From a bacterium (GTDB lineage Bacteria > Actinomycetota > Thermoleophilia > Solirubrobacterales > Solirubrobacteraceae), in NCBI GenBank assembly GCA_021323635.1, contig JAJPKQ010000022.1, positions 1-64,000 on the forward strand: a stretch of DNA of 64,000 nucleotides, given 5' to 3'. The position numbers and the translations under genes were made by a program. Below the pieces are notes generated by a model that saw only the letters and a list, made by a program, of their open reading frames with translations, did no database searches and was not told the origin of the DNA. Shown here in pieces: positions 1-64,000 of the stretch. Positions within the stretch are counted from its first letter, which is position 1, and each line of letters opens with the position of its first letter.

Positions 1-139
1 CGTCAACCTCCATCACGGCGTCGTAGACCGTCTCGCAGGCAACCGGCGCCACGCGCTCTGCGATCAGCGCCGAGAGCAGCGCCTGCTCGCTGAATGTCCC
101 GCGCGGGCCCAGATAGCCCACCGCTATGCGCTCAGCCAC
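1..139 (-). CDS. pheA: Prephenate dehydratase, N-terminal fragment (runs off left edge)
   Basis: Only the first 46 residues are inside the window. They read VAERIAVGYLGPRGTFSEQA and onward, the hallmark N-terminal strand and loop (YLGPxGTFSxxA) of the prephenate dehydratase catalytic domain, which converts prephenate to phenylpyruvate in phenylalanine synthesis. The GTG at 139 is the only start between the upstream in-frame TGA at 155-157 and the conserved motif. It is the last gene of a minus-strand run after the DUF4446 gene, 15 nt away, so it is probably co-transcribed with it. Whether a C-terminal ACT domain is present cannot be seen. Confidence 0.9.
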   Translation of the reverse strand, partial: MAERIAVGYLGPRGTFSEQALLSALIAERVAPVACETVYDAVMEVD

Positions 140-154
140 GGTGCCCTGGTCGCC

Positions 155-685
155 TCAGCGGGGCGCTCCCGGAGGCGAGTGGCGCTCCGGCACGGCTGCG
201 AGGCGCACAGCCTCCGCCTCCTCCGGAGAGAGCTCGAGCTCGCCGCGCCCGTTGACCACCTGCTTTGCATAGACACGCGCCTGCTCGCGATGGTGGATGC
301 AGGTCAGCACGATGCCCGAGTGCTCCGCGTCAAGCAGGGCGAGCGAGAGCGACTGGCGGCCGGACTGCTCGTTGTAGGCGTCGTAGCGCACCAGCGCGCG
401 GTTTGCGATCGCCCCGGCAAGCGCGCGCTCGACGGACAGCACGCGCTGATCGACGTTCGCGGAAGCCTCCTCGACGTACTCGCGCAAATCCGCGAAGGAG
501 CGCTGCAGGGCAAGCGCGTGCTCGGCCAAGTCGCGTTTGCCCGATGCGCCAAGCAGCGCACGCTGCGCCTCAAGCAGCGCGCGCAGCCTGAATGCAAGGT
601 AGGCGGCTCCGAGCAGCGCGATCACCGCGACCGCCGCGGCAGCGATCGCGATGACCCCCTGGGTGTCGGTGATCGTCGCGCTCAT
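155..685 (-). CDS. DUF4446 family membrane-anchored protein
   Basis: A 176-residue protein. Residues about 10-32 form one hydrophobic segment, followed by a coiled-coil-like stretch (about 35-85), then the conserved block around LVRYDAYNEQSGRQSLSLAL and the HHREQARVYAKQV strand that I recognise as the DUF4446 signature. Members are common in Firmicutes and Actinobacteria and have no established function. Its Glu codons are GAG, matching cytoplasmic segments elsewhere in the window, so the C-terminal domain is probably cytoplasmic. It lies between a larger single-pass membrane protein and pheA on the same strand. Confidence 0.85.
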   Translation of the reverse strand: MSATITDTQGVIAIAAAAVAVIALLGAAYLAFRLRALLEAQRALLGASGKRDLAEHALALQRSFADLREYVEEASANVDQRVLSVERALAGAIANRALVRYDAYNEQSGRQSLSLALLDAEHSGIVLTCIHHREQARVYAKQVVNGRGELELSPEEAEAVRLAAVPERHSPPGAPR

Positions 686-730
686 CGACGAGCAATTCTG
701 CCGCCTTGGGCGGCGTCGCGCTCCACCACC

Positions 731-1870
731 TCAGCTGAAGACCGCTTCGTAGGTTGCCTTAGCGCCTTCCGGCGTCGCGCCGCCGGGCGGCGGCTGCACC
801 TGCACCGTCACCTTTGCGCCGGCGTTGAGCGGCACCCCTTCGATCGGCACTTCTACGGTCGCGTTGCCTTCGGGCGAGACCTTGCCGATCACGTTGAAGG
901 AGCTGTAGCGCTTGCCCGCCGCTTCGACCGCCGCTTCGACGGTCACGTTGGTGTCCTGCACCGATGTCGGGTTTGTGACCTTGACCGTGAAGATCGGGTT
1001 GGGGCCGGAGTGGACGTGGTTGAGTTCCGGCGGCGCCGCCAGCACGTTTGACCCCACAGCGACGCTTTCGATCGTTGCCGCCTCGCTGCCGGTAGCGGCG
1101 CTCGACTGGCGCCCCGCGGAGAGGTGGCTGCCGGTGCGTTCGACGACGGTCGCGGTTTCGAGCCAGCCGAGGTTGGGCAGGAAGCGCGATGGGCCGACGC
1201 TCTGGCCGGAGGCCCCCGCCTGGGCGAGCGCTTCGTCGATCAGCGGCACGACGCGCTGGGAGTAGATCACGTCCGAGGCGAGGAAGATCTCCATCGCGCC
1301 GGCGATCTGCTTGTAGGCGGTCAGCGCTTCGCCCTGTCCGGAGAGCGCCGTGCCGATGCGCGCGGCGATCTTGCGGATCCCTTCCGAGCGCATGTCAAGC
1401 GCCATCAGCAGTGCCCGCTGCGCCCCTTCGACAGAGCCCGGGACGCTCAGTCGCTGCGCACGCGCGGCCTCCTGTTCAGATTCCTGGGCCAGTTCGTTGA
1501 GCTTCTGTTCGACGCTGCCGCCGCCGCCCTGTTCGGAGCGCGTCCCCGCCAGGGCGGCAAAGAGAGGCGTGCCGACGCCTTCGGCCGATTCCCTGCCGAT
1601 GCGGCTGACTTCGCGCGTGTACGCGGCCACCGCTTCCCCTTCGCCGCCGCTCAGCGCCCCTGCCAGCGCGAGGATGATCAGGATGAGGATGAGGGCGCCC
1701 GCGCCGGCAAGGATGCGCCGGCGAACCATCAGCGCATGGGGATCGGGGCGCGCCGGGTGCGCCCGCGCTCGCGTGGGCGCCCTGGGCGGCGTGCGTGCCC
1801 CCACGTGTACCCGATGCGGGCGGGTGCGCTGCTCCCGCGGCTGATCGGCCTCCTCATCGAAAAACGACAA
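731..1870 (-). CDS. Single-pass membrane protein with large extracytoplasmic region, function unknown
   Basis: About 379 residues. A cytoplasmic N-terminus rich in Arg/Pro is followed by a transmembrane helix at roughly residues 52-74 and about 300 extracytoplasmic residues. These comprise a helical Glu/Gln/Ala-rich half and a C-terminal beta-rich domain (about 280-379) resembling an Ig-like or CARDB-like fold. The track starts at a TTG at 1876, but AAGGAG lies only one base before it. The next in-frame TTG at 1870 has that AAGGAG six bases upstream, so I chose 1870. The exported part uses 25 GAA and 3 GAG Glu codons. I do not recognise the family. It is divergent from the kinase gene at 2001. 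Confidence 0.75.
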   Translation of the reverse strand: MSFFDEEADQPREQRTRPHRVHVGARTPPRAPTRARAHPARPDPHALMVRRRILAGAGALILILIILALAGALSGGEGEAVAAYTREVSRIGRESAEGVGTPLFAALAGTRSEQGGGGSVEQKLNELAQESEQEAARAQRLSVPGSVEGAQRALLMALDMRSEGIRKIAARIGTALSGQGEALTAYKQIAGAMEIFLASDVIYSQRVVPLIDEALAQAGASGQSVGPSRFLPNLGWLETATVVERTGSHLSAGRQSSAATGSEAATIESVAVGSNVLAAPPELNHVHSGPNPIFTVKVTNPTSVQDTNVTVEAAVEAAGKRYSSFNVIGKVSPEGNATVEVPIEGVPLNAGAKVTVQVQPPPGGATPEGAKATYEAVFS

Positions 1871-2000
1871 AGTCAAGCTCCTTGTACGCTCTGCAAAGGC
1901 TCAGTATGACTATCCTGCGGCGCCTGGCGCGATCAAGCTGCAAGCTCGCTGCCAGCGCGAACGGGCAGGGAACGGAGCGCGGCAGGCGAAGGCCGATGCG

Positions 2001-3854
2001 ATGCAGACCACGAGGACCCTCTCAGCGCGGGAGGCGCCGGGCGGCAATGCGGCGGGCGCGCAAAGCGCGCGCAGAGCGCCCGCGCCCGATCAGGAGCGGC
2101 GTATCCTCGACGGGCGCTACCGCCTGCTTGAGACGCTTGGCGCGGGCGGCTTCGGCGTCGTCTACCGCGCCTACGACGAAGAGCTCGGCCGCGAGGTCGC
2201 TGTCAAGCAGATCGAGCTGCCGCGGTTGACCGCGCACGCCGGCGGCGCGCTCGCGCTCGCGCGGGCGCGCCAGGAGGCGCTTGCCGCCGCGCGCCTCTCT
2301 CACCCGGCGATCGCTGCACTCTATGAGGCACGCGTCGAGGGCGCCGCCCTGTTCCTGATCTCTGAGCTTGTCGAGGGCGCCTCGCTGCAGGAGCACATCC
2401 GTGATCGCTCACTTGACGAGCGCGCGATCATCGCGGTGGGGATTGCGCTCTGCGAGGCGCTCGAGCACGCCCATGAGCGCGGCGTGGTCCACTGCGATGT
2501 GACCCCTGCAAACGTGCTCGTGACGCCCGCGGCGCTGCTTGGCCGCGCCGAGCGCGGCGCTCGGCCGGCTGCGAAGCTGACGGACTTCGGGAGCGCCCTG
2601 ATCGAGTGGCGCAGCGGCCCCCCGCCGACTCCGGCAGCGACGCTGCGGGAGCCCTCGGCGGTGGTCGGGACGCTCGCGTACATGGCGCCGGAGCAGCGCG
2701 GCGGCAGGCCCTGTGGGCCCGCCACAGACCTCTTTGCCGCCGCGCTCGTGATCTACGTGGCGCTCGCGGGAGAGAACCCGCTGCGCTTGCACGAGCGCCG
2801 GGCGGGCTCCGGCGTCTGCGGGTACCTTCCCCCGCTGGCGCGCCGGCGCAGCGACCTTCCCGAGCCCCTCGCCGCAGCGCTCGAGCGAGCGCTCGCTGGC
2901 GATCCGCAGCTGCGGGGCGGCATCGGCGAGCTGCGCGCAGCGCTGCATCGCGCTGCGGATCAGCTTGAGGCCGCCGGCAACCCGATCGCCCTGGGGAGAT
3001 CGGCTGAGCGCGCTGCGCAGCGGCGCGCGCCATCGGCGGCTGCAAGCGAGGCGGTGCCGCTGACGCGAGTGGTCCCGCGCGAGGCCGTGAAGCGCGCAGG
3101 TCGCCACAGGCCGATCGCAGCGCCGGCGACCGCCGCCGCGCCTGCACCCGCGTCTGCGCCCGTGCTCGCGCGGGAGCACACGCAGAACGCTCTGCGCAGC
3201 GGGCCCAGGATCCACCGGCGCTTGTGGTGGGTAGCCGCCCTGAGCGCAGTGATCCTCACGGCGCTCGCAGGCGAGAGCGCGCTTGCCCTCCTCTGCCTGG
3301 CCGGAGCGTTGCCGCTCGTAGCGCTGCCGCGACGCACCACGCCGGCGCCCGCGCTTGCGCTGCTTGCGCCTGCTCTTGGCGTCGTCGGCCTGGCCGGCGC
3401 CTTTCCGGCGCTGGCAGGCCAAGCGCGCCGGTGGGTCAGCCGCGCGGCGATCGCGCTGCTAGGAGCCTGGTGGACGCTCGCGCTTCAGCCTCTGGCACCA
3501 AGGCTGCTGTGGGTCTGGCCGCCCCGCCCCGACCATCCACCGCGTCTGCACGCAAGCTCCGGCGGGAGCGCTGCGCTGCACTCGCTGGCAGCGTTGGCCA
3601 GCCCGGTGACCGCGGAGGTGCTGGCCGTGTGGGTGCTGGCCGCGGTCCTGCTGCCCTGGGTCGTGCGAGGACGCAGGCCGCTGCACGACCTCGCTGCGGC
3701 GATCGTGTGGTCGGCGCTGGTGGTGGGCGGGACCGGGGCGATCGCAGGCGGAACGATGCCCCGCGGCGCTCTGCTCGGCGCAGCAGCGGCCGCGCTGATT
3801 GCGATTGCCGGGCGAGCGCTGCGTCCCCGGGTGCGCGAAGCGTGCAATGTGTGA
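2001..3854 (+). CDS. Atypical Ser/Thr protein kinase with C-terminal membrane region
   Basis: 617 residues. The kinase domain occupies about residues 35-320. It has a glycine loop (GAGGFGVVY), the ATP lysine in VAVKQIE, a DFG motif and the GTLAYMAPEQ activation segment. The catalytic loop reads HCDVTPANVL instead of HRDxKPxN, so the Arg and the catalytic-loop Lys are replaced by Cys and Thr; the Asp and Asn remain. After an Ala/Arg-rich linker the last 200 residues contain several hydrophobic segments. It is the first gene of the plus-strand FHA/phosphatase/PBP/PknB run. By position it could replace PknA, but low or altered kinase activity is possible. Confidence 0.85.
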   Translation: MQTTRTLSAREAPGGNAAGAQSARRAPAPDQERRILDGRYRLLETLGAGGFGVVYRAYDEELGREVAVKQIELPRLTAHAGGALALARARQEALAAARLSHPAIAALYEARVEGAALFLISELVEGASLQEHIRDRSLDERAIIAVGIALCEALEHAHERGVVHCDVTPANVLVTPAALLGRAERGARPAAKLTDFGSALIEWRSGPPPTPAATLREPSAVVGTLAYMAPEQRGGRPCGPATDLFAAALVIYVALAGENPLRLHERRAGSGVCGYLPPLARRRSDLPEPLAAALERALAGDPQLRGGIGELRAALHRAADQLEAAGNPIALGRSAERAAQRRAPSAAASEAVPLTRVVPREAVKRAGRHRPIAAPATAAAPAPASAPVLAREHTQNALRSGPRIHRRLWWVAALSAVILTALAGESALALLCLAGALPLVALPRRTTPAPALALLAPALGVVGLAGAFPALAGQARRWVSRAAIALLGAWWTLALQPLAPRLLWVWPPRPDHPPRLHASSGGSAALHSLAALASPVTAEVLAVWVLAAVLLPWVVRGRRPLHDLAAAIVWSALVVGGTGAIAGGTMPRGALLGAAAAALIAIAGRALRPRVREACNV

Positions 3855-3873
3855 CGTAGCATGATGGAAGCGC

Positions 3874-4668
3874 ATGAGCATCCTGCAGTCGATCGAGTCC
3901 ACGCTTGGCGGCCTCCTGGAAGGCACCTTCGGGCGCCTATTCCGCTCCGAGGTGCGGCCGATGGAAATCGCCCACAAGCTCGCTCGCGAGATGGACGAGC
4001 ACCGCACGACCTCGGTCTCGCGGGTCTATGCGCCGAACGAGTTCCTGGTCTGGCTCTCGCCCGAGGATCGCGCCCGCTGGGCGGCGGTCGAGGAGGACCT
4101 GATCGATGAGCTCTGCGCCTACCTGCTCGAGCACGCCCGCCGCGAGTCCCTGACGCTTGCCTCGCGGCCCACTGTTAGCTTCAACACCGACGCGGATCTG
4201 CGCCTCGGCGAATTCGGCATCCAGGCGCGGCTGGTGAAGCTGAGCGACGACGGCGAGCCCGAGCCGCCCGCAGCAGGGGCCCGCATCGATCGGTCACCTG
4301 CGCCAGTCGAGGCGCCCCCGTCCGGCGGGACGATGATCTACAGCTCCGCAGAGCGGCTGGCCGCTCCCCTCGCGCAGCGACAGGCGCCCACGCGCGCGGT
4401 GCTGCTCGTTGCGGGCAGGAGGATCGAGATCGGCCCGACCGCGGTGCTGATCGGACGCTCGAGCGGCTGCGACATCGCCATCGACGACCCGGGCATCTCC
4501 CGCCGCCACGCGGAAATCAGGCCCGCGGCGGGAGGCTTTGAGATCCACGACCTGGGCTCCACAAACGGCGTCTACGTCAACCGCGCCCCGATCGCCGGCA
4601 GCACGCTGCTGGCGCCCGGCGATCGCATCGAGCTCGGTGCAACGGAGCTCGTCTTCGAGGGGTCGTGA
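3874..4668 (+). CDS. fhaA: FhaA-type protein: DUF3662 plus FHA domain
   Basis: 264 residues. Residues 1-125 are the DUF3662 domain (starting MSILQSIESTLGGLLEGTFG), a low-complexity linker follows, and residues about 175-264 form an FHA phosphothreonine-binding domain with the GRSSGCDI, RRHAEI and LGSTNGVYVN motifs. In mycobacteria FhaA binds phosphorylated partners such as MviN and is a substrate of PknB; the same role in envelope assembly is inferred here. GGAAG lies just upstream of the ATG. The gene overlaps the fhaB start by 4 nt. Confidence 0.93.
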   Translation: MSILQSIESTLGGLLEGTFGRLFRSEVRPMEIAHKLAREMDEHRTTSVSRVYAPNEFLVWLSPEDRARWAAVEEDLIDELCAYLLEHARRESLTLASRPTVSFNTDADLRLGEFGIQARLVKLSDDGEPEPPAAGARIDRSPAPVEAPPSGGTMIYSSAERLAAPLAQRQAPTRAVLLVAGRRIEIGPTAVLIGRSSGCDIAIDDPGISRRHAEIRPAAGGFEIHDLGSTNGVYVNRAPIAGSTLLAPGDRIELGATELVFEGS

Positions 4669-5177
4669 ACACGCTTGAGCCGCTCGCGGTCGCTCTGAAG
4701 TACGGCTTCCTTGCGATCCTCTACCTGTTCCTGCTCTGGGTCGCACGCTCCGCGCTGCGCGACATCTACGGCTCACGGCGCGCGCGCGGCGCCGGTGGGG
4801 GCGCTGGCGGCGCCCCGGCCGCGGACGCAACCGGCATGTATCCGGCGGCGGCGCTGCACCGCTACGACATCGGCCGCCATGCGCCGCGCCTGGTCGTCGA
4901 GCGGGCGCCAGGGCACGAGCCGGGGATGATCTACGACCTCGACGGCTCCGAGCTGCTGCTCGGGCGGGGACCGCGCGCCCAGATCCGGCTCGAGGATCCC
5001 TACGCCTCGGCAAGCCACGCGCGCATCTTCGTGCAGGGAGGCATACTTGCAATCGAAGACCTTGGCTCGACAAATGGGACATACCTCAACGAGGAGCTGC
5101 TCGAGACGCCCCGGCCGCTGCACCCTGGCGATCGCTTGCGCATAGGGGAAAGCGAGTTCGCCTTCGAGACCGACTGA
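4665..5177 (+). CDS. fhaB: FhaB/FipA-type membrane-anchored FHA protein
   Basis: 170 residues. One transmembrane helix at about 9-28 (YGFLAILYLFLLWVARSALR) is followed by a Gly/Ala linker and an FHA domain at about 85-170 with GRGPRAQI, SASHARIF and LGSTNGTYLNEEL. This matches FhaB/FipA, which in mycobacteria links kinase signalling to the division and elongation machinery. The GTG start overlaps the fhaA stop and GAGGGG precedes it; the stop overlaps the phosphatase ATG (TGATG). Translational coupling along fhaA-fhaB-pstP is therefore likely. Confidence 0.93.
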   Translation: MNTLEPLAVALKYGFLAILYLFLLWVARSALRDIYGSRRARGAGGGAGGAPAADATGMYPAAALHRYDIGRHAPRLVVERAPGHEPGMIYDLDGSELLLGRGPRAQIRLEDPYASASHARIFVQGGILAIEDLGSTNGTYLNEELLETPRPLHPGDRLRIGESEFAFETD

Positions 5178-6358
5178 TGGTGCGCGTCAGCGAGCAGTAC
5201 GCAGGCACCGACACGGGCCGCCAGCGGCGGGCCAACGAGGACGCCTTGCTTGCGCGTCCGCCGCTGTTCGTGGTCGCGGACGGCATGGGGGGCGCGCGCG
5301 CCGGCGAGGTCGCCTCGCGCATCGCCGTCGAGAGCTTCCGCAAGGGCGCCGAGACGGACGCCGAGCGCGACCCCGGTGAGACGCTGCGCCGGTGGATCGA
5401 GCAGGCTAACGCTCGCATCCATGAGCTCTCTCGGCGCAACGCCGACCAGGCCGGCATGGGCACGACGCTGACCGCGCTGTTCGTCGGGCCCGAGGAGGTC
5501 ACGCTCGCGCACGTCGGCGACAGTCGCGCCTATCTTCTGCGTGAGGGCCGGCTGAGCCGGCTGACGGAGGATCATTCGCTTGTCGACGAGCTGATCCGCC
5601 AGGGGCGGATCACGCCGGAGGAAGCCCAGGAGCATCCCCAGCGCTCGGTTATCACCCGCGCGCTTGGCCCCGAGCCGGAGGTGCGCGCGGATGTGCGCGT
5701 GCTGCAGGCGCGCGCGGGCGACATCTACATGCTCTGCTCAGACGGCCTCACGACGATGCTCGAGGACAGGGAGCTCGAGCGGATCTTGACCGCGCATGCC
5801 AGCCTGCGGGCGGCGGGCGAGGCGCTGCTGGAGGCGGCCAACGAGGCGGGTGGGCGCGACAACATCACGGTGATCCTGCTGCGGCTGGAGGAGGCGGGCT
5901 CGGACGCCGCTGCGAGCGCCGGCAGGCTGGCGGCGCTCGCGCCCGCGGGCGCCAACGGCGCCGCCGGGCGCCCTGGTCGGCTGCATCCGCGAGCGCCGAT
6001 GCAGAGCGCAGGGGCACACGGCGGGGCGCGTCGCGGCCGTGCGGCGCGGCGGCTTGTTCCCGCCGCGATCGTGCTCCTGGCGCTCATCGGCATCCTTGTC
6101 GCGGGCGGCTACCTGGCCAGCCAGTCGGTCTACTTCCTGGGCACCAACGGCCGTGGGCTGCTGACGATCTACTCCGGCGTTCCCTACAGCCTCCCCGGCG
6201 GCCTCGATCTCTACTCCAAGTACTACGTCTCGGGAGTGCCCGCGAGCGCCATCCCGCCATCGCGGCGAGCGCGCCTGCTCGACAACTCCTGGCGGTCCCA
6301 GGAAGACGTCAGCGCGCTCGTGCGCGAAGTCGAACTTGAAGTCGGGGGCGTGCGGTGA
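5177..6358 (+). CDS. pstP: PP2C-family Ser/Thr protein phosphatase, membrane-anchored
   Basis: 393 residues. The PP2C catalytic domain spans about 1-240, with the metal-binding motifs VADGMGG, GDSRAY, CSDGL and GRDNIT. A basic linker precedes a transmembrane helix at about 297-318, then an extracytoplasmic tail of about 75 residues. It would dephosphorylate the kinases and FHA partners encoded around it. Glu codons are 26 GAG to 1 GAA in the cytoplasmic part, but all four in the external tail are GAA. In the usual actinobacterial order rodA follows; here the PBP gene overlaps directly (GTGA). Confidence 0.95.
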   Translation: MVRVSEQYAGTDTGRQRRANEDALLARPPLFVVADGMGGARAGEVASRIAVESFRKGAETDAERDPGETLRRWIEQANARIHELSRRNADQAGMGTTLTALFVGPEEVTLAHVGDSRAYLLREGRLSRLTEDHSLVDELIRQGRITPEEAQEHPQRSVITRALGPEPEVRADVRVLQARAGDIYMLCSDGLTTMLEDRELERILTAHASLRAAGEALLEAANEAGGRDNITVILLRLEEAGSDAAASAGRLAALAPAGANGAAGRPGRLHPRAPMQSAGAHGGARRGRAARRLVPAAIVLLALIGILVAGGYLASQSVYFLGTNGRGLLTIYSGVPYSLPGGLDLYSKYYVSGVPASAIPPSRRARLLDNSWRSQEDVSALVREVELEVGGVR

Positions 6359-7785
6359 ACCGCCCGATCGCGCGGGTCTTCGCCTTGATCGTGGCGCTCT
6401 TCGCCCTGCTGATCGCCTTTGCCTCGCGCTGGACGGTCTTTGAAGCAAGCGCGCTGCGCAGCAACCCGCTCGACCGCCGTCCGCTGATCCTCCAGGAACG
6501 GATCGCACGCGGCTCGATACTCGCCGCCGACGGCGCCGTGCTGGCGCGCTCTGTCCGCAACCGGGAAGGCTTCTACGAACGCTCCTACCCCTTCGGGTCG
6601 CTCTTTGCCACCCCGGTCGGCTACGCCTTCACCGACCTCGGCGAGACTGGCATCGAGCGCTACCGCAACGGCCAGCTCAATGGGCAGACGGGGACAACCA
6701 TTCAGAGCTTCCTGAACGCGCTTCAGGGCAAGGAACCGGAAGGCGACACGGTCGTCACGACTCTCGACGTCCACGCGCAGCAGGTCGCCGCCGAAGCGCT
6801 GCGCGGCTACCGCGGCGCGGTGGTGGCGATCGAACCGCAGACCGGCGCAGTGCGCGTGATGGCCTCCTCGCCGAGCTTCGATCCCAATGCGCTGCGCAGC
6901 AGCGAAGGCTACTCCCGCATCGCCGCCGAAAGCGGCTCGCCGCTGGTCGACCGCGCGGTCCAGTTCGGCTATGCGCCCGGCTCGACATTCAAGGTCGTCA
7001 CCGCCACAGCCGCGTTCAGCTCCGGTCTCTTCACACCCTCCTCGATGCTCTCGGGGCGCAATGGAATCCCGATCTCCGGCGTTCCGATGCACAACGACAA
7101 CAATGAAAGCTTCGGTGAAGTGACGCTCACCAAGGCGCTCGCGCTCTCGATCGACACCGTCTGGGCGCAGGTCGCGGTGCGCGTGGGCAAGGCGCTGATG
7201 GCCAAGTACATGGCCCGCTATGGCTTCGACGCCAAGCCGCACATCGAACTGCCCGCAGAAGAGCTCTCAGCCAGCGGGGAGTACTACGAAGAACACCTGC
7301 TTCCCGTCACAAGCCCGCTCGTCGACGTCGGGCGCATGGGCATCGGGCAGGACAAGCTGAAGGTCACGCCGCTGCAGATGGCGGAGGTCGCGGCGGCGGT
7401 AGCCAACCATGGCACGCTGATGGTGCCACGCCTGACAGAACGCGTCCTAAGCTCGGAAGGCGCGACGATCGAACGCATCCGGCCGGAAGTGCAGTCGCAT
7501 GTGATGAGCGCGAGCACGGCAGAGCAGATAACGGAAATGATGGAAGCTGTCGTGAGGGAAGGGACGGGAGTGCCGGCCCAGATACCGGGCGTCCAGGTCG
7601 CGGGGAAGACCGGCACCGCCGAAACGCAGTTCGGCTCGGCGACCAACAACGCCTGGTTCATAGCGTTCGCACCGGCACGCGCGCCCCGCGCTGCGGTCGC
7701 GGTGACGGTCGAACGGGTCCCGGGCTACGGCGCGACCTACGCTGCGCCTGTGGCCAAGCGCGTGCTGGAAAGCCTGATCGGATGA
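6355..7785 (+). CDS. pbpA: Class B penicillin-binding protein (PbpA-type transpeptidase)
   Basis: 476 residues. An N-terminal signal anchor (about 6-25) is followed by a dimerisation region and the transpeptidase domain from about 150. The catalytic SxxK motif is APGSTFK and the KTG motif is VAGKTGTAE. The second motif, usually SxN, reads SID, an Asn-to-Asp change. The protein would cross-link peptidoglycan outside the membrane during elongation. It is translationally coupled to pstP and lies 8 nt before pknB. Its Glu codons are 26 GAA and 6 GAG, unlike the cytoplasmic genes next to it. No SEDS polymerase (RodA/FtsW) gene is found in the window. Confidence 0.93.
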   Translation: MNRPIARVFALIVALFALLIAFASRWTVFEASALRSNPLDRRPLILQERIARGSILAADGAVLARSVRNREGFYERSYPFGSLFATPVGYAFTDLGETGIERYRNGQLNGQTGTTIQSFLNALQGKEPEGDTVVTTLDVHAQQVAAEALRGYRGAVVAIEPQTGAVRVMASSPSFDPNALRSSEGYSRIAAESGSPLVDRAVQFGYAPGSTFKVVTATAAFSSGLFTPSSMLSGRNGIPISGVPMHNDNNESFGEVTLTKALALSIDTVWAQVAVRVGKALMAKYMARYGFDAKPHIELPAEELSASGEYYEEHLLPVTSPLVDVGRMGIGQDKLKVTPLQMAEVAAAVANHGTLMVPRLTERVLSSEGATIERIRPEVQSHVMSASTAEQITEMMEAVVREGTGVPAQIPGVQVAGKTGTAETQFGSATNNAWFIAFAPARAPRAAVAVTVERVPGYGATYAAPVAKRVLESLIG

Positions 7786-7792
7786 GGTCGAC

Positions 7793-9760
7793 ATGAGCGT
7801 GATCGCGCCGGAAACGATGATCGACGGGCGCTACCGGGTGATCGACCGCATCGGCGCGGGCGGCATGGCCGACGTCTACCTCGCCCATGACGAGCTGCTC
7901 GGACGCGAGGTTGCGGTGAAGATCCTCCACGAGCGCTTCGCCAGCGATGAGGAGTTTGTCGAGCGCTTTCGGCGCGAGGCCTCGGCGGCCGCACAGCTCT
8001 CGCACCCGAACATCGTCGCGATCTTCGATCGCGGCAGTTGGAACGGCACCTACTACATAGCGATGGAGTACGTGCCCGGCCGGACACTCAAGCAGCTGAT
8101 CAGAGAGCGCGGGCCGCTGCCGGCCGAGGAGGCGATCGAGATCGCAATCCAGGTGCTACGCGCCGCAAGCTTTGCCCATCGCCACGGCGTGATCCATCGC
8201 GACATCAAGCCGCACAACGTGATCCTCGGCGAGGAGGGTCGGGTGACCGTCACCGACTTCGGGATTGCGCGCGCGGGCAACTCCGAGATGACCCACACGG
8301 GCTCGATCATGGGGACCGCCCAATATCTCTCCCCCGAGCAGGCGCAGGGCGCTGAGGTGACGGCCGCAGCGGACATCTACGCCGTCGGCGTCCTGCTCTA
8401 CGAGCTGCTCACGGGCGTCGTCCCCTTCGAGGGGGAGAGCGCGGTCGCGATCGCCCTGCAGCACCTCTCGAGCGCTCCAGCGCGCATCGCCGAGCGCAAC
8501 CCCGCTGTCAGCCCACAGCTTGAAGCGGTCGTGATGCGCGCTCTTGCGAAGTCTCCCGGAGACCGCTACGCGAGCGCCGAGGAGCTGATCGCCGCGCTGG
8601 CGCAGGCGCGCTCGGGCGCGCCGGCGGGCGCCGCCGCCGCGGAGCCTCCGACCGCTGCGCTGCTGCTGCCGCCGGAGATTCCCAAGCAGGCATATGCAAG
8701 CGGGATGGCGAGCGCTGAGGCAGCGGCCGCCAACGGCCGCTCCACGCCCGCGGAGAGAGCGCAGGCCACAGGGGGATCCTCCTGGCGAAGGCGGCGCACC
8801 GCGATCGCGCTTGTCCTCGCTCTGCTGGCGGGCGGCGCGATCGCGGCCGCGCTGCTGCTCTCCGCGCCCGCGGAATCGGTCAGCGTCCCGGCGCTCGCCG
8901 GCCAGTCCCAGGCGGTCGCCGTGCAGACGCTGCGCGCGCTGCACCTGGTGGCGATCGCCGAACCGGCGGCTTCAACCGCGCCGCCGGGCACGGTCGTGAG
9001 CCAGCGCCCGGCGCCCGGCACGACGCTGTCGGTGGGCAGCCGCGTATACCTGACGATCTCCACCGGCGCCGGCACGGCGCTGATCCCGAAGGTCGCAGGG
9101 CTCGCCGAAAGACGTGCGCTCGCCCTGGTCTCCGCCGCCGGCTTCAAGACTACGGTCGCGCGCCAGAGCAGCCCGAGCCGGCGCGTGGGAACGGTAATCA
9201 GCACCAGCCCGCCCGAAGACGTCGAGGCGCAGCGTGGCGCTCTTGTCACTTTGTATGTCTCAAGCGGACCCTCCTCCTCGGAAGCGCCGGCGCTGGTCCA
9301 TGTCCCGGACCTGATCGGGATGAGCGAAGGCAGCGCCGAAGAAGCGCTCAGCGCAGCGGGCCTTGCGACCGGAGCGATCAGCAGCCGTGAAGCGCCGGGC
9401 AAGGCCGCGGGAACGGTGGTCGCCCAGCGACCGGCGGCAGGCAGCGCGGTCGCGGGCGGGACGGCTGTGGCGCTTGTGATCGCGGCGGCGCCCCGCCAGC
9501 CGACCGTGCCCAACGTGATCGGCAAGAGCGAGACCGCGGCCGCAGCCGCTCTGGGCGCGGCGGGCTTCTCGCCGGTCGCGCGCAGCGAAGCGGTGAGCAG
9601 CCCCGGTGAAGCGGGCATCGTGATCGAAGAGATCCCACCCGCTGGACGCCGCGCCGCGCGGGGATCGACCGTGACGATCGTGATCGGCACGCTCAGCAGC
9701 ACCCAGAGCACAACCACCACTGGCACCGCCGGCGAAGCGCCTGCGGCGCACGAACACTGA
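7793..9760 (+). CDS. pknB: PASTA-domain Ser/Thr protein kinase (PknB-type)
   Basis: 655 residues. The cytoplasmic kinase domain (about 10-275) has GAGGMADVY, VAVKILHE, HRDIKPHN, DFGIA and GTAQYLSPEQ, all canonical. A juxtamembrane linker leads to a transmembrane helix at about 337-360, then four PASTA repeats (about 365-640) that in this family bind muropeptides or lipid II, and a Thr-rich tail. It is the regulatory hub for the FHA proteins and PBP upstream. Glu codons switch exactly at the membrane: 2 GAA to 27 GAG before it, 14 GAA to 3 GAG after it. Confidence 0.96.
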   Translation: MSVIAPETMIDGRYRVIDRIGAGGMADVYLAHDELLGREVAVKILHERFASDEEFVERFRREASAAAQLSHPNIVAIFDRGSWNGTYYIAMEYVPGRTLKQLIRERGPLPAEEAIEIAIQVLRAASFAHRHGVIHRDIKPHNVILGEEGRVTVTDFGIARAGNSEMTHTGSIMGTAQYLSPEQAQGAEVTAAADIYAVGVLLYELLTGVVPFEGESAVAIALQHLSSAPARIAERNPAVSPQLEAVVMRALAKSPGDRYASAEELIAALAQARSGAPAGAAAAEPPTAALLLPPEIPKQAYASGMASAEAAAANGRSTPAERAQATGGSSWRRRRTAIALVLALLAGGAIAAALLLSAPAESVSVPALAGQSQAVAVQTLRALHLVAIAEPAASTAPPGTVVSQRPAPGTTLSVGSRVYLTISTGAGTALIPKVAGLAERRALALVSAAGFKTTVARQSSPSRRVGTVISTSPPEDVEAQRGALVTLYVSSGPSSSEAPALVHVPDLIGMSEGSAEEALSAAGLATGAISSREAPGKAAGTVVAQRPAAGSAVAGGTAVALVIAAAPRQPTVPNVIGKSETAAAAALGAAGFSPVARSEAVSSPGEAGIVIEEIPPAGRRAARGSTVTIVIGTLSSTQSTTTTGTAGEAPAAHEH

Positions 9761-9764
9761 GCGC

Positions 9765-10892
9765 TTGAGCAGGCGATTTGTGAGAGCCCCAGGCGCAGCA
9801 GAGAGCGAGCCCTCCGGCCTGCGCGCAGGAGGCCTGCGCGTCGCCCTGCTTCAAGGGGGGACCTCCGCCGAGCGGGAGATCTCGCTCGCCTCCGCTCGCT
9901 GCATCCGCGAAGGACTTGAGGGGGCCGGCCACCGCGTGATGCCGATCACCATCACTGAGGAGGGCAGCTGGCTTCACCGCGGCGAGCGCCTGGCGCTTCA
10001 CCCGGGCGAGGGGCTGCTTGACGCCGACCTCGCCTTCCCCGCGCTGCACGGGCCCTACGGCGAGGACGGGACCGTGCAGGGGGTGCTCGAGACGCTGCGC
10101 ATCGCCTACGTCGGCTCGGACCTGCCCGCCTCGGCGATCTGCATCGACAAGATCCGCTTCAAGGACCTGATGCGCGCCTACGGCGTGCCGCAGGTTCGCT
10201 ACGTCGGCATCGAGGGCGCCTGGGCGCAGGCCCTGGCCGGCGCGGCGCCGCCCAAGGGCGCCTCGGATCCCGCCGAGGCTGCCGAGCGCCTCAGCGCGCT
10301 GCGCGCCTCGATCGCCGATCTCGGGCTGCCGCTGTTCGTCAAGCCTGCGCGGATGGGCTCGTCGTTGGGCATCGCACGCGTCGATCATGAGCGCGAGCTG
10401 CCCGGCGCGATCGCGGGCGCACTGCGCCACGATCGCCGCGTGATCATCGAGCAGGCGGCGAGCGGGGTCGAGGTCGAGTGCGCGCTGCTGGAGGACCCGG
10501 CCGGAGGGCCCCCGCTGGTCTCGACGCCCGGCGCAGTGCACCCGCAGGGAGACTGGTATGACTTTGGCGCCAAGTACTCGGCGGGGGGCATGGAGCTGAG
10601 CGTCCCGGCGCCGCTGCCTGAGGCGCTGCTGGCATCTGTGCGCCGGCAGGCGCTGGCGGTGTTCGAGCAGGTCGGTGCCGCCCACCTGGCGCGGGTTGAC
10701 TTCTTCGTCTGCGGCGAGGAGGTGCTTGTTAATGAGCTCAACACGATGCCCGGCTTCACGCCCACGAGCGTCTACCCGCGGCTGCTCGAGCACGAGGGGC
10801 TGCGCTACGCAGGGCTGCTCGAGCGCCTCTGCGCGCTGGCGCTCGCGCGAGAGGATCGCAGCAGCACGCCCGCTCCAAGCAGCCCGCGATAG
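9765..10892 (+). CDS. ddl: D-alanine--D-alanine ligase
   Basis: 375 residues with the Ddl architecture: N-terminal domain (RVALLQGGTSAEREISLAS), a central ATP-grasp fold with LPLFVKPARMGSSLG, and the C-terminal metal site VLVNELNTMPGFTP. It makes the D-Ala-D-Ala dipeptide for peptidoglycan precursors in the cytoplasm. The track start is a TTG at 9765; a GTG at 9780 with AGCAGG seven bases before it is at least as good. A segment at about residues 145-172 is an Ala-rich insertion. It directly follows pknB, extending the envelope operon. The 3' end overlaps uppP on the other strand by 88 nt. Confidence 0.93.
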   Translation: MSRRFVRAPGAAESEPSGLRAGGLRVALLQGGTSAEREISLASARCIREGLEGAGHRVMPITITEEGSWLHRGERLALHPGEGLLDADLAFPALHGPYGEDGTVQGVLETLRIAYVGSDLPASAICIDKIRFKDLMRAYGVPQVRYVGIEGAWAQALAGAAPPKGASDPAEAAERLSALRASIADLGLPLFVKPARMGSSLGIARVDHERELPGAIAGALRHDRRVIIEQAASGVEVECALLEDPAGGPPLVSTPGAVHPQGDWYDFGAKYSAGGMELSVPAPLPEALLASVRRQALAVFEQVGAAHLARVDFFVCGEEVLVNELNTMPGFTPTSVYPRLLEHEGLRYAGLLERLCALALAREDRSSTPAPSSPR

Positions 10893-11641
10893 ACCGCGTA
10901 AGGGATCAGGTTCCCAGCCGCACCTCGGCCGATCCGAGCACGCGCACAGAGTGCTGCGGAGCCGAACGCGCCAATCGCCCCGGCTGCGAGCGCCGGCGCG
11001 GCGATCGGCGTCGCGCGCGCCTTGAGCAGGCGGCGCGCCTTGAGCAGGGTGGCGCCGGCGATCACCGGGAGCCCGACCGTCCATGAGAGGGCGCCGGCCT
11101 CGATCGGGGCAAACCCGCGCGCTGCCGCGACGCTGAGTACGGCGCCGTGACGCGAGACTCCCGGCGCCAGCGCGAGCGCCTGCGCCACCCCGAGCGCCAG
11201 CCCGTCGCGAACACCCGCTTCGCTGATGCGCCGCTGCCTGCGCGCGCTGGAGGGCGCCCGCAACTGCACCGCGACCATCGCGGCGGCCCCCGCAAGCAGC
11301 CCCCATGCGATCGGCAGCTCGCCGCCGTGCGCCCGGTCGATACGGTCCTCCAGCGCATAGCCGGCCGCGGCGGGGAGCAGCAACGCAGGCAGGAGCGCGC
11401 GCGGCGGCGTGCGGGCGGCAAGCGCGCGTGACTGCGTGAGCAGACCGAGCGCGCTCGCTCCGTGCAGCGCCACCTCGAACGTGCGGCGGTCTGTGAGCGG
11501 CAGGGCGCCGGCGGGCCAGCGCAGCAGCGCGGGCAGCAGCGCGGTGTGCGAGGAGGAGGAGACCGGCAGCAGCTCGGCCGGTCCCTGCAGCAGCCCCAGC
11601 GCGAGCGCCCGCGATCGGCTCAGCGTCTCACTCGGTGGCAT
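10805..11641 (-). CDS. uppP: Undecaprenyl-diphosphatase (UppP/BacA family)
   Basis: About 278 residues with many hydrophobic helices. The two active-site regions of the BacA family are recognisable: GLLQGPAELLPVSSSSHTAL (the ExxxE/PVSSxxH type motif, with Gln for the first acidic residue) and APGVSRHGAV (PGxSRSG type). It recycles undecaprenyl diphosphate, the lipid carrier for both peptidoglycan and the glycan locus nearby. The ORF is open much further upstream, but the family-consistent start is the ATG at 11641. This overlaps the dedA stop by 14 nt, so the two form a coupled pair. Confidence 0.85.
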   Translation of the reverse strand: MPPSETLSRSRALALGLLQGPAELLPVSSSSHTALLPALLRWPAGALPLTDRRTFEVALHGASALGLLTQSRALAARTPPRALLPALLLPAAAGYALEDRIDRAHGGELPIAWGLLAGAAAMVAVQLRAPSSARRQRRISEAGVRDGLALGVAQALALAPGVSRHGAVLSVAAARGFAPIEAGALSWTVGLPVIAGATLLKARRLLKARATPIAAPALAAGAIGAFGSAALCARARIGRGAAGNLIPYAVYRGLLGAGVLLRSSRASASAQRRSSSPA

Positions 11642-12311
11642 CGAGCGCAGCTGCGCGCGTCGCGCGCACGCTCCTGCGTCGGCGCACCACCGCATAGACG
11701 AGCGCCAGCACGATCGCCGCAACGACCACATAGTCGACGTACTCGAAGCCGCGCCGCACCGACTGCCATTCGCTGCCCAGGGCGTTGCCCGCATAGGCGA
11801 GCGCGGCAGCCCAGATCGCCGATGCAAGCGCTGTGAGCACGCTGAAGCTGATGATCCCCATCCGCGCAACTCCCGCCGGCAGCGAGACAAAGGCACGAAC
11901 GAAGGGCACAAAGCGTCCGAAGAAGACCGTCGCCTTGCCGAAGCGCCCAAACCACTGCTCGGCTCGGGCGATCTGCGCGGGCGAGATGTGCAGCAGCCGC
12001 CCGTGCCTTTCAATCAGCTCGATGCGCCCGCCGTAGCCGATCGCATACGCGACCCACGATCCCACCAGCGCGCCGAGCGTGCCTGCTGCAATCGCTGCGG
12101 CCATCGTCAGCTGCGCATGTGCCCCCGCGCGCCCCGGATCGGCGACCGCAAAGCCGCCGAAGAGCATCACGACCTCGGAGGGGATCGGGATGCAGGCGGC
12201 GCTTGCGGCCATCAGCACGAAGATCGCCGGCCACCCGCCTTCGCGGACGAAGTCCGAGATGCCGTTGACGATCCCTTCGGTGATCGAGGCGCTGATCAGA
12301 GCGGCTGCCAT
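11628..12311 (-). CDS. dedA: DedA/VTT-family membrane protein
   Basis: 227 residues from the ATG at 12311. Hydrophobic helices and the family motifs are visible: the re-entrant loop near PIPSEVVMLFGGF, the GxxxGxxxxYxxGYxxG region, and the FGRFVPFVRAFVSLPAG motif with conserved Arg residues. DedA proteins are implicated in recycling undecaprenyl phosphate across the membrane, which fits its coupling to uppP downstream. The track ORF begins at 12389, but that extension runs into the divergent DUF354 gene and lacks family character. Confidence 0.88.
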   Translation of the reverse strand: MAAALISASITEGIVNGISDFVREGGWPAIFVLMAASAACIPIPSEVVMLFGGFAVADPGRAGAHAQLTMAAAIAAGTLGALVGSWVAYAIGYGGRIELIERHGRLLHISPAQIARAEQWFGRFGKATVFFGRFVPFVRAFVSLPAGVARMGIISFSVLTALASAIWAAALAYAGNALGSEWQSVRRGFEYVDYVVVAAIVLALVYAVVRRRRSVRATRAAALDATE

Positions 12312-12357
12312 AGGCACTTCACGATAGCCGCTCGCAGGTATCCGGCGGGCAGGTAGC

Positions 12358-13428
12358 GTGCAGGCTGTGAACGTCTGGATCGACCTCACAAACTCCCCCC
12401 ACGTGCTCGTGATGCGGCCACTGATCGCAGCCCTGGAAGGAGAGGGTCATAGGGTGACGGTGACCGCGCGCCGCTATGCGCAGACGGTGGAGCTGCTCGA
12501 GCGCTTCGGCATCGAGCACACGGTGATCGGCGCCCACCGCGGCGCCCGCGCGAGCGCGAAGGCGGCGGGCCTGCTGCAGCGCTCGCTCGCGCTCGTGCGC
12601 TTCGCGCGCGCGCACGGCCCCTTCGCGATCGCCCTTGGGCACGGCTCGAATGACGTCACGATCGCAGCCGCGCTGCTGCGCATTCCCTCCTCGACCGCCT
12701 TCGACTACGAGGCGGCGGCGCTTCAGCATCACATCAACTGCCGCCTGGCGCAGGCGGTGGTCGTGCCGGCCGCGATCCCACAGCAGCGACTGCGTCGCTA
12801 TGGGGCGGCCGGCAAGATCCATCCCTACGAGGGGCTCAAAGAGGAGTACTACCTGGCCGACTTCGAGCCCGATGCAGCGGTCCTGGGCGAGCTTGCAATC
12901 GAGGCGAGCCGACCGCTGGTGGTGGTGCGCACGCCGCCCGCGGCCGCGCTCTACCACCGCTTTGAGAACGAGCTCTTCAGCGCGCTGATCGACGAGCTCG
13001 CCCGCGCTCAGCAGGCCGAGGGCGTGCAGAGCGTGGTGCTGCCGCGCACCGCAGAGCAGCGCGCGCAGCTTGCGCGGGCGCCCGGCCTGATCGTTCCGCA
13101 GCGCGCAATCGACGCCCAGTCCCTGATCGCCTACGCGAGCCTTGTGATCTCCGCGGGCGGAACGATGAATCGCGAGGCTGTGGCGCTTGGCACGCCCGTG
13201 GTGAGCACCTTCGGCGGAGCCCTGGGAGCGGTCGATGAGGCGCTTGTCCGCGAAGGGCGCATGCGCCTGGTGCGCGCGCCTGGCGAGCTGCGCGGGCTGC
13301 TTGAAGGGCTGCCTGCGCTCGAGGAGCGCGGCGCCGCAGCGCCCAGGGTCAGACGCGACCCGCACCGGCTGCTTGAGCTGCTGCTGGCGCCGCTGCAGGC
13401 TGCGACCGGCGCTGGCGCGCAGGCGTAG
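12358..13428 (+). CDS. DUF354 family protein (GT-B-like)
   Basis: 356 residues starting VNVWIDLTNSPHVLVMRPLI, the DUF354 signature. The rest shows two Rossmann-like halves as in GT-B glycosyltransferases, including HGSND, VVRTPP and the SAGGTMNREAVALGTPV loop that resembles a donor-binding region. No function is established for the family; it often sits in surface-polysaccharide loci. It is divergent from dedA across only 46 bases and opens the glycan region. A second GTG three codons in (12367) is an equally good start. Confidence 0.8.
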   Translation: MQAVNVWIDLTNSPHVLVMRPLIAALEGEGHRVTVTARRYAQTVELLERFGIEHTVIGAHRGARASAKAAGLLQRSLALVRFARAHGPFAIALGHGSNDVTIAAALLRIPSSTAFDYEAAALQHHINCRLAQAVVVPAAIPQQRLRRYGAAGKIHPYEGLKEEYYLADFEPDAAVLGELAIEASRPLVVVRTPPAAALYHRFENELFSALIDELARAQQAEGVQSVVLPRTAEQRAQLARAPGLIVPQRAIDAQSLIAYASLVISAGGTMNREAVALGTPVVSTFGGALGAVDEALVREGRMRLVRAPGELRGLLEGLPALEERGAAAPRVRRDPHRLLELLLAPLQAATGAGAQA

Positions 13429-13555
13429 GATGAAGCGACCTGGCAGGCGCGTGCAGCCGCCGGGAAGTTGTCGGCGAGCGCCCTGACCCAGGGTGGCTGC
13501 ACCCCCTACCGACGTCCAGACCTTGATGTTCAAAGAGCAAAGGAGAAGCAGAGAG

Positions 13556-14158
13556 ATGACCGCGCACAAGAGCTGTTGGCTGCTGGCGGTGGCTGCGGCC
13601 GCAGCGCTGATCGCCGGCTGCGGCTCAAGCGAAAAGAAGGCCGCCGCAAGCACGAGCACCAGCTCGAGCGCCTACGCCAAGGCGACGACTGGTGCATACG
13701 CGCCGACCTACGCCACGACCACGAGCGCAAGCAGCATGACCAAGGCCGCCGCGGCGGCGAGCAAGACGACTGCGGCGCCGGCGGGGGTGCGGATCGCCAC
13801 CGCCTCGGTCTCCGGGCTTGGCAAGGTGCTTGTCGACAGCAGCGGGCGCACCCTCTACACCTTCAGCCCCGACAACGCGAGCAAGGTGACCTGCACCTCC
13901 TCATGCGCAGCGGTCTGGCCCCCGCTCAAGCTTGAAGCCGGCGCAAAGCCGGTGGCCACCGGCGTGGTCAAGCAGTCGCTGCTCGGCAGCGACCCCGACC
14001 CTGAAGGCGGGAGCGTGGTCACCTACAAGGGCTGGCCGCTCTACACCTACGTCGCAGACTCCGCGGCGGGCATGGCAAGCGGCCAGGCGCTGCCGCTCAA
14101 CGGCGGCATCTGGTACGTGATCGCACCGTCGGGCGAAATAATCACGAAGAAGCCCTGA
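13556..14158 (+). CDS. Secreted lipoprotein with PF03640-type repeats
   Basis: 200 residues. A lipoprotein signal peptide ends in the lipobox IAGC (Cys at about residue 21), then a Ser/Thr/Ala spacer, then two copies of the GRTLYTF / WPLYTYV type repeat known as the secreted repeat of unknown function (Lipoprotein_15). CTSSCAAVWPP lies between them. The start is the ATG preceded by AGGAG, 21 codons into the track ORF. All four Glu codons are GAA. A strong hairpin follows the stop codon, so it is probably a monocistronic unit. Confidence 0.87.
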   Translation: MTAHKSCWLLAVAAAAALIAGCGSSEKKAAASTSTSSSAYAKATTGAYAPTYATTTSASSMTKAAAAASKTTAAPAGVRIATASVSGLGKVLVDSSGRTLYTFSPDNASKVTCTSSCAAVWPPLKLEAGAKPVATGVVKQSLLGSDPDPEGGSVVTYKGWPLYTYVADSAAGMASGQALPLNGGIWYVIAPSGEIITKKP

Positions 14159-14175
14159 GCGAGGAGGGCGCCGGC

Positions 14176-14203
14176 GGAGCCCGGGCGCAGGCGCCCGGGC
14201 TCC
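14176..14203 (+). terminator. GC-rich hairpin after the lipoprotein gene
   Basis: A perfect 13-bp inverted repeat (GGAGCCCGGGCGC / GCGCCCGGGCTCC) separated by AG begins 18 nt after the lipoprotein stop. There is no T-run after it, so it is at best a high-GC intrinsic or Rho-assisted terminator, isolating the lipoprotein from the CapD-type gene. Confidence 0.6.
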
Positions 14204-14221
14204 TCTCGCCCCGCTCGCCCT

Positions 14222-14227
14222 TAGAAT
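14222..14227 (+). promoter_or_regulatory. Candidate -10 box (TAGAAT) for a leaderless transcript
   Basis: TAGAAT lies 5 nt before the GTG at 14232 and 8 nt before the alternative ATG at 14235, just downstream of the hairpin. At normal spacing transcription would begin at or next to the start codon. No clear -35 hexamer is seen, so this is tentative. Confidence 0.35.
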
Positions 14228-14231
14228 CCTC

Positions 14232-16253
14232 GTGATGCGCCGAGCAATCAACGCAGCGGCCCTGCCTCTGCACCGGCACTCACTGCCCCAGCTGGCCGCC
14301 GACGCGGTGGCGCTCGCGCTCGCCTACTTTGCCGCCTTTGCGTTGCGCTTCGAGAACGGCCTGCCCTTCCGCTACGCGGTGCTGCGCGATCGCACGATCT
14401 GGTGGGCGACCCTGGCGGGGCTCTTGATCCTGATCCTGCTGCGCGCCTACCAGCGCGCGCCGCGCTTCTCCTCCCATCGCGACTACATGGCGATCGCGCG
14501 CGGAATCCTCCTGACGACGATCCTGCTGGTCGGGCTGATCGCGGTCGTGCGCCCGGTGCAACCTGAAGAAGGCCACCGCCTCGTCGCGGTCTCGCTGCCG
14601 GACTCCGTGACGGCGCTCTTCTTCCTGCTCGCGCTGTTGTTCCTGGTCGGCTGGCGCGTGCTCGTGCGCACGCTGCATGAGCGCCGCCTGCTCTCGGGCG
14701 TGCGCGGCGGGCCGCAGGGCAGCCGCACCGTGCTGATCGTCGGCGCCGGCGACGGCGGTCGCCTCGTGCTGCGCGAGATCCTGCGCAACCGCGAGCTGGG
14801 CCTGGTGCCGCTCGGCTTCCTGGACGATGACCCGCGCAAGCGCGGCCTGCGCATCGACGATGTGCGCGTGCGCGGCAACACCGAGTCCGACCTGCCGCGC
14901 ATCCTCGAGGAGTCCGAGCCGGACGAAGTCCTGATCGCAATCCCCTCGGCGCCCGGCGCGACGCGCGCGCGGGTGGTCAGGGAGTGCCGCAAGCGCTCGA
15001 TCCCGGTCCGCACCCTGCCGACGGTCTTCGAGCTGCTGCAGACGCGCGGCGCCTCGCCGCTGGCCCGACAGATGCGCGAGGTGCGCGTCGAGGACCTGCT
15101 CGGGCGCGAGCCGGTGCACATGGAGCTCGAACGCGTCGGCGCCTACCTGGCGGGCGACTGCGTGCTCGTAACCGGCGCGGGCGGGTCGATCGGCTCAGAG
15201 CTTTCTCGGCAGATCGCGCGAGTGGCGCCGCGACGGCTCGTGCTCGTCGACCACGCCGAGGGCAACCTCTTTGCGATCGAGCGTGAGCTGGTCGAGGAGC
15301 GTCACATTCACCCGGACGCGCTCGCTGTCGCGCTCGCCGACTGCCGCGATCGCGCGCGCATGGAGGAGCTATTTGCCGAGCACCGCCCCGGCGTGGTCTT
15401 CCATACCGCCGCCTACAAGCATGTGGGGCTGATGGAGGGCAACCCGGACCAGGCGATCGCAAACAACGCCCTTGCCACCGGCTTCATCGCCGAATGCGCC
15501 GGCCGCTTCGGGGCACGCTGCTTCGTGCTGGTCTCGACGGACAAGGCGGTCGCGCCGGCGACGGTGATGGGGGCCTCGAAGATGCTTGCGGAGCTGGCGC
15601 TGGACCTCGCCTCCGCGCGCCATCCGCGCACCACCTACAAGGCTGTGCGCTTCGGCAACGTGCTCGGCTCCTCAGGCAGCGTCGTGCCGATCTTCTCGCG
15701 CCAGATCGCCCGCGGCGGCCCGGTGACCGTCACCGACCTGCGCATGCGGCGATACTTCATGACGATACCGGAGGCCGTGCAGCTGATCATCCGCGCGGGG
15801 TCGCTCGACCCGACGCCGGGAGAGGAGGCGGCGCCCGCGCTCGGCCGTGCGGCACAGGTGCTGGTGCTCGACATGGGCGAGCCGGTCCGCATCATCGAGC
15901 TGGCGCGGACGATGATCGAGCTCTCCGGGCTCGAGCCCGAAAAGGACATCGAGATCGAGGTCGTCGGGCGCAGGCCCGGCGAGAAGCTTGACGAGCAGCT
16001 CTTCAACAGCTATGAGCACGCCCAGCCCACACCCGCGGAGCGCCTCCTGCTCGCCCGCCGCCGTCCCTTCCCGGCCGCACGGGTTGAGGCCTGGCTGGCT
16101 GAGATCGAGGCGCTCGCGGGGGCAGGGGACCAGGCTGCGCTCTGCAACCGCCTCTTTGAGCTGGTGCGCGAATGCGACGAGCTTGCCGGCGCAATCCACC
16201 TAGACTCGCTGGAGGCCCCGATCGAGCACCGCACGGAGGCGCTTCCCAGATGA
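14232..16253 (+). CDS. CapD/FlaA1-family nucleoside-diphosphate sugar epimerase/dehydratase
   Basis: 673 residues. Four or so N-terminal transmembrane helices (about 15-135) and a first Rossmann domain (VLIVGAGDGGRLVLREIL) are followed by the catalytic SDR domain at about 300-600 with VLVTGAGGSIGSEL and the VMGASK catalytic loop. This is the layout of membrane-bound UDP-GlcNAc 4,6-dehydratases such as PglF and WbpM, which make the diamino or deoxy sugars used to start surface glycans. The exact sugar product cannot be told from sequence. It overlaps the next gene by ATGA, forming the head of the glycan operon. Confidence 0.9.
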   Translation: MMRRAINAAALPLHRHSLPQLAADAVALALAYFAAFALRFENGLPFRYAVLRDRTIWWATLAGLLILILLRAYQRAPRFSSHRDYMAIARGILLTTILLVGLIAVVRPVQPEEGHRLVAVSLPDSVTALFFLLALLFLVGWRVLVRTLHERRLLSGVRGGPQGSRTVLIVGAGDGGRLVLREILRNRELGLVPLGFLDDDPRKRGLRIDDVRVRGNTESDLPRILEESEPDEVLIAIPSAPGATRARVVRECRKRSIPVRTLPTVFELLQTRGASPLARQMREVRVEDLLGREPVHMELERVGAYLAGDCVLVTGAGGSIGSELSRQIARVAPRRLVLVDHAEGNLFAIERELVEERHIHPDALAVALADCRDRARMEELFAEHRPGVVFHTAAYKHVGLMEGNPDQAIANNALATGFIAECAGRFGARCFVLVSTDKAVAPATVMGASKMLAELALDLASARHPRTTYKAVRFGNVLGSSGSVVPIFSRQIARGGPVTVTDLRMRRYFMTIPEAVQLIIRAGSLDPTPGEEAAPALGRAAQVLVLDMGEPVRIIELARTMIELSGLEPEKDIEIEVVGRRPGEKLDEQLFNSYEHAQPTPAERLLLARRRPFPAARVEAWLAEIEALAGAGDQAALCNRLFELVRECDELAGAIHLDSLEAPIEHRTEALPR

Positions 16254-17740
16254 GGACCGCAACGATCGCCCTCTCTCTAACCCATTCGCTCAGCGAGCTT
16301 GGTGCGCTCGTTGCGCTCGCCGGCCTTGCGGCAATCGCGCTGCTGGTCCTGATCTTCACCGTTCAGGGCCGGGAGATCCGGCGTCTGCGCGAGTGGGCTG
16401 GACGCGCCCCTGAGCGCGCCGCTGAGCGCTCCGCGCAGGTCGCGCCCGCCGGCGCGCAGCAGATGGCGCCCGCCGACGCTGCGCAGCGCCTGCAGGCGCC
16501 CGCATCGCAGCCTCCACGCGTGGTCGTCAAGCCGGTAGCGGCAGCGGCCTCCGCGCCCGCCGTGGCCGTGGCCTCCGCTGCGGCAGCTCCCGCGGCGGCC
16601 GAGGTCGGGGGAGCGCAGGAGGGCTCGCCCGCGGAGAACGGAGCGCTCCAGCCCTCAACAGACGGCGAGCAGGCGGAGGCGCCCGCAGCTGCCGATGAGG
16701 CCGGCAAGGCCGCAGAGGAGTCCGCCCCTGAGAGCTCACAGCCGGCCGATCAGCAGGCCCCGGCGCCGCTGACGGCCGCCGCTTCGGCGCGCAGCCAGGA
16801 GACGCCCGCCACGGCAGCGCCCTCGGCGGGCGAGTCAGCGGGTGCGCTTGCCGATGGGATCGCAGCGCCCGTCGCTGTGGGGGTCGCCGCGCTTGCCGCC
16901 CCGGCACAGACCGGGGGCTCGCAGGTCGCCGACAGGCCGCCCGAACGCCCGCGCTTCCCGCCTGCGCCCGAGCGCTCCGGCAGTGCGGCCAGGGCGCAGC
17001 GCGGTGCCTTCGGGGCACCGTCCGCACGTGCTCGCCAGCGGCGTCGCGAGCTGCCCGACCCCTCCGAATTCCGCTTCCTCCGCGATGAGCCACCGCCACG
17101 GCGCAGGGGGCTTCTGATCGCGCTCACGGTGGGCGTGATCATCGCTGCGGTGGCGATCGCGGCGGCGCTGATCGGAGCCAACAGCAGCGCGCCATCGGGC
17201 GCAACCGGCCAGCGGCACCCGACAGCGGGCGCCTCCAAGGGCCAAGCCTCCTCCAGCTCAGCACCCTCCCAGTCGCCCGCGAGCGTGCGCGTCGCGGTGC
17301 TCAACGCCACTGAAATCAACGGCCTCGCGCACCGCCTCGCCTCGCGCCTGCAGGGCGAAGGGTACGCCCACGCCGAGGCGCTGAGCTCGCGACCGGCGGG
17401 CAGCTTCTCCACGAGCGCCGTCGAGTATGCCCCCGGCTACCGCACTGCGGCCGAACGGGTGGCGCGTGAGCTTGCGATCGAAGGCGGCGCGGTGAAGCCC
17501 TTTGAAGGCGAAACCGGCGGTCTTGCGCCCGGCGCAGATGTTGTCGTGATCGCCGCCAGCTCCAGCACAGCCGGGGAAGCCACGCAGAGCGGCTCCGAAG
17601 GCAGCGCCGAAGGCGCGTCGAGCGCAACCCCGGCGCCGGGCGCAGAAACCGGTCAGGAAGCGACGGGCAGCGCTGAAGGCACGCCGACCGAAGGCTCCGC
17701 CGGTGCGCCGCGTGAAGGCGAAAGCACCACCGGTGGCTAG
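16250..17740 (+). CDS. LytR_C-domain membrane protein with long Ala/Pro-rich linker
   Basis: 496 residues. Two transmembrane helices (about 14-38 and 288-308) flank an Ala/Pro/Gln-rich linker that by the positive-inside rule is cytoplasmic. The extracytoplasmic C-terminus begins with a LytR_C-like domain (about 345-430, SVRVAVLNATEINGLAHRLA) and ends in a Glu/Gly/Ser tail. Such domains accompany enzymes that attach glycans to the wall, but the LCP catalytic domain itself is absent here, so a helper role is inferred. Glu codons are 18 GAG to 2 GAA in the linker and 15 GAA to 3 GAG outside. Its ATG overlaps the preceding stop (ATGA). Confidence 0.8.
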   Translation: MRTATIALSLTHSLSELGALVALAGLAAIALLVLIFTVQGREIRRLREWAGRAPERAAERSAQVAPAGAQQMAPADAAQRLQAPASQPPRVVVKPVAAAASAPAVAVASAAAAPAAAEVGGAQEGSPAENGALQPSTDGEQAEAPAAADEAGKAAEESAPESSQPADQQAPAPLTAAASARSQETPATAAPSAGESAGALADGIAAPVAVGVAALAAPAQTGGSQVADRPPERPRFPPAPERSGSAARAQRGAFGAPSARARQRRRELPDPSEFRFLRDEPPPRRRGLLIALTVGVIIAAVAIAAALIGANSSAPSGATGQRHPTAGASKGQASSSSAPSQSPASVRVAVLNATEINGLAHRLASRLQGEGYAHAEALSSRPAGSFSTSAVEYAPGYRTAAERVARELAIEGGAVKPFEGETGGLAPGADVVVIAASSSTAGEATQSGSEGSAEGASSATPAPGAETGQEATGSAEGTPTEGSAGAPREGESTTGG

Positions 17741-18539
17741 CGAGCAGTCGGGCTCCGCCGGCAGCGCTGGGCACCCCGCGATCGAGCTGCGCAGCCGCCC
17801 GGCAAAGCCGCGCAAGAACGGCCTCACGCACGTGATCGACCGGGGCATGTCGCTGGCGGAGGTCGAGGGCATGCTCGAAGTCGCCGCCCCGCACATCGAC
17901 TTCGTCAAGCTTGGCTGGGGGACAGCGCTGGTGAGCGCCAACCTGACGGCGAAGCTGCGCCTCTATGCAGAGCGCTCGATACCGGTCATGCTGGGGGGGA
18001 CACTGACCGAGCTTGCGATCCGTCAGGGACGCCTCGCTCCCTATGTCGAGTGGCTGCACACGCTGGGGCTGCGCCACATCGAGGTCTCTGACGGCACGCT
18101 CGCGCTCGAGCAGGAGCGCAAGTGCGAGATCATCGCGCAGCTTGCGCAGGAGCTGACGGTCCTCTCGGAGGTCGGCTCCAAGGACGCGCGCACGATCATG
18201 GCCCCCTACCGCTGGGTGGCGCAGATCCAGGCGGAGCTTGAGGCGGGCGCCGCGCGCGTGATCACAGAGGCGCGCGAGTCGGGAACGGCGGGAATCTTCC
18301 GCGAAAACGGCGAGGTCAGGAGCGGCCTGGTCGATGAGATCGTGCACGCGGTCGACCCGCAGCACCTGATCTTCGAGGCGCCGCGCAAGGATCAGCAGGT
18401 CTGGTTCCTGACGCAGCTGGGCCCGGAATGCAATCTCGGCAACATCGCGCCCTCCGACGTCGTCGCGCTCGAGACCCTGCGCCTGGGACTGCGCTCGGAG
18501 ACGCTCCCCCACTTCGCCCCGGGAGCCGGCTCGGCGTGA
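17733..18539 (+). CDS. comA: Phosphosulfolactate synthase-like protein (ComA family)
   Basis: 268 residues. The TIM-barrel core is recognisable: GLTHVIDRGM, DFVKLGWGTAL, PVMLGGTLTE, HIEVSDGTL, VLSEVGSKD, ARVITEARESGTAGIF and LIFEAPRKDQQVWF follow the ComA family closely. ComA condenses phosphoenolpyruvate with sulfite to phosphosulfolactate, the first step to coenzyme M or sulfolactate. No other sulfolactate gene is nearby; the neighbours are all glycan genes, which suggests a PEP-using reaction linked to the surface polymer, but that is inference. The GTG at 17733 overlaps the previous stop; the track start at 17703 is further upstream. Confidence 0.85.
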   Translation: MASEQSGSAGSAGHPAIELRSRPAKPRKNGLTHVIDRGMSLAEVEGMLEVAAPHIDFVKLGWGTALVSANLTAKLRLYAERSIPVMLGGTLTELAIRQGRLAPYVEWLHTLGLRHIEVSDGTLALEQERKCEIIAQLAQELTVLSEVGSKDARTIMAPYRWVAQIQAELEAGAARVITEARESGTAGIFRENGEVRSGLVDEIVHAVDPQHLIFEAPRKDQQVWFLTQLGPECNLGNIAPSDVVALETLRLGLRSETLPHFAPGAGSA

Positions 18540-19120
18540 GCGCGCCCGACGCCCGGCAGCGGATCACCGCGGCAGCAACCGACGGCGCCGGGAGCGCCTC
18601 GCCGCGTGCGCTGAGCGCCCTGAAGACGGTCGTCTTTGCAGCGCTTGTCCTGCTCACGATCGCAGCGCTCTTCATCGCCCAGCGCGCCAAGCACGTGCCG
18701 ACGCCGGCGCAGCGCTTCATCCTGAGCCCCAGCGCGCTGACGCTCTCCGAGAGCGCGCCAGGCGCCGCTGAGCAGCTCTCCTTTCAGGTCACGCAGCGCG
18801 AACGCGTCTCGGTCGAGATCGTCAACAGCCAGGGCGAAGTGGTTGCGCAGCTCGTTCACGAAATCCCTGTGACCCCGTACCTGCGCCTGTGCCTGCAGTG
18901 GAACGGCCGTCGGGGCATCGGCCATGCCATCTATAGGGATGGGGCGCTGGTCATGCACCCGCTCGCGCTCTGCCAGGAAGCGCCCGTGGCGGCGCAGCCT
19001 CGGGGGCGGCTTGCCGAAGCGGGCGAATACCGCGTGCGAGTGGACCTGCGCCACGAAGGGCGGACGATCATCTCCCCGGTCGCCTTCACAGTGCGCCGCG
19101 CCGGGAGCGCGAAGGGCTGA
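18536..19120 (+). CDS. Membrane-anchored FlgD-like Ig-domain protein
   Basis: 194 residues from the GTG that overlaps the comA stop (GTGA). A transmembrane helix at about 30-49 leads to an extracytoplasmic beta-sandwich resembling FlgD Ig-like domains (SFQVTQRERVSVEIVNSQGE, then the GEYRVRVDL strand). Two Cys residues in the beta domain could form a disulfide. Glu codons are mostly GAA (7 to 3), fitting the exported location. Function unknown; embedded in the glycan operon and touching the ligase gene, so probably part of polymer export or surface retention. Confidence 0.7.
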   Translation: MSAPDARQRITAAATDGAGSASPRALSALKTVVFAALVLLTIAALFIAQRAKHVPTPAQRFILSPSALTLSESAPGAAEQLSFQVTQRERVSVEIVNSQGEVVAQLVHEIPVTPYLRLCLQWNGRRGIGHAIYRDGALVMHPLALCQEAPVAAQPRGRLAEAGEYRVRVDLRHEGRTIISPVAFTVRRAGSAKG

Positions 19121-20784
19121 TGGCGATCATACCTGCGGCGATAACCGGCTCTGCGGCGGCCGGAGAGAAGGTCGGCGTGATCGCGCTGGTCGCGCTCTGC
19201 GCCGCTCTGCTGCTTGCGCGCCCGAGCGCCTCGCCGCGCCTGCGCGCCGGGCTGATGGCGGCGGTGCTCCTGCTGGCGCCGGTGCTGCTGGTGATCGACA
19301 TCTGGCACAGCTCGCAGCTTGCCCATCTGCGCCGTCACCCGGCGCTCGCGGCAGCAGCGCTCGCGGCAGCAGCGATCGTTGTCGTTGCGCTCGCGTCGCT
19401 GATGCGCGCACGGCCACAGCTGCTGGCGCTGCTTGCCTTCATCGCCCTGCCCTTTCGCGTCCCGATCGCCGCGGGCGGCTCCACAGCCAACCTGCTCGTG
19501 CCTCTCTATGTCGTGATCGGCGCGGGCACGCTGGCAGCGGCGGCAAGGATGCTCTCCCCCCGCCGCCGGGCGGCGGCGGAGCGCTCCGAGGCTCATGCCC
19601 AGCCGCAGCCGGGCGAGCACTCCGGGGCGGGGGGCTTGCGGTGGGCGCTGACCCCGCGGGCGCTCGAGCATGCGCTCGCTGCGGTGCTGGCGCTCTACGG
19701 CCTGCAGGCGGCCTACTCCGCGGACTTCGCCAAGGCGCTTGAGAACGTGACCTTCTTCTACGCCCCCTTTGCGCTGCTCTTCGTGCTGCTGCGCGAGGTG
19801 CGCTGGACGAGCGCGTTGCTGCGGGGCTGCCTGGGCGCGCTCGGGGCGCTGGGGACGATCTTCGCGCTGGTCGGCTTTGTCGAGTACGCTCGCGGGCGCC
19901 TGTTCCTGAACCCGAAGCTGATCGCCGCAGACCAGTACGAGGCGTTCTTCCGCGTCAACTCGGTCTTCTTTGACCCGAACATCTACGGGCGCTTCCTGGC
20001 GCTGGTGATGATCGCGCTGATGGCGGCGCTCTTTGCCACCCGCAGCAGGCGCCTGCTGCTCGGGTTCGCTGTGCTGCTGGCGATCCTCTGGGGCGGCCTG
20101 CTGACGAGCTTCTCGGAGACGAGCATGGCCGCGCTGCTGCTCGGGCTGGCGATACTCGCTGCCTGGCGCTGGGATGCGCTCACAACGGCGCTCGTGACGA
20201 TCGCGAGCGGGATCCTGGCGCTTGCAGTCGTGCTGCTCGCGCCGGCATCGGCGCACTTTGGGCTCTCGGGCGAAGGCGGCTCGGCAAACAATGCCACGAG
20301 CGGACGCGTGAGCCTGATCACGGGCGGGATCGACCTCTTTGCGCAGCGCCCTCTCTACGGCTATGGGTCCGGTTCCTTCGAGGTTGCATACAAGCGCCAC
20401 CGCAAGGGCGACGAAGCAAGCGCCGTCTCCGCCTCCCACACGATCCCTGTGACGGTCGCCGCCGAGCAGGGGACCATCGGGCTGCTCGCCTACCTCGCCC
20501 TGATCGTGATCGCGCTGATCGTGCTCTTCCAGGGCGCCGGGCGCTCGCCGCCGCGGCTGGCGATCGCAGCGTGCTTTGCGGCGCTGGTGCTGCACACATG
20601 GGCATATGCGGACTTCCTCGAAGATCCCACGACCTGGGCGCTGCTGGCGATCGGGCTCTCGCTTGCGCGCCGGGCGCTGGCGCAGCGCGCGCTCGCCACC
20701 CGCCCGCAGGGCCTTGCCGGCGTGGACGGGGAGCAGCGGCAGAGCGCACAGGGGCTCGGCCCTCAGCTTGCGCCGCAGAGCTGA
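19120..20784 (+). CDS. O-antigen ligase / Wzy-like polymerase family membrane protein
   Basis: 554 residues with about 12 hydrophobic helices. The large loop near residues 385-445, containing LITGGIDLFAQRPLYGYGSGSF and a following His, has the layout of Wzy_C/WaaL enzymes, which join undecaprenyl-linked oligosaccharides to one another or to an acceptor outside the membrane. Polymerase and ligase cannot be separated by sequence alone. The ATG overlaps the previous stop, and the flippase starts 10 nt after the stop, so export and polymerisation genes are adjacent. Confidence 0.85.
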   Translation: MAIIPAAITGSAAAGEKVGVIALVALCAALLLARPSASPRLRAGLMAAVLLLAPVLLVIDIWHSSQLAHLRRHPALAAAALAAAAIVVVALASLMRARPQLLALLAFIALPFRVPIAAGGSTANLLVPLYVVIGAGTLAAAARMLSPRRRAAAERSEAHAQPQPGEHSGAGGLRWALTPRALEHALAAVLALYGLQAAYSADFAKALENVTFFYAPFALLFVLLREVRWTSALLRGCLGALGALGTIFALVGFVEYARGRLFLNPKLIAADQYEAFFRVNSVFFDPNIYGRFLALVMIALMAALFATRSRRLLLGFAVLLAILWGGLLTSFSETSMAALLLGLAILAAWRWDALTTALVTIASGILALAVVLLAPASAHFGLSGEGGSANNATSGRVSLITGGIDLFAQRPLYGYGSGSFEVAYKRHRKGDEASAVSASHTIPVTVAAEQGTIGLLAYLALIVIALIVLFQGAGRSPPRLAIAACFAALVLHTWAYADFLEDPTTWALLAIGLSLARRALAQRALATRPQGLAGVDGEQRQSAQGLGPQLAPQS

Positions 20785-20793
20785 TCGGCGGCC

Positions 20794-22305
20794 GTGGTCG
20801 AGTACCTCAAGCGCCTGCTGCGAGCTGGAGCGGCCTACCAGGCGGCCGAACTGATCGCCAAGGCGATCGCGCTGATCACGCTGCCGATCTACACGCGTCA
20901 TGTCGATCGCGCCGGCTACGGCGCCTACCAGGCGCTGTTCACCGCTGTGATCCTCGCGAGCATCCTGCTGCGCGCAGGCATCGGCGAGGCGTTCGTGCGC
21001 TTCTACTTCAACGATCGGGATCGCGCCCGTCGAGAGCGCGTCGCGCGCAGTGCGACTGCCGCTGTCGCCTGGAGCACCACGCTTGCCGCGCTGCTGTGCG
21101 CGATCTTCGCGGGCGATCTCTCACGGCTGCTGCTGGGCGCATCGCGCCCGACGCTCTTCGACGCCGCGGTGCTCGGCCTGTGGGCGTTCACGAACCTGGA
21201 GATGGCCTATGCCCAGCTGCGCGTCGACGAGCGCGCGCTGACCTACCTGAAGGCCTCGGGCGCGAACGTCGCGCTCACGGTCGCGCTCACGGTCGGCCTT
21301 GTCGTCTTTGCGGGGCAGGGCGCGCGCGGCCTGCTGCTCGGGAACTTCGGCGCCTCTGCGCTGGTCGTGCTCGCCCTCTGGTGGGTGCTGCGCGATCGCT
21401 TCTCGCTGCGCATGCGCATCGCCGACCTGCGGCCGATGCTCGCATTCGGGCTGCCGACCGTGCCCGCCGACGCGAGCGTGTACGCGCTGCAGGTCGCCGA
21501 CCGGCTCTTCCTCTACCGCGACTACAGCCCCGCCGCCGCCGGGGAGTACTCGGTCGCGCTGCAGCTTGCAGCCGCGGTATTTGTGATCGTGCGCGGCTTT
21601 CAGTACGCGTGGCCACCGCTTGCCTACTCGGTCCGCGACGAGCGCGAGGCCGCGCGGCTGTATGCGCTCGTGACAACGTACTTCACGCTGCTGACGGGAG
21701 TTGTGGTCAGCGCCGTGGCGCTGCTCGGGCGCTACCTCGTGCGCCTGCTCGCCGCGCCTGAATACGGCGGCGCCTATCGCGCGCTGCCCTGGCTGGCACT
21801 CGCCTGGAGCCTCTATGGCCTCTACCTGGTGATGATCACGATCACCGCGAGGGCGCGCAGCACCGCGCGCAACCTGCCTGCGGCCCTGCTCGGGCTGGCG
21901 CTGAACGTGGGGCTGCTCTTCGCGCTCGTGCCGAGCTCTGGCGCGCACCTTGGCATCGCGGGGGCGGGAATCGCGCTCTGCGGCGCCTACATCGCGATGC
22001 TGGTGGCGATGGTGGCGCTAACGCGCTCGCTGATGCCCGTGCGCTTCGAGTGGGCGCGACTGTCGATGCTGATCGCGCTGCTCTCCGGCGTCGCGGTCTC
22101 CGGCGCGCTGCTGCTGCCCGCCACCTCGCTGTTGGGATTGCTTCTGCGCCTACTGTGGCTTGCGCTGATCCCGCTCGGGCTGGCGCTGACGCGCTTCTTC
22201 AGCGCGGGCGAGCTTGCTCGTGCGCGGGCGCTCTGGCGCTCTTGGCAAGCGCGCGGTTATGGGCCTCAGCCCGCTCGCGCAGGCCGCTCCCGCGGCCGGG
22301 CATGA
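20794..22305 (+). CDS. Wzx-like polysaccharide flippase (MOP superfamily)
   Basis: 503 residues with about 14 predicted helices. The start (LKRLLRAGAAYQAAELIAKA) and the following helix pattern are typical of the polysaccharide-transport family that flips undecaprenyl-linked repeat units. The GTG at 20794 starts 10 nt after the ligase gene. Its 3' end overlaps the opposite-strand glycosyltransferase by 107 nt; codon bias supports both reading frames there. Confidence 0.9.
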   Translation: MVEYLKRLLRAGAAYQAAELIAKAIALITLPIYTRHVDRAGYGAYQALFTAVILASILLRAGIGEAFVRFYFNDRDRARRERVARSATAAVAWSTTLAALLCAIFAGDLSRLLLGASRPTLFDAAVLGLWAFTNLEMAYAQLRVDERALTYLKASGANVALTVALTVGLVVFAGQGARGLLLGNFGASALVVLALWWVLRDRFSLRMRIADLRPMLAFGLPTVPADASVYALQVADRLFLYRDYSPAAAGEYSVALQLAAAVFVIVRGFQYAWPPLAYSVRDEREAARLYALVTTYFTLLTGVVVSAVALLGRYLVRLLAAPEYGGAYRALPWLALAWSLYGLYLVMITITARARSTARNLPAALLGLALNVGLLFALVPSSGAHLGIAGAGIALCGAYIAMLVAMVALTRSLMPVRFEWARLSMLIALLSGVAVSGALLLPATSLLGLLLRLLWLALIPLGLALTRFFSAGELARARALWRSWQARGYGPQPARAGRSRGRA

Positions 22306-23203
22306 GCGATGCGCGCGCGTGGCGCAGCGCGCGCGTGGGCGAGCGTCCGGGCGTGAGCGCCGCCGGGAGCGCTCGCAGCAGGTAGCCCAGCGCGCTCAGC
22401 ACGCGGACCGCGAACGCCCCCGCGCGCGAGTGGTGCTTGCGCATGTAGCGGTCGCGGTTGCGCGCCAGTTCGACGATCCGCGGGGCGGAGTCCTGCGCGC
22501 TTGAGAGCTGCTCGTGGTGGATCGCGCGCGCGGCGGGCACGTAGAGGGTGTGGTAGCCGGCAACGCTCAGGCGCTTCTGGAAGTCGACCTCGTCGGAGTA
22601 GACGAAGAACTGCTCGTCGAGGTACCCCACCGCTGCGGCCGCATCTCGGCGCACCAGCAGCGCCGAGGACTGGCACCAGTCGACGCGCCGCGTCTGCTCG
22701 CCGCGGCTCTGCACCACCAGCGCCCGGGCCAGCCCGAGCGCCGCCAGCAGGCTCGTCCAGGGCGTCGGAAAGCGCCATGCGCAGGCCTGGGCGCTGCCGT
22801 CGGGGCGCAGCAGCGCCGCACCTGCCGCGCCCGCCCACTGATCGGCGCTCAGCGCCTCCAGCAGCGCCCGCGTCGCGCCGGGCAGGAGCTCGGAGTCCTC
22901 GTTCAGCAGCAGGGCGAAGCGCCCGCGCGCGCTGCGTAGGAGCAGCGAGTCGCAGTGCGCCTTGCCGCGCCGCTCTGCCAGCGCGATCACGCGCTCCACC
23001 GCGGGGTGGGCGCGCGCCAGCGCGGCGGAGCCGTCGGTCGAGGCGTTGTCGATGACAAGCGCCTCGCAGCGCACAGGCAGTTCCGCACGCTCGCGCGCGA
23101 TCGCGTCAAGGCCGCGCGCGAGCAGGTCGCGCTGCTGCGTGTTGACGACGCAGAAGCTGACCTCGATCGGCGGCGAGGAGCCGGTCTCTCTGCTCACCCC
23201 CAT
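22199..23203 (-). CDS. GT2 glycosyltransferase (rhamnosyltransferase-like)
   Basis: 334 residues from the ATG at 23203. The GT-A fold motifs are EVSFCVVNTQQRDLL, VIDNASTDGS, LLLNEDSELLPGA (DxD-like NEDSE) and the later CQSSALLVRR and YSDEVDFQKRL. This is the pattern of inverting family 2 enzymes that add rhamnose-type sugars. It is the only minus-strand gene in the glycan locus, with its start 14 nt from the divergent GT4 gene; no promoter fits in that gap. The track ORF running to 24244 is an artefact of GC-rich antisense reading. Confidence 0.85.
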   Translation of the reverse strand: MGVSRETGSSPPIEVSFCVVNTQQRDLLARGLDAIARERAELPVRCEALVIDNASTDGSAALARAHPAVERVIALAERRGKAHCDSLLLRSARGRFALLLNEDSELLPGATRALLEALSADQWAGAAGAALLRPDGSAQACAWRFPTPWTSLLAALGLARALVVQSRGEQTRRVDWCQSSALLVRRDAAAAVGYLDEQFFVYSDEVDFQKRLSVAGYHTLYVPAARAIHHEQLSSAQDSAPRIVELARNRDRYMRKHHSRAGAFAVRVLSALGYLLRALPAALTPGRSPTRALRHARASLMPGRGSGLRERAEAHNRALAKSARAPAHEQARPR

Positions 23204-23217
23204 ATTTTGTCCGGAAG

Positions 23218-24384
23218 ATGCGCGTTCATGTGATCGACCCGGCCTCCTACACGCCACCCTACGACGATGCCCTCTGCCGGGCGCTGGCGGCGCTTGGCGC
23301 GCAGGTGGAGCTGCAGACCGGACGCTTCGCCTACGCCCCCCTGCCGCCCCCTGAGGGGTATGTCCGCAACGAGCGCTTCTACCGCCACGCGCGCTCGCGC
23401 GCGGCCAAGCTGGCCTGGCACCTGCCGGAGATGCTCCGCTACGGCGCGGAGCTGCCGCACGTGGATGTCGCCCACTTCCAGTGGCTCCCCGCCCAGCCGC
23501 TCGACCTGATCGCGCTGCGCTCCTGGCGGCTGTTGGCGCGTAGAGGCAAGCGGCGCCTGCCACCGCTGGTGCTGAGCGCCCACGACATCCTCCCGCGCGA
23601 GGCGCTGCCAGGGCAGCGGGCGGCGCAGCGTGCGCTCTATGCCTGCTTTGAGGCGATCGTCGTCCACAGCGAGCAGGGTCGCAGGCGCCTGCTCGCAGAG
23701 CTGCCCGACGCAGCCGATCGCGTGCACGTGATCCCCCACGGCGCGCTGCAGGTGCGCCTGCCCGCCGGCGAGCAGGTGCGCCTGCCACGCGAGCTCGGCA
23801 GCAGGCCGGCGGTGCCGCTGGTGCTCTTTGCCGGCCTGCTGCGCCCCTACAAGGGCTTGGACGTGCTGCTTGACGCCTGGCGGATGATCCAGGAGCGCCC
23901 GCAGGCGCCACCCGGCGAGCTCTGGATCGCGGGCATGCCGCGGATGGAGCTGCGAGCGCTCTCCCGCTCGCTGCCGCAGCGCACGCGGCTGCTCGCGCGC
24001 TTTCTAACCGACGCAGAGCTGGCGGGCCTGCTGCAGGCTGCCGACCTCGTCGTCCTCCCCTACCGCGAGCTTGAGTCATCGGGCCTTGCGATGCTCGCGC
24101 TCGGCCTGGGCAGGCCGATGCTGTGCAGCGACCGCGGCGCCTTCCCGGAGCTGGAGCAGGCGGGCGCCGCGCGCTGCGTGGGGATCGAGGCGCCTGAGCC
24201 CCTCGCGGAGGCGCTTGCGCAGCTGCTCGGCGATGAGGGCGCAAGGGAGCGCCTGGCGGCCGGCGCGCGCGCGGCGGCGGCGGGGCGCTTCTCCTGGCAG
24301 CGCATCGGCGAAGCGACGCTCGCCCTCTACCGCTCGCTGCTCGAGGAGGGCGATCGACACGGGCGTGAGGGCAAGCAGCGATGA
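23218..24384 (+). CDS. GT4 family glycosyltransferase (GT-B fold)
   Basis: 388 residues. The C-terminal half shows the GT4 donor-site motif PLVLFAGLLRPYKGLDVLLDAW, a GELWIAG strand and the PYRELESSGLAMLALGLGRP region with the ExxxxG(L/P) donor-binding pattern. The N-terminal half ends in VHSEQGRRRLL and VIPHG, also typical. It adds a sugar from a nucleotide donor in the cytoplasm. The stop overlaps the next start by 4 nt, coupling it to the membrane GT2 gene. Confidence 0.9.
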   Translation: MRVHVIDPASYTPPYDDALCRALAALGAQVELQTGRFAYAPLPPPEGYVRNERFYRHARSRAAKLAWHLPEMLRYGAELPHVDVAHFQWLPAQPLDLIALRSWRLLARRGKRRLPPLVLSAHDILPREALPGQRAAQRALYACFEAIVVHSEQGRRRLLAELPDAADRVHVIPHGALQVRLPAGEQVRLPRELGSRPAVPLVLFAGLLRPYKGLDVLLDAWRMIQERPQAPPGELWIAGMPRMELRALSRSLPQRTRLLARFLTDAELAGLLQAADLVVLPYRELESSGLAMLALGLGRPMLCSDRGAFPELEQAGAARCVGIEAPEPLAEALAQLLGDEGARERLAAGARAAAAGRFSWQRIGEATLALYRSLLEEGDRHGREGKQR

Positions 24385-25544
24385 GGGGCGCGCTCGAGCT
24401 GCTCTTCTGGGTCTCTGCCGGGCTGATCCTCTACACCCAGCTCGGCTACTTCCTGCTGCTGGCGGCGATCGCCGCGCTGGCGCGCGCGCCTGAGCCAGGG
24501 GGAGCGCTCGCAGCACCGGAGGGCGCCGATCGGCAGCTGCCGCTGGTCTCGCTGATCGTCGCTGCGCACAACGAGCAGGCGGTGATCGAGCAGCGCGTCG
24601 CGAACCTGCGCGCGCTGCGCTGGCCGCGCGAGCGCCTGGAGCTGATCGTCGCCTGCGACGGCTGCGAGGATCAGACCGCCGCCCGTGCGCGCGCGGCGGG
24701 CGCCGATCTTGTCCTTGAGCTCGAGCGCTGCGGCAAGGTGCGCGCGCAGGACCAGGCGGTGGCGCGAGCGCGCGGGGAGATCCTCGCCTTCTCGGATGCC
24801 AACTCCAGGTGGGAGCCGGACGCGCTGGCGCTGCTGGTCGGGGCGCTTGCGCAGGAGCGCACAGGCTATGTCTGCGGCCAGGTCCGCTACAGCACAGGCG
24901 AGCCGGACGCAACGAGCCAGGAGGGCGTCTACTGGCGCTATGAGCTTGCCCTGCGCGCGCTGGAGTCGCGGCTTGGCTCGATCACGGCCGGCAACGGCGC
25001 GATCTATGCGCTGCCCCGCTCCGCCTATATCGTCGTCGACCCGATCATGGGGCACGACCTCGCCCTCCCCTACCGGATGGTGAAGCGCGGGCTGCGCGCC
25101 CGCTACCTCCCCGCCGCGGTCGCGGTCGAGAAGATGGTGCCGACGATCGAGGGCGAGCTCGCGCGCAAGCGGCGGATGATGGCGCACACCTGGCCGATCG
25201 TCGTGCGCGGCGGGCTGCTCTCCCCGCGCGGCTATCCCCTCGGCTACTACCTGATGATCATCTCCCATCGCCTGCTCCGCTACGCGACGCCCTTCCTGCA
25301 CCTGATCGCGCTCGGGGCGAACATCGCCGCGGTCGCGCTCGGCTCCGGAGCGCCGCTGATCGCGACGCTCTGCCTGCAGGGCGCGATCCTGCTCGGCGCA
25401 GCGCTCGGCGGCAGGCTGGGGTGGCGCCCTCTGCGCCTGGCCCGCCACTATGTGCTCTCGACCGCCGCGATCGCGCTCGGCCTCTACGACTGGCTGGCGC
25501 ACGGCACCGCGCCGGGCTGGACGCCGGCGGAGGGGACGCGATGA
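24381..25544 (+). CDS. Membrane GT2 glycosyltransferase
   Basis: 387 residues. One N-terminal helix, a GT-A catalytic domain (about 50-270) with LIVAAHNEQ, VACDGCED and AFSDANSRWEPDAL, and two to three C-terminal helices. The arrangement resembles processive or dolichyl/undecaprenyl-linked family 2 enzymes. GNGAIYALPRS and MGHDLALPYR are the acceptor-side motifs; a clear QxxRW is missing (KRRMMAHTW instead), so it is not a standard cellulose or hyaluronan synthase. Overlaps both neighbours by 4 nt (ATGA). Confidence 0.85.
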   Translation: MRGALELLFWVSAGLILYTQLGYFLLLAAIAALARAPEPGGALAAPEGADRQLPLVSLIVAAHNEQAVIEQRVANLRALRWPRERLELIVACDGCEDQTAARARAAGADLVLELERCGKVRAQDQAVARARGEILAFSDANSRWEPDALALLVGALAQERTGYVCGQVRYSTGEPDATSQEGVYWRYELALRALESRLGSITAGNGAIYALPRSAYIVVDPIMGHDLALPYRMVKRGLRARYLPAAVAVEKMVPTIEGELARKRRMMAHTWPIVVRGGLLSPRGYPLGYYLMIISHRLLRYATPFLHLIALGANIAAVALGSGAPLIATLCLQGAILLGAALGGRLGWRPLRLARHYVLSTAAIALGLYDWLAHGTAPGWTPAEGTR

Positions 25545-26134
25545 TCCGCCGCGCGATCGATATCGTGGTCGCCCTGACCCTGCTGGTGCTCTCAAGCCCG
25601 CTGCTGGCCGCGGCGGCGATCGCGATCCGCCTGGAGAGCCGCGGCCCGGTGATCTATCGCCAGCGGCGCGTGGGGCGCGGCGGTCGCCCCTTCCAGCTGT
25701 TGAAGCTGCGCACGATGGTGGTCGGGGCCGAGCGCCTGGGGGCCGGCCTCAAGGTCGATGCGGGGGATCCGCGCATCACCCGCGTCGGCGCGATCCTGCG
25801 GCGCACCTCGCTTGATGAGCTGCCCAACCTCCTCAACGTTCTGCGTGGCGAGATGTCGATCATCGGCCCCCGCCCGACGATCCCGGAGCAGGTCGCCCGC
25901 TACAGCCCCCGCCAGCGCAGGCGCCTGGAGATCCGCCCTGGCATCACCGGCTGGGCGCAGGTCAACGGCCGCGCCTCCCTGCCCTGGGCGGAGCGGATCG
26001 AGCTTGACATCTACTACATCGAGCACCGCAGCCTGGCGCTCGACCTGAGGATCATCTGGCGCACGATCTTCCTCGTGCTCGGTGGCTCGGGCCTCTACAA
26101 GGGCAAGCGCGGCGGATGGGAGGGCAGCCTGTGA
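25541..26134 (+). CDS. Initiating undecaprenyl-phosphate sugar-phosphate transferase
   Basis: 197 residues. A short form of the bacterial sugar transferase family, with one N-terminal membrane helix (re-entrant in this family) and the catalytic motifs YRQRRVGRGGRPFQLLKLRTM, DELPNLLNVLRGEMSIIGPRP and RPGITGWAQVNGR. It moves a sugar 1-phosphate onto undecaprenyl phosphate, the committing step of the glycan. The ATG at 25541 overlaps the previous stop; the track ORF begins earlier without support. It lacks the N-terminal multi-helix domain of WbaP-type enzymes, so it is PglC-like in size. Confidence 0.93.
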   Translation: MIRRAIDIVVALTLLVLSSPLLAAAAIAIRLESRGPVIYRQRRVGRGGRPFQLLKLRTMVVGAERLGAGLKVDAGDPRITRVGAILRRTSLDELPNLLNVLRGEMSIIGPRPTIPEQVARYSPRQRRRLEIRPGITGWAQVNGRASLPWAERIELDIYYIEHRSLALDLRIIWRTIFLVLGGSGLYKGKRGGWEGSL

Positions 26135-27249
26135 GCGACCCGCGCGCCCGCCGCCCCCCGGCGGTGATACTGACGGGGGTCGGAAAGCGCTACGACATCG
26201 TCGCCTGCTTCGCGCAGCTGACGGAGACGATCGCGGCCGACCCCAACCCGCTCGCGCCGGCGCGCTATGCCGCCCACCGGCACTTCGCGCCGCCGCCGAT
26301 CTCAGACCCCGGCTACGTTCCCGTGCTGCAGGAGCTCTGCGCAGAGCATCAGGCGGGCGCGGTGCTGCCGCTGACCGACCTCGACATCGAGGTGCTCGCG
26401 ATCGCGCACGAGCGCGGTCAGCTGCCCGCGCTCGTGCCCTCCGCTGAGGTCGCGCGCGCGACCTTCGACAAGTACGAGGCGCACCTGCTGCTCGGCCGGC
26501 TGCAGCTGCCCTCCCCGCCGACGATGCTTCCCGGCGATGAGCTCGATCGCCTGCGCTATCCGGCGGTCGTCAAGCCGCGCCGCGGATCGGGGGCACGCTC
26601 GATCCACCTGGCCCGCAACTGCGAGGAGGCGCGCTTCTTCGTCGACTACCTCGAAGGGCGCGCCCACGGTCAGGAGCCGATCAGCACGCCCGCGGGCGTG
26701 CTGAACGCGGACGTGCGCGCGCCGGTGGGCGAGCCGGTGATGGTGCAGAGCGCGCTCTTCGGCGAAGAGCTCTCGATCGACTGCCTCGGCGACCAGGAGG
26801 GTCGCTGCATCAATGCGATCCCGCGCAAGATGCTCGAGTCCCGCGGCGGAGAGTCGATCAAGGGCACCGTGATCGCCGATCGCGAGCTGATCGAGCTGGG
26901 GGTGCGCGCGATGGAGGCGCTGCGCGTGCGCGGCCCAGCCACGATCCAGGTCTTTCGCGACCCCGAGCTCGGGCTTGCGATCACCGACTTCAACACGCGC
27001 TTCGGCGGGGCCTTTCCGGGCCCCGCATATGCGGCGCTGCCCGGGCGCAGCTATCCGGAGCTGATCGTGCGGATGGCCGCGGGCGAGCGCATAGCACCCC
27101 ACCCGGGGCGCTTCCGCGCGCCGCTGACCTTCAGCCGCTACTACTGGCAGCTCGAGCTCGACGAGCGGCTGCGCCCGACCGGCCGCGAGCTGGTGCCCGG
27201 GGGCCCGCCGTCTCCGCAGGCAAACGCTGCAAGAATGGATCGGCGATGA
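26131..27249 (+). CDS. ATP-grasp ligase (CarB/PylC-like)
   Basis: 372 residues from the GTG overlapping the previous stop. The N-terminal pre-ATP-grasp domain is AVILTGVGKRYDI; the ATP-grasp core carries YPAVVKPRRGSGARSI (phosphate loop), MVQSALFGEELSIDCL and the metal-binding TDFNTRFGGAFP. The family activates a carboxylate as acyl phosphate for amide formation. Located after the initiating transferase, it could attach an amino acid or other amine to a sugar or precursor of the polymer, but the substrate is unknown. Confidence 0.8.
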   Translation: MSDPRARRPPAVILTGVGKRYDIVACFAQLTETIAADPNPLAPARYAAHRHFAPPPISDPGYVPVLQELCAEHQAGAVLPLTDLDIEVLAIAHERGQLPALVPSAEVARATFDKYEAHLLLGRLQLPSPPTMLPGDELDRLRYPAVVKPRRGSGARSIHLARNCEEARFFVDYLEGRAHGQEPISTPAGVLNADVRAPVGEPVMVQSALFGEELSIDCLGDQEGRCINAIPRKMLESRGGESIKGTVIADRELIELGVRAMEALRVRGPATIQVFRDPELGLAITDFNTRFGGAFPGPAYAALPGRSYPELIVRMAAGERIAPHPGRFRAPLTFSRYYWQLELDERLRPTGRELVPGGPPSPQANAARMDRR

Positions 27250-28274
27250 GGATCTTCCCGCAGCGCAAGGGCGATCGAGGCGCCGGGGCCTCCGCCGAGC
27301 AGGCGGGCGCCCCCGCGCAGGCGCCCGCAAGGGCATGCCCGACCTGCAAGGCGCCGATGGCCGCAGACCAGGACTGGTGCGTGCAGTGCGGCACGAACCC
27401 CTCGCGAAGCATGCGCGTGCGCGCCTCCTGGTACTCCGCAGGGGCGCTCACAGGGCTGAGCGCACTGCTGGCAAGCGGCGCTGCAGCGGCGGGCGTGGCG
27501 GCGCTCACGCAGGGCTCCGCCAAGGAAGGGCCGCACAGCGAGCTTGCCCTCCAGCGCCCGACGAGCACGCCCGTCGCTCCGCCGCCGAGCACGCCCCCGG
27601 CCACCTCCAAGCCGGTCAACCCGGGCAAGCCCGAAACGCTCAAGCTGCCGCGTCGGGCGGGCACGGGGGTGCCGCTGACCAGCACCCAGACGAGCAGCGC
27701 TGAATCGAGCTCCCGCGCCGAAAGCGCCGCAAGCAGCCAGACGAGCACCACCACGAGCGAAGCGAGCGAAGCGAGCGGCTCGACCGGCGCGACTGCGGGC
27801 TCCGAAGCGATCGAACTGCAGGGCTCTGAGCTCTCCAACTACGACCCCCGCGGCAGCTACCCCGCAAGCGCCCTCAACAACCCCAGGAAGGCCTACGAAG
27901 AAGCCGAAAGCGTGCTCTGGCAGGTGACGGTCGAGCCGGGCGGCTCGCGCAAGGTCGGCGTCGGGCTGTTGGTTGACCTCAAGCAGGCGATCAGCATCGG
28001 TGCGGTGGAAGTGCGCACGCAGACGCCCGGCTTCGCGATCGAAGTGCTCGGGGCCACGCAGCCGCCGCTGCCGAGCAAGCGCACGAGCAATCGCTGGCTG
28101 AGGCTCGGCGGCACAAAGGCGATCAAGGCGACCGAGACCTTCCACATCCACCAGCAGCGGCAGCTTCGCTACCTGCTGCTGTGGGTCAAGAGCGTTCCCG
28201 CCGCGCTTGCCGGCAGCACAGCTGAGCCGGGGCATCTGAAGCTCGAAGAAGTGGCGGTCTTCCCGGCCGCCTGA
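27246..28274 (+). CDS. Zinc-ribbon membrane protein with discoidin-like external domain
   Basis: 342 residues. A cytoplasmic zinc ribbon (ACPTCKAP ... WCVQCGTN, about 30-52) is followed by a transmembrane helix at about 61-84, a Ser/Thr/Pro-rich spacer, and a C-terminal beta domain (about 185-342) that resembles the discoidin-like domain at the end of actinobacterial MviN-type proteins (YDPRGSYPASALNN ... VGVGLLVDLKQA). Such domains often bind carbohydrate. Glu codons are 15 GAA to 5 GAG outside. Its ATG overlaps the ATP-grasp stop, so it closes the operon. Confidence 0.75.
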   Translation: MRIFPQRKGDRGAGASAEQAGAPAQAPARACPTCKAPMAADQDWCVQCGTNPSRSMRVRASWYSAGALTGLSALLASGAAAAGVAALTQGSAKEGPHSELALQRPTSTPVAPPPSTPPATSKPVNPGKPETLKLPRRAGTGVPLTSTQTSSAESSSRAESAASSQTSTTTSEASEASGSTGATAGSEAIELQGSELSNYDPRGSYPASALNNPRKAYEEAESVLWQVTVEPGGSRKVGVGLLVDLKQAISIGAVEVRTQTPGFAIEVLGATQPPLPSKRTSNRWLRLGGTKAIKATETFHIHQQRQLRYLLLWVKSVPAALAGSTAEPGHLKLEEVAVFPAA

Positions 28275-28278
28275 ACGC

Positions 28279-29184
28279 TCAGGCGCCGAGCGAGCGGTCG
28301 GCGCGCGGGCGCTCGCTGCTGCGGGGGGCTCGCCAGATCTCATCCAAGAAGGCGGAGATCTCCTCGCTCAGGCGCTCCGGTCGCAGTCGCAGCTCGAGCA
28401 CCGAGGAGGCCTCGATCAGCCGCCCGTTGGGCATCTCGGAGGCAAGCATGCCGGCATCGGAGAAGGCGTGAATCGGGTCGCGGCGGTGGCCCAAGATCAG
28501 CGCGGGCGTCTCAAGCCGGCGGCGCACATCGCGATCGGGGCCGAGGCGGCCGTAGAAGAGGCCCTGCAGAACCGCCGCCGCGCAGGCGGGGTCCTCGGGG
28601 ATCGAGTCCAGCAGCAGATTGCCGTAGTGGGGCAGCAGCCGGCGCGGCAGCAGCCGGCGCGCGCGCGCGAGCGCGCTCACCGCAGGCGCCGCAAAGCGGT
28701 AGGCGACGACCAGCGGGGTGAAGGCGATCGCCGCGCCAAGCAGGGCGTTCTCGAGCACGGGCATCTCGATCACCAGACCGCGTATGCGCTCGGGGGAGCG
28801 GTAGGCGAGCTCGAGCGCGGCGTTTGCGCCCATCGAGGTGCCCATGATCGCCGCCTCGGGGATCTCGAGATGGTCGAGCAGCGCCTCCAGCTGACGGCTG
28901 CAGGAGCCGATCGTGCATAGGGAGAGGTCGCGCGCGCGACTGGAGTCGCCGTGGCCGAGGAAGTCGATCGTGATCACGCGGTTGCCGTGCGCAGCGAGGT
29001 ATTCGGCAAGCGGCCAGTCCATCTTCTGGGAGAGCAGAACGCCGTGGGCCATCACCAGCGGACGCGCCAGCGCCGGCGAGCTGGCCGCGGTACGCCCGCG
29101 CTTTCCCGACGGCGTCAGCGCTGCGGGGCCGCCTCCGAAGTCGCGGTAGGCGATCTCCCATCCGTGGTACTCGAAGGCTCCCAT
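28279..29184 (-). CDS. Alpha/beta hydrolase
   Basis: 301 residues. The oxyanion-hole region is VMAHGVLLSQ, the nucleophile elbow GTSMGANA (Ser at about 117), the acid probably in the LGHRRDPIH segment; a catalytic His near the C-terminus is less clear, because the usual position reads near ASSVLELRL. The substrate cannot be predicted. It converges on the glycan operon with only 4 nt between stops and is divergent from the SDR gene. Missing or displaced His should be kept in mind when calling it active. Confidence 0.78.
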   Translation of the reverse strand: MGAFEYHGWEIAYRDFGGGPAALTPSGKRGRTAASSPALARPLVMAHGVLLSQKMDWPLAEYLAAHGNRVITIDFLGHGDSSRARDLSLCTIGSCSRQLEALLDHLEIPEAAIMGTSMGANAALELAYRSPERIRGLVIEMPVLENALLGAAIAFTPLVVAYRFAAPAVSALARARRLLPRRLLPHYGNLLLDSIPEDPACAAAVLQGLFYGRLGPDRDVRRRLETPALILGHRRDPIHAFSDAGMLASEMPNGRLIEASSVLELRLRPERLSEEISAFLDEIWRAPRSSERPRADRSLGA

Positions 29185-29271
29185 CGCGCCCTGATGCTAG
29201 CGGCGGCGCCGGAGCGCAGCGCGCAGCCGAACACGCTAGCGTTCAGGAATCGACGACCGGAAGGAGCATTG

Positions 29272-30171
29272 ATGGCAAAGCATCCACGCAACCTGGCGGG
29301 CAAGGTGATCGCGATCTCAGGCGGCGCACGCGGCATCGGGCGCGAGACCGCGGCAGCCTGCGTCCAGGCGGGCATGAAGGTTGCCATCGGCGACGTCGAC
29401 CCGCAGGCCGCTGAGCGCACCGCGCAGGAACTGGGCGGCGGTACGCTCGCGCTCGAGCTGGACGTCACCAAGCCCGCCTCCTTCCGCGCCTTCCTCGACA
29501 GCGTCGACGAGCGCCTGGGGTCGCTCTACGCGCTGGTCAACAACGCCGGGATCATGCCGCTCGGGCCGTTTCTGGACGAGGATGAGGCGACCGCCAGGAG
29601 GATCCTCGACATCAACGTCCACGGGGTCATCAACGGCATGAAGGCGGCGCTGCCGGGGATGATCGCGCGCCGCTCCGGGCACATCGTCAACGTCGCCTCC
29701 CAGGCGGGCAAGTACGGGCTGCCGGGCGGCGCCACCTACTGCGCGAGCAAGGCAGCGGTGATCAACCTGAGTCGTGCTGTGCGCAAGGAAGTGCGCGGCC
29801 AGGGCATCGAGCTGACCGTGATCAGCCCGGTTGCGGTCAACACCGAGCTCGGCCTCGGCCTCTCCGAACCGCGCCAGCGCCAGTTCCGCAAGATCGAGCC
29901 GCGGCAGGTCGCCGAGGCGATCGTCCAGGCGCTGCGCGAGCCGACCTTCGATGTGCACGTGCCAAAGGCGCTCAAGGTGAGCGAGCGCCTCAATAGCCTG
30001 CTGCCGATCGAAGCCCAGGACGTCTTTGCACGCCTGACCAAGGCAGACGCGGTGCTCTCCCAGATCGACCGCGGGGCGCGCGCCGAGTACGAGCTGCGTG
30101 CCGCCCGCTCAGAGCCGGGGCTGGAGGCGCCGCCCGCTCAGCCGCGCATCAGCGAGCGCACCGGCTCTTAG
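29272..30171 (+). CDS. Short-chain dehydrogenase/reductase
   Basis: 299 residues from the ATG preceded by AAGGAG. Classical SDR motifs are all present: cofactor loop SGGARGIG, NNAG (VNNAGIMPLG), catalytic Ser in VNVASQAG and YCASK. Asp in GDVDPQA after the second strand favours NAD(H) over NADP(H). The substrate is not evident. The C-terminal extension of about 50 residues is typical of the larger SDRs that act on lipids or xenobiotics. The track ORF starts 321 nt earlier, inside the hydrolase gene, and is not supported there. Confidence 0.92.
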   Translation: MAKHPRNLAGKVIAISGGARGIGRETAAACVQAGMKVAIGDVDPQAAERTAQELGGGTLALELDVTKPASFRAFLDSVDERLGSLYALVNNAGIMPLGPFLDEDEATARRILDINVHGVINGMKAALPGMIARRSGHIVNVASQAGKYGLPGGATYCASKAAVINLSRAVRKEVRGQGIELTVISPVAVNTELGLGLSEPRQRQFRKIEPRQVAEAIVQALREPTFDVHVPKALKVSERLNSLLPIEAQDVFARLTKADAVLSQIDRGARAEYELRAARSEPGLEAPPAQPRISERTGS

Positions 30172-30812
30172 CGCCGCGGCGGCGCAAGCTGAGCTGCCGC
30201 GGCGCTTCTGCCGGTCAGGTAGAGGACGGTCGCATAGCAGCCGACCGCGCCCAGCGCCAACAGCGCCATGATCAGCGAGTTGACGTTGTGGCCGTAGTCG
30301 AGGAAGCTCGCGCCGTTGAAGCCCGCGGCGACCACAAGCAGGGCGGCAAGAGCCGACCAGGCGACCGTGGCGCGCTGCCCGCTGCGCGCGCAGACGGCCA
30401 CCACGTGCAGCGAGAAGAGCCCGATCAGCAGCCCGAGCAGCACGTGCGCGACAAGCGCGCCGGCGCCGTGGCCGATCGCCCAGCCGACGCTTTCGATCGA
30501 CCCGCCGACGTAGTCGGAGGCCCGCGCCCCGGGGTGATGCGCGGGGATCGTGACGAAGAGGTTGACCACCATCCCGAGCGCCGCCTGCAGCAGCAGCAGC
30601 AGCGCCGCGGCAAGCGCAGAGGCCTGCAACCTTCTGTCGTGGCGGGTGGGCGAGGCGTCCACGAGAGCGAATTCATACAGCCACGGCGAGTGCCGCGCCC
30701 AGATGAGCTCGCCGCGCGGCCAGATGGACGAGGCGCCGTGAGTCGCAGACCGCCGCCGAGCGCAAGAGCAGCTCAATGGCAAAGCACCCTGCAAGGGCGA
30801 CGTGGGAGGCAA
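30168..30812 (-). CDS. Four-helix membrane protein, family not recognised
   Basis: Up to 214 residues; the part from about residue 50 has four clear hydrophobic helices (LQASALAAALLLLLQAALGMVV, GAGALVAHVLLGLLIGLFSL, VAWSALAALLVVAAGF, SLIMALLALGAVGCYATVLY). The start is uncertain: coding bias begins near the IWPRGELIWARHSPW segment, the residues before it look non-coding, and a GTG at 30662 would give a shorter protein. It overlaps the SDR stop by 4 nt, convergent. Function unknown; four-helix layout with His residues could mean a small redox-linked membrane protein, but nothing is conserved enough to say. Confidence 0.6.
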   Translation of the reverse strand: MPPTSPLQGALPLSCSCARRRSATHGASSIWPRGELIWARHSPWLYEFALVDASPTRHDRRLQASALAAALLLLLQAALGMVVNLFVTIPAHHPGARASDYVGGSIESVGWAIGHGAGALVAHVLLGLLIGLFSLHVVAVCARSGQRATVAWSALAALLVVAAGFNGASFLDYGHNVNSLIMALLALGAVGCYATVLYLTGRSAAAAQLAPPRR

Positions 30813-31450
30813 TGGCGCCGTCCGTGAAAGCGCTTGGGGATCGGTGGTGGCATCGGCGGCGGGGGCGCCTCGTGGCTCGTGTCCGAAGCGGGATTCAAGT
30901 CGGCCGCGCTGCTCGTGGTCGCCAGCGCTGGCGGTAGCTCGAGCTATGTCGCGCAGGGCACGCTCGCCATAGCTGCGACAACCAAGGGCGCACGCGTGAC
31001 CATCGAATCCGAAAGCGCCACATCGATAGCTTCGACGACCTCATCCCCAACCACGACCGCGAGCTCATCGACCATCACCTCCAGCTCCCCCACCGCCGCC
31101 ATGTCGACCTCCGCCACCACTTCGACCGCCGTCTCAGCCTTCACCACGACGGGGTCATCGAGCGTGCTGTCCACCGCATCCCCTGGATCGCTCGGATCAG
31201 CCACACGGACGGCCGTGGGCGACCTGTGCGAGTCCCGCAGCCGCTGGCGAGAGGGCCGTCTTCTCCCGCGCCTTGTTGCGAGCGTCAGTCGTGGGGCCGC
31301 GGCGAGGGTCGCGGTCGTGTCCGCTTGGCGGGGCGCAGCTCCCGCCGGCATGCGCTTGGGGCATGGCGCCACAGCGTGCTTGTGAGCGCCGGTGACGACG
31401 CCGCTCGCCGTCGGCGCCGCACTCCTTGCGCCTCACGATCCCGCGCCGAG
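30813..31450. other. Region without a confident gene
   Basis: About 640 bases. Between roughly 30940 and 31230 the middle codon position is AT-rich while the other two are GC-rich, a coding-like period shared by two codon-aligned frames on opposite strands. The plus frame has no start codon, is His-rich, and begins after a stop near 30930. The minus frame has a start and is listed separately. The plus-strand 183-residue ORF (Ser/Thr-rich) is a third frame and looks like a shadow. No promoter, tRNA or repeat is evident. Confidence 0.4.
30944..31204 (-). CDS. Possible small acidic Val/Glu-rich protein (weak)
   Basis: From a GTG at 31204, 86 residues, mostly Val, Ala, Glu and Asp in an amphipathic pattern (VEVVAEVDMAAVGELEVMVDEL). 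First codon positions are overwhelmingly G and third positions G/C, as expected for true coding in this genome, which makes this strand the better of the two aligned frames. The ORF is open to 31372, but the extra N-terminus is Arg-rich and not gene-like. It may equally be a decaying fragment. No family recognised. Confidence 0.25.
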   Translation of the reverse strand: MADPSDPGDAVDSTLDDPVVVKAETAVEVVAEVDMAAVGELEVMVDELAVVVGDEVVEAIDVALSDSMVTRAPLVVAAMASVPCAT

Positions 31451-32338
31451 TCAGCGCCCGCGCCGGTCAGAGAGCCACTCGGCGATCCGCGCGCCGATCT
31501 CCTCGCCGCGGTCCTCCTGCAGGAAGTGCCCGGCGCCTGCGATCGGCAGTGGCGGCTCCAGGCCGAGCGCCTGCGCGAACGCCGCGCCGGTCCTCGCCGG
31601 CAGCACCGGGTCCGCGTCGGCCCAGAGCATCAGCTTCGGGCGGGAGTCCACGCGCAGCGCATCGAGCACAGCCCGCCCCGCAGCTGCGCCTGGCGCATCC
31701 TCGCTGAGGGGGATGAGCAGCGGCAGGGCGCGCGCGCCGGCCTTCGCGGCGGGGCTGGGAAAGGGCGCCTCGTAGGCGGCGACCACCTCGGCCGGCGGCT
31801 CGCTTGCGCAGCCGCGCGCGACCAGCAGCCCGATCGGCAGGTCCTCGGTGCGCGCGACGAAGTCGCGAAAGGCAAGCCACGCCTCTGACATCCGCTGGCG
31901 GCCGGTGAAGAGGCCGGTGTCCATGATCACGATGCGCGCGAAGCGCTCGGCGTGCTCGACGGCGACGCGCAACCCGATCGGACCGCCCCAGTCGTGGACG
32001 ACGATCGTCGCGCCCTGCAACTCCAGCGCCTCGACAAGCGCGCCGAGGCTCGCGCAGAGGCGATCGTAGGTGTAGAAGGAGATGTCGGTGGGCTTGTCGG
32101 AGCCGCCGAAGCCGATCAGGTCCGGCGCGATGCAGCGGTATCCGGCCGCCCGCAGGGGAGGGATCACCTTGCGCCAGAGGTAGGACCAGGTCGGCTCCCC
32201 GTGCACGAGCAGCACCGGCTCCCCGTCGCCCTCATCGACGAAGAGCTGGCGCAGGCCGCCGATCTCGAGGCTGCGCCTCGTGAGGTCGTAGCCGGGCAGC
32301 CCTTCCAGGCGCTCGGGGTCGACGCGCACGAGCTCCAT
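31451..32338 (-). CDS. Haloalkane dehalogenase-like alpha/beta hydrolase
   Basis: 295 residues. HGEPTWSYLWRKV contains the halide-stabilising Trp next to the oxyanion region, the nucleophile elbow is VHDWGGPIG with Asp instead of Ser, the acid lies near LMLWADADPV, and the His is in GAGHFLQED. This Asp-His-Asp set with two Trp residues (HGEPTW, HDWGG) is the haloalkane dehalogenase pattern of the DhlA-like group. True substrate unknown; related enzymes hydrolyse chlorinated or brominated alkanes in the cytoplasm. It lies 31 nt downstream of the WYL regulator on the same strand, so the two are probably co-transcribed. Confidence 0.88.
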   Translation of the reverse strand: MELVRVDPERLEGLPGYDLTRRSLEIGGLRQLFVDEGDGEPVLLVHGEPTWSYLWRKVIPPLRAAGYRCIAPDLIGFGGSDKPTDISFYTYDRLCASLGALVEALELQGATIVVHDWGGPIGLRVAVEHAERFARIVIMDTGLFTGRQRMSEAWLAFRDFVARTEDLPIGLLVARGCASEPPAEVVAAYEAPFPSPAAKAGARALPLLIPLSEDAPGAAAGRAVLDALRVDSRPKLMLWADADPVLPARTGAAFAQALGLEPPLPIAGAGHFLQEDRGEEIGARIAEWLSDRRGR

Positions 32339-32369
32339 GCGCGGAGGCTATCAGGGCGCCCGCCGCATC

Positions 32370-33365
32370 TCAGGGGCGCCTCCTGGCGGTGCCGGTCGGC
32401 GCAGGGGTCGGCCTCGTGGCGCGCTGCAGCCGGGCGCCGAGCACGCGCAGATGCTCGATCAGCTCCGGGGGCTCATGGGCTTCAAAGGGGATGCCGAGCA
32501 TCAGCAGGCGCAGCGCAAGCCAGCGGATGTCATCATCGACGATGCGCAGCCGGCAGCGCGTCTCGTCGATCTCCTCGAGCGTCGCGGCAGAGGCACCCCA
32601 GAGCCGTCCCTTGATCTCCGCCGCTGGCGCGTGCAGAGTCAGTACCGCAGCGAGGCGAGCCTGCATACCGGCCAGCGAGCGCGCCACGAACGTCGCGGCG
32701 TCGCTTGCGGGCAGCGCGCGGCGCTCGAAGCGCGCTCCTGCGGGCTTCGGGCTCGTGGCGCGATCGACCCTGAAGGTCCGCCAGTCACCGCGCGCGAGGT
32801 CCCAAGCGACCAGGTACCAGCGGCGCCCGTGGTTGACGAGCGCGTGCGGCTCGACGTCGCGCGTGCTCTGCGCGCCGTCGCGGCGGATGTAGTCAAAGCG
32901 CAGGCGCTCGCGATCGCGACATGCGGCGGCGATCTGTACGAGGTCGCGCGGCTGGACGTCAGCGCCCCCGACCGGCAGGGTCGAGATCGCGCGGTCGAGC
33001 GCGCTCACGCGTCGGCGCAGGTGTGACGGCAGAACCTGCTCGAGCTTGACGAGCGCGCGCACCGCGGTCTCCTCGATGCCCGCCAGCGCGCTGCCGGCGG
33101 CGATCCGCAGCCCGAGCGCGATCGCGGTCGCCTCCTCGTCGTCGAGCAGCAGCGGCGGCAGCGCGCTGCCGGCGCGCAGGCGGTAGCCGCCGGCGATGCC
33201 GGCGTCGGAGCGCACCGGGTAGCCGAGGCCGCGCAGACGCTCGATGTCGCGCCGCAGCGTTCGCCTGGATACGCCGAGGCGACGCGCGAGCTCCTCGCCG
33301 CGCCACTCACGACGTCCCTGCAGGAGCGAGAGCAGCTCGAGCAGCCTGCCTGCGACCTCACTCAC
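32370..33365 (-). CDS. HTH/WYL-domain transcriptional regulator (YafY type)
   Basis: 331 residues. An N-terminal winged HTH (about 8-60, EELARRLGVSRRTLRRDIERLRGLGYPV) precedes the WYL domain (about 140-210) with LVNHGRRWYLVAWDLARGDWRTFRVDR, and a C-terminal WCX region. WYL proteins bind nucleic-acid or nucleotide ligands and commonly regulate a divergent neighbour. Here the divergent neighbour is the VOC-domain gene, 96 bases away, the likely target, and the haloalkane dehalogenase follows on the same strand. Confidence 0.9.
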   Translation of the reverse strand: MSEVAGRLLELLSLLQGRREWRGEELARRLGVSRRTLRRDIERLRGLGYPVRSDAGIAGGYRLRAGSALPPLLLDDEEATAIALGLRIAAGSALAGIEETAVRALVKLEQVLPSHLRRRVSALDRAISTLPVGGADVQPRDLVQIAAACRDRERLRFDYIRRDGAQSTRDVEPHALVNHGRRWYLVAWDLARGDWRTFRVDRATSPKPAGARFERRALPASDAATFVARSLAGMQARLAAVLTLHAPAAEIKGRLWGASAATLEEIDETRCRLRIVDDDIRWLALRLLMLGIPFEAHEPPELIEHLRVLGARLQRATRPTPAPTGTARRRP

Positions 33366-33461
33366 CGGAGCTCCATGATCTGAGCATTGCGGCCAGATAT
33401 TGACCTAATTGCTCCTTAGCCTGCTGCGCGACGAAGTCAACGATGAGCGAAAGGAGCAGCA

Positions 33462-34358
33462 GTGCCAGAACGAGATGAATACATGCCCGGGGTGCCCTGC
33501 TGGGCGGACTTGGCCCACGCCGACGCCGATGCGGCCGCAGCCTTCTACGAAGGGCTCTTCGGCTGGGAGACGCAGAACGTGATACCGCCGGAGATCCCCG
33601 CCAAGTACCTGATCGCACGCCTGCGCGGCGGCACCGTCGCCGGGATCGGCACGCCGGCACCGGACGGGCTGCCGGCGGGCACCTGGTGCACATACATCCG
33701 CGTGGAGAGCGCCGATGAGGCGGCCGAGCGGGCGCACGCGGCGGGCGGCGCCGTCCTCGTCGCAGCGAAGGACGTCTTCGACGCCGGTCGCAGCGCGATC
33801 CTCGCCGATCCCGAGGGGGCGGCGTTTGCGGTCTGGGAGCCACGAGCCCAACGGGGCGCGCAGATCGTCAACGAGCACGGTGCGGTGAACTTCAACACCC
33901 TTGCGACGCGCGACGTCGAGCGCGCTGCCGCCTTCTACGGCGCCATTTTCGGCTGGGAGCTCAAGAGCTTTGGGCCGGGCGCGGAGATGTGGACGCTACC
34001 CGGCTATGGCGATGAGCTCGAGCGGGACAATCCCGGGCTGCGCAAGATGACAGCCGAGTACGGCGTGCCCGGATTCGAGGATGTCGTCGCGCAGGTTCGC
34101 CTGATCCCCGAGGAGCAGGTCGCGGCGCCGGCCGGCTGGAGCGTGACCTTCGCAGTCGACGACGCCGACGCGGCGGCAGAGCGCGCGCAGTCCCTCGGCG
34201 GGAGGGTCATCGCGCCTCCATTCGACGCTCCCTGGGTGCGCCTGACCGTGCTCGAAGACCCGCAGGGGGCGGAATTCCTGGCAAGCCACTTCAGGCCGCC
34301 CGCGGGCGTCGGCGAGCCCGCAGGCGGGAGCGCGGTCGGGGCGGGCGGCGACGACTGA
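33462..34358 (+). CDS. Two-domain VOC (glyoxalase-fold) protein
   Basis: 298 residues. Two VOC modules at about 8-128 and 140-280, each with the AAAFYEGLFGWE / AAAFYGAIFGWE helix and a DPEGAAFAVW / DPQGAEFLAS end strand. This repeat is typical of antibiotic- or hydroxylase-type VOC proteins of actinobacteria; specific activity is unknown. AAGGAG lies five bases before the GTG. It is divergent from the WYL regulator and followed by a strong hairpin. Confidence 0.9.
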   Translation: MPERDEYMPGVPCWADLAHADADAAAAFYEGLFGWETQNVIPPEIPAKYLIARLRGGTVAGIGTPAPDGLPAGTWCTYIRVESADEAAERAHAAGGAVLVAAKDVFDAGRSAILADPEGAAFAVWEPRAQRGAQIVNEHGAVNFNTLATRDVERAAAFYGAIFGWELKSFGPGAEMWTLPGYGDELERDNPGLRKMTAEYGVPGFEDVVAQVRLIPEEQVAAPAGWSVTFAVDDADAAAERAQSLGGRVIAPPFDAPWVRLTVLEDPQGAEFLASHFRPPAGVGEPAGGSAVGAGGDD

Positions 34359-34385
34359 GCCCAACGCGGGTCGAGGCGCAACGCT

Positions 34386-34428
34386 GACCCTGCGCGGGCT
34401 CGCCTCTTCAGAGCACCCGCGCAGGGTC
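34386..34428 (+). terminator. Hairpin after the VOC gene
   Basis: A perfect 13-bp inverted repeat (GACCCTGCGCGGG / CCCGCGCAGGGTC) with a 17-nt loop lies 28 nt after the VOC stop and 33 nt before the histidine kinase start. There is no T-tract. It separates the VOC gene from the two-component operon. Confidence 0.55.
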
Positions 34429-34460
34429 GCCCGGACCGCCGGCGCTGTCATCATTGGGAC

Positions 34461-35696
34461 ATGACGTCGCCAGCTGCCCGGCGCGGCGCGAGGCCCCTGC
34501 GCCGCGTCCCTGACCGCGCGGTCCTTGGCGGCGTCTGCGCGGGGATCGCCGAGCGCTTCGACTTAAGCCCGCTTGCCGCTCGCTTTCTGGTGATGGTCAC
34601 GCTTGCCGCGAGCGGCGTCGGCGTGGCCGGCTACGCTCTCGCCTGGGCGCTGATGCCGAGCGCCGAGAGCGAGGGTGAGGCGCACGCTTCGGGCCGCGAT
34701 TTGGCTGCAGCAGCTGCGCTGATCACGGCGCTGATCGCGATGATGGTGTTCATCGGCGTCGGCGCCCTGCCGATCGGCGACTGGTTCATGTGGTCGATCC
34801 CAATCGGGCTGATCGCGATGGCAACGATCTGGCGGCGCGAGCTCGGCCTCTATCGGCCGGCAGGCATGGAGCGCACAGCCGCGCAAGGCAGCGCCGGCGC
34901 GCGTGCACGCCTGCTCGAGCGACTGCGGGCGCTGATCGCGCTGCTCCTCGCCGGAGCGATCGCGGTATCGCTGCTGCACGGCTTCGGCGTGCAGCGCAAC
35001 CTTGGCCGTGCGCTTGACAGTGCGCTGATCATCGGCTCGGTGCTTGCGCTCGTGGTCGCGCCGCGCGTGATCGCGCTCGGGCGCAGCCTTGCCGCCGAAC
35101 GCGCGGTAAGGATCCGCGAGCAGGAGCGAGCCGAGCTGGCAGCGCACCTGCACGACTCGGTGCTCCAGACGCTCGCGCTGATCCAGCGGCGGGCTCCCGA
35201 CGCCCGCGAGGTCGCAGCGCTCGCACGTCGCCAGGAGCGCGAGCTGCGTCACTGGCTCTACGGCGGCCCACCGAGCGCTGCCGGCGGCTCGGCCGAGGAT
35301 GCGCTCCGCGCAGCGGCCGAGGAGGTGGAGCAGCGCCATCGCGTCCCGATCGAGGTCGTGATCGTGGGCCAGAGGCCGTTGGACGCGAAGGCTGAGGTGC
35401 TGGTGGCAGCCGCGCGCGAGGCGATGACCAACGCGGCAAAGTTCTCCGCCGGCGCACGGATCGACCTCTTTGCCGAGCTCTCGCCCGAGGGCATGGAGGT
35501 GTTCGTGCGCGATCGCGGTCCCGGCTTCGATCCCTCCCTGATCGCGCCCGATCGCCGCGGCGTGCGCGAGTCGATCCTCGCCCGCATGCAGCGCAACGAG
35601 GGCGAGGCTTTGATCCGCAGCGCACCCGGAGCCGGGACGGAGGTCGAGCTGAGAATCCCGGCCGCGCCCGCAGGTGCGAGGTCGGCCGTCCGATGA
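34461..35696 (+). CDS. PspC-domain sensor histidine kinase (HisKA_3/NarL-type)
   Basis: 411 residues. An N-terminal PspC domain (about 10-65, VPDRAVLGGVCAGIAERF with a helix) is followed by two more membrane segments (about 85-125 and 148-195), a HisKA_3 dimerisation region with the phospho-acceptor His in AELAAHLHDSVLQT, and a HATPase_c domain with AREAMTNAAKFS (N box) and VRDRGPGFD (G box). PspC fusions are typical of actinobacterial envelope-stress sensors. It overlaps the response regulator by 4 nt, so they are a co-translated pair. Confidence 0.92.
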   Translation: MTSPAARRGARPLRRVPDRAVLGGVCAGIAERFDLSPLAARFLVMVTLAASGVGVAGYALAWALMPSAESEGEAHASGRDLAAAAALITALIAMMVFIGVGALPIGDWFMWSIPIGLIAMATIWRRELGLYRPAGMERTAAQGSAGARARLLERLRALIALLLAGAIAVSLLHGFGVQRNLGRALDSALIIGSVLALVVAPRVIALGRSLAAERAVRIREQERAELAAHLHDSVLQTLALIQRRAPDAREVAALARRQERELRHWLYGGPPSAAGGSAEDALRAAAEEVEQRHRVPIEVVIVGQRPLDAKAEVLVAAAREAMTNAAKFSAGARIDLFAELSPEGMEVFVRDRGPGFDPSLIAPDRRGVRESILARMQRNEGEALIRSAPGAGTEVELRIPAAPAGARSAVR

Positions 35697-36346
35697 GCGC
35701 GTGCGTGCGGGTCGTGATCGTTGACGATCACGACCTCTTTCGCGCGGGCGTCCGCGCCGAGATAAAGGATCGCGTCGACGTCGTCGCGGAGGCGCGCAGC
35801 GTCGAGGAGGCGATCGCCGAGATCGCGGCGCAGCGCCCGGATGTCGTCTTGCTCGATGTCCACATGCCCGGCGGCGGCGGGGCTGAGGTGATCGCTGCGA
35901 CACTTGCCGAGAACCCGCAGGTGCGCTTTCTGGCGCTCTCGGTCTCCGACGCCGCCGAGGATGTGATCGCGCTGATCCGCGCGGGCGCGCGGGGATATGT
36001 CACCAAGTCGATCTCCGCGCAGGAGCTATCCGAAGCGATCGTCCGCGTAGCCGAGGGCGATGCGGTCTTTTCGCCGCGCCTTGCCGGCTTCGTCCTCGAC
36101 GCCTTCGCGCAGGAGGGCGCGATCGCGCAGACAGGCGAGGAGCTGCGGCGGCTGACGCCGCGCGAGCGGGAGATACTGCGTCATATCGCGCGCGGGTACA
36201 TGTACAAAGAGGTTGCGCAGCAGCTGGGGATCTCCGTCAAGACGGTGGAGGCGCACGTCTCCGCGGTCCTGCGCAAGCTGCAGCTCTCAAGTCGTCATGA
36301 GCTCAGCCGCTGGGCGCACCAGCGCAGGCTGGTGAGCTGGGACTGA
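35693..36346 (+). CDS. NarL/LuxR-family response regulator
   Basis: 217 residues. Receiver domain with the acidic pair VDDHD, phospho-acceptor Asp in VLLDVHMPG, and the Lys of YVTKSI. The C-terminal LuxR HTH (about 150-210) is LTPREREILRHIARGYMYKEVAQQLGISVKTVEAHVSAVLRKL. It would be phosphorylated by the overlapping PspC-kinase. The ABC transporter genes start 79 nt downstream on the same strand and are plausible targets or operon members. Confidence 0.95.
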   Translation: MSACVRVVIVDDHDLFRAGVRAEIKDRVDVVAEARSVEEAIAEIAAQRPDVVLLDVHMPGGGGAEVIAATLAENPQVRFLALSVSDAAEDVIALIRAGARGYVTKSISAQELSEAIVRVAEGDAVFSPRLAGFVLDAFAQEGAIAQTGEELRRLTPREREILRHIARGYMYKEVAQQLGISVKTVEAHVSAVLRKLQLSSRHELSRWAHQRRLVSWD

Positions 36347-36425
36347 GGCTGGTCTCCTCCAAGCGCGCACGCTCAGCGCCCTTAGGGGACATTCCCAGTT
36401 GGCCTGGATGGGGAGCGCGGGCACA

Positions 36426-37478
36426 ATGACGCCGATGAGCCAACAACCACCTATCGAGCAGGGCGCCGCAGGCGCGCCGCGGGCGCTCGCGATCGAGACC
36501 CGCGCCCTGACCAAGCGCTTCGGTGAGCGGACGGCGATCAACGGCGTCGACCTGCGCGTCCCTGCCGGCAGCGCGTTTGGCTTCCTCGGGCCCAACGGCG
36601 CGGGCAAGACGACGATGATCCGGATGCTGCTCGGCCTCACACAGGCTGACTCCGGCACGATGGCGCTGCTCGGACGGCCCCTCCCCGCCCAGCGCGCAGC
36701 GGCGCTCGCCCAGGTCGGGGCGATCGTCGAGGAGCCGCGCTTTCACCCCCAGCTCTCCGGCGAGGAGAACCTGCGCATCATCGCCGCTGCGCGCGGCGCG
36801 CAGGTGCGCGCACGCATCGGCGGGGCCCTTGAGCGCGTCGGGCTCGCCGCCCGCGGCGATGAGAAGGTCAAGCGCTACTCGCTGGGCATGCGCCAGCGCC
36901 TGGGCGTCGCGCGCTGCCTGCTCGCAGACCCCAAGCTGCTGATCCTCGATGAGCCGACCAACGGCCTTGACCCCGGCGGCATCCAGGAGTTCCGGCAGAT
37001 GATCCGAGCGATGGTCGAGGAGGAGGGCCGCACCGTCTTCCTCTCCTCGCACCTGCTCGATGAGGTTGAAAAGATCTGCGACGCCGCGGCGATCGTCGAC
37101 CGCGGCCGGGTCGTCGCTCAGGGGCCGATCGCCGAGCTGGCGGCAGGCGCAAGCCGCCAGGAGCTGATCATCGGCGTCGATGACCAGGCGCTTGCGCTGC
37201 GCGCGCTGCAGGCAAGCGCGCTGGTCGCCGATGTGCGTTCCGAGGAAGGCGCCCTGCGCGTGGCGCTCAGCGGCGATCCCTCCTGCGCTGCGGCGCTCAA
37301 TGCCGAGCTGGTGAGAGCGGGCGTCGGCGTGATGCGCTTGGAGCCGGTGCGCCAGAGCCTCGAGCAGCGCTTTCTGGAGGTGGTCTCTGGACTGCGCGCC
37401 CCGGAGCAAGGCGGCGCGCATGAGGTCCGGGCAGCTGAGGGGCTGCAGCGCTGTGAGGACGGAGGGGCAGGGCGATGA
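36426..37478 (+). CDS. ABC transporter ATP-binding protein
   Basis: About 350 residues. The nucleotide-binding domain has Walker A GPNGAGKTT, signature YSLGMRQR, Walker B LLILDEPTNGLDP and H-loop LSSHLLDE; a 70-residue C-terminal regulatory extension follows, as in DrrA/BcrA-type exporters. The ATG at 36426 has GGGAG about ten bases upstream; the track start at 36399 is less likely, and an ATG at 36435 is possible. Paired with the permease by a 4-nt overlap, forming a simple efflux or signalling ABC system behind the two-component pair. Confidence 0.92.
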   Translation: MTPMSQQPPIEQGAAGAPRALAIETRALTKRFGERTAINGVDLRVPAGSAFGFLGPNGAGKTTMIRMLLGLTQADSGTMALLGRPLPAQRAAALAQVGAIVEEPRFHPQLSGEENLRIIAAARGAQVRARIGGALERVGLAARGDEKVKRYSLGMRQRLGVARCLLADPKLLILDEPTNGLDPGGIQEFRQMIRAMVEEEGRTVFLSSHLLDEVEKICDAAAIVDRGRVVAQGPIAELAAGASRQELIIGVDDQALALRALQASALVADVRSEEGALRVALSGDPSCAAALNAELVRAGVGVMRLEPVRQSLEQRFLEVVSGLRAPEQGGAHEVRAAEGLQRCEDGGAGR

Positions 37479-38344
37479 GCACGGAGCCCTCCGCCGTGCA
37501 GGCTACAGACCAGCAAGCGAGGCGCTCGGCAGGGCGGGGCGGGGCGCCTGGACGCCCCTCCTATGTGGCCGTGGCGGCACAGATGGTCGGCGCCGACGTG
37601 CTCAAGCTGCGCAAGAAGCTGGGCATAATGATCTGGTCGTCGGTGCTTGCGCTCGGCCCGCTTGTGATCTTCTTCATCGTCAGGGCCGCACAGCACGCCT
37701 CAAACGCAGCCAAGTACCCGCCTGCAGGCGGCATGAGCGGCTTTCATGACAGCATCCGTCTGCTGGCGCTCTTCTTCGGTCCGCTTGCCGCGATCCTGAT
37801 CGGCGTCGAGGCGGGCGCCGGCGACGTTGCCGCCGGGGTCTTTCGCGACCTTGTCGCCACCGGGCGCTCGCGCCTGGCGCTCTTTGCCTCGCGCGTCCCC
37901 GCCGCGTTGCTGATCGCGCTGCTCATCACGACGATCTCCTACGCGCTGCTTGCGATCTGCACCTATGCGCTGGCCTCCGGCTCCGCGACCCCTGATGCGA
38001 CGCTGATGCTCAACGGCTACGGCTTCTCGGTGCTTGCGACGCTGGTCGTCGCGACGGTCGCTGTCGGCTTCGGCGCGCTCAGCGCCTCACGGCCGGCGGC
38101 ACTGACGGTGCTGATCGGCTGGCAGTTGGTCGCCAGCCCGATCCTCGCCGCCGTCAGCTCGCTTGGCAGCGCGCGCAAGCCACTGCTCAGCGAGGCGATC
38201 GCCAACTTCAGCCCGATCGCGGTCGGCGGCGCTCATGGCGGGTCGGTGGCGATGTCAGAGGGCACGGCCCTGGCGGTGCTCGCTCTCTGGCTTGTCGTAT
38301 TCACCGCCCTGGGCGCCTGGCGCACGCGCACGATGGACGCCTGA
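37475..38344 (+). CDS. ABC transporter permease (ABC-2 type)
   Basis: 289 residues with six hydrophobic helices spread from about residue 48 to the end, the first in IMIWSSVLALGPLVIFFIV. The N-terminal 45 residues are hydrophilic. Length and layout match the ABC-2 permeases that pair with DrrA-like ATPases. It overlaps the ATPase gene by ATGA. The stop faces the thiC stop at a distance of 12 nt. Confidence 0.85.
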   Translation: MSTEPSAVQATDQQARRSAGRGGAPGRPSYVAVAAQMVGADVLKLRKKLGIMIWSSVLALGPLVIFFIVRAAQHASNAAKYPPAGGMSGFHDSIRLLALFFGPLAAILIGVEAGAGDVAAGVFRDLVATGRSRLALFASRVPAALLIALLITTISYALLAICTYALASGSATPDATLMLNGYGFSVLATLVVATVAVGFGALSASRPAALTVLIGWQLVASPILAAVSSLGSARKPLLSEAIANFSPIAVGGAHGGSVAMSEGTALAVLALWLVVFTALGAWRTRTMDA

Positions 38345-38356
38345 GGGCCCCGGCGC

Positions 38357-39828
<1,472 letters not shown>

Positions 39829-39849
39829 CGTTTCGACTGCTGACGCTGC

Positions 39850-40506
39850 TCATGGTGACACAACGCCTGCGCCCTCCCCTGCGGCGCCCTGCTGCAGCGC
39901 GCCGGCAGCGATCGCGATCAGCTCGACGCAGCGCTCCAGCGCAAGCGCCGTGGAGTCGATCATCAGCTGGTAGAGGGATGGGTCGCGCATGTCTGCGCCG
40001 TAGAAGCGCTGGGCGTATGCGCCGTGCGCGCGGTCGCTCTCGCGCAGCCGACGCTCGGCGTCTGCGCGGTCGAGCCCCTCGAGCGCCATCGCCTGAGCCA
40101 CCCGCCGCTCGCGCGGCCCGTCCAGCCGCACGCGCAGCACGCCGGGCTCCTCGCGCAGGATGAAGGCGGCGGCGCGACCGAGGATCACTCCCTGGCCGCT
40201 CGCCGCCTGGCGTCGCACGACCTCCTCGGTGGCCTGCTGGAAGTCCTCGGCGAGCGGCCCCTCCGCGGGCAGGGCGGCCGGCACATAGGCGTCCGCCGCG
40301 CGAAAGGAGGCAAGCAGGCGCGCCAGCAGACCCGCCTCGGCGCGCTCATCGCAGCGCTCGGCCTCATCGAGCGGAACCTGCAGCTGAGCGGCGACCGAGG
40401 CTGGGATCGCGCGATCAAGGAAGGGCACGCCCAGGCGCCTGGCGAGCGCCGGGGCGATGCGGCTGCCGCCGGCGCCATAGCTCGCTGAGATCGCGACCAC
40501 CGTCAT
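39850..40506 (-). CDS. Cytidylate kinase-like family protein
   Basis: 218 residues. A P-loop variant ASYGAGGSRIAPALARRLGVPFLDR begins the protein, then helices with an RRQAASGQGVILGRAAAFIL strand, a DGPRERRV lid-like segment and the AHGAYAQRFYGADMRDPSLYQLMIDS motif, the pattern of the cytidylate-kinase-like family PF13189. Biochemical role unknown; it is not the housekeeping Cmk. It overlaps the MFS gene stop by 4 nt (translational coupling) and is followed by the TPP riboswitch. Confidence 0.85.
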   Translation of the reverse strand: MTVVAISASYGAGGSRIAPALARRLGVPFLDRAIPASVAAQLQVPLDEAERCDERAEAGLLARLLASFRAADAYVPAALPAEGPLAEDFQQATEEVVRRQAASGQGVILGRAAAFILREEPGVLRVRLDGPRERRVAQAMALEGLDRADAERRLRESDRAHGAYAQRFYGADMRDPSLYQLMIDSTALALERCVELIAIAAGALQQGAAGEGAGVVSP

Positions 40507-42281
40507 CTTCCCCTCCTCGCGGGGGCTCTCGCGCGCGCGCTGCGCTCAGGCTGCGAGCCGCCCGGACCGGCGGCGATCGCCGCGTCCGCGGGGATCTGCA
40601 TGCCCCTTTTGCGCTCTGCATCCGGCCCGTAGTGGTAGCGGCCGCCGCGCAGCCAGAAGGCGCCGGCGGCGATCAGGCAGCCTGCCGCGGCAAAGGCGAA
40701 GACCGCGCCCAGCGCGCTTGCGAAGGGGCCGGTCAGCAGGTGGGGAAAGAACGCGCGCCCGGTCAGCGTCGCGAGCTGGCCGGCGGGCAGCGAGTGCGCA
40801 AGCGAGCCCCCAAGCAGGATCTTGACCGGGTTGTAGCCCAGAAAGGCCGCAAAGAGGCTTGCGACGGGCGGCAGGTGGGCGAGCGCCGCCGCCTGCGTCG
40901 CGGGCACGCCATGTGCCTGCAGGCCGCTGCGCAGCGCACCCGGCAGGCTCGATGAGAGCGCGGCGATCAGGATCGAGAAGAAGATGCCGATCGAGAGCAC
41001 CATCGCGGCATTCTGAAAGGTTGCGTTCATCCCCGCGCCCGCGCCGCGGTCGGAGGGCGGCAGGCTGTTCATCACCCCGGCGCGGTTCGGAGAGGCGAAG
41101 AGCCCCATGCCGATCCCGTTCACCACCAGCAGCGCCGCGAAGTCGGGGTAGTAGAAGCTCACGGGCAGCAGCGTCAGCAGGGCGAAGGAGAGCGCCGCGA
41201 GGAGCATGCCACCGGTGGCAAATGGCCGCGCGCCGAAACGGTCGGAGAGATAGCCCGAGAGCGGCCCCGCGAACAGGAAGCCGACCGTCAGCGGCAGCAT
41301 GTAGATGCCCGCCCACAGCGGCGTTTCCGCGAAGGAGTACCCGTGCAGGGGCAGCCAGATCCCCTGCAGCCAGATGATCAGCACGAACTGCATGCCGCCG
41401 CGGGCGATCGCGGAGAGCAGCGTCGCCAGGTTGCCGGCGGCGAAGGCGCGGATGCGAAAGAGACGCAGGTGGAACATCGGCTCTGCCACCTTGAGCTCGA
41501 TCATGCCGAAGAGCGCCAGCACCGCCACGCCGCCGATGATCTCACCGAGCACGCTCGGCGAGCTCCAGCTCATGCTCTGGCGGCCATAGGGCTGGATGCC
41601 GTAGGTGATGCCCACCATCAGCGAGATCAGGCCGGCCGCAAAGGTCAAGTTACCCGCCCAGTCGATGCGCACATGCGAGCGTGGACGCAGGTCGCGCAGC
41701 TTCAGGTAGGCCCAAGCCGTCCCGAACAGCCCGACCGGGACGGAGACCAGGAAGACCAACCGCCAGTCCACGGGCGCCAGCACGCCGCCGATGATCAGCC
41801 CCAGGAACGAGCCCGCGATCGCCGCGACCCCGTTGATGCCGAGCGCGAGCCCGCGCTGGTGCACCGGGAAGGCATCGGTGAGGATCGCTGCGGAGTTGGC
41901 GAAGAGCATCGCGCCGCCCACCCCCTGGCCCACACGCATCCCGATCAGCCACAGCGCACCGCCCGATCCGCGCATCGGCGTCGCGGCAAGGAGAATCGAG
42001 AAGAGCGTGAAGACCGCAAAGCCGAGGTTGTAGATGCGCACCCGCCCATACATGTCGCCGAGGCGGCCGAGCGCGACGACAAGCACGGCGGTGACGATCA
42101 GAAAGCCAAGGATCATCCACAGCAGGTAGTTGGTGTTGCCGGGCGCAAGCGGGTCGATGTGGATGCCCCGGAAGATGTCGGGCAGCGCAATCAGGATGAT
42201 CGAGGAGTTGATCGTCGCCAATAGCATCCCGATCGTCGTGTTGGAGAGCGCAATCCACTTGTAGTGGGGCGCTCCCGCCAT
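40503..42281 (-). CDS. DHA2-type MFS transporter (14 helices)
   Basis: 592 residues from the ATG at 42281. About 14 hydrophobic helices with the DHA2 motifs LGRLGDMYGRVRIYNLG (motif A) and MRVGQGVGGAMLFANSAAIL (motif C region). The C-terminal tail is basic. DHA2 carriers export drugs and cationic or lipophilic compounds by proton antiport. The pgi stop overlaps its start (TGATG); the downstream kinase-like gene overlaps its stop. The track start at 42419 lies inside pgi and is not supported. Confidence 0.88.
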   Translation of the reverse strand: MAGAPHYKWIALSNTTIGMLLATINSSIILIALPDIFRGIHIDPLAPGNTNYLLWMILGFLIVTAVLVVALGRLGDMYGRVRIYNLGFAVFTLFSILLAATPMRGSGGALWLIGMRVGQGVGGAMLFANSAAILTDAFPVHQRGLALGINGVAAIAGSFLGLIIGGVLAPVDWRLVFLVSVPVGLFGTAWAYLKLRDLRPRSHVRIDWAGNLTFAAGLISLMVGITYGIQPYGRQSMSWSSPSVLGEIIGGVAVLALFGMIELKVAEPMFHLRLFRIRAFAAGNLATLLSAIARGGMQFVLIIWLQGIWLPLHGYSFAETPLWAGIYMLPLTVGFLFAGPLSGYLSDRFGARPFATGGMLLAALSFALLTLLPVSFYYPDFAALLVVNGIGMGLFASPNRAGVMNSLPPSDRGAGAGMNATFQNAAMVLSIGIFFSILIAALSSSLPGALRSGLQAHGVPATQAAALAHLPPVASLFAAFLGYNPVKILLGGSLAHSLPAGQLATLTGRAFFPHLLTGPFASALGAVFAFAAAGCLIAAGAFWLRGGRYHYGPDAERKRGMQIPADAAIAAGPGGSQPERSARARAPARRGR

Positions 42282-43954
42282 CACTGCCGTCCGCGTGCTC
42301 GCCGATAGCGGCGGATCAGCTCGCTCGTGGAGGAGTCGTGGCGCTGGTCTGAGCCCTCGGCGGCGCTGAGCTCTGCCGCGATGCGCCGGGCAAGGATCTT
42401 GCCCAGCTCCACGCCCCACTGATCAAAGGAGTCGATGCCCCAGAGCACCCCCTGGGTGAATACGGAGTGCTCGTAGAGGGCAACCAGCCGCCCGAGGTTG
42501 CGCGGGTCGAGGCGCTCCAGCAGCAGCGTGCTGGTCGGGCGATTGCCCGCGCAGACGCGGTGTGGGATCTGCTGCTCGGGGGCGCCTTCCTCGCGCAGCT
42601 GTTGCGCGGAGCGCCCGAAGGCAAGCGCCTCCCCCTGGGCGAAGAGGTTTGCGATCAGCAGGTCGTGCTGATCGGCGTGCTCTGAGAGCGGCTCAGCGAA
42701 GCCGATCAGGTCGCAGGGCACGATCCGCGTGCCCTGATGCAGGAGCTGGTAGAAGGCGTGCTGTCCGTTCGTGCCCGGCTGTCCCCAGACGATCGCGCCG
42801 GTGCCGTGAGCGACCGGGTCGCCAGCGAGCGTCACGTGCTTGCCGTTGCTCTCCATCTCCAGCTGCTGCAGATAGGCCGGAAAGCGCTCCAGGCGTGCCG
42901 CATAGGGGAGGATCGCTCTGCTTTCGGCACCCACGATGTCGGCGTTCCAGACGGCAAGCAGCCCCATCAGCGCAGGAATGTTGCGCTCCAGCGTCGTGCT
43001 GCGGAAATGCTCGTCCACGTCGCGGAAGCCCGCGAGCATCTCCGCGAAGCGCTCGGGGCCGATGAGGGCCATCAGCGAGAGGCCGATCGCCGAGTCGTAG
43101 GAGTAGCGCCCGCCGACCCACTCCCAGATCGGGAGCATGTTGCGCTCCTCGATCCCGAACTCCCGGACGCCCTGCGCGTTGGTGGAGACCGCGACAAAGT
43201 GCGCAGCTACCGCCTCCTCGCCCGCGCCGAGGCCCTCAAGCAGCCAGCGACGCGCAGCGGTCGCGTTGACAAGCGTCTCCTGCGTGTGCCAGCTCTTGGA
43301 GCAGACGACAAAGAGCGTCCGCGCCGGATCGAGGCCGAGGAGCGCGCGCCGCAGGTCCGCGCCATCGACGTTGGAGACGAAGCGCACCGCGATCTCAGCG
43401 ACTGCGAAGTCAGCAAGCGCTTCGCAGGCCATCGCCGGGCCCAGATGCGAGCCGCCGATGCCGATGTTCACGACGCTCGTGATGCGCTCGCCGGTGTGTC
43501 CGCGCCAGCTGCCGGTGTGCAGCGCGCGCACGAGCTCCTCGCAGCGGGCGCGCACGGCGTGCACCTCGGCCACGACATCGCTGCCATCGACGAGGATCGG
43601 CTCGCTCGCGGGCGCGCGCAGCGCGATGTGCAGCGCCGGGCGATCCTCGGAGACGTTGATCCGCTGCGCGGCGAACATCGCCTCGATGCGCTCCGGCAGG
43701 CCGCTTGCGCGCGCCAGCGCGCAGAGGGAGTCGATCGCCTCAGCGTCGATGCGCTGCTTGGAGTAGTCGAGGTAGATGCCCGCTCCCTCCGCCGTCAGCC
43801 GTCTGCCGCGCTCCGGCTGCTCGGCGAAGAGCTCAGCGAGCGTCTTCGCGCGCAGCCTCAGCCAGTGGCGGGCGAGCGCATCCCACGCTGCGCTCGTGGC
43901 GGCTGATTCGGTGGCTGCTGCGGAGAAGCTCAGCGTGCTTGCCTGCGCTTTCAC
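42281..43954 (-). CDS. pgi: Glucose-6-phosphate isomerase
   Basis: 557 residues, full length. Signature regions are present: VNIGIGGSHLGP, FVVCSKSWHTQETL, the GGRYSYDSAIGLSLM strand, the catalytic Glu/His segment MESNGKHV, GQPGTNGQHAFYQLLHQGT, and the end motif SFDQWGVELGK. It links glycolysis to sugar-nucleotide supply for the glycan locus. The only usable start before the conserved helix (WDALARHWLRL) is a GTG at 43954, which makes the gene overlap the upstream MFS gene by 122 nt in another frame. Confidence 0.96.
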   Translation of the reverse strand: MKAQASTLSFSAAATESAATSAAWDALARHWLRLRAKTLAELFAEQPERGRRLTAEGAGIYLDYSKQRIDAEAIDSLCALARASGLPERIEAMFAAQRINVSEDRPALHIALRAPASEPILVDGSDVVAEVHAVRARCEELVRALHTGSWRGHTGERITSVVNIGIGGSHLGPAMACEALADFAVAEIAVRFVSNVDGADLRRALLGLDPARTLFVVCSKSWHTQETLVNATAARRWLLEGLGAGEEAVAAHFVAVSTNAQGVREFGIEERNMLPIWEWVGGRYSYDSAIGLSLMALIGPERFAEMLAGFRDVDEHFRSTTLERNIPALMGLLAVWNADIVGAESRAILPYAARLERFPAYLQQLEMESNGKHVTLAGDPVAHGTGAIVWGQPGTNGQHAFYQLLHQGTRIVPCDLIGFAEPLSEHADQHDLLIANLFAQGEALAFGRSAQQLREEGAPEQQIPHRVCAGNRPTSTLLLERLDPRNLGRLVALYEHSVFTQGVLWGIDSFDQWGVELGKILARRIAAELSAAEGSDQRHDSSTSELIRRYRRARGRQ

Positions 43955-45467
43955 GGTCGCTCAGGTCGGGAACTGCCGGCGCCAACTCTACTAGCGGCTC
44001 CTGCGTGGCAGCACGGGGCGCGCCGGCGCTCGGCGCTGCGGGGTGGCGCAGGAAGCGCGCTGCGATCAGCGCGCCGGCGAGGGAGAGCGCTGCTGCAAGC
44101 AGGAAGGCGCGGTCGAAGCCCGCGCTGAGCGCGGCGCCGGCGCCTCCAGGAGCGCTCGCGGCGGGCGCCGCTACGCTCGCTAAGACAGCTAGCCCGACCG
44201 CGCCGCCCATCAGCCGTGCGGTGTTCAGCAGCCCCGAGCCGAGCCCCGCCAGGGAGGCGGGCAGCCCAGCCGTTGCCAGGAGCGTCGTCGGCACGAGCGC
44301 AAGCCCCATCCCGATCGCCGCCAGCATCGAGCCGGGGAGCACCGCGAGCAGGTAGTCGGCGTGGGGGGCGAGATCGCGCAGCAACAGCATCCCGAGCGCG
44401 GTGAGCGCCAGCCCGGCGACGATCGGCGCACGCGCGGGCAGCGAGCGCAGCAGGCGCGGGGCAAGCGCTGAGGCGGTGAAGATCGCGAGCGTCATCGGCA
44501 GGCACGCCAGCCCGGTCAGCAGGGGGTCGAAGCCGCTGACGTCCTGCAGGAAGAGCGTCAGGAAGTACCACAGCGGGAAGGATGCGGCGTAGAGGAGGAA
44601 CATCACGGCATTGGCGCCGCGCAGGCGGCCGTGGGTGAGCGCGTGCAGCGGCACGAGCGGCGCGCTTGCGATACGAGCCTCCACAAAGAGGAAGGCCAGG
44701 AGCGTGCCGAGCGATAGCGCCAGCGGGATCAGCACCGCTGCTGCCCCGAAACCGAGCGTCGCCGCGCGCGTGGCGCCGTAGGTGGCAAGCGCCAGGCTTG
44801 CCGTGATCAGCACCGCACCTGCGAGGTCAAACCCGCCCCTGCGCTCGCTTGGGCGGTCGCGCTCGATCACGATCAGCCCGGCGATCAGCACCGCGGCGCC
44901 GATCGGGACGTTGACCGCAAAGATCGCGCGCCAGCCGAGCGCCTGCGTGAGGATGCCGCCGAGCAGCGCGCCGCTTGAGCCGCCCAGGCCGCCGACCGCG
45001 CCCCACAGGGCGACGCCGCGGTTGCGCTCCGGACCCTCCGGGAGCGAGCTGGTGATGATCGAGAGGCTTGCCGGCGAGAGCAGCGCGCCCGCGAGCCCCT
45101 GCAGCGCGCGGGCGGAGACCAGCGTGGCCTGAGAGTCAGAGAGCGCGCAGACGATCGAGCAGAGCACGAACATCGCGACGCCTCCGAGCAGCAGGCGGCG
45201 TCGCCCAAAGAGGTCCGCGGCGCGCCCGCCAAGCATCAGAAAGCCCGCGAAGCCGATCGTGTAGGCGTTGACGACCCACTGCAGGGCGCCCGGCGAGAAG
45301 CGCAGCCCTCGCCCGATCGAGGGCAGCGCGATGTTGACGATCGAGACGTCGAGGATGACCATGAACTGGGCGACGCAGACAAGCGCGATCAGGAGCGTCG
45401 TGCTCGTCCCCGGGCGCTTCGCGCCGACGCCCTCTGTCAAATGATGTTGCTCTGCCCGTGCATTCAT
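43833..45467 (-). CDS. DHA2-type MFS exporter, divergent to its regulator
   Basis: 544 residues with about 14 helices. Motifs include VILDVSIVNIALPSIGRGL, GGRAADLFGRRRLLLGG (motif A) and RALQGLAGALLSPASLSII. About 85 residues of hydrophilic C-terminus extend into the pgi start. It is divergent from an XRE/MmyB-type regulator across 62 bases that carry two operator-like repeats, so it is the probable regulated drug or metabolite exporter of that pair. Confidence 0.92.
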   Translation of the reverse strand: MNARAEQHHLTEGVGAKRPGTSTTLLIALVCVAQFMVILDVSIVNIALPSIGRGLRFSPGALQWVVNAYTIGFAGFLMLGGRAADLFGRRRLLLGGVAMFVLCSIVCALSDSQATLVSARALQGLAGALLSPASLSIITSSLPEGPERNRGVALWGAVGGLGGSSGALLGGILTQALGWRAIFAVNVPIGAAVLIAGLIVIERDRPSERRGGFDLAGAVLITASLALATYGATRAATLGFGAAAVLIPLALSLGTLLAFLFVEARIASAPLVPLHALTHGRLRGANAVMFLLYAASFPLWYFLTLFLQDVSGFDPLLTGLACLPMTLAIFTASALAPRLLRSLPARAPIVAGLALTALGMLLLRDLAPHADYLLAVLPGSMLAAIGMGLALVPTTLLATAGLPASLAGLGSGLLNTARLMGGAVGLAVLASVAAPAASAPGGAGAALSAGFDRAFLLAAALSLAGALIAARFLRHPAAPSAGAPRAATQEPLVELAPAVPDLSDRESAGKHAELLRSSHRISRHERSVGCARPPLAEAAREDAR

Positions 45468-45489
45468 GCGAGGCAGTATGGCCTCTTTT

Positions 45490-45524
45490 CTATCCGGGTA
45501 GAAGATGTTTTGTTATCCTGGTAG
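45490..45524. promoter_or_regulatory. Paired operator-like repeats in the MFS/regulator intergenic region
   Basis: CTATCCGGGTAG (45490-45501) and TTATCCTGGTAG (45513-45524) are near-copies 23 bp apart; the first is palindromic except for one base pair. They occupy most of the 62-bp gap between the MFS ATG (45467) and the regulator GTG (45530) and lie where both promoters must be. Likely binding sites of the XRE/MmyB-type regulator. Confidence 0.6.
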
Positions 45525-45529
45525 TCGCT

Positions 45530-46465
45530 GTGTCAGGATCACCCCCTCAGGCGAGCGCGCACAGCGCCCGCGCGCGCAAGCACGCGCGGCGGCGCGACGA
45601 GCTTGCGGACTTCCTGCGCCGCCGGCGCGAAGCGCTGCGTCCAGAGGAGCTCGGGCTGCCCGCGCTCGGGCGACGGCGCACGCCGGGGCTGCGCCGCGAG
45701 GAGGTCGCCCAGCTGGCGGGCGTGGGCGTCACCTGGTACACCTGGCTTGAGCAGGGGCGCGACGTCCGCGCCTCACTGGATGTGCTCGAGGCGATCGCGC
45801 GCGCGCTGCGCCTGACCCCGGCGGAGCGCACGCACCTGATCGTTCTCGGCCGCGGCGAGCCGCCGCCACCGCAGCCGGCCGGCTGCGAGCGCCCTTCGCC
45901 GGTGCTGCGGCGGATGCTTCGCAGCCTCGAGCCCTCCCCCGCCTTCATCCTCGGTCGCCGCTGGGACTACCTTGACTGGAACCGCGCCGCGTGCGCCCTC
46001 TTCGGTGATCTTGATCGGATCCCGCGCGAGCGGCGCAACCACATCTGGCTGAACTTCACCGACCCGGCAAGGCGCGAGCTGATCGCCGATTGGGAGCGCT
46101 ACGCACGCCACATGGTCGCGAAGCTGCGAGCGGACACCTCCCAGCTGGTGGGCGACCCGCAGTTCGAGGAGCTGATCGGCGCGCTGCGCAGCGCCAGCCC
46201 GGAGTTCTGCCGCTACTGGAGCCGCCACGAGGTCGCCTGGCGCGGCGAGGGCGTCTCCGAGCTTCGCCACCCCAAGCTGGGTGCCCTGCGCTTTGACCGC
46301 GCCGTCTTCAGCCCGCTGGAGGCGCCTGAGCAGCGGCTCGTCCTCTACACCCCCCACCCGCAGAGCGACACCGCCGCCAAGATGCGTCGGCTGCTTGCGC
46401 GCCAGCTGGCGCAGCGCCGGCGCGAAGGCGTGCTCGCCGCGCGCTGCGCGCCCCAGACGGCGTAG
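45530..46465 (+). CDS. XRE-family regulator with MmyB-like ligand-binding domain
   Basis: 311 residues from the GTG at 45530. The N-terminal HTH (about 20-85, LGRRRTPGLRREEVAQLAGVGVTWYTWLEQG) and the following MmyB-like domain (about 115-290, with WDYLDWNRAACALFGDL and RHPKLGALRFDRAVF) are typical of actinobacterial regulators that bind a small ligand, fatty acids having been proposed. The track start at 45458 would force translation through the operator region. Divergent from the MFS exporter; a thioesterase gene follows after 9 nt. Confidence 0.9.
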   Translation: MSGSPPQASAHSARARKHARRRDELADFLRRRREALRPEELGLPALGRRRTPGLRREEVAQLAGVGVTWYTWLEQGRDVRASLDVLEAIARALRLTPAERTHLIVLGRGEPPPPQPAGCERPSPVLRRMLRSLEPSPAFILGRRWDYLDWNRAACALFGDLDRIPRERRNHIWLNFTDPARRELIADWERYARHMVAKLRADTSQLVGDPQFEELIGALRSASPEFCRYWSRHEVAWRGEGVSELRHPKLGALRFDRAVFSPLEAPEQRLVLYTPHPQSDTAAKMRRLLARQLAQRRREGVLAARCAPQTA

Positions 46466-46474
46466 GATCGCCTG

Positions 46475-46981
46475 ATGGCAGCCGCAAGCGCAACGCTCGT
46501 CAAGTGGATGTCGGTGCTGGACGCCAACAACGCCGGGCGCATCCACGGCGGCACCGTGATGAAGCTCTGCGACGAAGCCGCGGGGCTCGCGGCGATTCGG
46601 CATGCCCGGCGGCCTGCGGTCACCGCTGCTGTCGACCGCCTGACCTTCCTGCATCCGGTCTTCATCGGCGAGGTGCTAACGCTGCGCGCATCGGTCAACG
46701 CGGCGTGGGAGACCTCGATGGAGGTCGGCGTGCGCGTGGAGTCCGAAAACCCGCTCACAGGCGAGGTTCGCCACACCTCCTCCGCCTACCTGACGATGGT
46801 CGCGGTCGATGAGCACGGGAACCCCGCAACCGTGCCGCCGCTGGTGGCCGAGGGCGAGGAGGAGGCCCAGCGCGAGCGCGCGGCACAGGAGCGGCGCGAG
46901 CGGCGGCTGGCCGAGCGGGCACGCGAGCGCTCGCGTGAGGATCAGTCGGCGGAGCGCCGCCAGCACACCCAGCCGACGTAG
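46475..46981 (+). CDS. Acyl-CoA thioesterase (hotdog fold, YciA/BACH type)
   Basis: 168 residues. The hotdog core covers about 1-125, with the acidic/amide motif DANNAGRIHGGTVMKLCDEAAGLAA and the AVDRLTFLHPVFIGEVL strand typical of YciA-like acyl-CoA hydrolases. The last 45 residues are a highly charged Arg/Glu helix not seen in the core family. The gene is 9 nt after the MmyB-type regulator, consistent with acyl metabolism control. Its end overlaps the PPTase stop by 40 nt in convergent orientation. Confidence 0.9.
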   Translation: MAAASATLVKWMSVLDANNAGRIHGGTVMKLCDEAAGLAAIRHARRPAVTAAVDRLTFLHPVFIGEVLTLRASVNAAWETSMEVGVRVESENPLTGEVRHTSSAYLTMVAVDEHGNPATVPPLVAEGEEEAQRERAAQERRERRLAERARERSREDQSAERRQHTQPT

Positions 46982-47490
46982 GGCTCCGGGAGCTCAAGCT
47001 CGCGCGCGGCCCAAACGCCGGCTAGGCGCAGCGCGGGGTCCTGCTCGCTGCAGGGCCAGCGCAGCGGCGATTCCAGCCGGCGGGGGTCATACGCAAGCGC
47101 GTCGCCAAGCGCCTTGGCGAGCGCCTCCTTGGCCGACCACAGGCGCGTCGCGGCGCGCGCGCTCTCGCTGCCGCGCAGGCCCAGCTGCAGCGCATCGGCG
47201 CTCTCCTGGGGCGTGCAGATCGAGTCCGCGAAGCCCTCCGGAACGGGCGCGATCTCCTCGATGTCGATGCCCACAGCGCTGCTGTGGCTTGCGATCAGGG
47301 CATACGGGTAGCTGTAGGAGCGGGATCGAAGGGCACCAGCGGCGTGCTCGCAGCGTCTACGCGTGATCTCGCGCAGGCCATCGGCGGCAAGCTCACGCCC
47401 GGCGCGCAGCAGCGTCACCAGCGGCTCCTGAGCACCGAGCGGCAGCTCGGTGGCCTCCAACAGCGCCTCAGGCTGCGACAACAGGCGCAC
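46942..47490 (-). CDS. 4'-phosphopantetheinyl transferase
   Basis: 182 residues, short for the Sfp type. The two metal/CoA motifs are AVGIDIEEI and the later WSAKEALAKALG. The enzyme loads phosphopantetheine onto carrier proteins. Its GTG start lies inside the last 23 nt of the Pls-like synthetase gene on the same strand, so the two are translationally coupled and the carrier domain of that synthetase is the obvious substrate. It converges on the thioesterase gene with a 40-nt overlap. Confidence 0.9.
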   Translation of the reverse strand: MRLLSQPEALLEATELPLGAQEPLVTLLRAGRELAADGLREITRRRCEHAAGALRSRSYSYPYALIASHSSAVGIDIEEIAPVPEGFADSICTPQESADALQLGLRGSESARAATRLWSAKEALAKALGDALAYDPRRLESPLRWPCSEQDPALRLAGVWAARELELPEPYVGWVCWRRSAD

Positions 47491-50400
47491 CGTGCCAGCG
47501 GGTTCCTGCGGGAAGGCGCTCGCCGCGCATCACGACCGAGCGCCCAGCGACGCTCGCGCGCTCCCCGATCTCTGTCTGCGGCAGCGCTGCCGCGCTTGGC
47601 CCGAGCGTCGCCCCGGCGCCGATCCGCGTCGGCCCGATCTGCATCACGCGATCATGGAAAAGGTGCGTCTCAACGACCGCGTGGCGGTTGATCGCGCAGC
47701 CCTCGCCGAGCGTCGCCTGCTCGAACTCCGTGATCGTCAGCGTTTCGCACCAGACATCGCTGCCGACCCGCGTGCCCATCAGGCGCAGGTAGGCCGTCAT
47801 CAGCGGGCTGCCGAGAGCCAGATTGAGCAGCCAGGCGCCGGCTAGCTGCTCCTGGCAGGAGTTGACGATCTCATCGCGCCAGACAAAGCTCGACCACAGC
47901 GGATGCTCGCCGGCCTGATAGCGGCCGATCAGAAGCCATTTGGCGGCGATCGTCAGCGCGCAGGCGACGATGCCCCCCGCAAGGATCAGCGCCGGGCCGA
48001 CCGCAAACATCGCCGCCAGACCGAGGTGCACGCCCGTGCTGTCAAGCGCCCAGAACTCAAGCGATCCGATCGCCGTTGCAAGCATCGCGGGCCCGAAGAT
48101 GCGCACGAGCTCGATCGCGCCGCGCGCGATCACCAGCCGCCTGGGCGGATCGGTGGTGCGTGCGCGGTCGCTCTGCACGGGCGCGCGCGGGATCTCGAGC
48201 GCGGGCGCCCCGAACCAGGCCGTGCCCTCGGGCGGGCGCCTGGGCGGCGTCGACTGAACGCCGACGAGGCTGCCCGGTCCGATCCGCGTGCCGCCGGAAA
48301 GTATCGCGCCGTTGCCGAGGAAGCTCTGTGCCCCGATCGCGATCGGGGCGATCTGAAGCCAGCCGGAGCGAGCGCGCGCGCCTGCGAAGACGACGTCGTC
48401 GGCCGCAAAGCTCTTCTCCGCAAAGGTCGTCTGGCGGGTCAGCCCAACCGCTGTCGAGATCTCCGCGCGCCGGCCGACCTTCACGCCCGCGAGGCGCAGC
48501 CAGTAGGGGGTGTAGATCGAGGAGTAGAGCGGGAAGAGGATGTCGCGAGCGCCTGCCATCAGCGACTCCGCAAGCCACGAGGCCCACGCAGCGGCGCCAT
48601 CCGCCGCGTGTGTGCCTGGCCTGATCAGCGGGGAGAGCGCCCGGAAGATCAGCGCGACAAGCAGCGCATAGGTGAGGATGAAGAGCACGGTCATCGCCGG
48701 CACCAGCTCGAGCGCAAGCACCACGACGTTGGTGGGCGTCGTTTCCGCAGGGCGCAGCAGCAGCAGCAGCGCAAGCCCCGGGATCGCCGCCGCGAGCACG
48801 ATCAGGCTCTCGCCGAGCATCGCGACCGCGAACATCGCCTTCCAGAAGCCGCGGTGGCGCCCGGCCGGCGGATCGCCCTCCGGCCAGCCCTCGCCTGCCG
48901 CGCCGACCCTGCGCGCCGGGCAGCCCGCCCAGCGCTCGCCTGCAGGCACCTCGCCGCTGATCAGCGCACCGGGCTCCACCTCCGCGCCGGCGCCGACCCG
49001 TGCTCCGGGCATCAGCAGCGCGCGCGTGCCGATGCGCGCGTGAGCCCCGATCTCGATCTCGCCGATCACCAGCTCCGATCCCTCGATCCACCAGCCGTGC
49101 ACGTCGCAGTCGTCCTCGAGCGTGGCGCCGGGCCCGATCCTCACGAGGCTCGTCGGCGGGGGAATCGTTCCCAGGCGTGCGCCCGCGCCGATGCTGTGCC
49201 CGAGCAGCCGGGCGTAGCGCGCCGCCCAGGGGGTGCCTGCAAGGCCCTCGAGCGCAAAGCCCTCCGCGAGGCGCTCTAACGTCCAGACGCGAAGCGTCAG
49301 GAAGGAGTGGCGCGGGTAGCGGCCGGGCTTCAGATTCGCCAGCAGCAGCCGTCGCGCGATGGCGAGGATCAGCGCGCGGCCGGGGCGGGAGGCAAGCAGC
49401 AGCCAGCCGCCGACCAGCAGCGGCCAGCTGATCTGCGGGCCGAGCGCGCCGGGGTAGATGCGGTCGAGGATCAGCGCGCCCAGAATCCACGGCGGCGTGG
49501 TGAAGACAATGAGAGCAAAGAGCGCGCTCAGATGGGCGGCGGCGAACCCACGCCTGCGTGCGAGGCCCGCCCCATGCGATCGGGCGTGCCGATCGGAGCC
49601 GATCTCCTCCAGCCGCTGTGCGAGCGCTGCGATCGTGCGATGGTTGTAGATGTCGGCAACCGCGGCTGCGGGGTAGCGTGAGCGCAGCGCCGATGCGAGC
49701 TTCGCCGCCGCCAGCGAGCCGCCGCCGAGCTCGAAGAAGTCGCTCTGCGCAGAGAGCGGGATCGGCCCGAGCTGCTCGCGAAAGCGCTCCGCCAGCCACG
49801 CCTGCGCAGGCGTGAGGCCATCCTCGGCAGGCGGCTGCCTGCCGTCGACCTGCTCAACCGCTCCGCCGCCGCCGTGCGCGGCGCGATCGCGCCCGTGAGC
49901 GTCCGTCGCTGCGGGCGGCGGCCAGGGCAGCGCCCTGCGGTCGACCTTGCCTGAGGTCGAGCGGGGGAGCTCCTGCAGGCGCACGATCTGCGGGACGATC
50001 CCGGCGGGGAGGCGCTCTTGCGCGAAGCGGCGCACCGCGCCGGCGTCGAAGTCGCCGAGCAGGTAGGCGACAAGGACCCTGTTGCCGGCTGCGCTCTCGC
50101 GCACCGCGCAGGCTGCGGCCTTCACGCCCGGCGCCGCTGCGAAGCAGGCATCGACCTCGCCCAGCTCGATGCGCCGCCCGCCGATCTTCACCTGGTCGTC
50201 GCGGCGCCCGACGAACTGCAGCCCGTCGATCGTCTCGCGAACGATGTCCCCAGAGCGGTAGGCGCGCTGGAAGCCGACCGCGGGCAGCGGAGCAAAGCGC
50301 TCGGCGTCAAGGTCCCGGTCGAGGTAGCGCGCGAGGCCGACGCCTGCGATCACCAGCTCGCCGGCCTCGCCGATCGCAACCGGGCGCCCCTGCTCGTCGA

Positions 50401-51427
50401 CGATCGCGGTCTCCCAGCCGGGCAGCGGCCAGCCGATCGTGACCGCCCGCGCAGGCTCGCAGCGCGCCGCCGTGCTGACGACGGTCGCCTCGGTCGGGCC
50501 GTAGGTGTTCCATACCTCGCGGCGCTCGGCAAGCCGCCAGGCCAGCTGCTCCGGGCAGGCCTCCCCACCCAGGATCAGCAGCCGCACCGTCTGCAGGTCC
50601 TCCTCAGCGAGCAGCGCGGCAAGGCTGGGCACGGTCGAGAGCACCGTGATCTGCTGCTCGCGCAAAAACGGCCCGAGCTCCGCTCCCGCCCGCACGAGCG
50701 CGCGCGGCGCCGGGACGAGCGTCGCACCGTGGCGCCACGCCAGCCAAATCTCCTCACAGCTTGCGTCGAAGGCGATCGAGAGGCCCGCGAGCACGCGATC
50801 TCCGACCGACAGCGAGAAGAGCTGCGCCTCGGCGTCGACGAAGGCGGCGGCGGCGCGATGGCTGACAGCGACGCCCTTGGGCGCGCCGGTGGAGCCGGAG
50901 GTGAAGATGACCCAGGCGTCATCATCGGGCGTCGGCTCGCGCGCCTCCCCGTGCGGCTCGCCCGTCCACTCGATCGCAAGGCCATCGCGCACCACCGCGC
51001 AGACCTCAGCGGTGGCGATTATCTCCTTGGCGCGCGCAGGCGGCTCCTCGGCGTCGATCGGAACATATGCGGCGCCCGACCAGAGCGTGCCGAGCACGGC
51101 GATGTAGAGCTCTGCGCCGCCGCTGGCAAGCTGAACAGCTACGCGATCGCCGGGGCCGACGCCCTGATCCGCCAGGCGGCGCCCGAGCGTGGCGGCGGCC
51201 TCCGCAAGCTCCCGATAGGTGAGCGTCTGGTCGGGCGCCTGGAGCGCGGGTGCCTCGCTGCAGCGCACGGCGCTCGCTCCGAAGATGTCAAGCAGCGTGC
51301 GCGGTCGCGGAGCGCTCGCCCCGCCGGCGGGTATCGGCGAGGCCTGCGTGGAGTGCAGCGCCCGCGCAGTGAGCTTTGTCGAGGATGAAGAGAGGGGTTT
51401 GCCCATGGCGCCGTTTCCAACACTCAT
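47468..51427 (-). CDS. Pls/PosA-type membrane NRPS (A-T-6TM with three hexapeptide domains)
   Basis: 1319 residues. Adenylation domain (about 40-535) with FTSGSTGAPKGVAVSH (A3), NTYGPTEATV (A5), YRSGDIV (A7), KIGGRRIELGE (A8) and STSGKVDRRAL (A10). A carrier domain follows (about 570-640, FFELGGGSLAA). Then come three left-handed-beta-helix/hexapeptide soluble domains, each preceded by a pair of membrane helices, six helices in all. This matches epsilon-poly-lysine synthetase (Pls), which makes homopolymers of a basic amino acid. No condensation or thioesterase domain is seen. By hand alignment to GrsA the specificity code is D-A-E-S-I-G-T-V-V-K. GAG Glu codons predict all soluble domains cytoplasmic. 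Confidence 0.92.
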   Translation of the reverse strand: MSVGNGAMGKPLSSSSTKLTARALHSTQASPIPAGGASAPRPRTLLDIFGASAVRCSEAPALQAPDQTLTYRELAEAAATLGRRLADQGVGPGDRVAVQLASGGAELYIAVLGTLWSGAAYVPIDAEEPPARAKEIIATAEVCAVVRDGLAIEWTGEPHGEAREPTPDDDAWVIFTSGSTGAPKGVAVSHRAAAAFVDAEAQLFSLSVGDRVLAGLSIAFDASCEEIWLAWRHGATLVPAPRALVRAGAELGPFLREQQITVLSTVPSLAALLAEEDLQTVRLLILGGEACPEQLAWRLAERREVWNTYGPTEATVVSTAARCEPARAVTIGWPLPGWETAIVDEQGRPVAIGEAGELVIAGVGLARYLDRDLDAERFAPLPAVGFQRAYRSGDIVRETIDGLQFVGRRDDQVKIGGRRIELGEVDACFAAAPGVKAAACAVRESAAGNRVLVAYLLGDFDAGAVRRFAQERLPAGIVPQIVRLQELPRSTSGKVDRRALPWPPPAATDAHGRDRAAHGGGGAVEQVDGRQPPAEDGLTPAQAWLAERFREQLGPIPLSAQSDFFELGGGSLAAAKLASALRSRYPAAAVADIYNHRTIAALAQRLEEIGSDRHARSHGAGLARRRGFAAAHLSALFALIVFTTPPWILGALILDRIYPGALGPQISWPLLVGGWLLLASRPGRALILAIARRLLLANLKPGRYPRHSFLTLRVWTLERLAEGFALEGLAGTPWAARYARLLGHSIGAGARLGTIPPPTSLVRIGPGATLEDDCDVHGWWIEGSELVIGEIEIGAHARIGTRALLMPGARVGAGAEVEPGALISGEVPAGERWAGCPARRVGAAGEGWPEGDPPAGRHRGFWKAMFAVAMLGESLIVLAAAIPGLALLLLLRPAETTPTNVVVLALELVPAMTVLFILTYALLVALIFRALSPLIRPGTHAADGAAAWASWLAESLMAGARDILFPLYSSIYTPYWLRLAGVKVGRRAEISTAVGLTRQTTFAEKSFAADDVVFAGARARSGWLQIAPIAIGAQSFLGNGAILSGGTRIGPGSLVGVQSTPPRRPPEGTAWFGAPALEIPRAPVQSDRARTTDPPRRLVIARGAIELVRIFGPAMLATAIGSLEFWALDSTGVHLGLAAMFAVGPALILAGGIVACALTIAAKWLLIGRYQAGEHPLWSSFVWRDEIVNSCQEQLAGAWLLNLALGSPLMTAYLRLMGTRVGSDVWCETLTITEFEQATLGEGCAINRHAVVETHLFHDRVMQIGPTRIGAGATLGPSAAALPQTEIGERASVAGRSVVMRGERLPAGTRWHGAPVVAA

Positions 51428-51468
51428 TTTCGCCGTTCGATGCTCTGGCCCGCTTTACGATTGCAGGG

Positions 51469-51485
51469 TCCGAGCCGTGCTCGGA
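51469..51485 (-). promoter_or_regulatory. 7-bp inverted repeat in the pls upstream region
   Basis: TCCGAGC-CGT-GCTCGGA is a perfect inverted repeat 42 nt before the synthetase ATG, inside the AT-richer 163-bp gap to the monooxygenase stop. It may be an operator or a 5'-leader hairpin. On the minus strand CTGACA further upstream could be a -35 element, but no clear -10 pairs with it. Confidence 0.35.
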
Positions 51486-51590
51486 TTGTGTTCGCAGAGC
51501 ATTTCCTGTGGCGGGCAAAAGGCTAATCGCATTCAGCGTTTGTCAGCGCCTGCAAATGCGGTGTGAGCGTTAGCTTATGTTGCGAATCTG

Positions 51591-53204
51591 TTAGGCAGCG
51601 TGCGAGCGCAGCGCGGCTGAGCCGAGCGGCTGCTCGACACGCGCGGCCGGCGGGCTCTCCGGCTGCTCGAAAGCGGCCGGCTCCGGGGCGCCATCGGCCG
51701 GCAGCGCCCATGGCAGCGGCGACCCTGACTTCTGTAGGCGCAGCACGCCGTCAGCGAAGTCAAAGCGCCGAAAGTCGATGAGGTCGCGGAGGTAGTTCTG
51801 ACGCAGCCGCCAGGGCGGCCTGGCGCCCTGCTTGGGAAAGCGGTCGATCGCGCGCTGCACGTAGCCGGCGGCAAGATCGATCAGCGGCTCGCGCGCGAGC
51901 GCCGGATCCTCATTGTGCGGGTAGCAGATCGCGTCGCGCCCGCGCTCCATGCGCGCAAGCAGGCGACAGACGAAGCTCGCCACCAGATCGCTCTTGAGCG
52001 TCCAGGAGGCGTTGGTGTAGCCGACGATGAAGGCGGCGTTGGGTACGTCTGCGAACATCATGCCGCGGTAGGCGAGCTGCTTTGAGAGCTCAAGGCGCTC
52101 GCCGTCGCGGTAGAGCTCGACGCCGCCCAGCGCAAGCAGGTTGAGCCCGGTCGCAAGCACGACCAGCTCAGCCTCCAAGTGGCGCCCGGAGCGCAGCAGG
52201 ATTCCCTTATCGGTGAAGCGCTCGATGCGGTCGGTGACGACCTGTGCCGATCCGTCTGCAAGCGCCCTGAAGAGGTCGCCGTCGGGCACCAGGCACAGAC
52301 GCTGATCCCACGGCTGATAAGGGGGGCGAAAATGCTCGTCGATCGGGAAGCCCGCGGGCAGCTGGCGCTCGAGCCCCTTGCGGATCAGCGCCTTCGCGAG
52401 CGCGGGGCGGCGGCGCGCAAGCTGGAAGGATCCGATCGTGAGCAGGATGTTCTTGGCGCGCACAAGGCGATATGCGAGCCCGCGCGGAAGGCGGGCGCGC
52501 AGGCGGCGCGCGATCGGGTCGCGCTCGGGCAGCGAGAGGATGTAGGTGGGGGTGCGCTGGAGCATCGTCACCTGCGCGCCGCGCTGCGCGAGCGCGGGAA
52601 CGAGCGTCACCGCGGTCGCTCCGGAGCCCACCACGATCACGCGCTTGCCCGTACAGTCGAGATCCTCGGGCCAGTGCTGGGGGTGGATCACCGTGCCGCC
52701 GTAGGAGGAGAGGCCCGGGAGCTCCGGGGTGAAGCCTTCCTCATAGCGGTAGTAGCCCGTGCAGAAGAGCAGGAAGCGGGCGCTGTAGCGCTCGAGCACG
52801 CCCTCCCCCTGCCCGGCGACCTCGAGCTCCCAGCGGGCCTCGCGCGAGGACCAGCGCGCGGAGCGCACGCGCCTGCCGAAGCGCACCTTGGCGTCGACGC
52901 CGTGCTCGCGCGCCGTCTCCTTGATGTAGGAGCGGATGCGCTCGCCCGGGGCGATCGAGAGGTCGTCATCCCAGGGCCGGAAGGGATAGCCGAGGGTGTA
53001 CATGTCCGAGTCTGAGCGGATCCCCGGGTAGCGAAAGAGATCCCAGGTCCCGCCGATCGCAGCGCGCGCCTCCAGAATCGCAAAGCTTTCGCGCGGCCGC
53101 TCGCGGGCAAGACGACACGCGGCGCCGATCCCTGAGAGCCCGGCGCCGATGATCAGCACGTCGAAGTCCTCACGGGCACGTGTGGAGGCTGCAGCTGCGC
53201 TCAA
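51591..53204 (-). CDS. Flavin-dependent monooxygenase (Baeyer-Villiger/EthA-like)
   Basis: 537 residues. FAD-binding GAGLSGIG near the N-terminus and NADPH-binding GSGATA in the middle flank the Baeyer-Villiger fingerprint, here YGGTVIHPQHWP (Tyr in place of the first Phe of FxGxxxHxxxW). The ATGLNLL motif lies towards the C-terminus. It would oxidise ketones or sulfides with NADPH and oxygen. The start is a TTG with AAAGGA six bases upstream. It is divergent from the P450 gene across 59 bases that must hold both promoters, so the two are probably co-regulated. Confidence 0.92.
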   Translation of the reverse strand: MSAAAASTRAREDFDVLIIGAGLSGIGAACRLARERPRESFAILEARAAIGGTWDLFRYPGIRSDSDMYTLGYPFRPWDDDLSIAPGERIRSYIKETAREHGVDAKVRFGRRVRSARWSSREARWELEVAGQGEGVLERYSARFLLFCTGYYRYEEGFTPELPGLSSYGGTVIHPQHWPEDLDCTGKRVIVVGSGATAVTLVPALAQRGAQVTMLQRTPTYILSLPERDPIARRLRARLPRGLAYRLVRAKNILLTIGSFQLARRRPALAKALIRKGLERQLPAGFPIDEHFRPPYQPWDQRLCLVPDGDLFRALADGSAQVVTDRIERFTDKGILLRSGRHLEAELVVLATGLNLLALGGVELYRDGERLELSKQLAYRGMMFADVPNAAFIVGYTNASWTLKSDLVASFVCRLLARMERGRDAICYPHNEDPALAREPLIDLAAGYVQRAIDRFPKQGARPPWRLRQNYLRDLIDFRRFDFADGVLRLQKSGSPLPWALPADGAPEPAAFEQPESPPAARVEQPLGSAALRSHAA

Positions 53205-53234
53205 TGCTGTTCCTTTCCGCAGATTCAGATTCTG

Positions 53235-53267
53235 ACCGGTATGCGAGTAGTATACTGCCCGGTATGC
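53235..53267. promoter_or_regulatory. Divergent promoter/operator between monooxygenase and P450
   Basis: A 9-bp direct repeat CCGGTATGC occurs at 53236-53244 and 53259-53267, 23 bp apart, the second copy covering the P450 ATG. Between them is the palindrome AGTATACT (53249-53256), which supplies TATACT as a -10 element in both directions. For the P450 gene this would start transcription at the ATG. The TetR gene two ORFs downstream is the likely binder. Confidence 0.5.
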
Positions 53268-54607
53268 CAGTTGCCGACCAGAGGGCGCATGCCGCTCTGC
53301 CCCCCGGGCCGCAGCTGCCGCGGGCGCTGCAGACCGCGATCTGGATGCGTCGCGCCCAGGGCTTGCTCGCGTGGTCGCGCCGGCGCTATGGCGACACCTT
53401 CACACTGCGCATCGCCCATGAGGGCACCTGGGTCGTCACCTGCAACCTGGAGGCAGTCAAGAGCGTCTTCACCGGCGACCCGCGGATCCTGCATGCGGGC
53501 GAGGGCAACAGCGTGCTGCTGCCGGTGCTCGGGCCCAACTCCGTGCTGCTGCTCGACGAGGAGGAGCACATGCGCCAGCGCAAGCTGCTGCTGCCGCCCT
53601 TCCACGGCGCGCGCATGAAGCGCTATGAGGCGCTGATGCAAGAGATCGCCGCGGCGGAGATCGAGCGCTGGCGCCCGGGCGAGGTGCGCCAGCTGCGCCC
53701 CCGCATGCAGGCGCTCACGCTCGAGGTGATCCTGCGCGCGGTGTTCGGCGTCGCCGAGGGGCAGCGCCTGGAGGAGCTGCGGCGCGCGCTGCGGCGCCTG
53801 GTCGCCTATGCGACCAACCCACGGGCGGGCATCATGCTGGCGGTTGTCGGGCCCGCTCGCGGCGAGCGCATCCGCGGTTTCCGCGAGCGCCTGCGCACGG
53901 TGGACGAGCTGCTGTTCGCGGAGATCGCCGAGCGGCGCGCGCTCGCGGAGATCGCCGAGCGCGAGGACATCATGTCGCTGCTGCTCCAGGCTCGTGACGA
54001 GGATGGCGCGCCGATGAGCGACAAGGAGGTGCGCGACGAGCTCTTGACGCTGCTGCTCGCAGGACATGAGACGACCGCCAACGCGCTTGCCTGGGCGGTC
54101 GAGCGCCTCGCGCGCCACCCAGATGCCACAGCGCGCCTGCAGGAGGAGGTCGACGCCGGCGAGAGCGCCTATCTGCAGGCGGTGGTGCAGGAGATCCTGC
54201 GCCTGCGACCGGTCATCTCAGTGGTGGCTCGACGCCTGAAGGCTCCGTTCCGGATCGGCGCGTGGGAGCTGCCCGCAGGTGTCGGGATCGTGCCCTCCAT
54301 CTACCTGATGCACCGACGCGCGGACATCTACCCGGAGCCCGAGCGCTTTCGCCCGGAGCGCTTCTTGGAGCAGCCCCCGGGGACCTACACATGGATCCCG
54401 TTCGGCGGTGGCGTCCGCCGCTGCCTGGGGGCGGCCTTCGCGCAGTTTGAGATGGAGGTGGTGCTGCGCGAGCTGATCGCCAGACGCAGCCTTGCGCCTG
54501 CCCGCGCGCAGAGCGAGCGCGTCCTGCGCCGTGCCTTCACGGAGACCCCCTCCCGCGATGCGGAGGTTCTGATCGGCAGCGCAGAGCGCATGAGGGTCGC
54601 CCGGTGA
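53264..54607 (+). CDS. Cytochrome P450
   Basis: 447 residues from the ATG at 53264. I-helix oxygen-binding motif AGHETTANAL, K-helix ExxR in EILRLRP, the PERF meander (EPERFRPERF) and the heme-ligand loop FGGGVRRCLG with Cys are all present. The enzyme would hydroxylate an unknown lipophilic substrate using a ferredoxin pair not encoded here. It overlaps the TetR gene by 4 nt. The track start at 53180 would begin inside the monooxygenase gene and is not needed. Confidence 0.95.
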   Translation: MPVADQRAHAALPPGPQLPRALQTAIWMRRAQGLLAWSRRRYGDTFTLRIAHEGTWVVTCNLEAVKSVFTGDPRILHAGEGNSVLLPVLGPNSVLLLDEEEHMRQRKLLLPPFHGARMKRYEALMQEIAAAEIERWRPGEVRQLRPRMQALTLEVILRAVFGVAEGQRLEELRRALRRLVAYATNPRAGIMLAVVGPARGERIRGFRERLRTVDELLFAEIAERRALAEIAEREDIMSLLLQARDEDGAPMSDKEVRDELLTLLLAGHETTANALAWAVERLARHPDATARLQEEVDAGESAYLQAVVQEILRLRPVISVVARRLKAPFRIGAWELPAGVGIVPSIYLMHRRADIYPEPERFRPERFLEQPPGTYTWIPFGGGVRRCLGAAFAQFEMEVVLRELIARRSLAPARAQSERVLRRAFTETPSRDAEVLIGSAERMRVAR

Positions 54608-55272
54608 GGGGACGCAGGCGCGAGCGCAAGCTCGCACCGACCCGCCAGGAGCGCAAGGCCGCAACACGCGCGGCGCTGCTTGCCGCCGCCGGGGAAGCGA
54701 TCTGCGAGCGCGGCTTCGACGGCGCATCGGTCGAGCTGATCGCCAAGGCCGCGGGCTACACCAAGGGCGCCTTCTACGCCAGCTTCAGCAGCAAGGAGGA
54801 GCTCTTCCTGGCGATCCTCGATGAGCGCTTTGCAGCGCAGATCGCGCGTCTGGAGCGCGCCCTGCAGGGCGCGGGCGACCCCGCTACGGAGGTTCGTGCC
54901 GCAACCGAGGGATTTCTGGAGCAGGTGAGCTCCGATCCGAGCTGGCCGCGCCTCTACCAGGAGTTCGCAACGCACGCCGCCCGCAACCCGGCGTTTCGCA
55001 AGGAGCTGGTCGCCCGCCAGCGACGGCTGCGCGGGGCGATGGCGGAGATCTTCGCGCGCTGGAGCGCTCGCCGCGGCATCGAGCCGCCGCTGCCGCCCGC
55101 CGAGATCGCGGCGATGAGCTATTGGATGGCCGAGGGCTTCCTGCTTCAGCGCACGCTCGACCGCGAGCTCGAGGATCGGCTCTACGTCGAGCTGGTCGAG
55201 ACCTTCCTGGCCGGGCTGATGGCCAAGGTGGCGGAGTCCGACCGCGGCGAGCGGCCGCTCGCGCAGGTCTAG
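54604..55272 (+). CDS. TetR/AcrR-family regulator
   Basis: 222 residues. The N-terminal HTH (about 15-62) reads RAALLAAAGEAICERGFDGASVELIAKAAGYTKGAFYASFSSKEELFLAIL, typical TetR. The C-terminal ligand domain is helical and of normal length. Co-translated with the P450 (GTGA overlap), it probably represses the P450/monooxygenase pair through the CCGGTATGC repeats. Confidence 0.93.
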   Translation: MRGRRRERKLAPTRQERKAATRAALLAAAGEAICERGFDGASVELIAKAAGYTKGAFYASFSSKEELFLAILDERFAAQIARLERALQGAGDPATEVRAATEGFLEQVSSDPSWPRLYQEFATHAARNPAFRKELVARQRRLRGAMAEIFARWSARRGIEPPLPPAEIAAMSYWMAEGFLLQRTLDRELEDRLYVELVETFLAGLMAKVAESDRGERPLAQV

Positions 55273-55323
55273 GTGCAACAGCGTGGAAGCTCTATAAGCG
55301 TCGGCGCGAACTGATAGAAACGG

Positions 55324-55338
55324 TCACTGGCGCAGTGA
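55324..55338. promoter_or_regulatory. Inverted repeat before the PKD protein gene
   Basis: TCACTG-GCG-CAGTGA, a perfect 6-bp inverted repeat, lies 40 nt before the PKD protein start in the 105-bp gap after tetR. An upstream TATAAG could serve as -10. It could equally be a weak terminator for the P450 operon. Confidence 0.3.
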
Positions 55339-55377
55339 TGTGCCTCACGGGTGTAGCGCCACACCGCACGTGAAGCG

Positions 55378-58300
55378 ATGATGGAGCAGCTGCACACAGG
55401 GGGAGGAACAAGCCGCAGGGCACAGGGACGCCGGCTGCTGGCGGCGCTTGCGACAAGCACTGGGCTGCTGCTCGGGCTGGGCGCCCCGGCTGCGCTGGCG
55501 AGCCAGCTTGCGGTCGAGATCGTCAAGCCGGGCAAGTCGCCGAGCGGCGAACCGCTGCCCGGCGAAGGGGCTGAAGGCAAAGCGACGGTGCCGGCGCATG
55601 AAAAGGTCCCCTTCAAGATCGAATTCACGGACGTGCTTGAGAACCCCGAACCGTGCCCTCCCTGCACATCTGAAGCGACGGTCGAATGGCACTTCGGCGA
55701 CGGCAGTGAACCGGCACTCGAGCATGTGACGGTGAACGCCAACCCGAACGAAACCTACTACGCAGAAACCACGCACGAATTCTCGACCCCCGGCAAGAGC
55801 TACACCGCCGAAGTGCTTGTCAAGGTCCCATATGGAGGAGAATCCACCGAGCGGATAACGATTGAAACCGGCGCGGCGCTGCTCACCTCGCTGGCGGCCA
55901 GCCAATACTTCCCATACGTCGGCGAACCGGTCACCTTCACGGCCAAGCAGGAACTAAACGACTACAAGCCGCCGCTCTCCTACCACTTCCTGCTGAACGG
56001 CAACCCGGTGCAGGAAGTCACGATCGACGAAGGCGCGCCTGCCCCGGGGACCTACGAACAAACCTTCACGAGCACCGGCGCCCAGACGGTCGCGGTGAAG
56101 GCGAGCGCGGAAGCAAGCACCGAAGCCAAGCGACTTGAAACTGAAGCGGCCACGACGGTCGATGTCGTGCCGCATCTCGGCGGGGCGGTGACGGTCAGCC
56201 CGCCCAACCCCTATGTCGGCGAAACGGTCACCTTCTCGGCGCTTGCCGAAGGAGGCGAGCCGCCCTACACCTACTCGGGCTGGCTGCTCGACGGCGGCCC
56301 CTTCCCGGGCGCAGGCACAGCCACCGCGCCGGAGGGCACGCGCGCAAGCGAGCAGGCCAAGTTCACGACCACTGGCACGCACACGGTCACGCTTGGCGTC
56401 AGCGACTCGAGCAGGCCGAAGCGCAGCGAGAGCCTCACCGCGAGCGTGAGCGTGGATCAGCCGCTTGTCGCCTCGATCACGCCCGCCGGCGAAGCCTACG
56501 ACGAGAACCGCCCGCTGAGCTTTGAAGCGCACGTTGCGGGGGGCACCCCGCCTTATGAAGAGCGCTGGCGTCTTTTCCCGATCGGGTACCCCGAATACAC
56601 GACGGCTGCGGGCGCCGGCGCAACCTTCTCCCACACCTTCAACAGTCATTTCGAATCCTCTGGCGCCTACGGCCTGGTGCTCTCCGCGAACGACTCCGAC
56701 GGCCACATCACGACGATCGAAAAGCGCATCCTGGCGCAGCCGTGCATACCGACGGTCGAATTCGGCCTGATCCAGCTCGCCTCGAAGACAGGCTGCCTGC
56801 AGCAGAGCACCGGCGCTGAGGGCGTGAAGCGCTGGTCAACAGAAACGGAAGTGCTGCTCAACGGCATCCCGCTGCAGCCGATCGCCGGACATCCCTTGGT
56901 CCTGGAAGCGCCGAGCAGCGCGCACCCGGGAGGCCTGCTTGAAGTGGGCAACGTCAACCTCACGATCGTCGGCACCGAGCTTGACTTCGCGCTGCTGCAC
57001 GAAAAGCCGCTCAAGTGGGAGCTGCCGAAGGGCGAAAAGGGCGAAGAAAAGTCGCTTGTGACGCTGTCGGTGCCCGCGGGCCTCAAGCTGCTGGGGCTCT
57101 CGGTCGGCGGCTCCATCGGCGTCAAGCTCGGCTACGGCACCGATGGCGAACACTTCGCGACCTTCCCGCTGACGATCGAACTGCCGAAGATCTTCAAGAG
57201 CGGCCCGAACAAGGAAGCGGGCGGTCTGACAAGCGAAGCGGCGCTGTCCGTGGGCGTGAGCGCGAGCGGGCTCGCCGCGGTGCACTTCAAGGGGCTGCGC
57301 GTCGAACTCAACGAAGCGTGGCTCGGCAAGCTGCAGATCAAGGATCTCTGCCTGGCCTTCATACCCGGTGGCAGCGAAGCGATCTCCGAATGCGCCAAGC
57401 CCAGCGTCGGCGGCAAGGAATTCATCGAATGCCAGAACACGAGCACCACCGCCGATCGCTGGTCGGGAACCGCGGTCGTCGTGCTGCCGACGACGTCAAA
57501 GACCGAAATCGGCCTCTTTGGCGGCCTCGTAGGCAGTCAGATCGCCTACCTGGGTGGATTTGTCGAAACAAACCCGGGGCTGCCGATCGTCGATGACGTC
57601 TTTCTCGACCGCGTGGGGATCGGCGTCTGCATCAACCCGCCGCCCTTCAAACTCAAGGGCGAAGTGGGAGTCGATGCGATGCCGGTCGGAAGCAAGCCGA
57701 CGCTGAAGGTCGACGGCTACTTCCAGTACACCAACTCCTACACCGACTCCGAAGGCCACGAACATCCCTGGTCGGTTGAACTCGGCGGCTCGGTGGCGGT
57801 GTATGAAAAGGAAATCGGCGGCGGTGACGTCGTCGTGAACTCAACCGGCGAACTTGAATTCGCCCTGCATGCCGAGCTTGAGCTCTACAGCGTCGTGTCG
57901 ATAAACGGCCATGTGGACGGCTGGATCGAGCCCACCGAAAAGCTCTTCAACATCAACGGCGGCATCGAAGCGTGCCTGCTGGGCGCGTGCATCGGCGCAG
58001 ACGGGGAGGTCTCCTCGACGGGCATCGCCGGCTGCGGCAAGATCCTGGGCCTCGAAGCGGGCTTCGGCTATCGCTGGGGCAGCGGCCATGTGAGCACCTT
58101 TGACGGCTGCTCCTTCGGCGAATACGAAGCTACAAAGGCATCGCTGGCGGACTTCGCCCCCAATCTCACCCGGACGCTTGCGATCGCGCCGCACACCAAG
58201 GCGATCGCGCTGCGCGTGGGCGGCCTCGGCGGCCCGCCCGGGATAACCTTGCGCGGCCCTGGCGGGCAGACGATCGTGATCCCAGCGGGCGCGAGCAAGG

Positions 58301-59103
58301 CGCTGCGCGGCCCAGACTACATGGTGATCGAGAACCGCAGCGAAGCGGCGACCGACATCCTGCTTGCCGATCCTGCCGCCGGCAGCTGGCAGATCCAACC
58401 GGCGCTCGGCTCCTCGGTCACGAGCCTTGCCATCGCCCGCTACTACGGGCCGCCGAGCGCCAGCGGGCACGTGCGAAAGGCGCCCCACGGCCGCCGGCTG
58501 CTACGCGCCACATACCACCTGCAGCCGGGCGAGACGATGGCCCTCTACGAACGCGGCAGCGAAGTGGCGCGCACCCTGCGCGCGCACGTCGCAGGGGCCG
58601 CGTGCTCGAGCAGCAAGCGCGGCCGCCGCGGCCACAGGGCGCCAGCCGGTGCACGCTGCCTGCGCGTCGCCTTCTCGCCCACCTTCGGACCGGGCGGCGA
58701 GCGCTCGATCGTCGCCGTGGTCAGCCGCGGGGGGATCCCGCAGCGCACGATCACGATCGCGCGCTTCCACGTGCCAGCGCCACGGGCGCTCTCGCGCCCG
58801 CGCCTGCAGCTGCTGCGCACGCGCAAGGGCGTGCTGCTTGCCTGGTCGCATCTGGCGGGCGCTGCGCGCTACACGATCTCGGTGCGCACCTCCAGCCGCA
58901 AGAAGCTCGGCTTCAACCCGCCCGCGCGCTGCGGTGCGCTGCTGCTGCGGGGCATCGCCCGCAAGGAGATGGTTACCGCGAGCGTCGGCGGTGTGCGGCG
59001 CAACCTGGAAGCCGGCCCCGCGCGCAAGCTCCTGCTGCGCTCAAAGCGCAAGCGCGCCGGTGTGCGGCGGCTGCGCCACGGGCGGATCTGCCGCGCCGGA
59101 TAG
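55378..59103 (+). CDS. Large secreted PKD-repeat surface protein
   Basis: 1241 residues. Signal peptide to about residue 41 (ends GAPAALAS). Four Ig/PKD-like modules follow (about 60-165, 165-265, 265-370, 370-460); the first has the EWHFGDGSEP core. The middle 500 residues are beta-rich with paired Cys residues and no recognised domain. The final 200 residues are Arg-rich and include one Fn3-like module. There is no LPxTG or membrane anchor, so the basic C-terminus may hold it to anionic surface polymer. In the first 165 residues 15 Glu are GAA and 4 GAG after the signal. Start is an ATG-ATG pair with no strong ribosome-binding site. Confidence 0.75.
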   Translation: MMEQLHTGGGTSRRAQGRRLLAALATSTGLLLGLGAPAALASQLAVEIVKPGKSPSGEPLPGEGAEGKATVPAHEKVPFKIEFTDVLENPEPCPPCTSEATVEWHFGDGSEPALEHVTVNANPNETYYAETTHEFSTPGKSYTAEVLVKVPYGGESTERITIETGAALLTSLAASQYFPYVGEPVTFTAKQELNDYKPPLSYHFLLNGNPVQEVTIDEGAPAPGTYEQTFTSTGAQTVAVKASAEASTEAKRLETEAATTVDVVPHLGGAVTVSPPNPYVGETVTFSALAEGGEPPYTYSGWLLDGGPFPGAGTATAPEGTRASEQAKFTTTGTHTVTLGVSDSSRPKRSESLTASVSVDQPLVASITPAGEAYDENRPLSFEAHVAGGTPPYEERWRLFPIGYPEYTTAAGAGATFSHTFNSHFESSGAYGLVLSANDSDGHITTIEKRILAQPCIPTVEFGLIQLASKTGCLQQSTGAEGVKRWSTETEVLLNGIPLQPIAGHPLVLEAPSSAHPGGLLEVGNVNLTIVGTELDFALLHEKPLKWELPKGEKGEEKSLVTLSVPAGLKLLGLSVGGSIGVKLGYGTDGEHFATFPLTIELPKIFKSGPNKEAGGLTSEAALSVGVSASGLAAVHFKGLRVELNEAWLGKLQIKDLCLAFIPGGSEAISECAKPSVGGKEFIECQNTSTTADRWSGTAVVVLPTTSKTEIGLFGGLVGSQIAYLGGFVETNPGLPIVDDVFLDRVGIGVCINPPPFKLKGEVGVDAMPVGSKPTLKVDGYFQYTNSYTDSEGHEHPWSVELGGSVAVYEKEIGGGDVVVNSTGELEFALHAELELYSVVSINGHVDGWIEPTEKLFNINGGIEACLLGACIGADGEVSSTGIAGCGKILGLEAGFGYRWGSGHVSTFDGCSFGEYEATKASLADFAPNLTRTLAIAPHTKAIALRVGGLGGPPGITLRGPGGQTIVIPAGASKALRGPDYMVIENRSEAATDILLADPAAGSWQIQPALGSSVTSLAIARYYGPPSASGHVRKAPHGRRLLRATYHLQPGETMALYERGSEVARTLRAHVAGAACSSSKRGRRGHRAPAGARCLRVAFSPTFGPGGERSIVAVVSRGGIPQRTITIARFHVPAPRALSRPRLQLLRTRKGVLLAWSHLAGAARYTISVRTSSRKKLGFNPPARCGALLLRGIARKEMVTASVGGVRRNLEAGPARKLLLRSKRKRAGVRRLRHGRICRAG

Positions 59104-59182
59104 GGCCAGCTGCGGCGCGCGGCAAGTGCCGATGCGCCTACGGACGTCCTGCTGCCTCCGACGCTTGAGCGCCGCCGGAGGT

Positions 59183-59209
59183 GGTCACACTTTCCCCTGC
59201 TACGTCGTC
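59183..59209 (+). promoter_or_regulatory. ECF41-type promoter for the oxidoreductase-sigma operon
   Basis: GGTCACA (59183-59189) and CGTC (59206-59209) are separated by 16 nt, closely matching the published ECF41 consensus TGTCACA-N16-CGTC as I remember it. The downstream operon encodes an ECF41-family sigma factor, so this is a likely autoregulated promoter. The ATG is only 8 nt beyond the CGTC, implying a leaderless message. Confidence 0.7.
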
Positions 59210-59217
59210 CTTGGGAC

Positions 59218-60531
59218 ATGATCAGCAAACGGATACTCATCGTGGGCGGCGGGATGGCGGGCGTGCGGGCGGCGATCGGAGCGGCTAGAAGCCTGCGCAG
59301 CGCTGGCGGGCAGATGGAGCTCACCATCGAGCTGATCAGCCCTTCGCCCTGGATGGTCGTGCGCCCGCGCCTCTATGAGGCTGACCTTGCCGGCGTCCGG
59401 GTGCCGCTGGATCCCCTGCTGGCGTCGATTGGCGTCAGGCTGCGGCGCGGACACGTCGCGGAGATCGACGCGAGAGCGCGCACCGTCCGACTCGCGGAGC
59501 GCGCTGAGCCGATCCACTACAACCAGCTTGTGCTGAGCGCGGGCAGCCGCCTTCAACATCCGTGGCAGGAGCTGGTGCACACGGTTGACACCTACTCTGA
59601 GGCGCTCGCGCTTCACGAGCGCATAGCCGAGCTTGCAGCAAGGCCGGGTGCGCAGATGAGCGCGGTGGTCGTTGGGGGCGGCTTCACGGGCATCGAGGTC
59701 GCCGCGGAGCTGAGCGGGATGCTCGAGCAGGTCGCGCCCGGCCGCCAGCGCGGCCCGATCACGCTGATCGAGCGCGCGCCGAGCGTCGCGCCTGAGTTCG
59801 GCCCGCATGCACGCGCGCTGATCGAGCGCGCGCTGCGCTCGCTCGGCGTCGAGCTGAGGACAGGCGCGGCGGTGCGCGAGGTGCGTGAGGACGGCGTCGT
59901 CCTTGCCGATCGGGCGTCGGTCGATGGCGAGCTCGTCGTGTGGGCGAGCGGGCCGCGCGCATCGGAGCTCACGGAGCAGGTTGCAGGGGCGCGCGATCCG
60001 CTCGGTCGCCTGATCGTCGATTGCGATCTGGCCAGCCAATCAGAGGGGGTATGGGCAGCCGGTGACAGCGCCTGCGCACGCGCCGACCGTCAGCACACCG
60101 CGCTGATGTCCTGCCAGCATGCGCTCGCTCAGGGCGCCGTCGCGGGCGCAAACGCCGTCTCCCTCGCGCTCGGGCGGCGCCCGCAGCGCTACCGGCAGCC
60201 TCTTTACCTCACCTGCCTCGATCTCGGCCCTGCGGGCGCCCTGTTGACATGCGGCTTTGAGCGCAACCGGGTGCTCGCCCACGGCGCAGAGGCAAAGCAC
60301 TTCAAGCGCTACATCAACCGCTCCCTGATCTACCCGCCGGCGGATGCGCAAGCGGCTGCGATCCTCGCCCTCGGCAGACGCGCGCGCGGGCGGCGCAGCG
60401 CCGCCCGGCTGAGTGGGCTTGCGCTGCGCAGCGGGCGCGTAAGAGCGATCGTGTGCGACAGAGCAGAGGATCGTGCGGCGCAGTTCGCCGAAATCGCCGA
60501 TCAGCTGCTCGGGCGCGAGGCGGCTCTGTGA
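59218..60531 (+). CDS. NDH-2-like NAD(P)H/FAD oxidoreductase
   Basis: 437 residues. FAD-binding ILIVGGGMAGVRAAI, NAD(P)H-binding VVVGGGFTGIEVAAEL and the FAD end motif VWAAGDSACA match the type II NADH dehydrogenase family. A 50-residue Arg-rich C-terminus follows. ECF41 sigma factors are often next to an oxidoreductase, decarboxylase or epimerase gene whose expression they control; this gene is the partner here. The message is probably leaderless from the ECF41 promoter just upstream. It overlaps the sigma gene by 4 nt. Confidence 0.88.
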   Translation: MISKRILIVGGGMAGVRAAIGAARSLRSAGGQMELTIELISPSPWMVVRPRLYEADLAGVRVPLDPLLASIGVRLRRGHVAEIDARARTVRLAERAEPIHYNQLVLSAGSRLQHPWQELVHTVDTYSEALALHERIAELAARPGAQMSAVVVGGGFTGIEVAAELSGMLEQVAPGRQRGPITLIERAPSVAPEFGPHARALIERALRSLGVELRTGAAVREVREDGVVLADRASVDGELVVWASGPRASELTEQVAGARDPLGRLIVDCDLASQSEGVWAAGDSACARADRQHTALMSCQHALAQGAVAGANAVSLALGRRPQRYRQPLYLTCLDLGPAGALLTCGFERNRVLAHGAEAKHFKRYINRSLIYPPADAQAAAILALGRRARGRRSAARLSGLALRSGRVRAIVCDRAEDRAAQFAEIADQLLGREAAL

Positions 60532-61442
60532 GCGACCGAGCGGCGCTTGCAGCGCGCTTCGAGCGCGAGCGCGCACACCTGCAGCGGGTCGCCTATGCGC
60601 TGCTCGGCTCGCTGAGCGAGGCGGAGGACGTCGTCCAGGAGGCATGGCTGCGCCTCGAGCGCGTGCGCGATGCTGCTGCGATCGGCGACCTGCGCGCGTG
60701 GCTGACACGGACGGTCGCGCGCCTTGCGCTCGACGTGCTTGGCAGCGCGCGCAGAAGACGCGAGCAATACGTCGGCCCCTGGCTGCCTGAGCCGCTCATC
60801 GGCCGTGCGGAGCCGGTGGCGGCCGGCTCTGGGGGCGCGCTCGCGCAGGACCCGGCCGATCGGGTCACCCTCGACGAGTCGATCTCGATGGCGCTTCTGA
60901 TCGTGCTCGAGCGCCTGACCCCGGCCGAGCGTGTGGCCTTCGTGCTCCATGACATCTTCGGGCTGACCTTTGAGCAGGTTGCGGAGGTGAGCGGTCGCAG
61001 CGCTCCTGCCGCGCGCAAGCTCGCGCAGCGCGCGCGTCGCCACGTGGAGACGGGCCGCCCGCGCAAGCCCGCCTCCGCGCCCCAGCAGCGCGAGCTTGCC
61101 CTGGCCTTCGCTACGGCATGCAACGAGGGCGACCTCGAGCGGCTGATGGCGCTGCTCGATCCGGAGGTCGTATGGCGGACTGACGGCGGCGGGGTCGTGG
61201 GCGCAGCGCGCAAGGTCCACCGTGGCGCGCAGCGGGTGGCGCGCGCAATGATCGCGCTGGCTGCGCGCGGCAACGCCAGCGCTGCCCGGCTGGCGGAGGT
61301 CAACGGCGCGCTTGGCCTGCTGACGCGCGGTGAGGACGGCGTGCTGAGCGTCATCTCGCTGACGATCGACGCCGACCGGATCATTGCGATCGACATCATC
61401 CGCAACCCCGACAAGCTGCGGCTGCCCTCGAGCCTGCTGTGA
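60528..61442 (+). CDS. sigJ: ECF41-family sigma factor (SigJ type) with SnoaL-like C-terminal domain
   Basis: 304 residues from the GTG overlapping the oxidoreductase stop. Sigma-70 region 2 (about 5-75, ALLGSLSEAEDVVQEAWLRLERV) and region 4 (about 120-180) are followed by a SnoaL-like domain (about 190-300). The three ECF41 signatures are all visible: YVGPWLPEP in the linker, DGGG followed by ARKVHRG, and NPDKL near the end. In this group the fused domain replaces an anti-sigma factor and tunes activity. It should transcribe its own operon. Confidence 0.93.
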   Translation: MSDRAALAARFERERAHLQRVAYALLGSLSEAEDVVQEAWLRLERVRDAAAIGDLRAWLTRTVARLALDVLGSARRRREQYVGPWLPEPLIGRAEPVAAGSGGALAQDPADRVTLDESISMALLIVLERLTPAERVAFVLHDIFGLTFEQVAEVSGRSAPAARKLAQRARRHVETGRPRKPASAPQQRELALAFATACNEGDLERLMALLDPEVVWRTDGGGVVGAARKVHRGAQRVARAMIALAARGNASAARLAEVNGALGLLTRGEDGVLSVISLTIDADRIIAIDIIRNPDKLRLPSSLL

Positions 61443-61454
61443 GCGAAGCGGCGC

Positions 61455-62129
61455 TCATCGGGGCTCAAGCTGCCAGTGGCGGACGACCGCGGCGTCGCGC
61501 TCGCCTGCCTTCATCCGCGCCCGGTCGCTCGCATCGGCGGCCTGGATCGGGGTCAGCGCAAAGCGGCTGACCGTCCGTTGGGCGCCCGCCTGGTCGGTGT
61601 AGTGCAGCTCGATGCGAATCGGCTCTTGGGAGGAGATCGCGCGTGCAACCTCACCGTGGCGCTCCTCCTCTGCATCGCGCAGCGCGCCCTGCCAGAGCCC
61701 GACGTCGCCGGGCGGGATGTAGAGGTCGCGCCGCTGGGCGCGCAGCTGCTCGAGCGGCGCGTGCTCGCGCTCACCGCCGGCCCCGGCCGCGCATGCATGC
61801 CAGCCGGTCAGCACCGCGATCCCCGAGCCGATGTTGCGCAGGCTGAGCGCAAGGTATACGACGCCGTCCCTGTGCAGGGCGACGCCTGCTCCGCCCGGCA
61901 CGGAGACCCATTGGCCGTCGCCGAACATGATGCGCTGCGCAGCGTCCTGCGTGCGCGAGTGCATGAGCAGCGCGCGGCGCTGGTCGCGCAATGCCTGCTC
62001 GGCGATCCGTGCGCTGCGGTTTGCCGAGCGCACGCTTGCAAAGGTGGCGATCGCCAGGACGAGGGTCCCGAGCGCAGTCGCAAGCGAGGCGATCGTCGAC
62101 CAAGCGCTCGCGCTGAGGGCGAGGGTCAT
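61455..62129 (-). CDS. Membrane-anchored hypothetical protein
   Basis: 224 residues from the ATG at 62129. One N-terminal helix at about 14-34, a short coiled-coil (SARIAEQALRDQRRALL), then a beta-rich domain with VSVPGGAGVALHRDGVVYLALSLRNIGSGIAVL, a pattern seen in proteins of the 'hypothetical with N-terminal membrane helix and NIG(S/P)G strand' type common in actinobacteria. Function unknown. Convergent with the sigma gene (12 nt between stops). The track start at 62240 adds residues without family character. Confidence 0.65.
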   Translation of the reverse strand: MTLALSASAWSTIASLATALGTLVLAIATFASVRSANRSARIAEQALRDQRRALLMHSRTQDAAQRIMFGDGQWVSVPGGAGVALHRDGVVYLALSLRNIGSGIAVLTGWHACAAGAGGEREHAPLEQLRAQRRDLYIPPGDVGLWQGALRDAEEERHGEVARAISSQEPIRIELHYTDQAGAQRTVSRFALTPIQAADASDRARMKAGERDAAVVRHWQLEPR

Positions 62130-62214
62130 GGCATCAGATCCTAAGTGGCGGACCACGCCGAGGGCCCCTGCTCTGCTCGGGTGCCATCGATGCTGCTCAG
62201 CTAGGATCGCTGCC

Positions 62215-62430
62215 GTGCGCAGAGTGATCGTGGAATGCACGCGCGGCGGGCGCTACTCGACGATCTGGCTGCCGTTCGGGTCGCTGAAGGCGATCCGGCT
62301 CGGTCGCACGCGCATCCAGTACTGCCCGATACACCGTCGCTTTGAGCGCGTGCGCAAGGTCGATCCACGCTCGCTCTCCCGGCGGGCGCGCCGCCGTGCC
62401 CAGGCGCTGCGCGACCTGCCGATCCCCTGA
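62215..62430 (+). CDS. Small basic Cys/His protein, 71 residues
   Basis: GTG start with AGGA eight bases upstream; it is the C-terminal part of a longer track ORF whose N-terminus overlaps the opposite gene. Two motifs, ECTRGGRYSTIWLPFGSLKAIRLG and YCPIHRRFERVR, place one Cys near each end of a beta-rich core with a CPxH end, suggesting a small zinc- or nucleic-acid-binding fold. The last 20 residues are Arg-rich. I recognise similar small actinobacterial proteins by the CPxHRR end but no function is known. Confidence 0.6.
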   Translation: MRRVIVECTRGGRYSTIWLPFGSLKAIRLGRTRIQYCPIHRRFERVRKVDPRSLSRRARRRAQALRDLPIP

Positions 62431-62627
62431 GCGGGGGCCGCCCGCCTCGCATCGCCGCCGGCCTCGCGGCGCTCTCCACCCGTGTCCGGAACCCCGGAGC
62501 GATCGTTCGGGGCTATGCTCGCTTCATGGCCATCAAGCGGCCTATGCGCCCTTGCATCAGCGCTGCAGGCAGAGCGGCCCGGCGGTTGGGTGTCGGGAGA
62601 GGGAGCCGCGCGGGCGGGAGCTGAGCG

Positions 62628-63386
62628 GTGGGCGAGGAGCAGACAGTTCGCGTGATCGTGGAGCGCCGGCGCCGCCGCAGCGGGGTCGGCAAGGCGCTCC
62701 TCGCGATCCTCGTCGTCGCCTTCGCCGTCCACTACTGGTACGTCTCGCTGGCGCTGCTTGGCACCGCCGCACTCAGCGGGCTGCTGGTGCGCTCGCGAGG
62801 CTCCAAGCGGCGTGGGATCGCAGCGAGCGGACCGCAGGATCCGTGGCTGAACGAGGTGGCGGTCGCGCTTGCGGAGCTTGACCTGAGCGAGGTCGCGCGC
62901 AATACCGGCGCGCAGCTCGGGGGAGCGCCGGTGGAAGGCGACATCGGCCTCTCCGACCAGCGGATGACGATCTACGCCAACCTCTTTGCCAGCGACGCCC
63001 TCGCCCGGCAGGCGGAGATGGGCCTGCGCGCGCAGCCCCAGGTGCGCCAGTCAAGCGCGAACGGCCGCACCGCAATCGTCGCGGATGGGCGCATCCTCTA
63101 TGTGGCAAGCGCCAAGTCCGGCGTGGTGGACGAGTTTCGGCTCGAGGAAGTCAGGCGTGCGGTCGACCAGATCGCCCTGCCGCCCGCGCTCGCGAATCAA
63201 TCTGCCGCCCGCGCTCGCCCGCTCGGCGCCGCAGCGGCGCCCGCGCTCGCCGAAGCTCACCAGCAGCCCGCGGTCGCTCCTGACGCGCTCGAGCAGCTGC
63301 ATCGCCTCGGCGAGCTGAGGGAGCGTGGGCTGCTTACCGAGGAGGAGTTCGCCGCCAAGAAGGCTGAGCTGTTGCGACGCATCTGA
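62628..63386 (+). CDS. SHOCT-domain membrane protein
   Basis: 252 residues. Two hydrophobic segments at about 22-60, a cytoplasmic domain with a restriction-endonuclease-like or PH-like middle region (about 75-185), and a C-terminal SHOCT motif (LHRLGELRERGLLTEEEFAAKKAELL). SHOCT is a short oligomerisation motif found at the ends of many small membrane proteins. The role is unknown. GTG start. It converges on the trpB-like gene with 35 nt between. Confidence 0.75.
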   Translation: MGEEQTVRVIVERRRRRSGVGKALLAILVVAFAVHYWYVSLALLGTAALSGLLVRSRGSKRRGIAASGPQDPWLNEVAVALAELDLSEVARNTGAQLGGAPVEGDIGLSDQRMTIYANLFASDALARQAEMGLRAQPQVRQSSANGRTAIVADGRILYVASAKSGVVDEFRLEEVRRAVDQIALPPALANQSAARARPLGAAAAPALAEAHQQPAVAPDALEQLHRLGELRERGLLTEEEFAAKKAELLRRI

Positions 63387-63421
63387 GCGCGCGCGGCGGG
63401 CTGCTGAGGCGTTATCGCCGC

Positions 63422-64000
63422 CTATCCCGCGATCGCCGGCGCCTCGGGGAGGTGGGAGAGCGCCTCGCGCAGCTGCGACTCGGAGAGCTCGAGGTCCGCG
63501 AGCTCGCCGGCGCGATAGGCCTGATAGGCGGACATGTCGAAGTGCCCGTGACCGGAGAGGCCGATCAGGATCACCGGTGCCTCCCCCGCCTCCTTTGCGG
63601 CCTCTGCAAGGTCGAATGCCGCGCGCAGCGCGTGCGCGGCCTCCGGGGCTGGGATGATGCCCTCGGCGCGTGCAAAGGCGATCGCCGCCGCAAACGCATC
63701 GGATTGGCGGATCGCGCTCGCCTCGACGATGCCCTCGTGCACGAGCTGGCAGAGGCTTGGCGCGTCGCCGTGATAGCGCAGCCCGCCTGCGTGCAGCGGC
63801 GGCGGGATGAAGTCGTGCCCGAGCGTATACATCGGCATCAGCGGCGTCATCCCCGCCGAGTCGCCGAAGTCATAGCGGTACTCGCCGCGGGTCAGCGTCG
63901 GGCAGGCTGAGGGCTCTGCGGCGATGTAGCGGGTGCTGCTCCCGGCGCGCATGTCGCGGCGGATGAAGGGGTAGGCGAGCCCTGCAAAGTTGGAGCCGCC
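63422..64000 (-). CDS. trpB: Tryptophan synthase beta chain, TrpB2 type, C-terminal part
   Basis: The last 192 residues are inside the window; the gene starts beyond the right edge. [15 protein letters not shown] is the PLP-phosphate loop in the TrpB2 form, followed by [38 protein letters not shown], the TrpB2-specific segment, and the [10 protein letters not shown] end loop (ordinary TrpB: GSGRGDKD). TrpB2 enzymes condense indole with serine and often lack a TrpA partner. The track start (ATG 63952) is internal. Confidence 0.93.

What the first reader, a model, noticed from the sequence alone, without database searches (positions are those of the whole stretch)
59183..61442. Self-contained ECF41 circuit with a near-consensus, leaderless promoter
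The sigma factor carries all three ECF41 signatures (WLPEP, DGGG...KV, NPDKL). Directly before the operon is GGTCACA-N16-CGTC, close to the known ECF41 promoter, and the ATG follows 8 nt later so the message is probably leaderless. The partner is an NDH-2-like oxidoreductase.
Basis: partly seen in the sequence, partly recalled or inferred. Interest (0 to 1): 0.55.

Follow-up and report, generated by a model that had tools for sequence, protein, structure and literature searches.

The report
Self-controlled ECF41 sigma–oxidoreductase operon
An actinobacterium carries a two-gene switch in which a sigma factor with a built-in sensor domain appears to turn on its own gene and that of a flavin enzyme from a message that starts directly at the start codon; the switch type is already known, and what is new is mainly the enzyme partner in this group and evidence that the leaderless layout recurs in its relatives.

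Summary
GGTCACA (59183-59189), 16 nt, CGTC (59206-59209), 8 nt, ATG 59218; a Pyr_redox_2 oxidoreductase (59218-60531) overlaps by GTGA a SigJ/ECF41 sigma factor (60528-61442) with WLPEP, DGGG...KV and NPDKL. The genome has a single ECF41 gene and no second copy of the motif clearly in front of a gene. The locus is a standard >COE>ECF> ECF41 operon (Wecke 2012, which lists Pyr_redox/_2 partners), so it is a new member of a known kind.

What the tools add: (1) the leaderless reading is supported. In 100 relatives the -10-to-start distance is bimodal (8-10 nt without a leader; about 29-56 nt with a Shine-Dalgarno), and leadered promoters place the pyrimidine-purine initiator at nt 9-10, the A of this ATG. 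Class-wide the geometry gives 81 hits against 5 for a control pattern. (2) The oxidoreductase is rare (4 of 146 family genomes), but 3 of the 4 copies sit beside an ECF41 gene, paired with two separate sigma lineages. (3) It folds like NDH-2 but lacks the second quinone-motif glutamine.

Transcription start and sigma dependence remain untested at the bench.

The parts
59183..59189 (+). -35 element GGTCACA (consensus TGTCACA)
   Evidence: Sequence; published consensus in PMC3426412; orthologous locus G258 has TGTCTCG at the same place
59206..59209 (+). -10 element CGTC, spacer exactly 16 nt
   Evidence: Sequence; spacer end GCTRCGT shared with relatives such as L067, L071, L072, L073
59218..59218 (+). 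Inferred transcription start, equal to the A of the ATG (leaderless); could be 1-3 nt either way
   Evidence: YR initiator peaks at nt 8/9 and 9/10 after the -10 in leadered and face-to-face promoters; C or T before A in 35 of 35 family hits with N8. Inference, not mapped.
59218..60531 (+). FAD/NAD(P)H oxidoreductase, 437 aa, Pyr_redox_2, NDH-2-like fold; sole recognisable target gene
   Evidence: Pfam PF07992 4e-39; PDB 4nwz NDH-2 2e-17; AlphaFold model pLDDT 84.6 best matches NDH-2 YjlD and C. thermarum NDH-2, TM about 0.74/0.82
60517..60531 (+). GAGG (60517-60520) 7 nt before GTG 60528, with 4-nt stop/start overlap GTGA (60528-60531): likely translational coupling
   Evidence: Sequence; coupling is inferred
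60528..61442 (+). ECF41 sigma factor (SigJ-like), 304 aa, with fused C-terminal SnoaL_2-like domain
   Evidence: AlphaFold pLDDT 88.5, top fold match SigJ 5xe7
60780..60794 (+). WLPEP linker motif of ECF41
   Evidence: Residues 85-89; P87 and P89 invariant in 44 aligned proteins; described as characteristic in PMC3426412
61182..61217 (+). DGGG...KV motif in the SnoaL-like extension
   Evidence: D219 invariant, G221 nearly invariant in 44 aligned proteins
61404..61418 (+). NPDKL motif at the end of the extension
   Evidence: P294 and L297 nearly invariant in 44 aligned proteins
59155..59181 (+). 9-nt inverted repeat ending 1 nt before the -35; possible end-of-gene hairpin of the upstream gene, no U-run
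   Evidence: whole segment z = -1.1, not significant

Best explanation
A self-activating ECF41 operon. The sigma factor is held inactive by its own SnoaL-like C-terminal domain acting on the WLPEP linker. An unknown small ligand or redox change relieves this. The sigma factor then directs RNA polymerase to the GGTCACA-N16-CGTC promoter in front of its own operon, which produces a message whose first base is the A of the oxidoreductase AUG (leaderless). Ribosomes translate the oxidoreductase from the 5'-terminal AUG without a Shine-Dalgarno, then restart at the overlapping GTG to make more sigma factor, giving positive feedback. The flavoenzyme, which probably reduces the inducing compound (a quinone or other electrophile), closes the loop by removing the signal. 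Shown by sequence: gene order, motif, geometry, family and fold. Supported comparatively: leaderless start and the sigma-oxidoreductase link. Taken from characterised relatives: inhibition by the C-terminal domain and own operon as main target. Pure inference: ligand, substrate and negative feedback.
For: ECF41 identity. Own promoter 10/11 to the published consensus, with a single ECF41 gene in the genome and no other motif copy clearly in front of a gene. Same architecture in G258 of another genus (sigma 65%, enzyme 55%; TGTCTCG-N16-CGTC-N8-ATG). Enzyme gene found in 4 of 146 family genomes, 3 of them next to ECF41, and in G021 divergent with ECF41 promoters on both sides; the tree forces two separate pairings. 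Leaderless: identical 8-nt distance in the window and 15 other loci with several unrelated first genes (epimerase-like, carboxymuconolactone decarboxylase, NDH-2-fold, sigma), no homology-supported start at 12-28 nt, leadered class carries SD-like sequence; 81 class-wide hits against 5 control hits, 35 of 56 in the family at exactly N8. Mechanism of the fused domain and single target: PMC3426412, PMC8999054.
Against: No transcript data. Mapped ECF41 starts in B. licheniformis and R. sphaeroides have 22/23-nt leaders with a ribosome-binding site, so leaderlessness is not general for ECF41. The G258 -35 is degenerate (TGTCTCG). COE protein YdfG had no effect on signalling and no phenotype was found in the two tested species, so the feedback step is unsupported. 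The fourth family copy of the enzyme (G190) is not next to an ECF41 gene and has no motif.
Confidence: 0.8

Rival explanations
1. The promoter is real and sigma-dependent, but the start lies a few nt upstream (A59216 or a G at 59213-59215), leaving a 2-5 nt leader that is functionally, not strictly, leaderless.
For: CTTGGGAC contains purines at nt 4-7 after the -10, and general ECF start sites lie about 6-9 nt after the -10 (own knowledge). Relatives show distances of 8, 9 and 10.
Against: Pyrimidine directly before the A in 35 of 35 N8 family hits, and the YR peak at nt 8/9-9/10 in promoters that have leaders.
Confidence: 0.15
2. The motif is a chance match or decayed; the operon is expressed from another promoter or by read-through from the upstream gene (55378-59103, same strand, 114 nt away).
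For: About 2.3 strict matches are expected by chance in a genome of this composition; the upstream gene is on the same strand.
Against: Position and 8-nt geometry are shared with the G258 orthologue and many other ECF41 loci; chance in the 200 bp before the operon is about 1e-4.
Confidence: 0.05
3. The enzyme is itself part of the sensor (an anti-sigma or redox reporter) instead of an output.
For: Repeated pairing with two sigma lineages; overlap of stop and start favours balanced amounts.
Against: Co-expression of the partner YdfG did not change Ecf41Bli activity (PMC3426412); partners swap between unrelated folds in the tree, unlike a dedicated binding partner.
Confidence: 0.08

Closest known systems
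ECF41 group (Ecf41Bli-YdfG of B. licheniformis, Ecf41Rsp-RSP_0606 of R. sphaeroides; PMC3426412)
   Same: COE gene and ECF41 gene adjacent, TGTCACA-n16-CGTC promoter before the COE gene, WLPEP motif, fused SnoaL-like extension, one recognisable target.
   Different: Partner there is a carboxymuconolactone decarboxylase and the leader is 22/23 nt with a ribosome-binding site; here an NDH-2-fold flavoenzyme and no leader. The -35 begins with G.
M. tuberculosis SigJ (PDB 5xe7)
   Same: Closest solved sigma factor: sequence 3e-51 over 290 residues, top fold match, same sigma2-sigma4-SnoaL_2 layout.
   Different: About 38% identical in the structural alignment; partner genes of SigJ were not examined here.
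Type II NADH dehydrogenases (C. thermarum 4nwz, B. subtilis YjlD)
   Same: Two-Rossmann FAD/NAD fold, FTGIE motif, best structural matches.
   Different: 20-24% identity; AQIAIQHG becomes CQHALAQG (second motif Gln lost; MSCQ invariant in 33 aligned relatives); C-terminal 34-40 residues modelled at low confidence.
Solirubrobacterales MAG clean270 locus (G258/L173)
   Same: Same operon, enzyme 55%, sigma 65%, same 8-nt geometry.
   Different: A short intergenic gap between the genes in place of an overlap; -35 is TGTCTCG.

Membership tests
ECF41 | Sigma2 and sigma4 domains without other sigma regions | tested here: met
   PF04542 and PF08281; model
ECF41 | C-terminal extension of about 100 aa with SnoaL-like fold | tested here: met
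   SnoaL_2 3e-5, just below Pfam's cut-off; fold match to SigJ and to ketosteroid-isomerase-fold proteins
ECF41 | WLPEP in the linker | tested here: met
   60780-60794
ECF41 | Conserved motifs in the extension (DGGG, NPDKL) | tested here: met
   61182-61217 and 61404-61418
ECF41 | COE gene adjacent, no anti-sigma gene | tested here: met
   Pyr_redox_2 gene upstream, convergent unrelated gene downstream; Pyr_redox/_2 counted as COE in PMC3426412
ECF41 | TGTCACA-n16-CGTC promoter before the COE gene | tested here: met
   10 of 11 positions
ECF41 | Activity controlled by the extension | not testable with these tools
   Known for Ecf41Bli and Ecf41Rsp
Leaderless gene | Transcription start at or within 5 nt of the start codon | tested here: inconclusive
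   Strong comparative support, no 5'-end data
NDH-2 (type II NADH:quinone oxidoreductase) | Two-dinucleotide-binding-domain flavoprotein fold | tested here: met
NDH-2 (type II NADH:quinone oxidoreductase) | AQxAxQ quinone-site motif (motif named from own knowledge) | tested here: not met
   CQHALA: first Gln kept, second lost
NDH-2 (type II NADH:quinone oxidoreductase) | C-terminal membrane-anchoring amphipathic helices | tested here: inconclusive
   Residues 404-437 below pLDDT 50; weak hydrophobic moment

The most novel reading that the evidence does not exclude
In Solirubrobacterales and neighbours the ECF41 promoter doubles as a leaderless translation start fixed at 8 nt, and unrelated enzymes (epimerase-like, carboxymuconolactone decarboxylase, NDH-2-fold) are swapped behind the same promoter-to-ATG module, so that output of these switches escapes Shine-Dalgarno-based translational control.
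Probability: 0.6. Interest if true: 0.45.

Novelty: new member of a known kind. Interest (0 to 1): 0.3.

Why it matters
No inducing signal or phenotype was found in the two experimentally studied ECF41 systems (PMC3426412). A one-target operon whose enzyme recurs with two sigma lineages narrows the guess to a substrate of a flavin reductase and offers a compact test system. The fixed 8-nt leaderless geometry gives a sharp rule for finding ECF41 target genes in this order and a prediction that one 5'-end mapping experiment can check.

Tried and rejected
Further regulon members: the seven other loose motif hits in the genome lie within open reading frames and none has the leaderless geometry; rejected as targets for now. 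Wide occurrence of the enzyme-sigma pair: 402 relatives of the enzyme in GTDB genomes; the best 80 are mostly Proteobacteria at about 40-45% identity, and only the G258 MAG among them has an adjacent ECF41 operon, with two Paraburkholderia loci having a sigma gene within 3 kb. Actinobacterial plasmid relatives (Streptomyces, Pseudonocardia) sit in other contexts. Hairpin before the -35: not significant. The M. tuberculosis SigJ promoter paper is not held. No held paper joins ECF41 with oxidoreductase and NADH.

Full report
The observation. The oxidoreductase ATG 59218 is the first ATG/GTG/TTG after the upstream stop and the FAD-binding glycine motif begins a few residues later, so no later start is possible. 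The sigma gene begins at GTG 60528 overlapping the stop of the first gene (GTGA), with GAGG seven nt upstream.

Chance. The strict promoter pattern occurs once in the window; composition predicts about 2.3 in a genome of this size and eight loose hits exist, against three for the control pattern. The other seven hits lie within open reading frames and none has an ATG at 8 nt. Significance therefore comes from position: about 1e-4 for the 200 bp before the operon.

Identity of the sigma factor. NCBIfam SigJ NF007214 scores 321 bits against a cut-off of 271. SigJ 5xe7 is the best solved relative by sequence and by fold of an AlphaFold model with pLDDT 88.5. WLPEP, the DGGG stretch and NPDKL contain invariant or nearly invariant residues across 44 aligned proteins. 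The own genome has no second ECF41 gene; other hits are weak, general sigma similarity.

Organism. A member of the same family, G258, has the same contig (16261 bases) as the record titled Solirubrobacterales bacterium isolate clean270, so the window is most likely from that order.

The enzyme. Pfam Pyr_redox_2, best solved sequence relative C. thermarum NDH-2, best fold matches NDH-2 structures with TM about 0.74/0.82. The quinone motif AQIAIQ reads CQHALA, and MSCQ is invariant in 33 aligned relatives. It uses the same scaffold, but membership in NDH-2 is not shown.

The pair in relatives. Among 146 family genomes four hold the enzyme and three of those have an ECF41 gene beside it. G258 has the same operon with TGTCTCG-N16-CGTC-N8-ATG. 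G021, in the window's own genus, has the genes divergent with TGTCACA-N16-CGTC before the enzyme and TGTCACA-N16-TGTC before the sigma gene, both leadered. A tree of 100 ECF41 proteins puts the window and G258 together (100/96) and G021 elsewhere, with strongly supported branches forcing two pairings. A repeated independent pairing argues that enzyme and sigma factor belong together functionally.

Leaderless geometry. In 100 ECF41 loci of the class the distance from the -10 to the start codon is 8-10 nt (two loci 11), or about 29-56 nt with Shine-Dalgarno-like sequence, with no homology-supported start at 12-28 nt. The 8-nt class includes the window, G258, epimerase-like partners, carboxymuconolactone decarboxylases and one sigma gene. 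In leadered promoters alone, where the start codon cannot bias the result, pyrimidine-purine steps peak at nt 8/9 (19 of 39) and 9/10 (17 of 39); in face-to-face promoters 38 of 52 at 8/9, although there the opposite -10 element may contribute. That places the initiator on the A of ATG when the distance is 8. A class-wide scan for TGTCACR-N16-YGTC-N8-10-ATG gave 81 hits against 5 control hits; in the window's family 35 of 56 are at exactly N8 and the base before the A is C in 33 and T in 2. Not every hit of that scan was checked for a gene. About a fifth of actinobacterial genes are estimated to be leaderless (PMC3160421), so the mode itself is ordinary for the phylum. I found no report of it for ECF41 in the papers held, but many relevant papers are not held. 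The two mapped ECF41 messages have 22/23-nt leaders.

Mechanism. From PMC3426412 and PMC8999054: the extension restrains the sigma factor, part of it is needed for activity, and the neighbouring COE gene or operon is the only detectable target. Applied here, activation would start a leaderless message for enzyme and sigma factor. The inducing signal, the enzyme's substrate and any negative feedback are inference.

Verdict. Real, correctly read, and an ordinary member of ECF41 in design; the leaderless layout and the recurrent NDH-2-fold partner are modest additions.

Noticed in passing
32 of 100 ECF41 loci in L083-L164, e.g. L141, L095, L092 just upstream of the sigma gene: Two ECF41 promoters face each other and overlap within about 62 bp, with the two -10 elements 8 (17 loci), 9 (9), 10 (5) or 12 (1) nt apart, mostly between divergent sigma and partner genes. 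The inferred starts lie about 9 bp apart, so the two orientations should exclude each other: a symmetrical bidirectional ECF41 promoter. Comparable symmetry is known for other bacterial promoters (PMC12825309); I found no mention for ECF41.
   Followed up: partly
L083, L085, L086, L089, L092, L094, L098, L100, L104, L115, L141, L147: ECF41 genes divergent from an ABC-transporter ATPase gene (mostly in family f7), usually with ECF41 promoters in between. This partner is not among the carboxymuconolactone decarboxylase, oxidoreductase and epimerase classes of PMC3426412.
   Followed up: partly
L068 (G190:C168), about 110-215: A tandem array of GTGGGC hexamers lies just upstream of the orphan copy of the oxidoreductase gene, in place of an ECF41 promoter.
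   Followed up: no
L207 and L226 (Paraburkholderia): An ECF41-like sigma gene (33-35% identity) lies within 3 kb of a relative of the oxidoreductase; not checked whether the link is conserved.
   Followed up: no
59155-59181: 9-nt inverted repeat ending one base before the -35; could end the upstream gene's transcript.
   Followed up: partly
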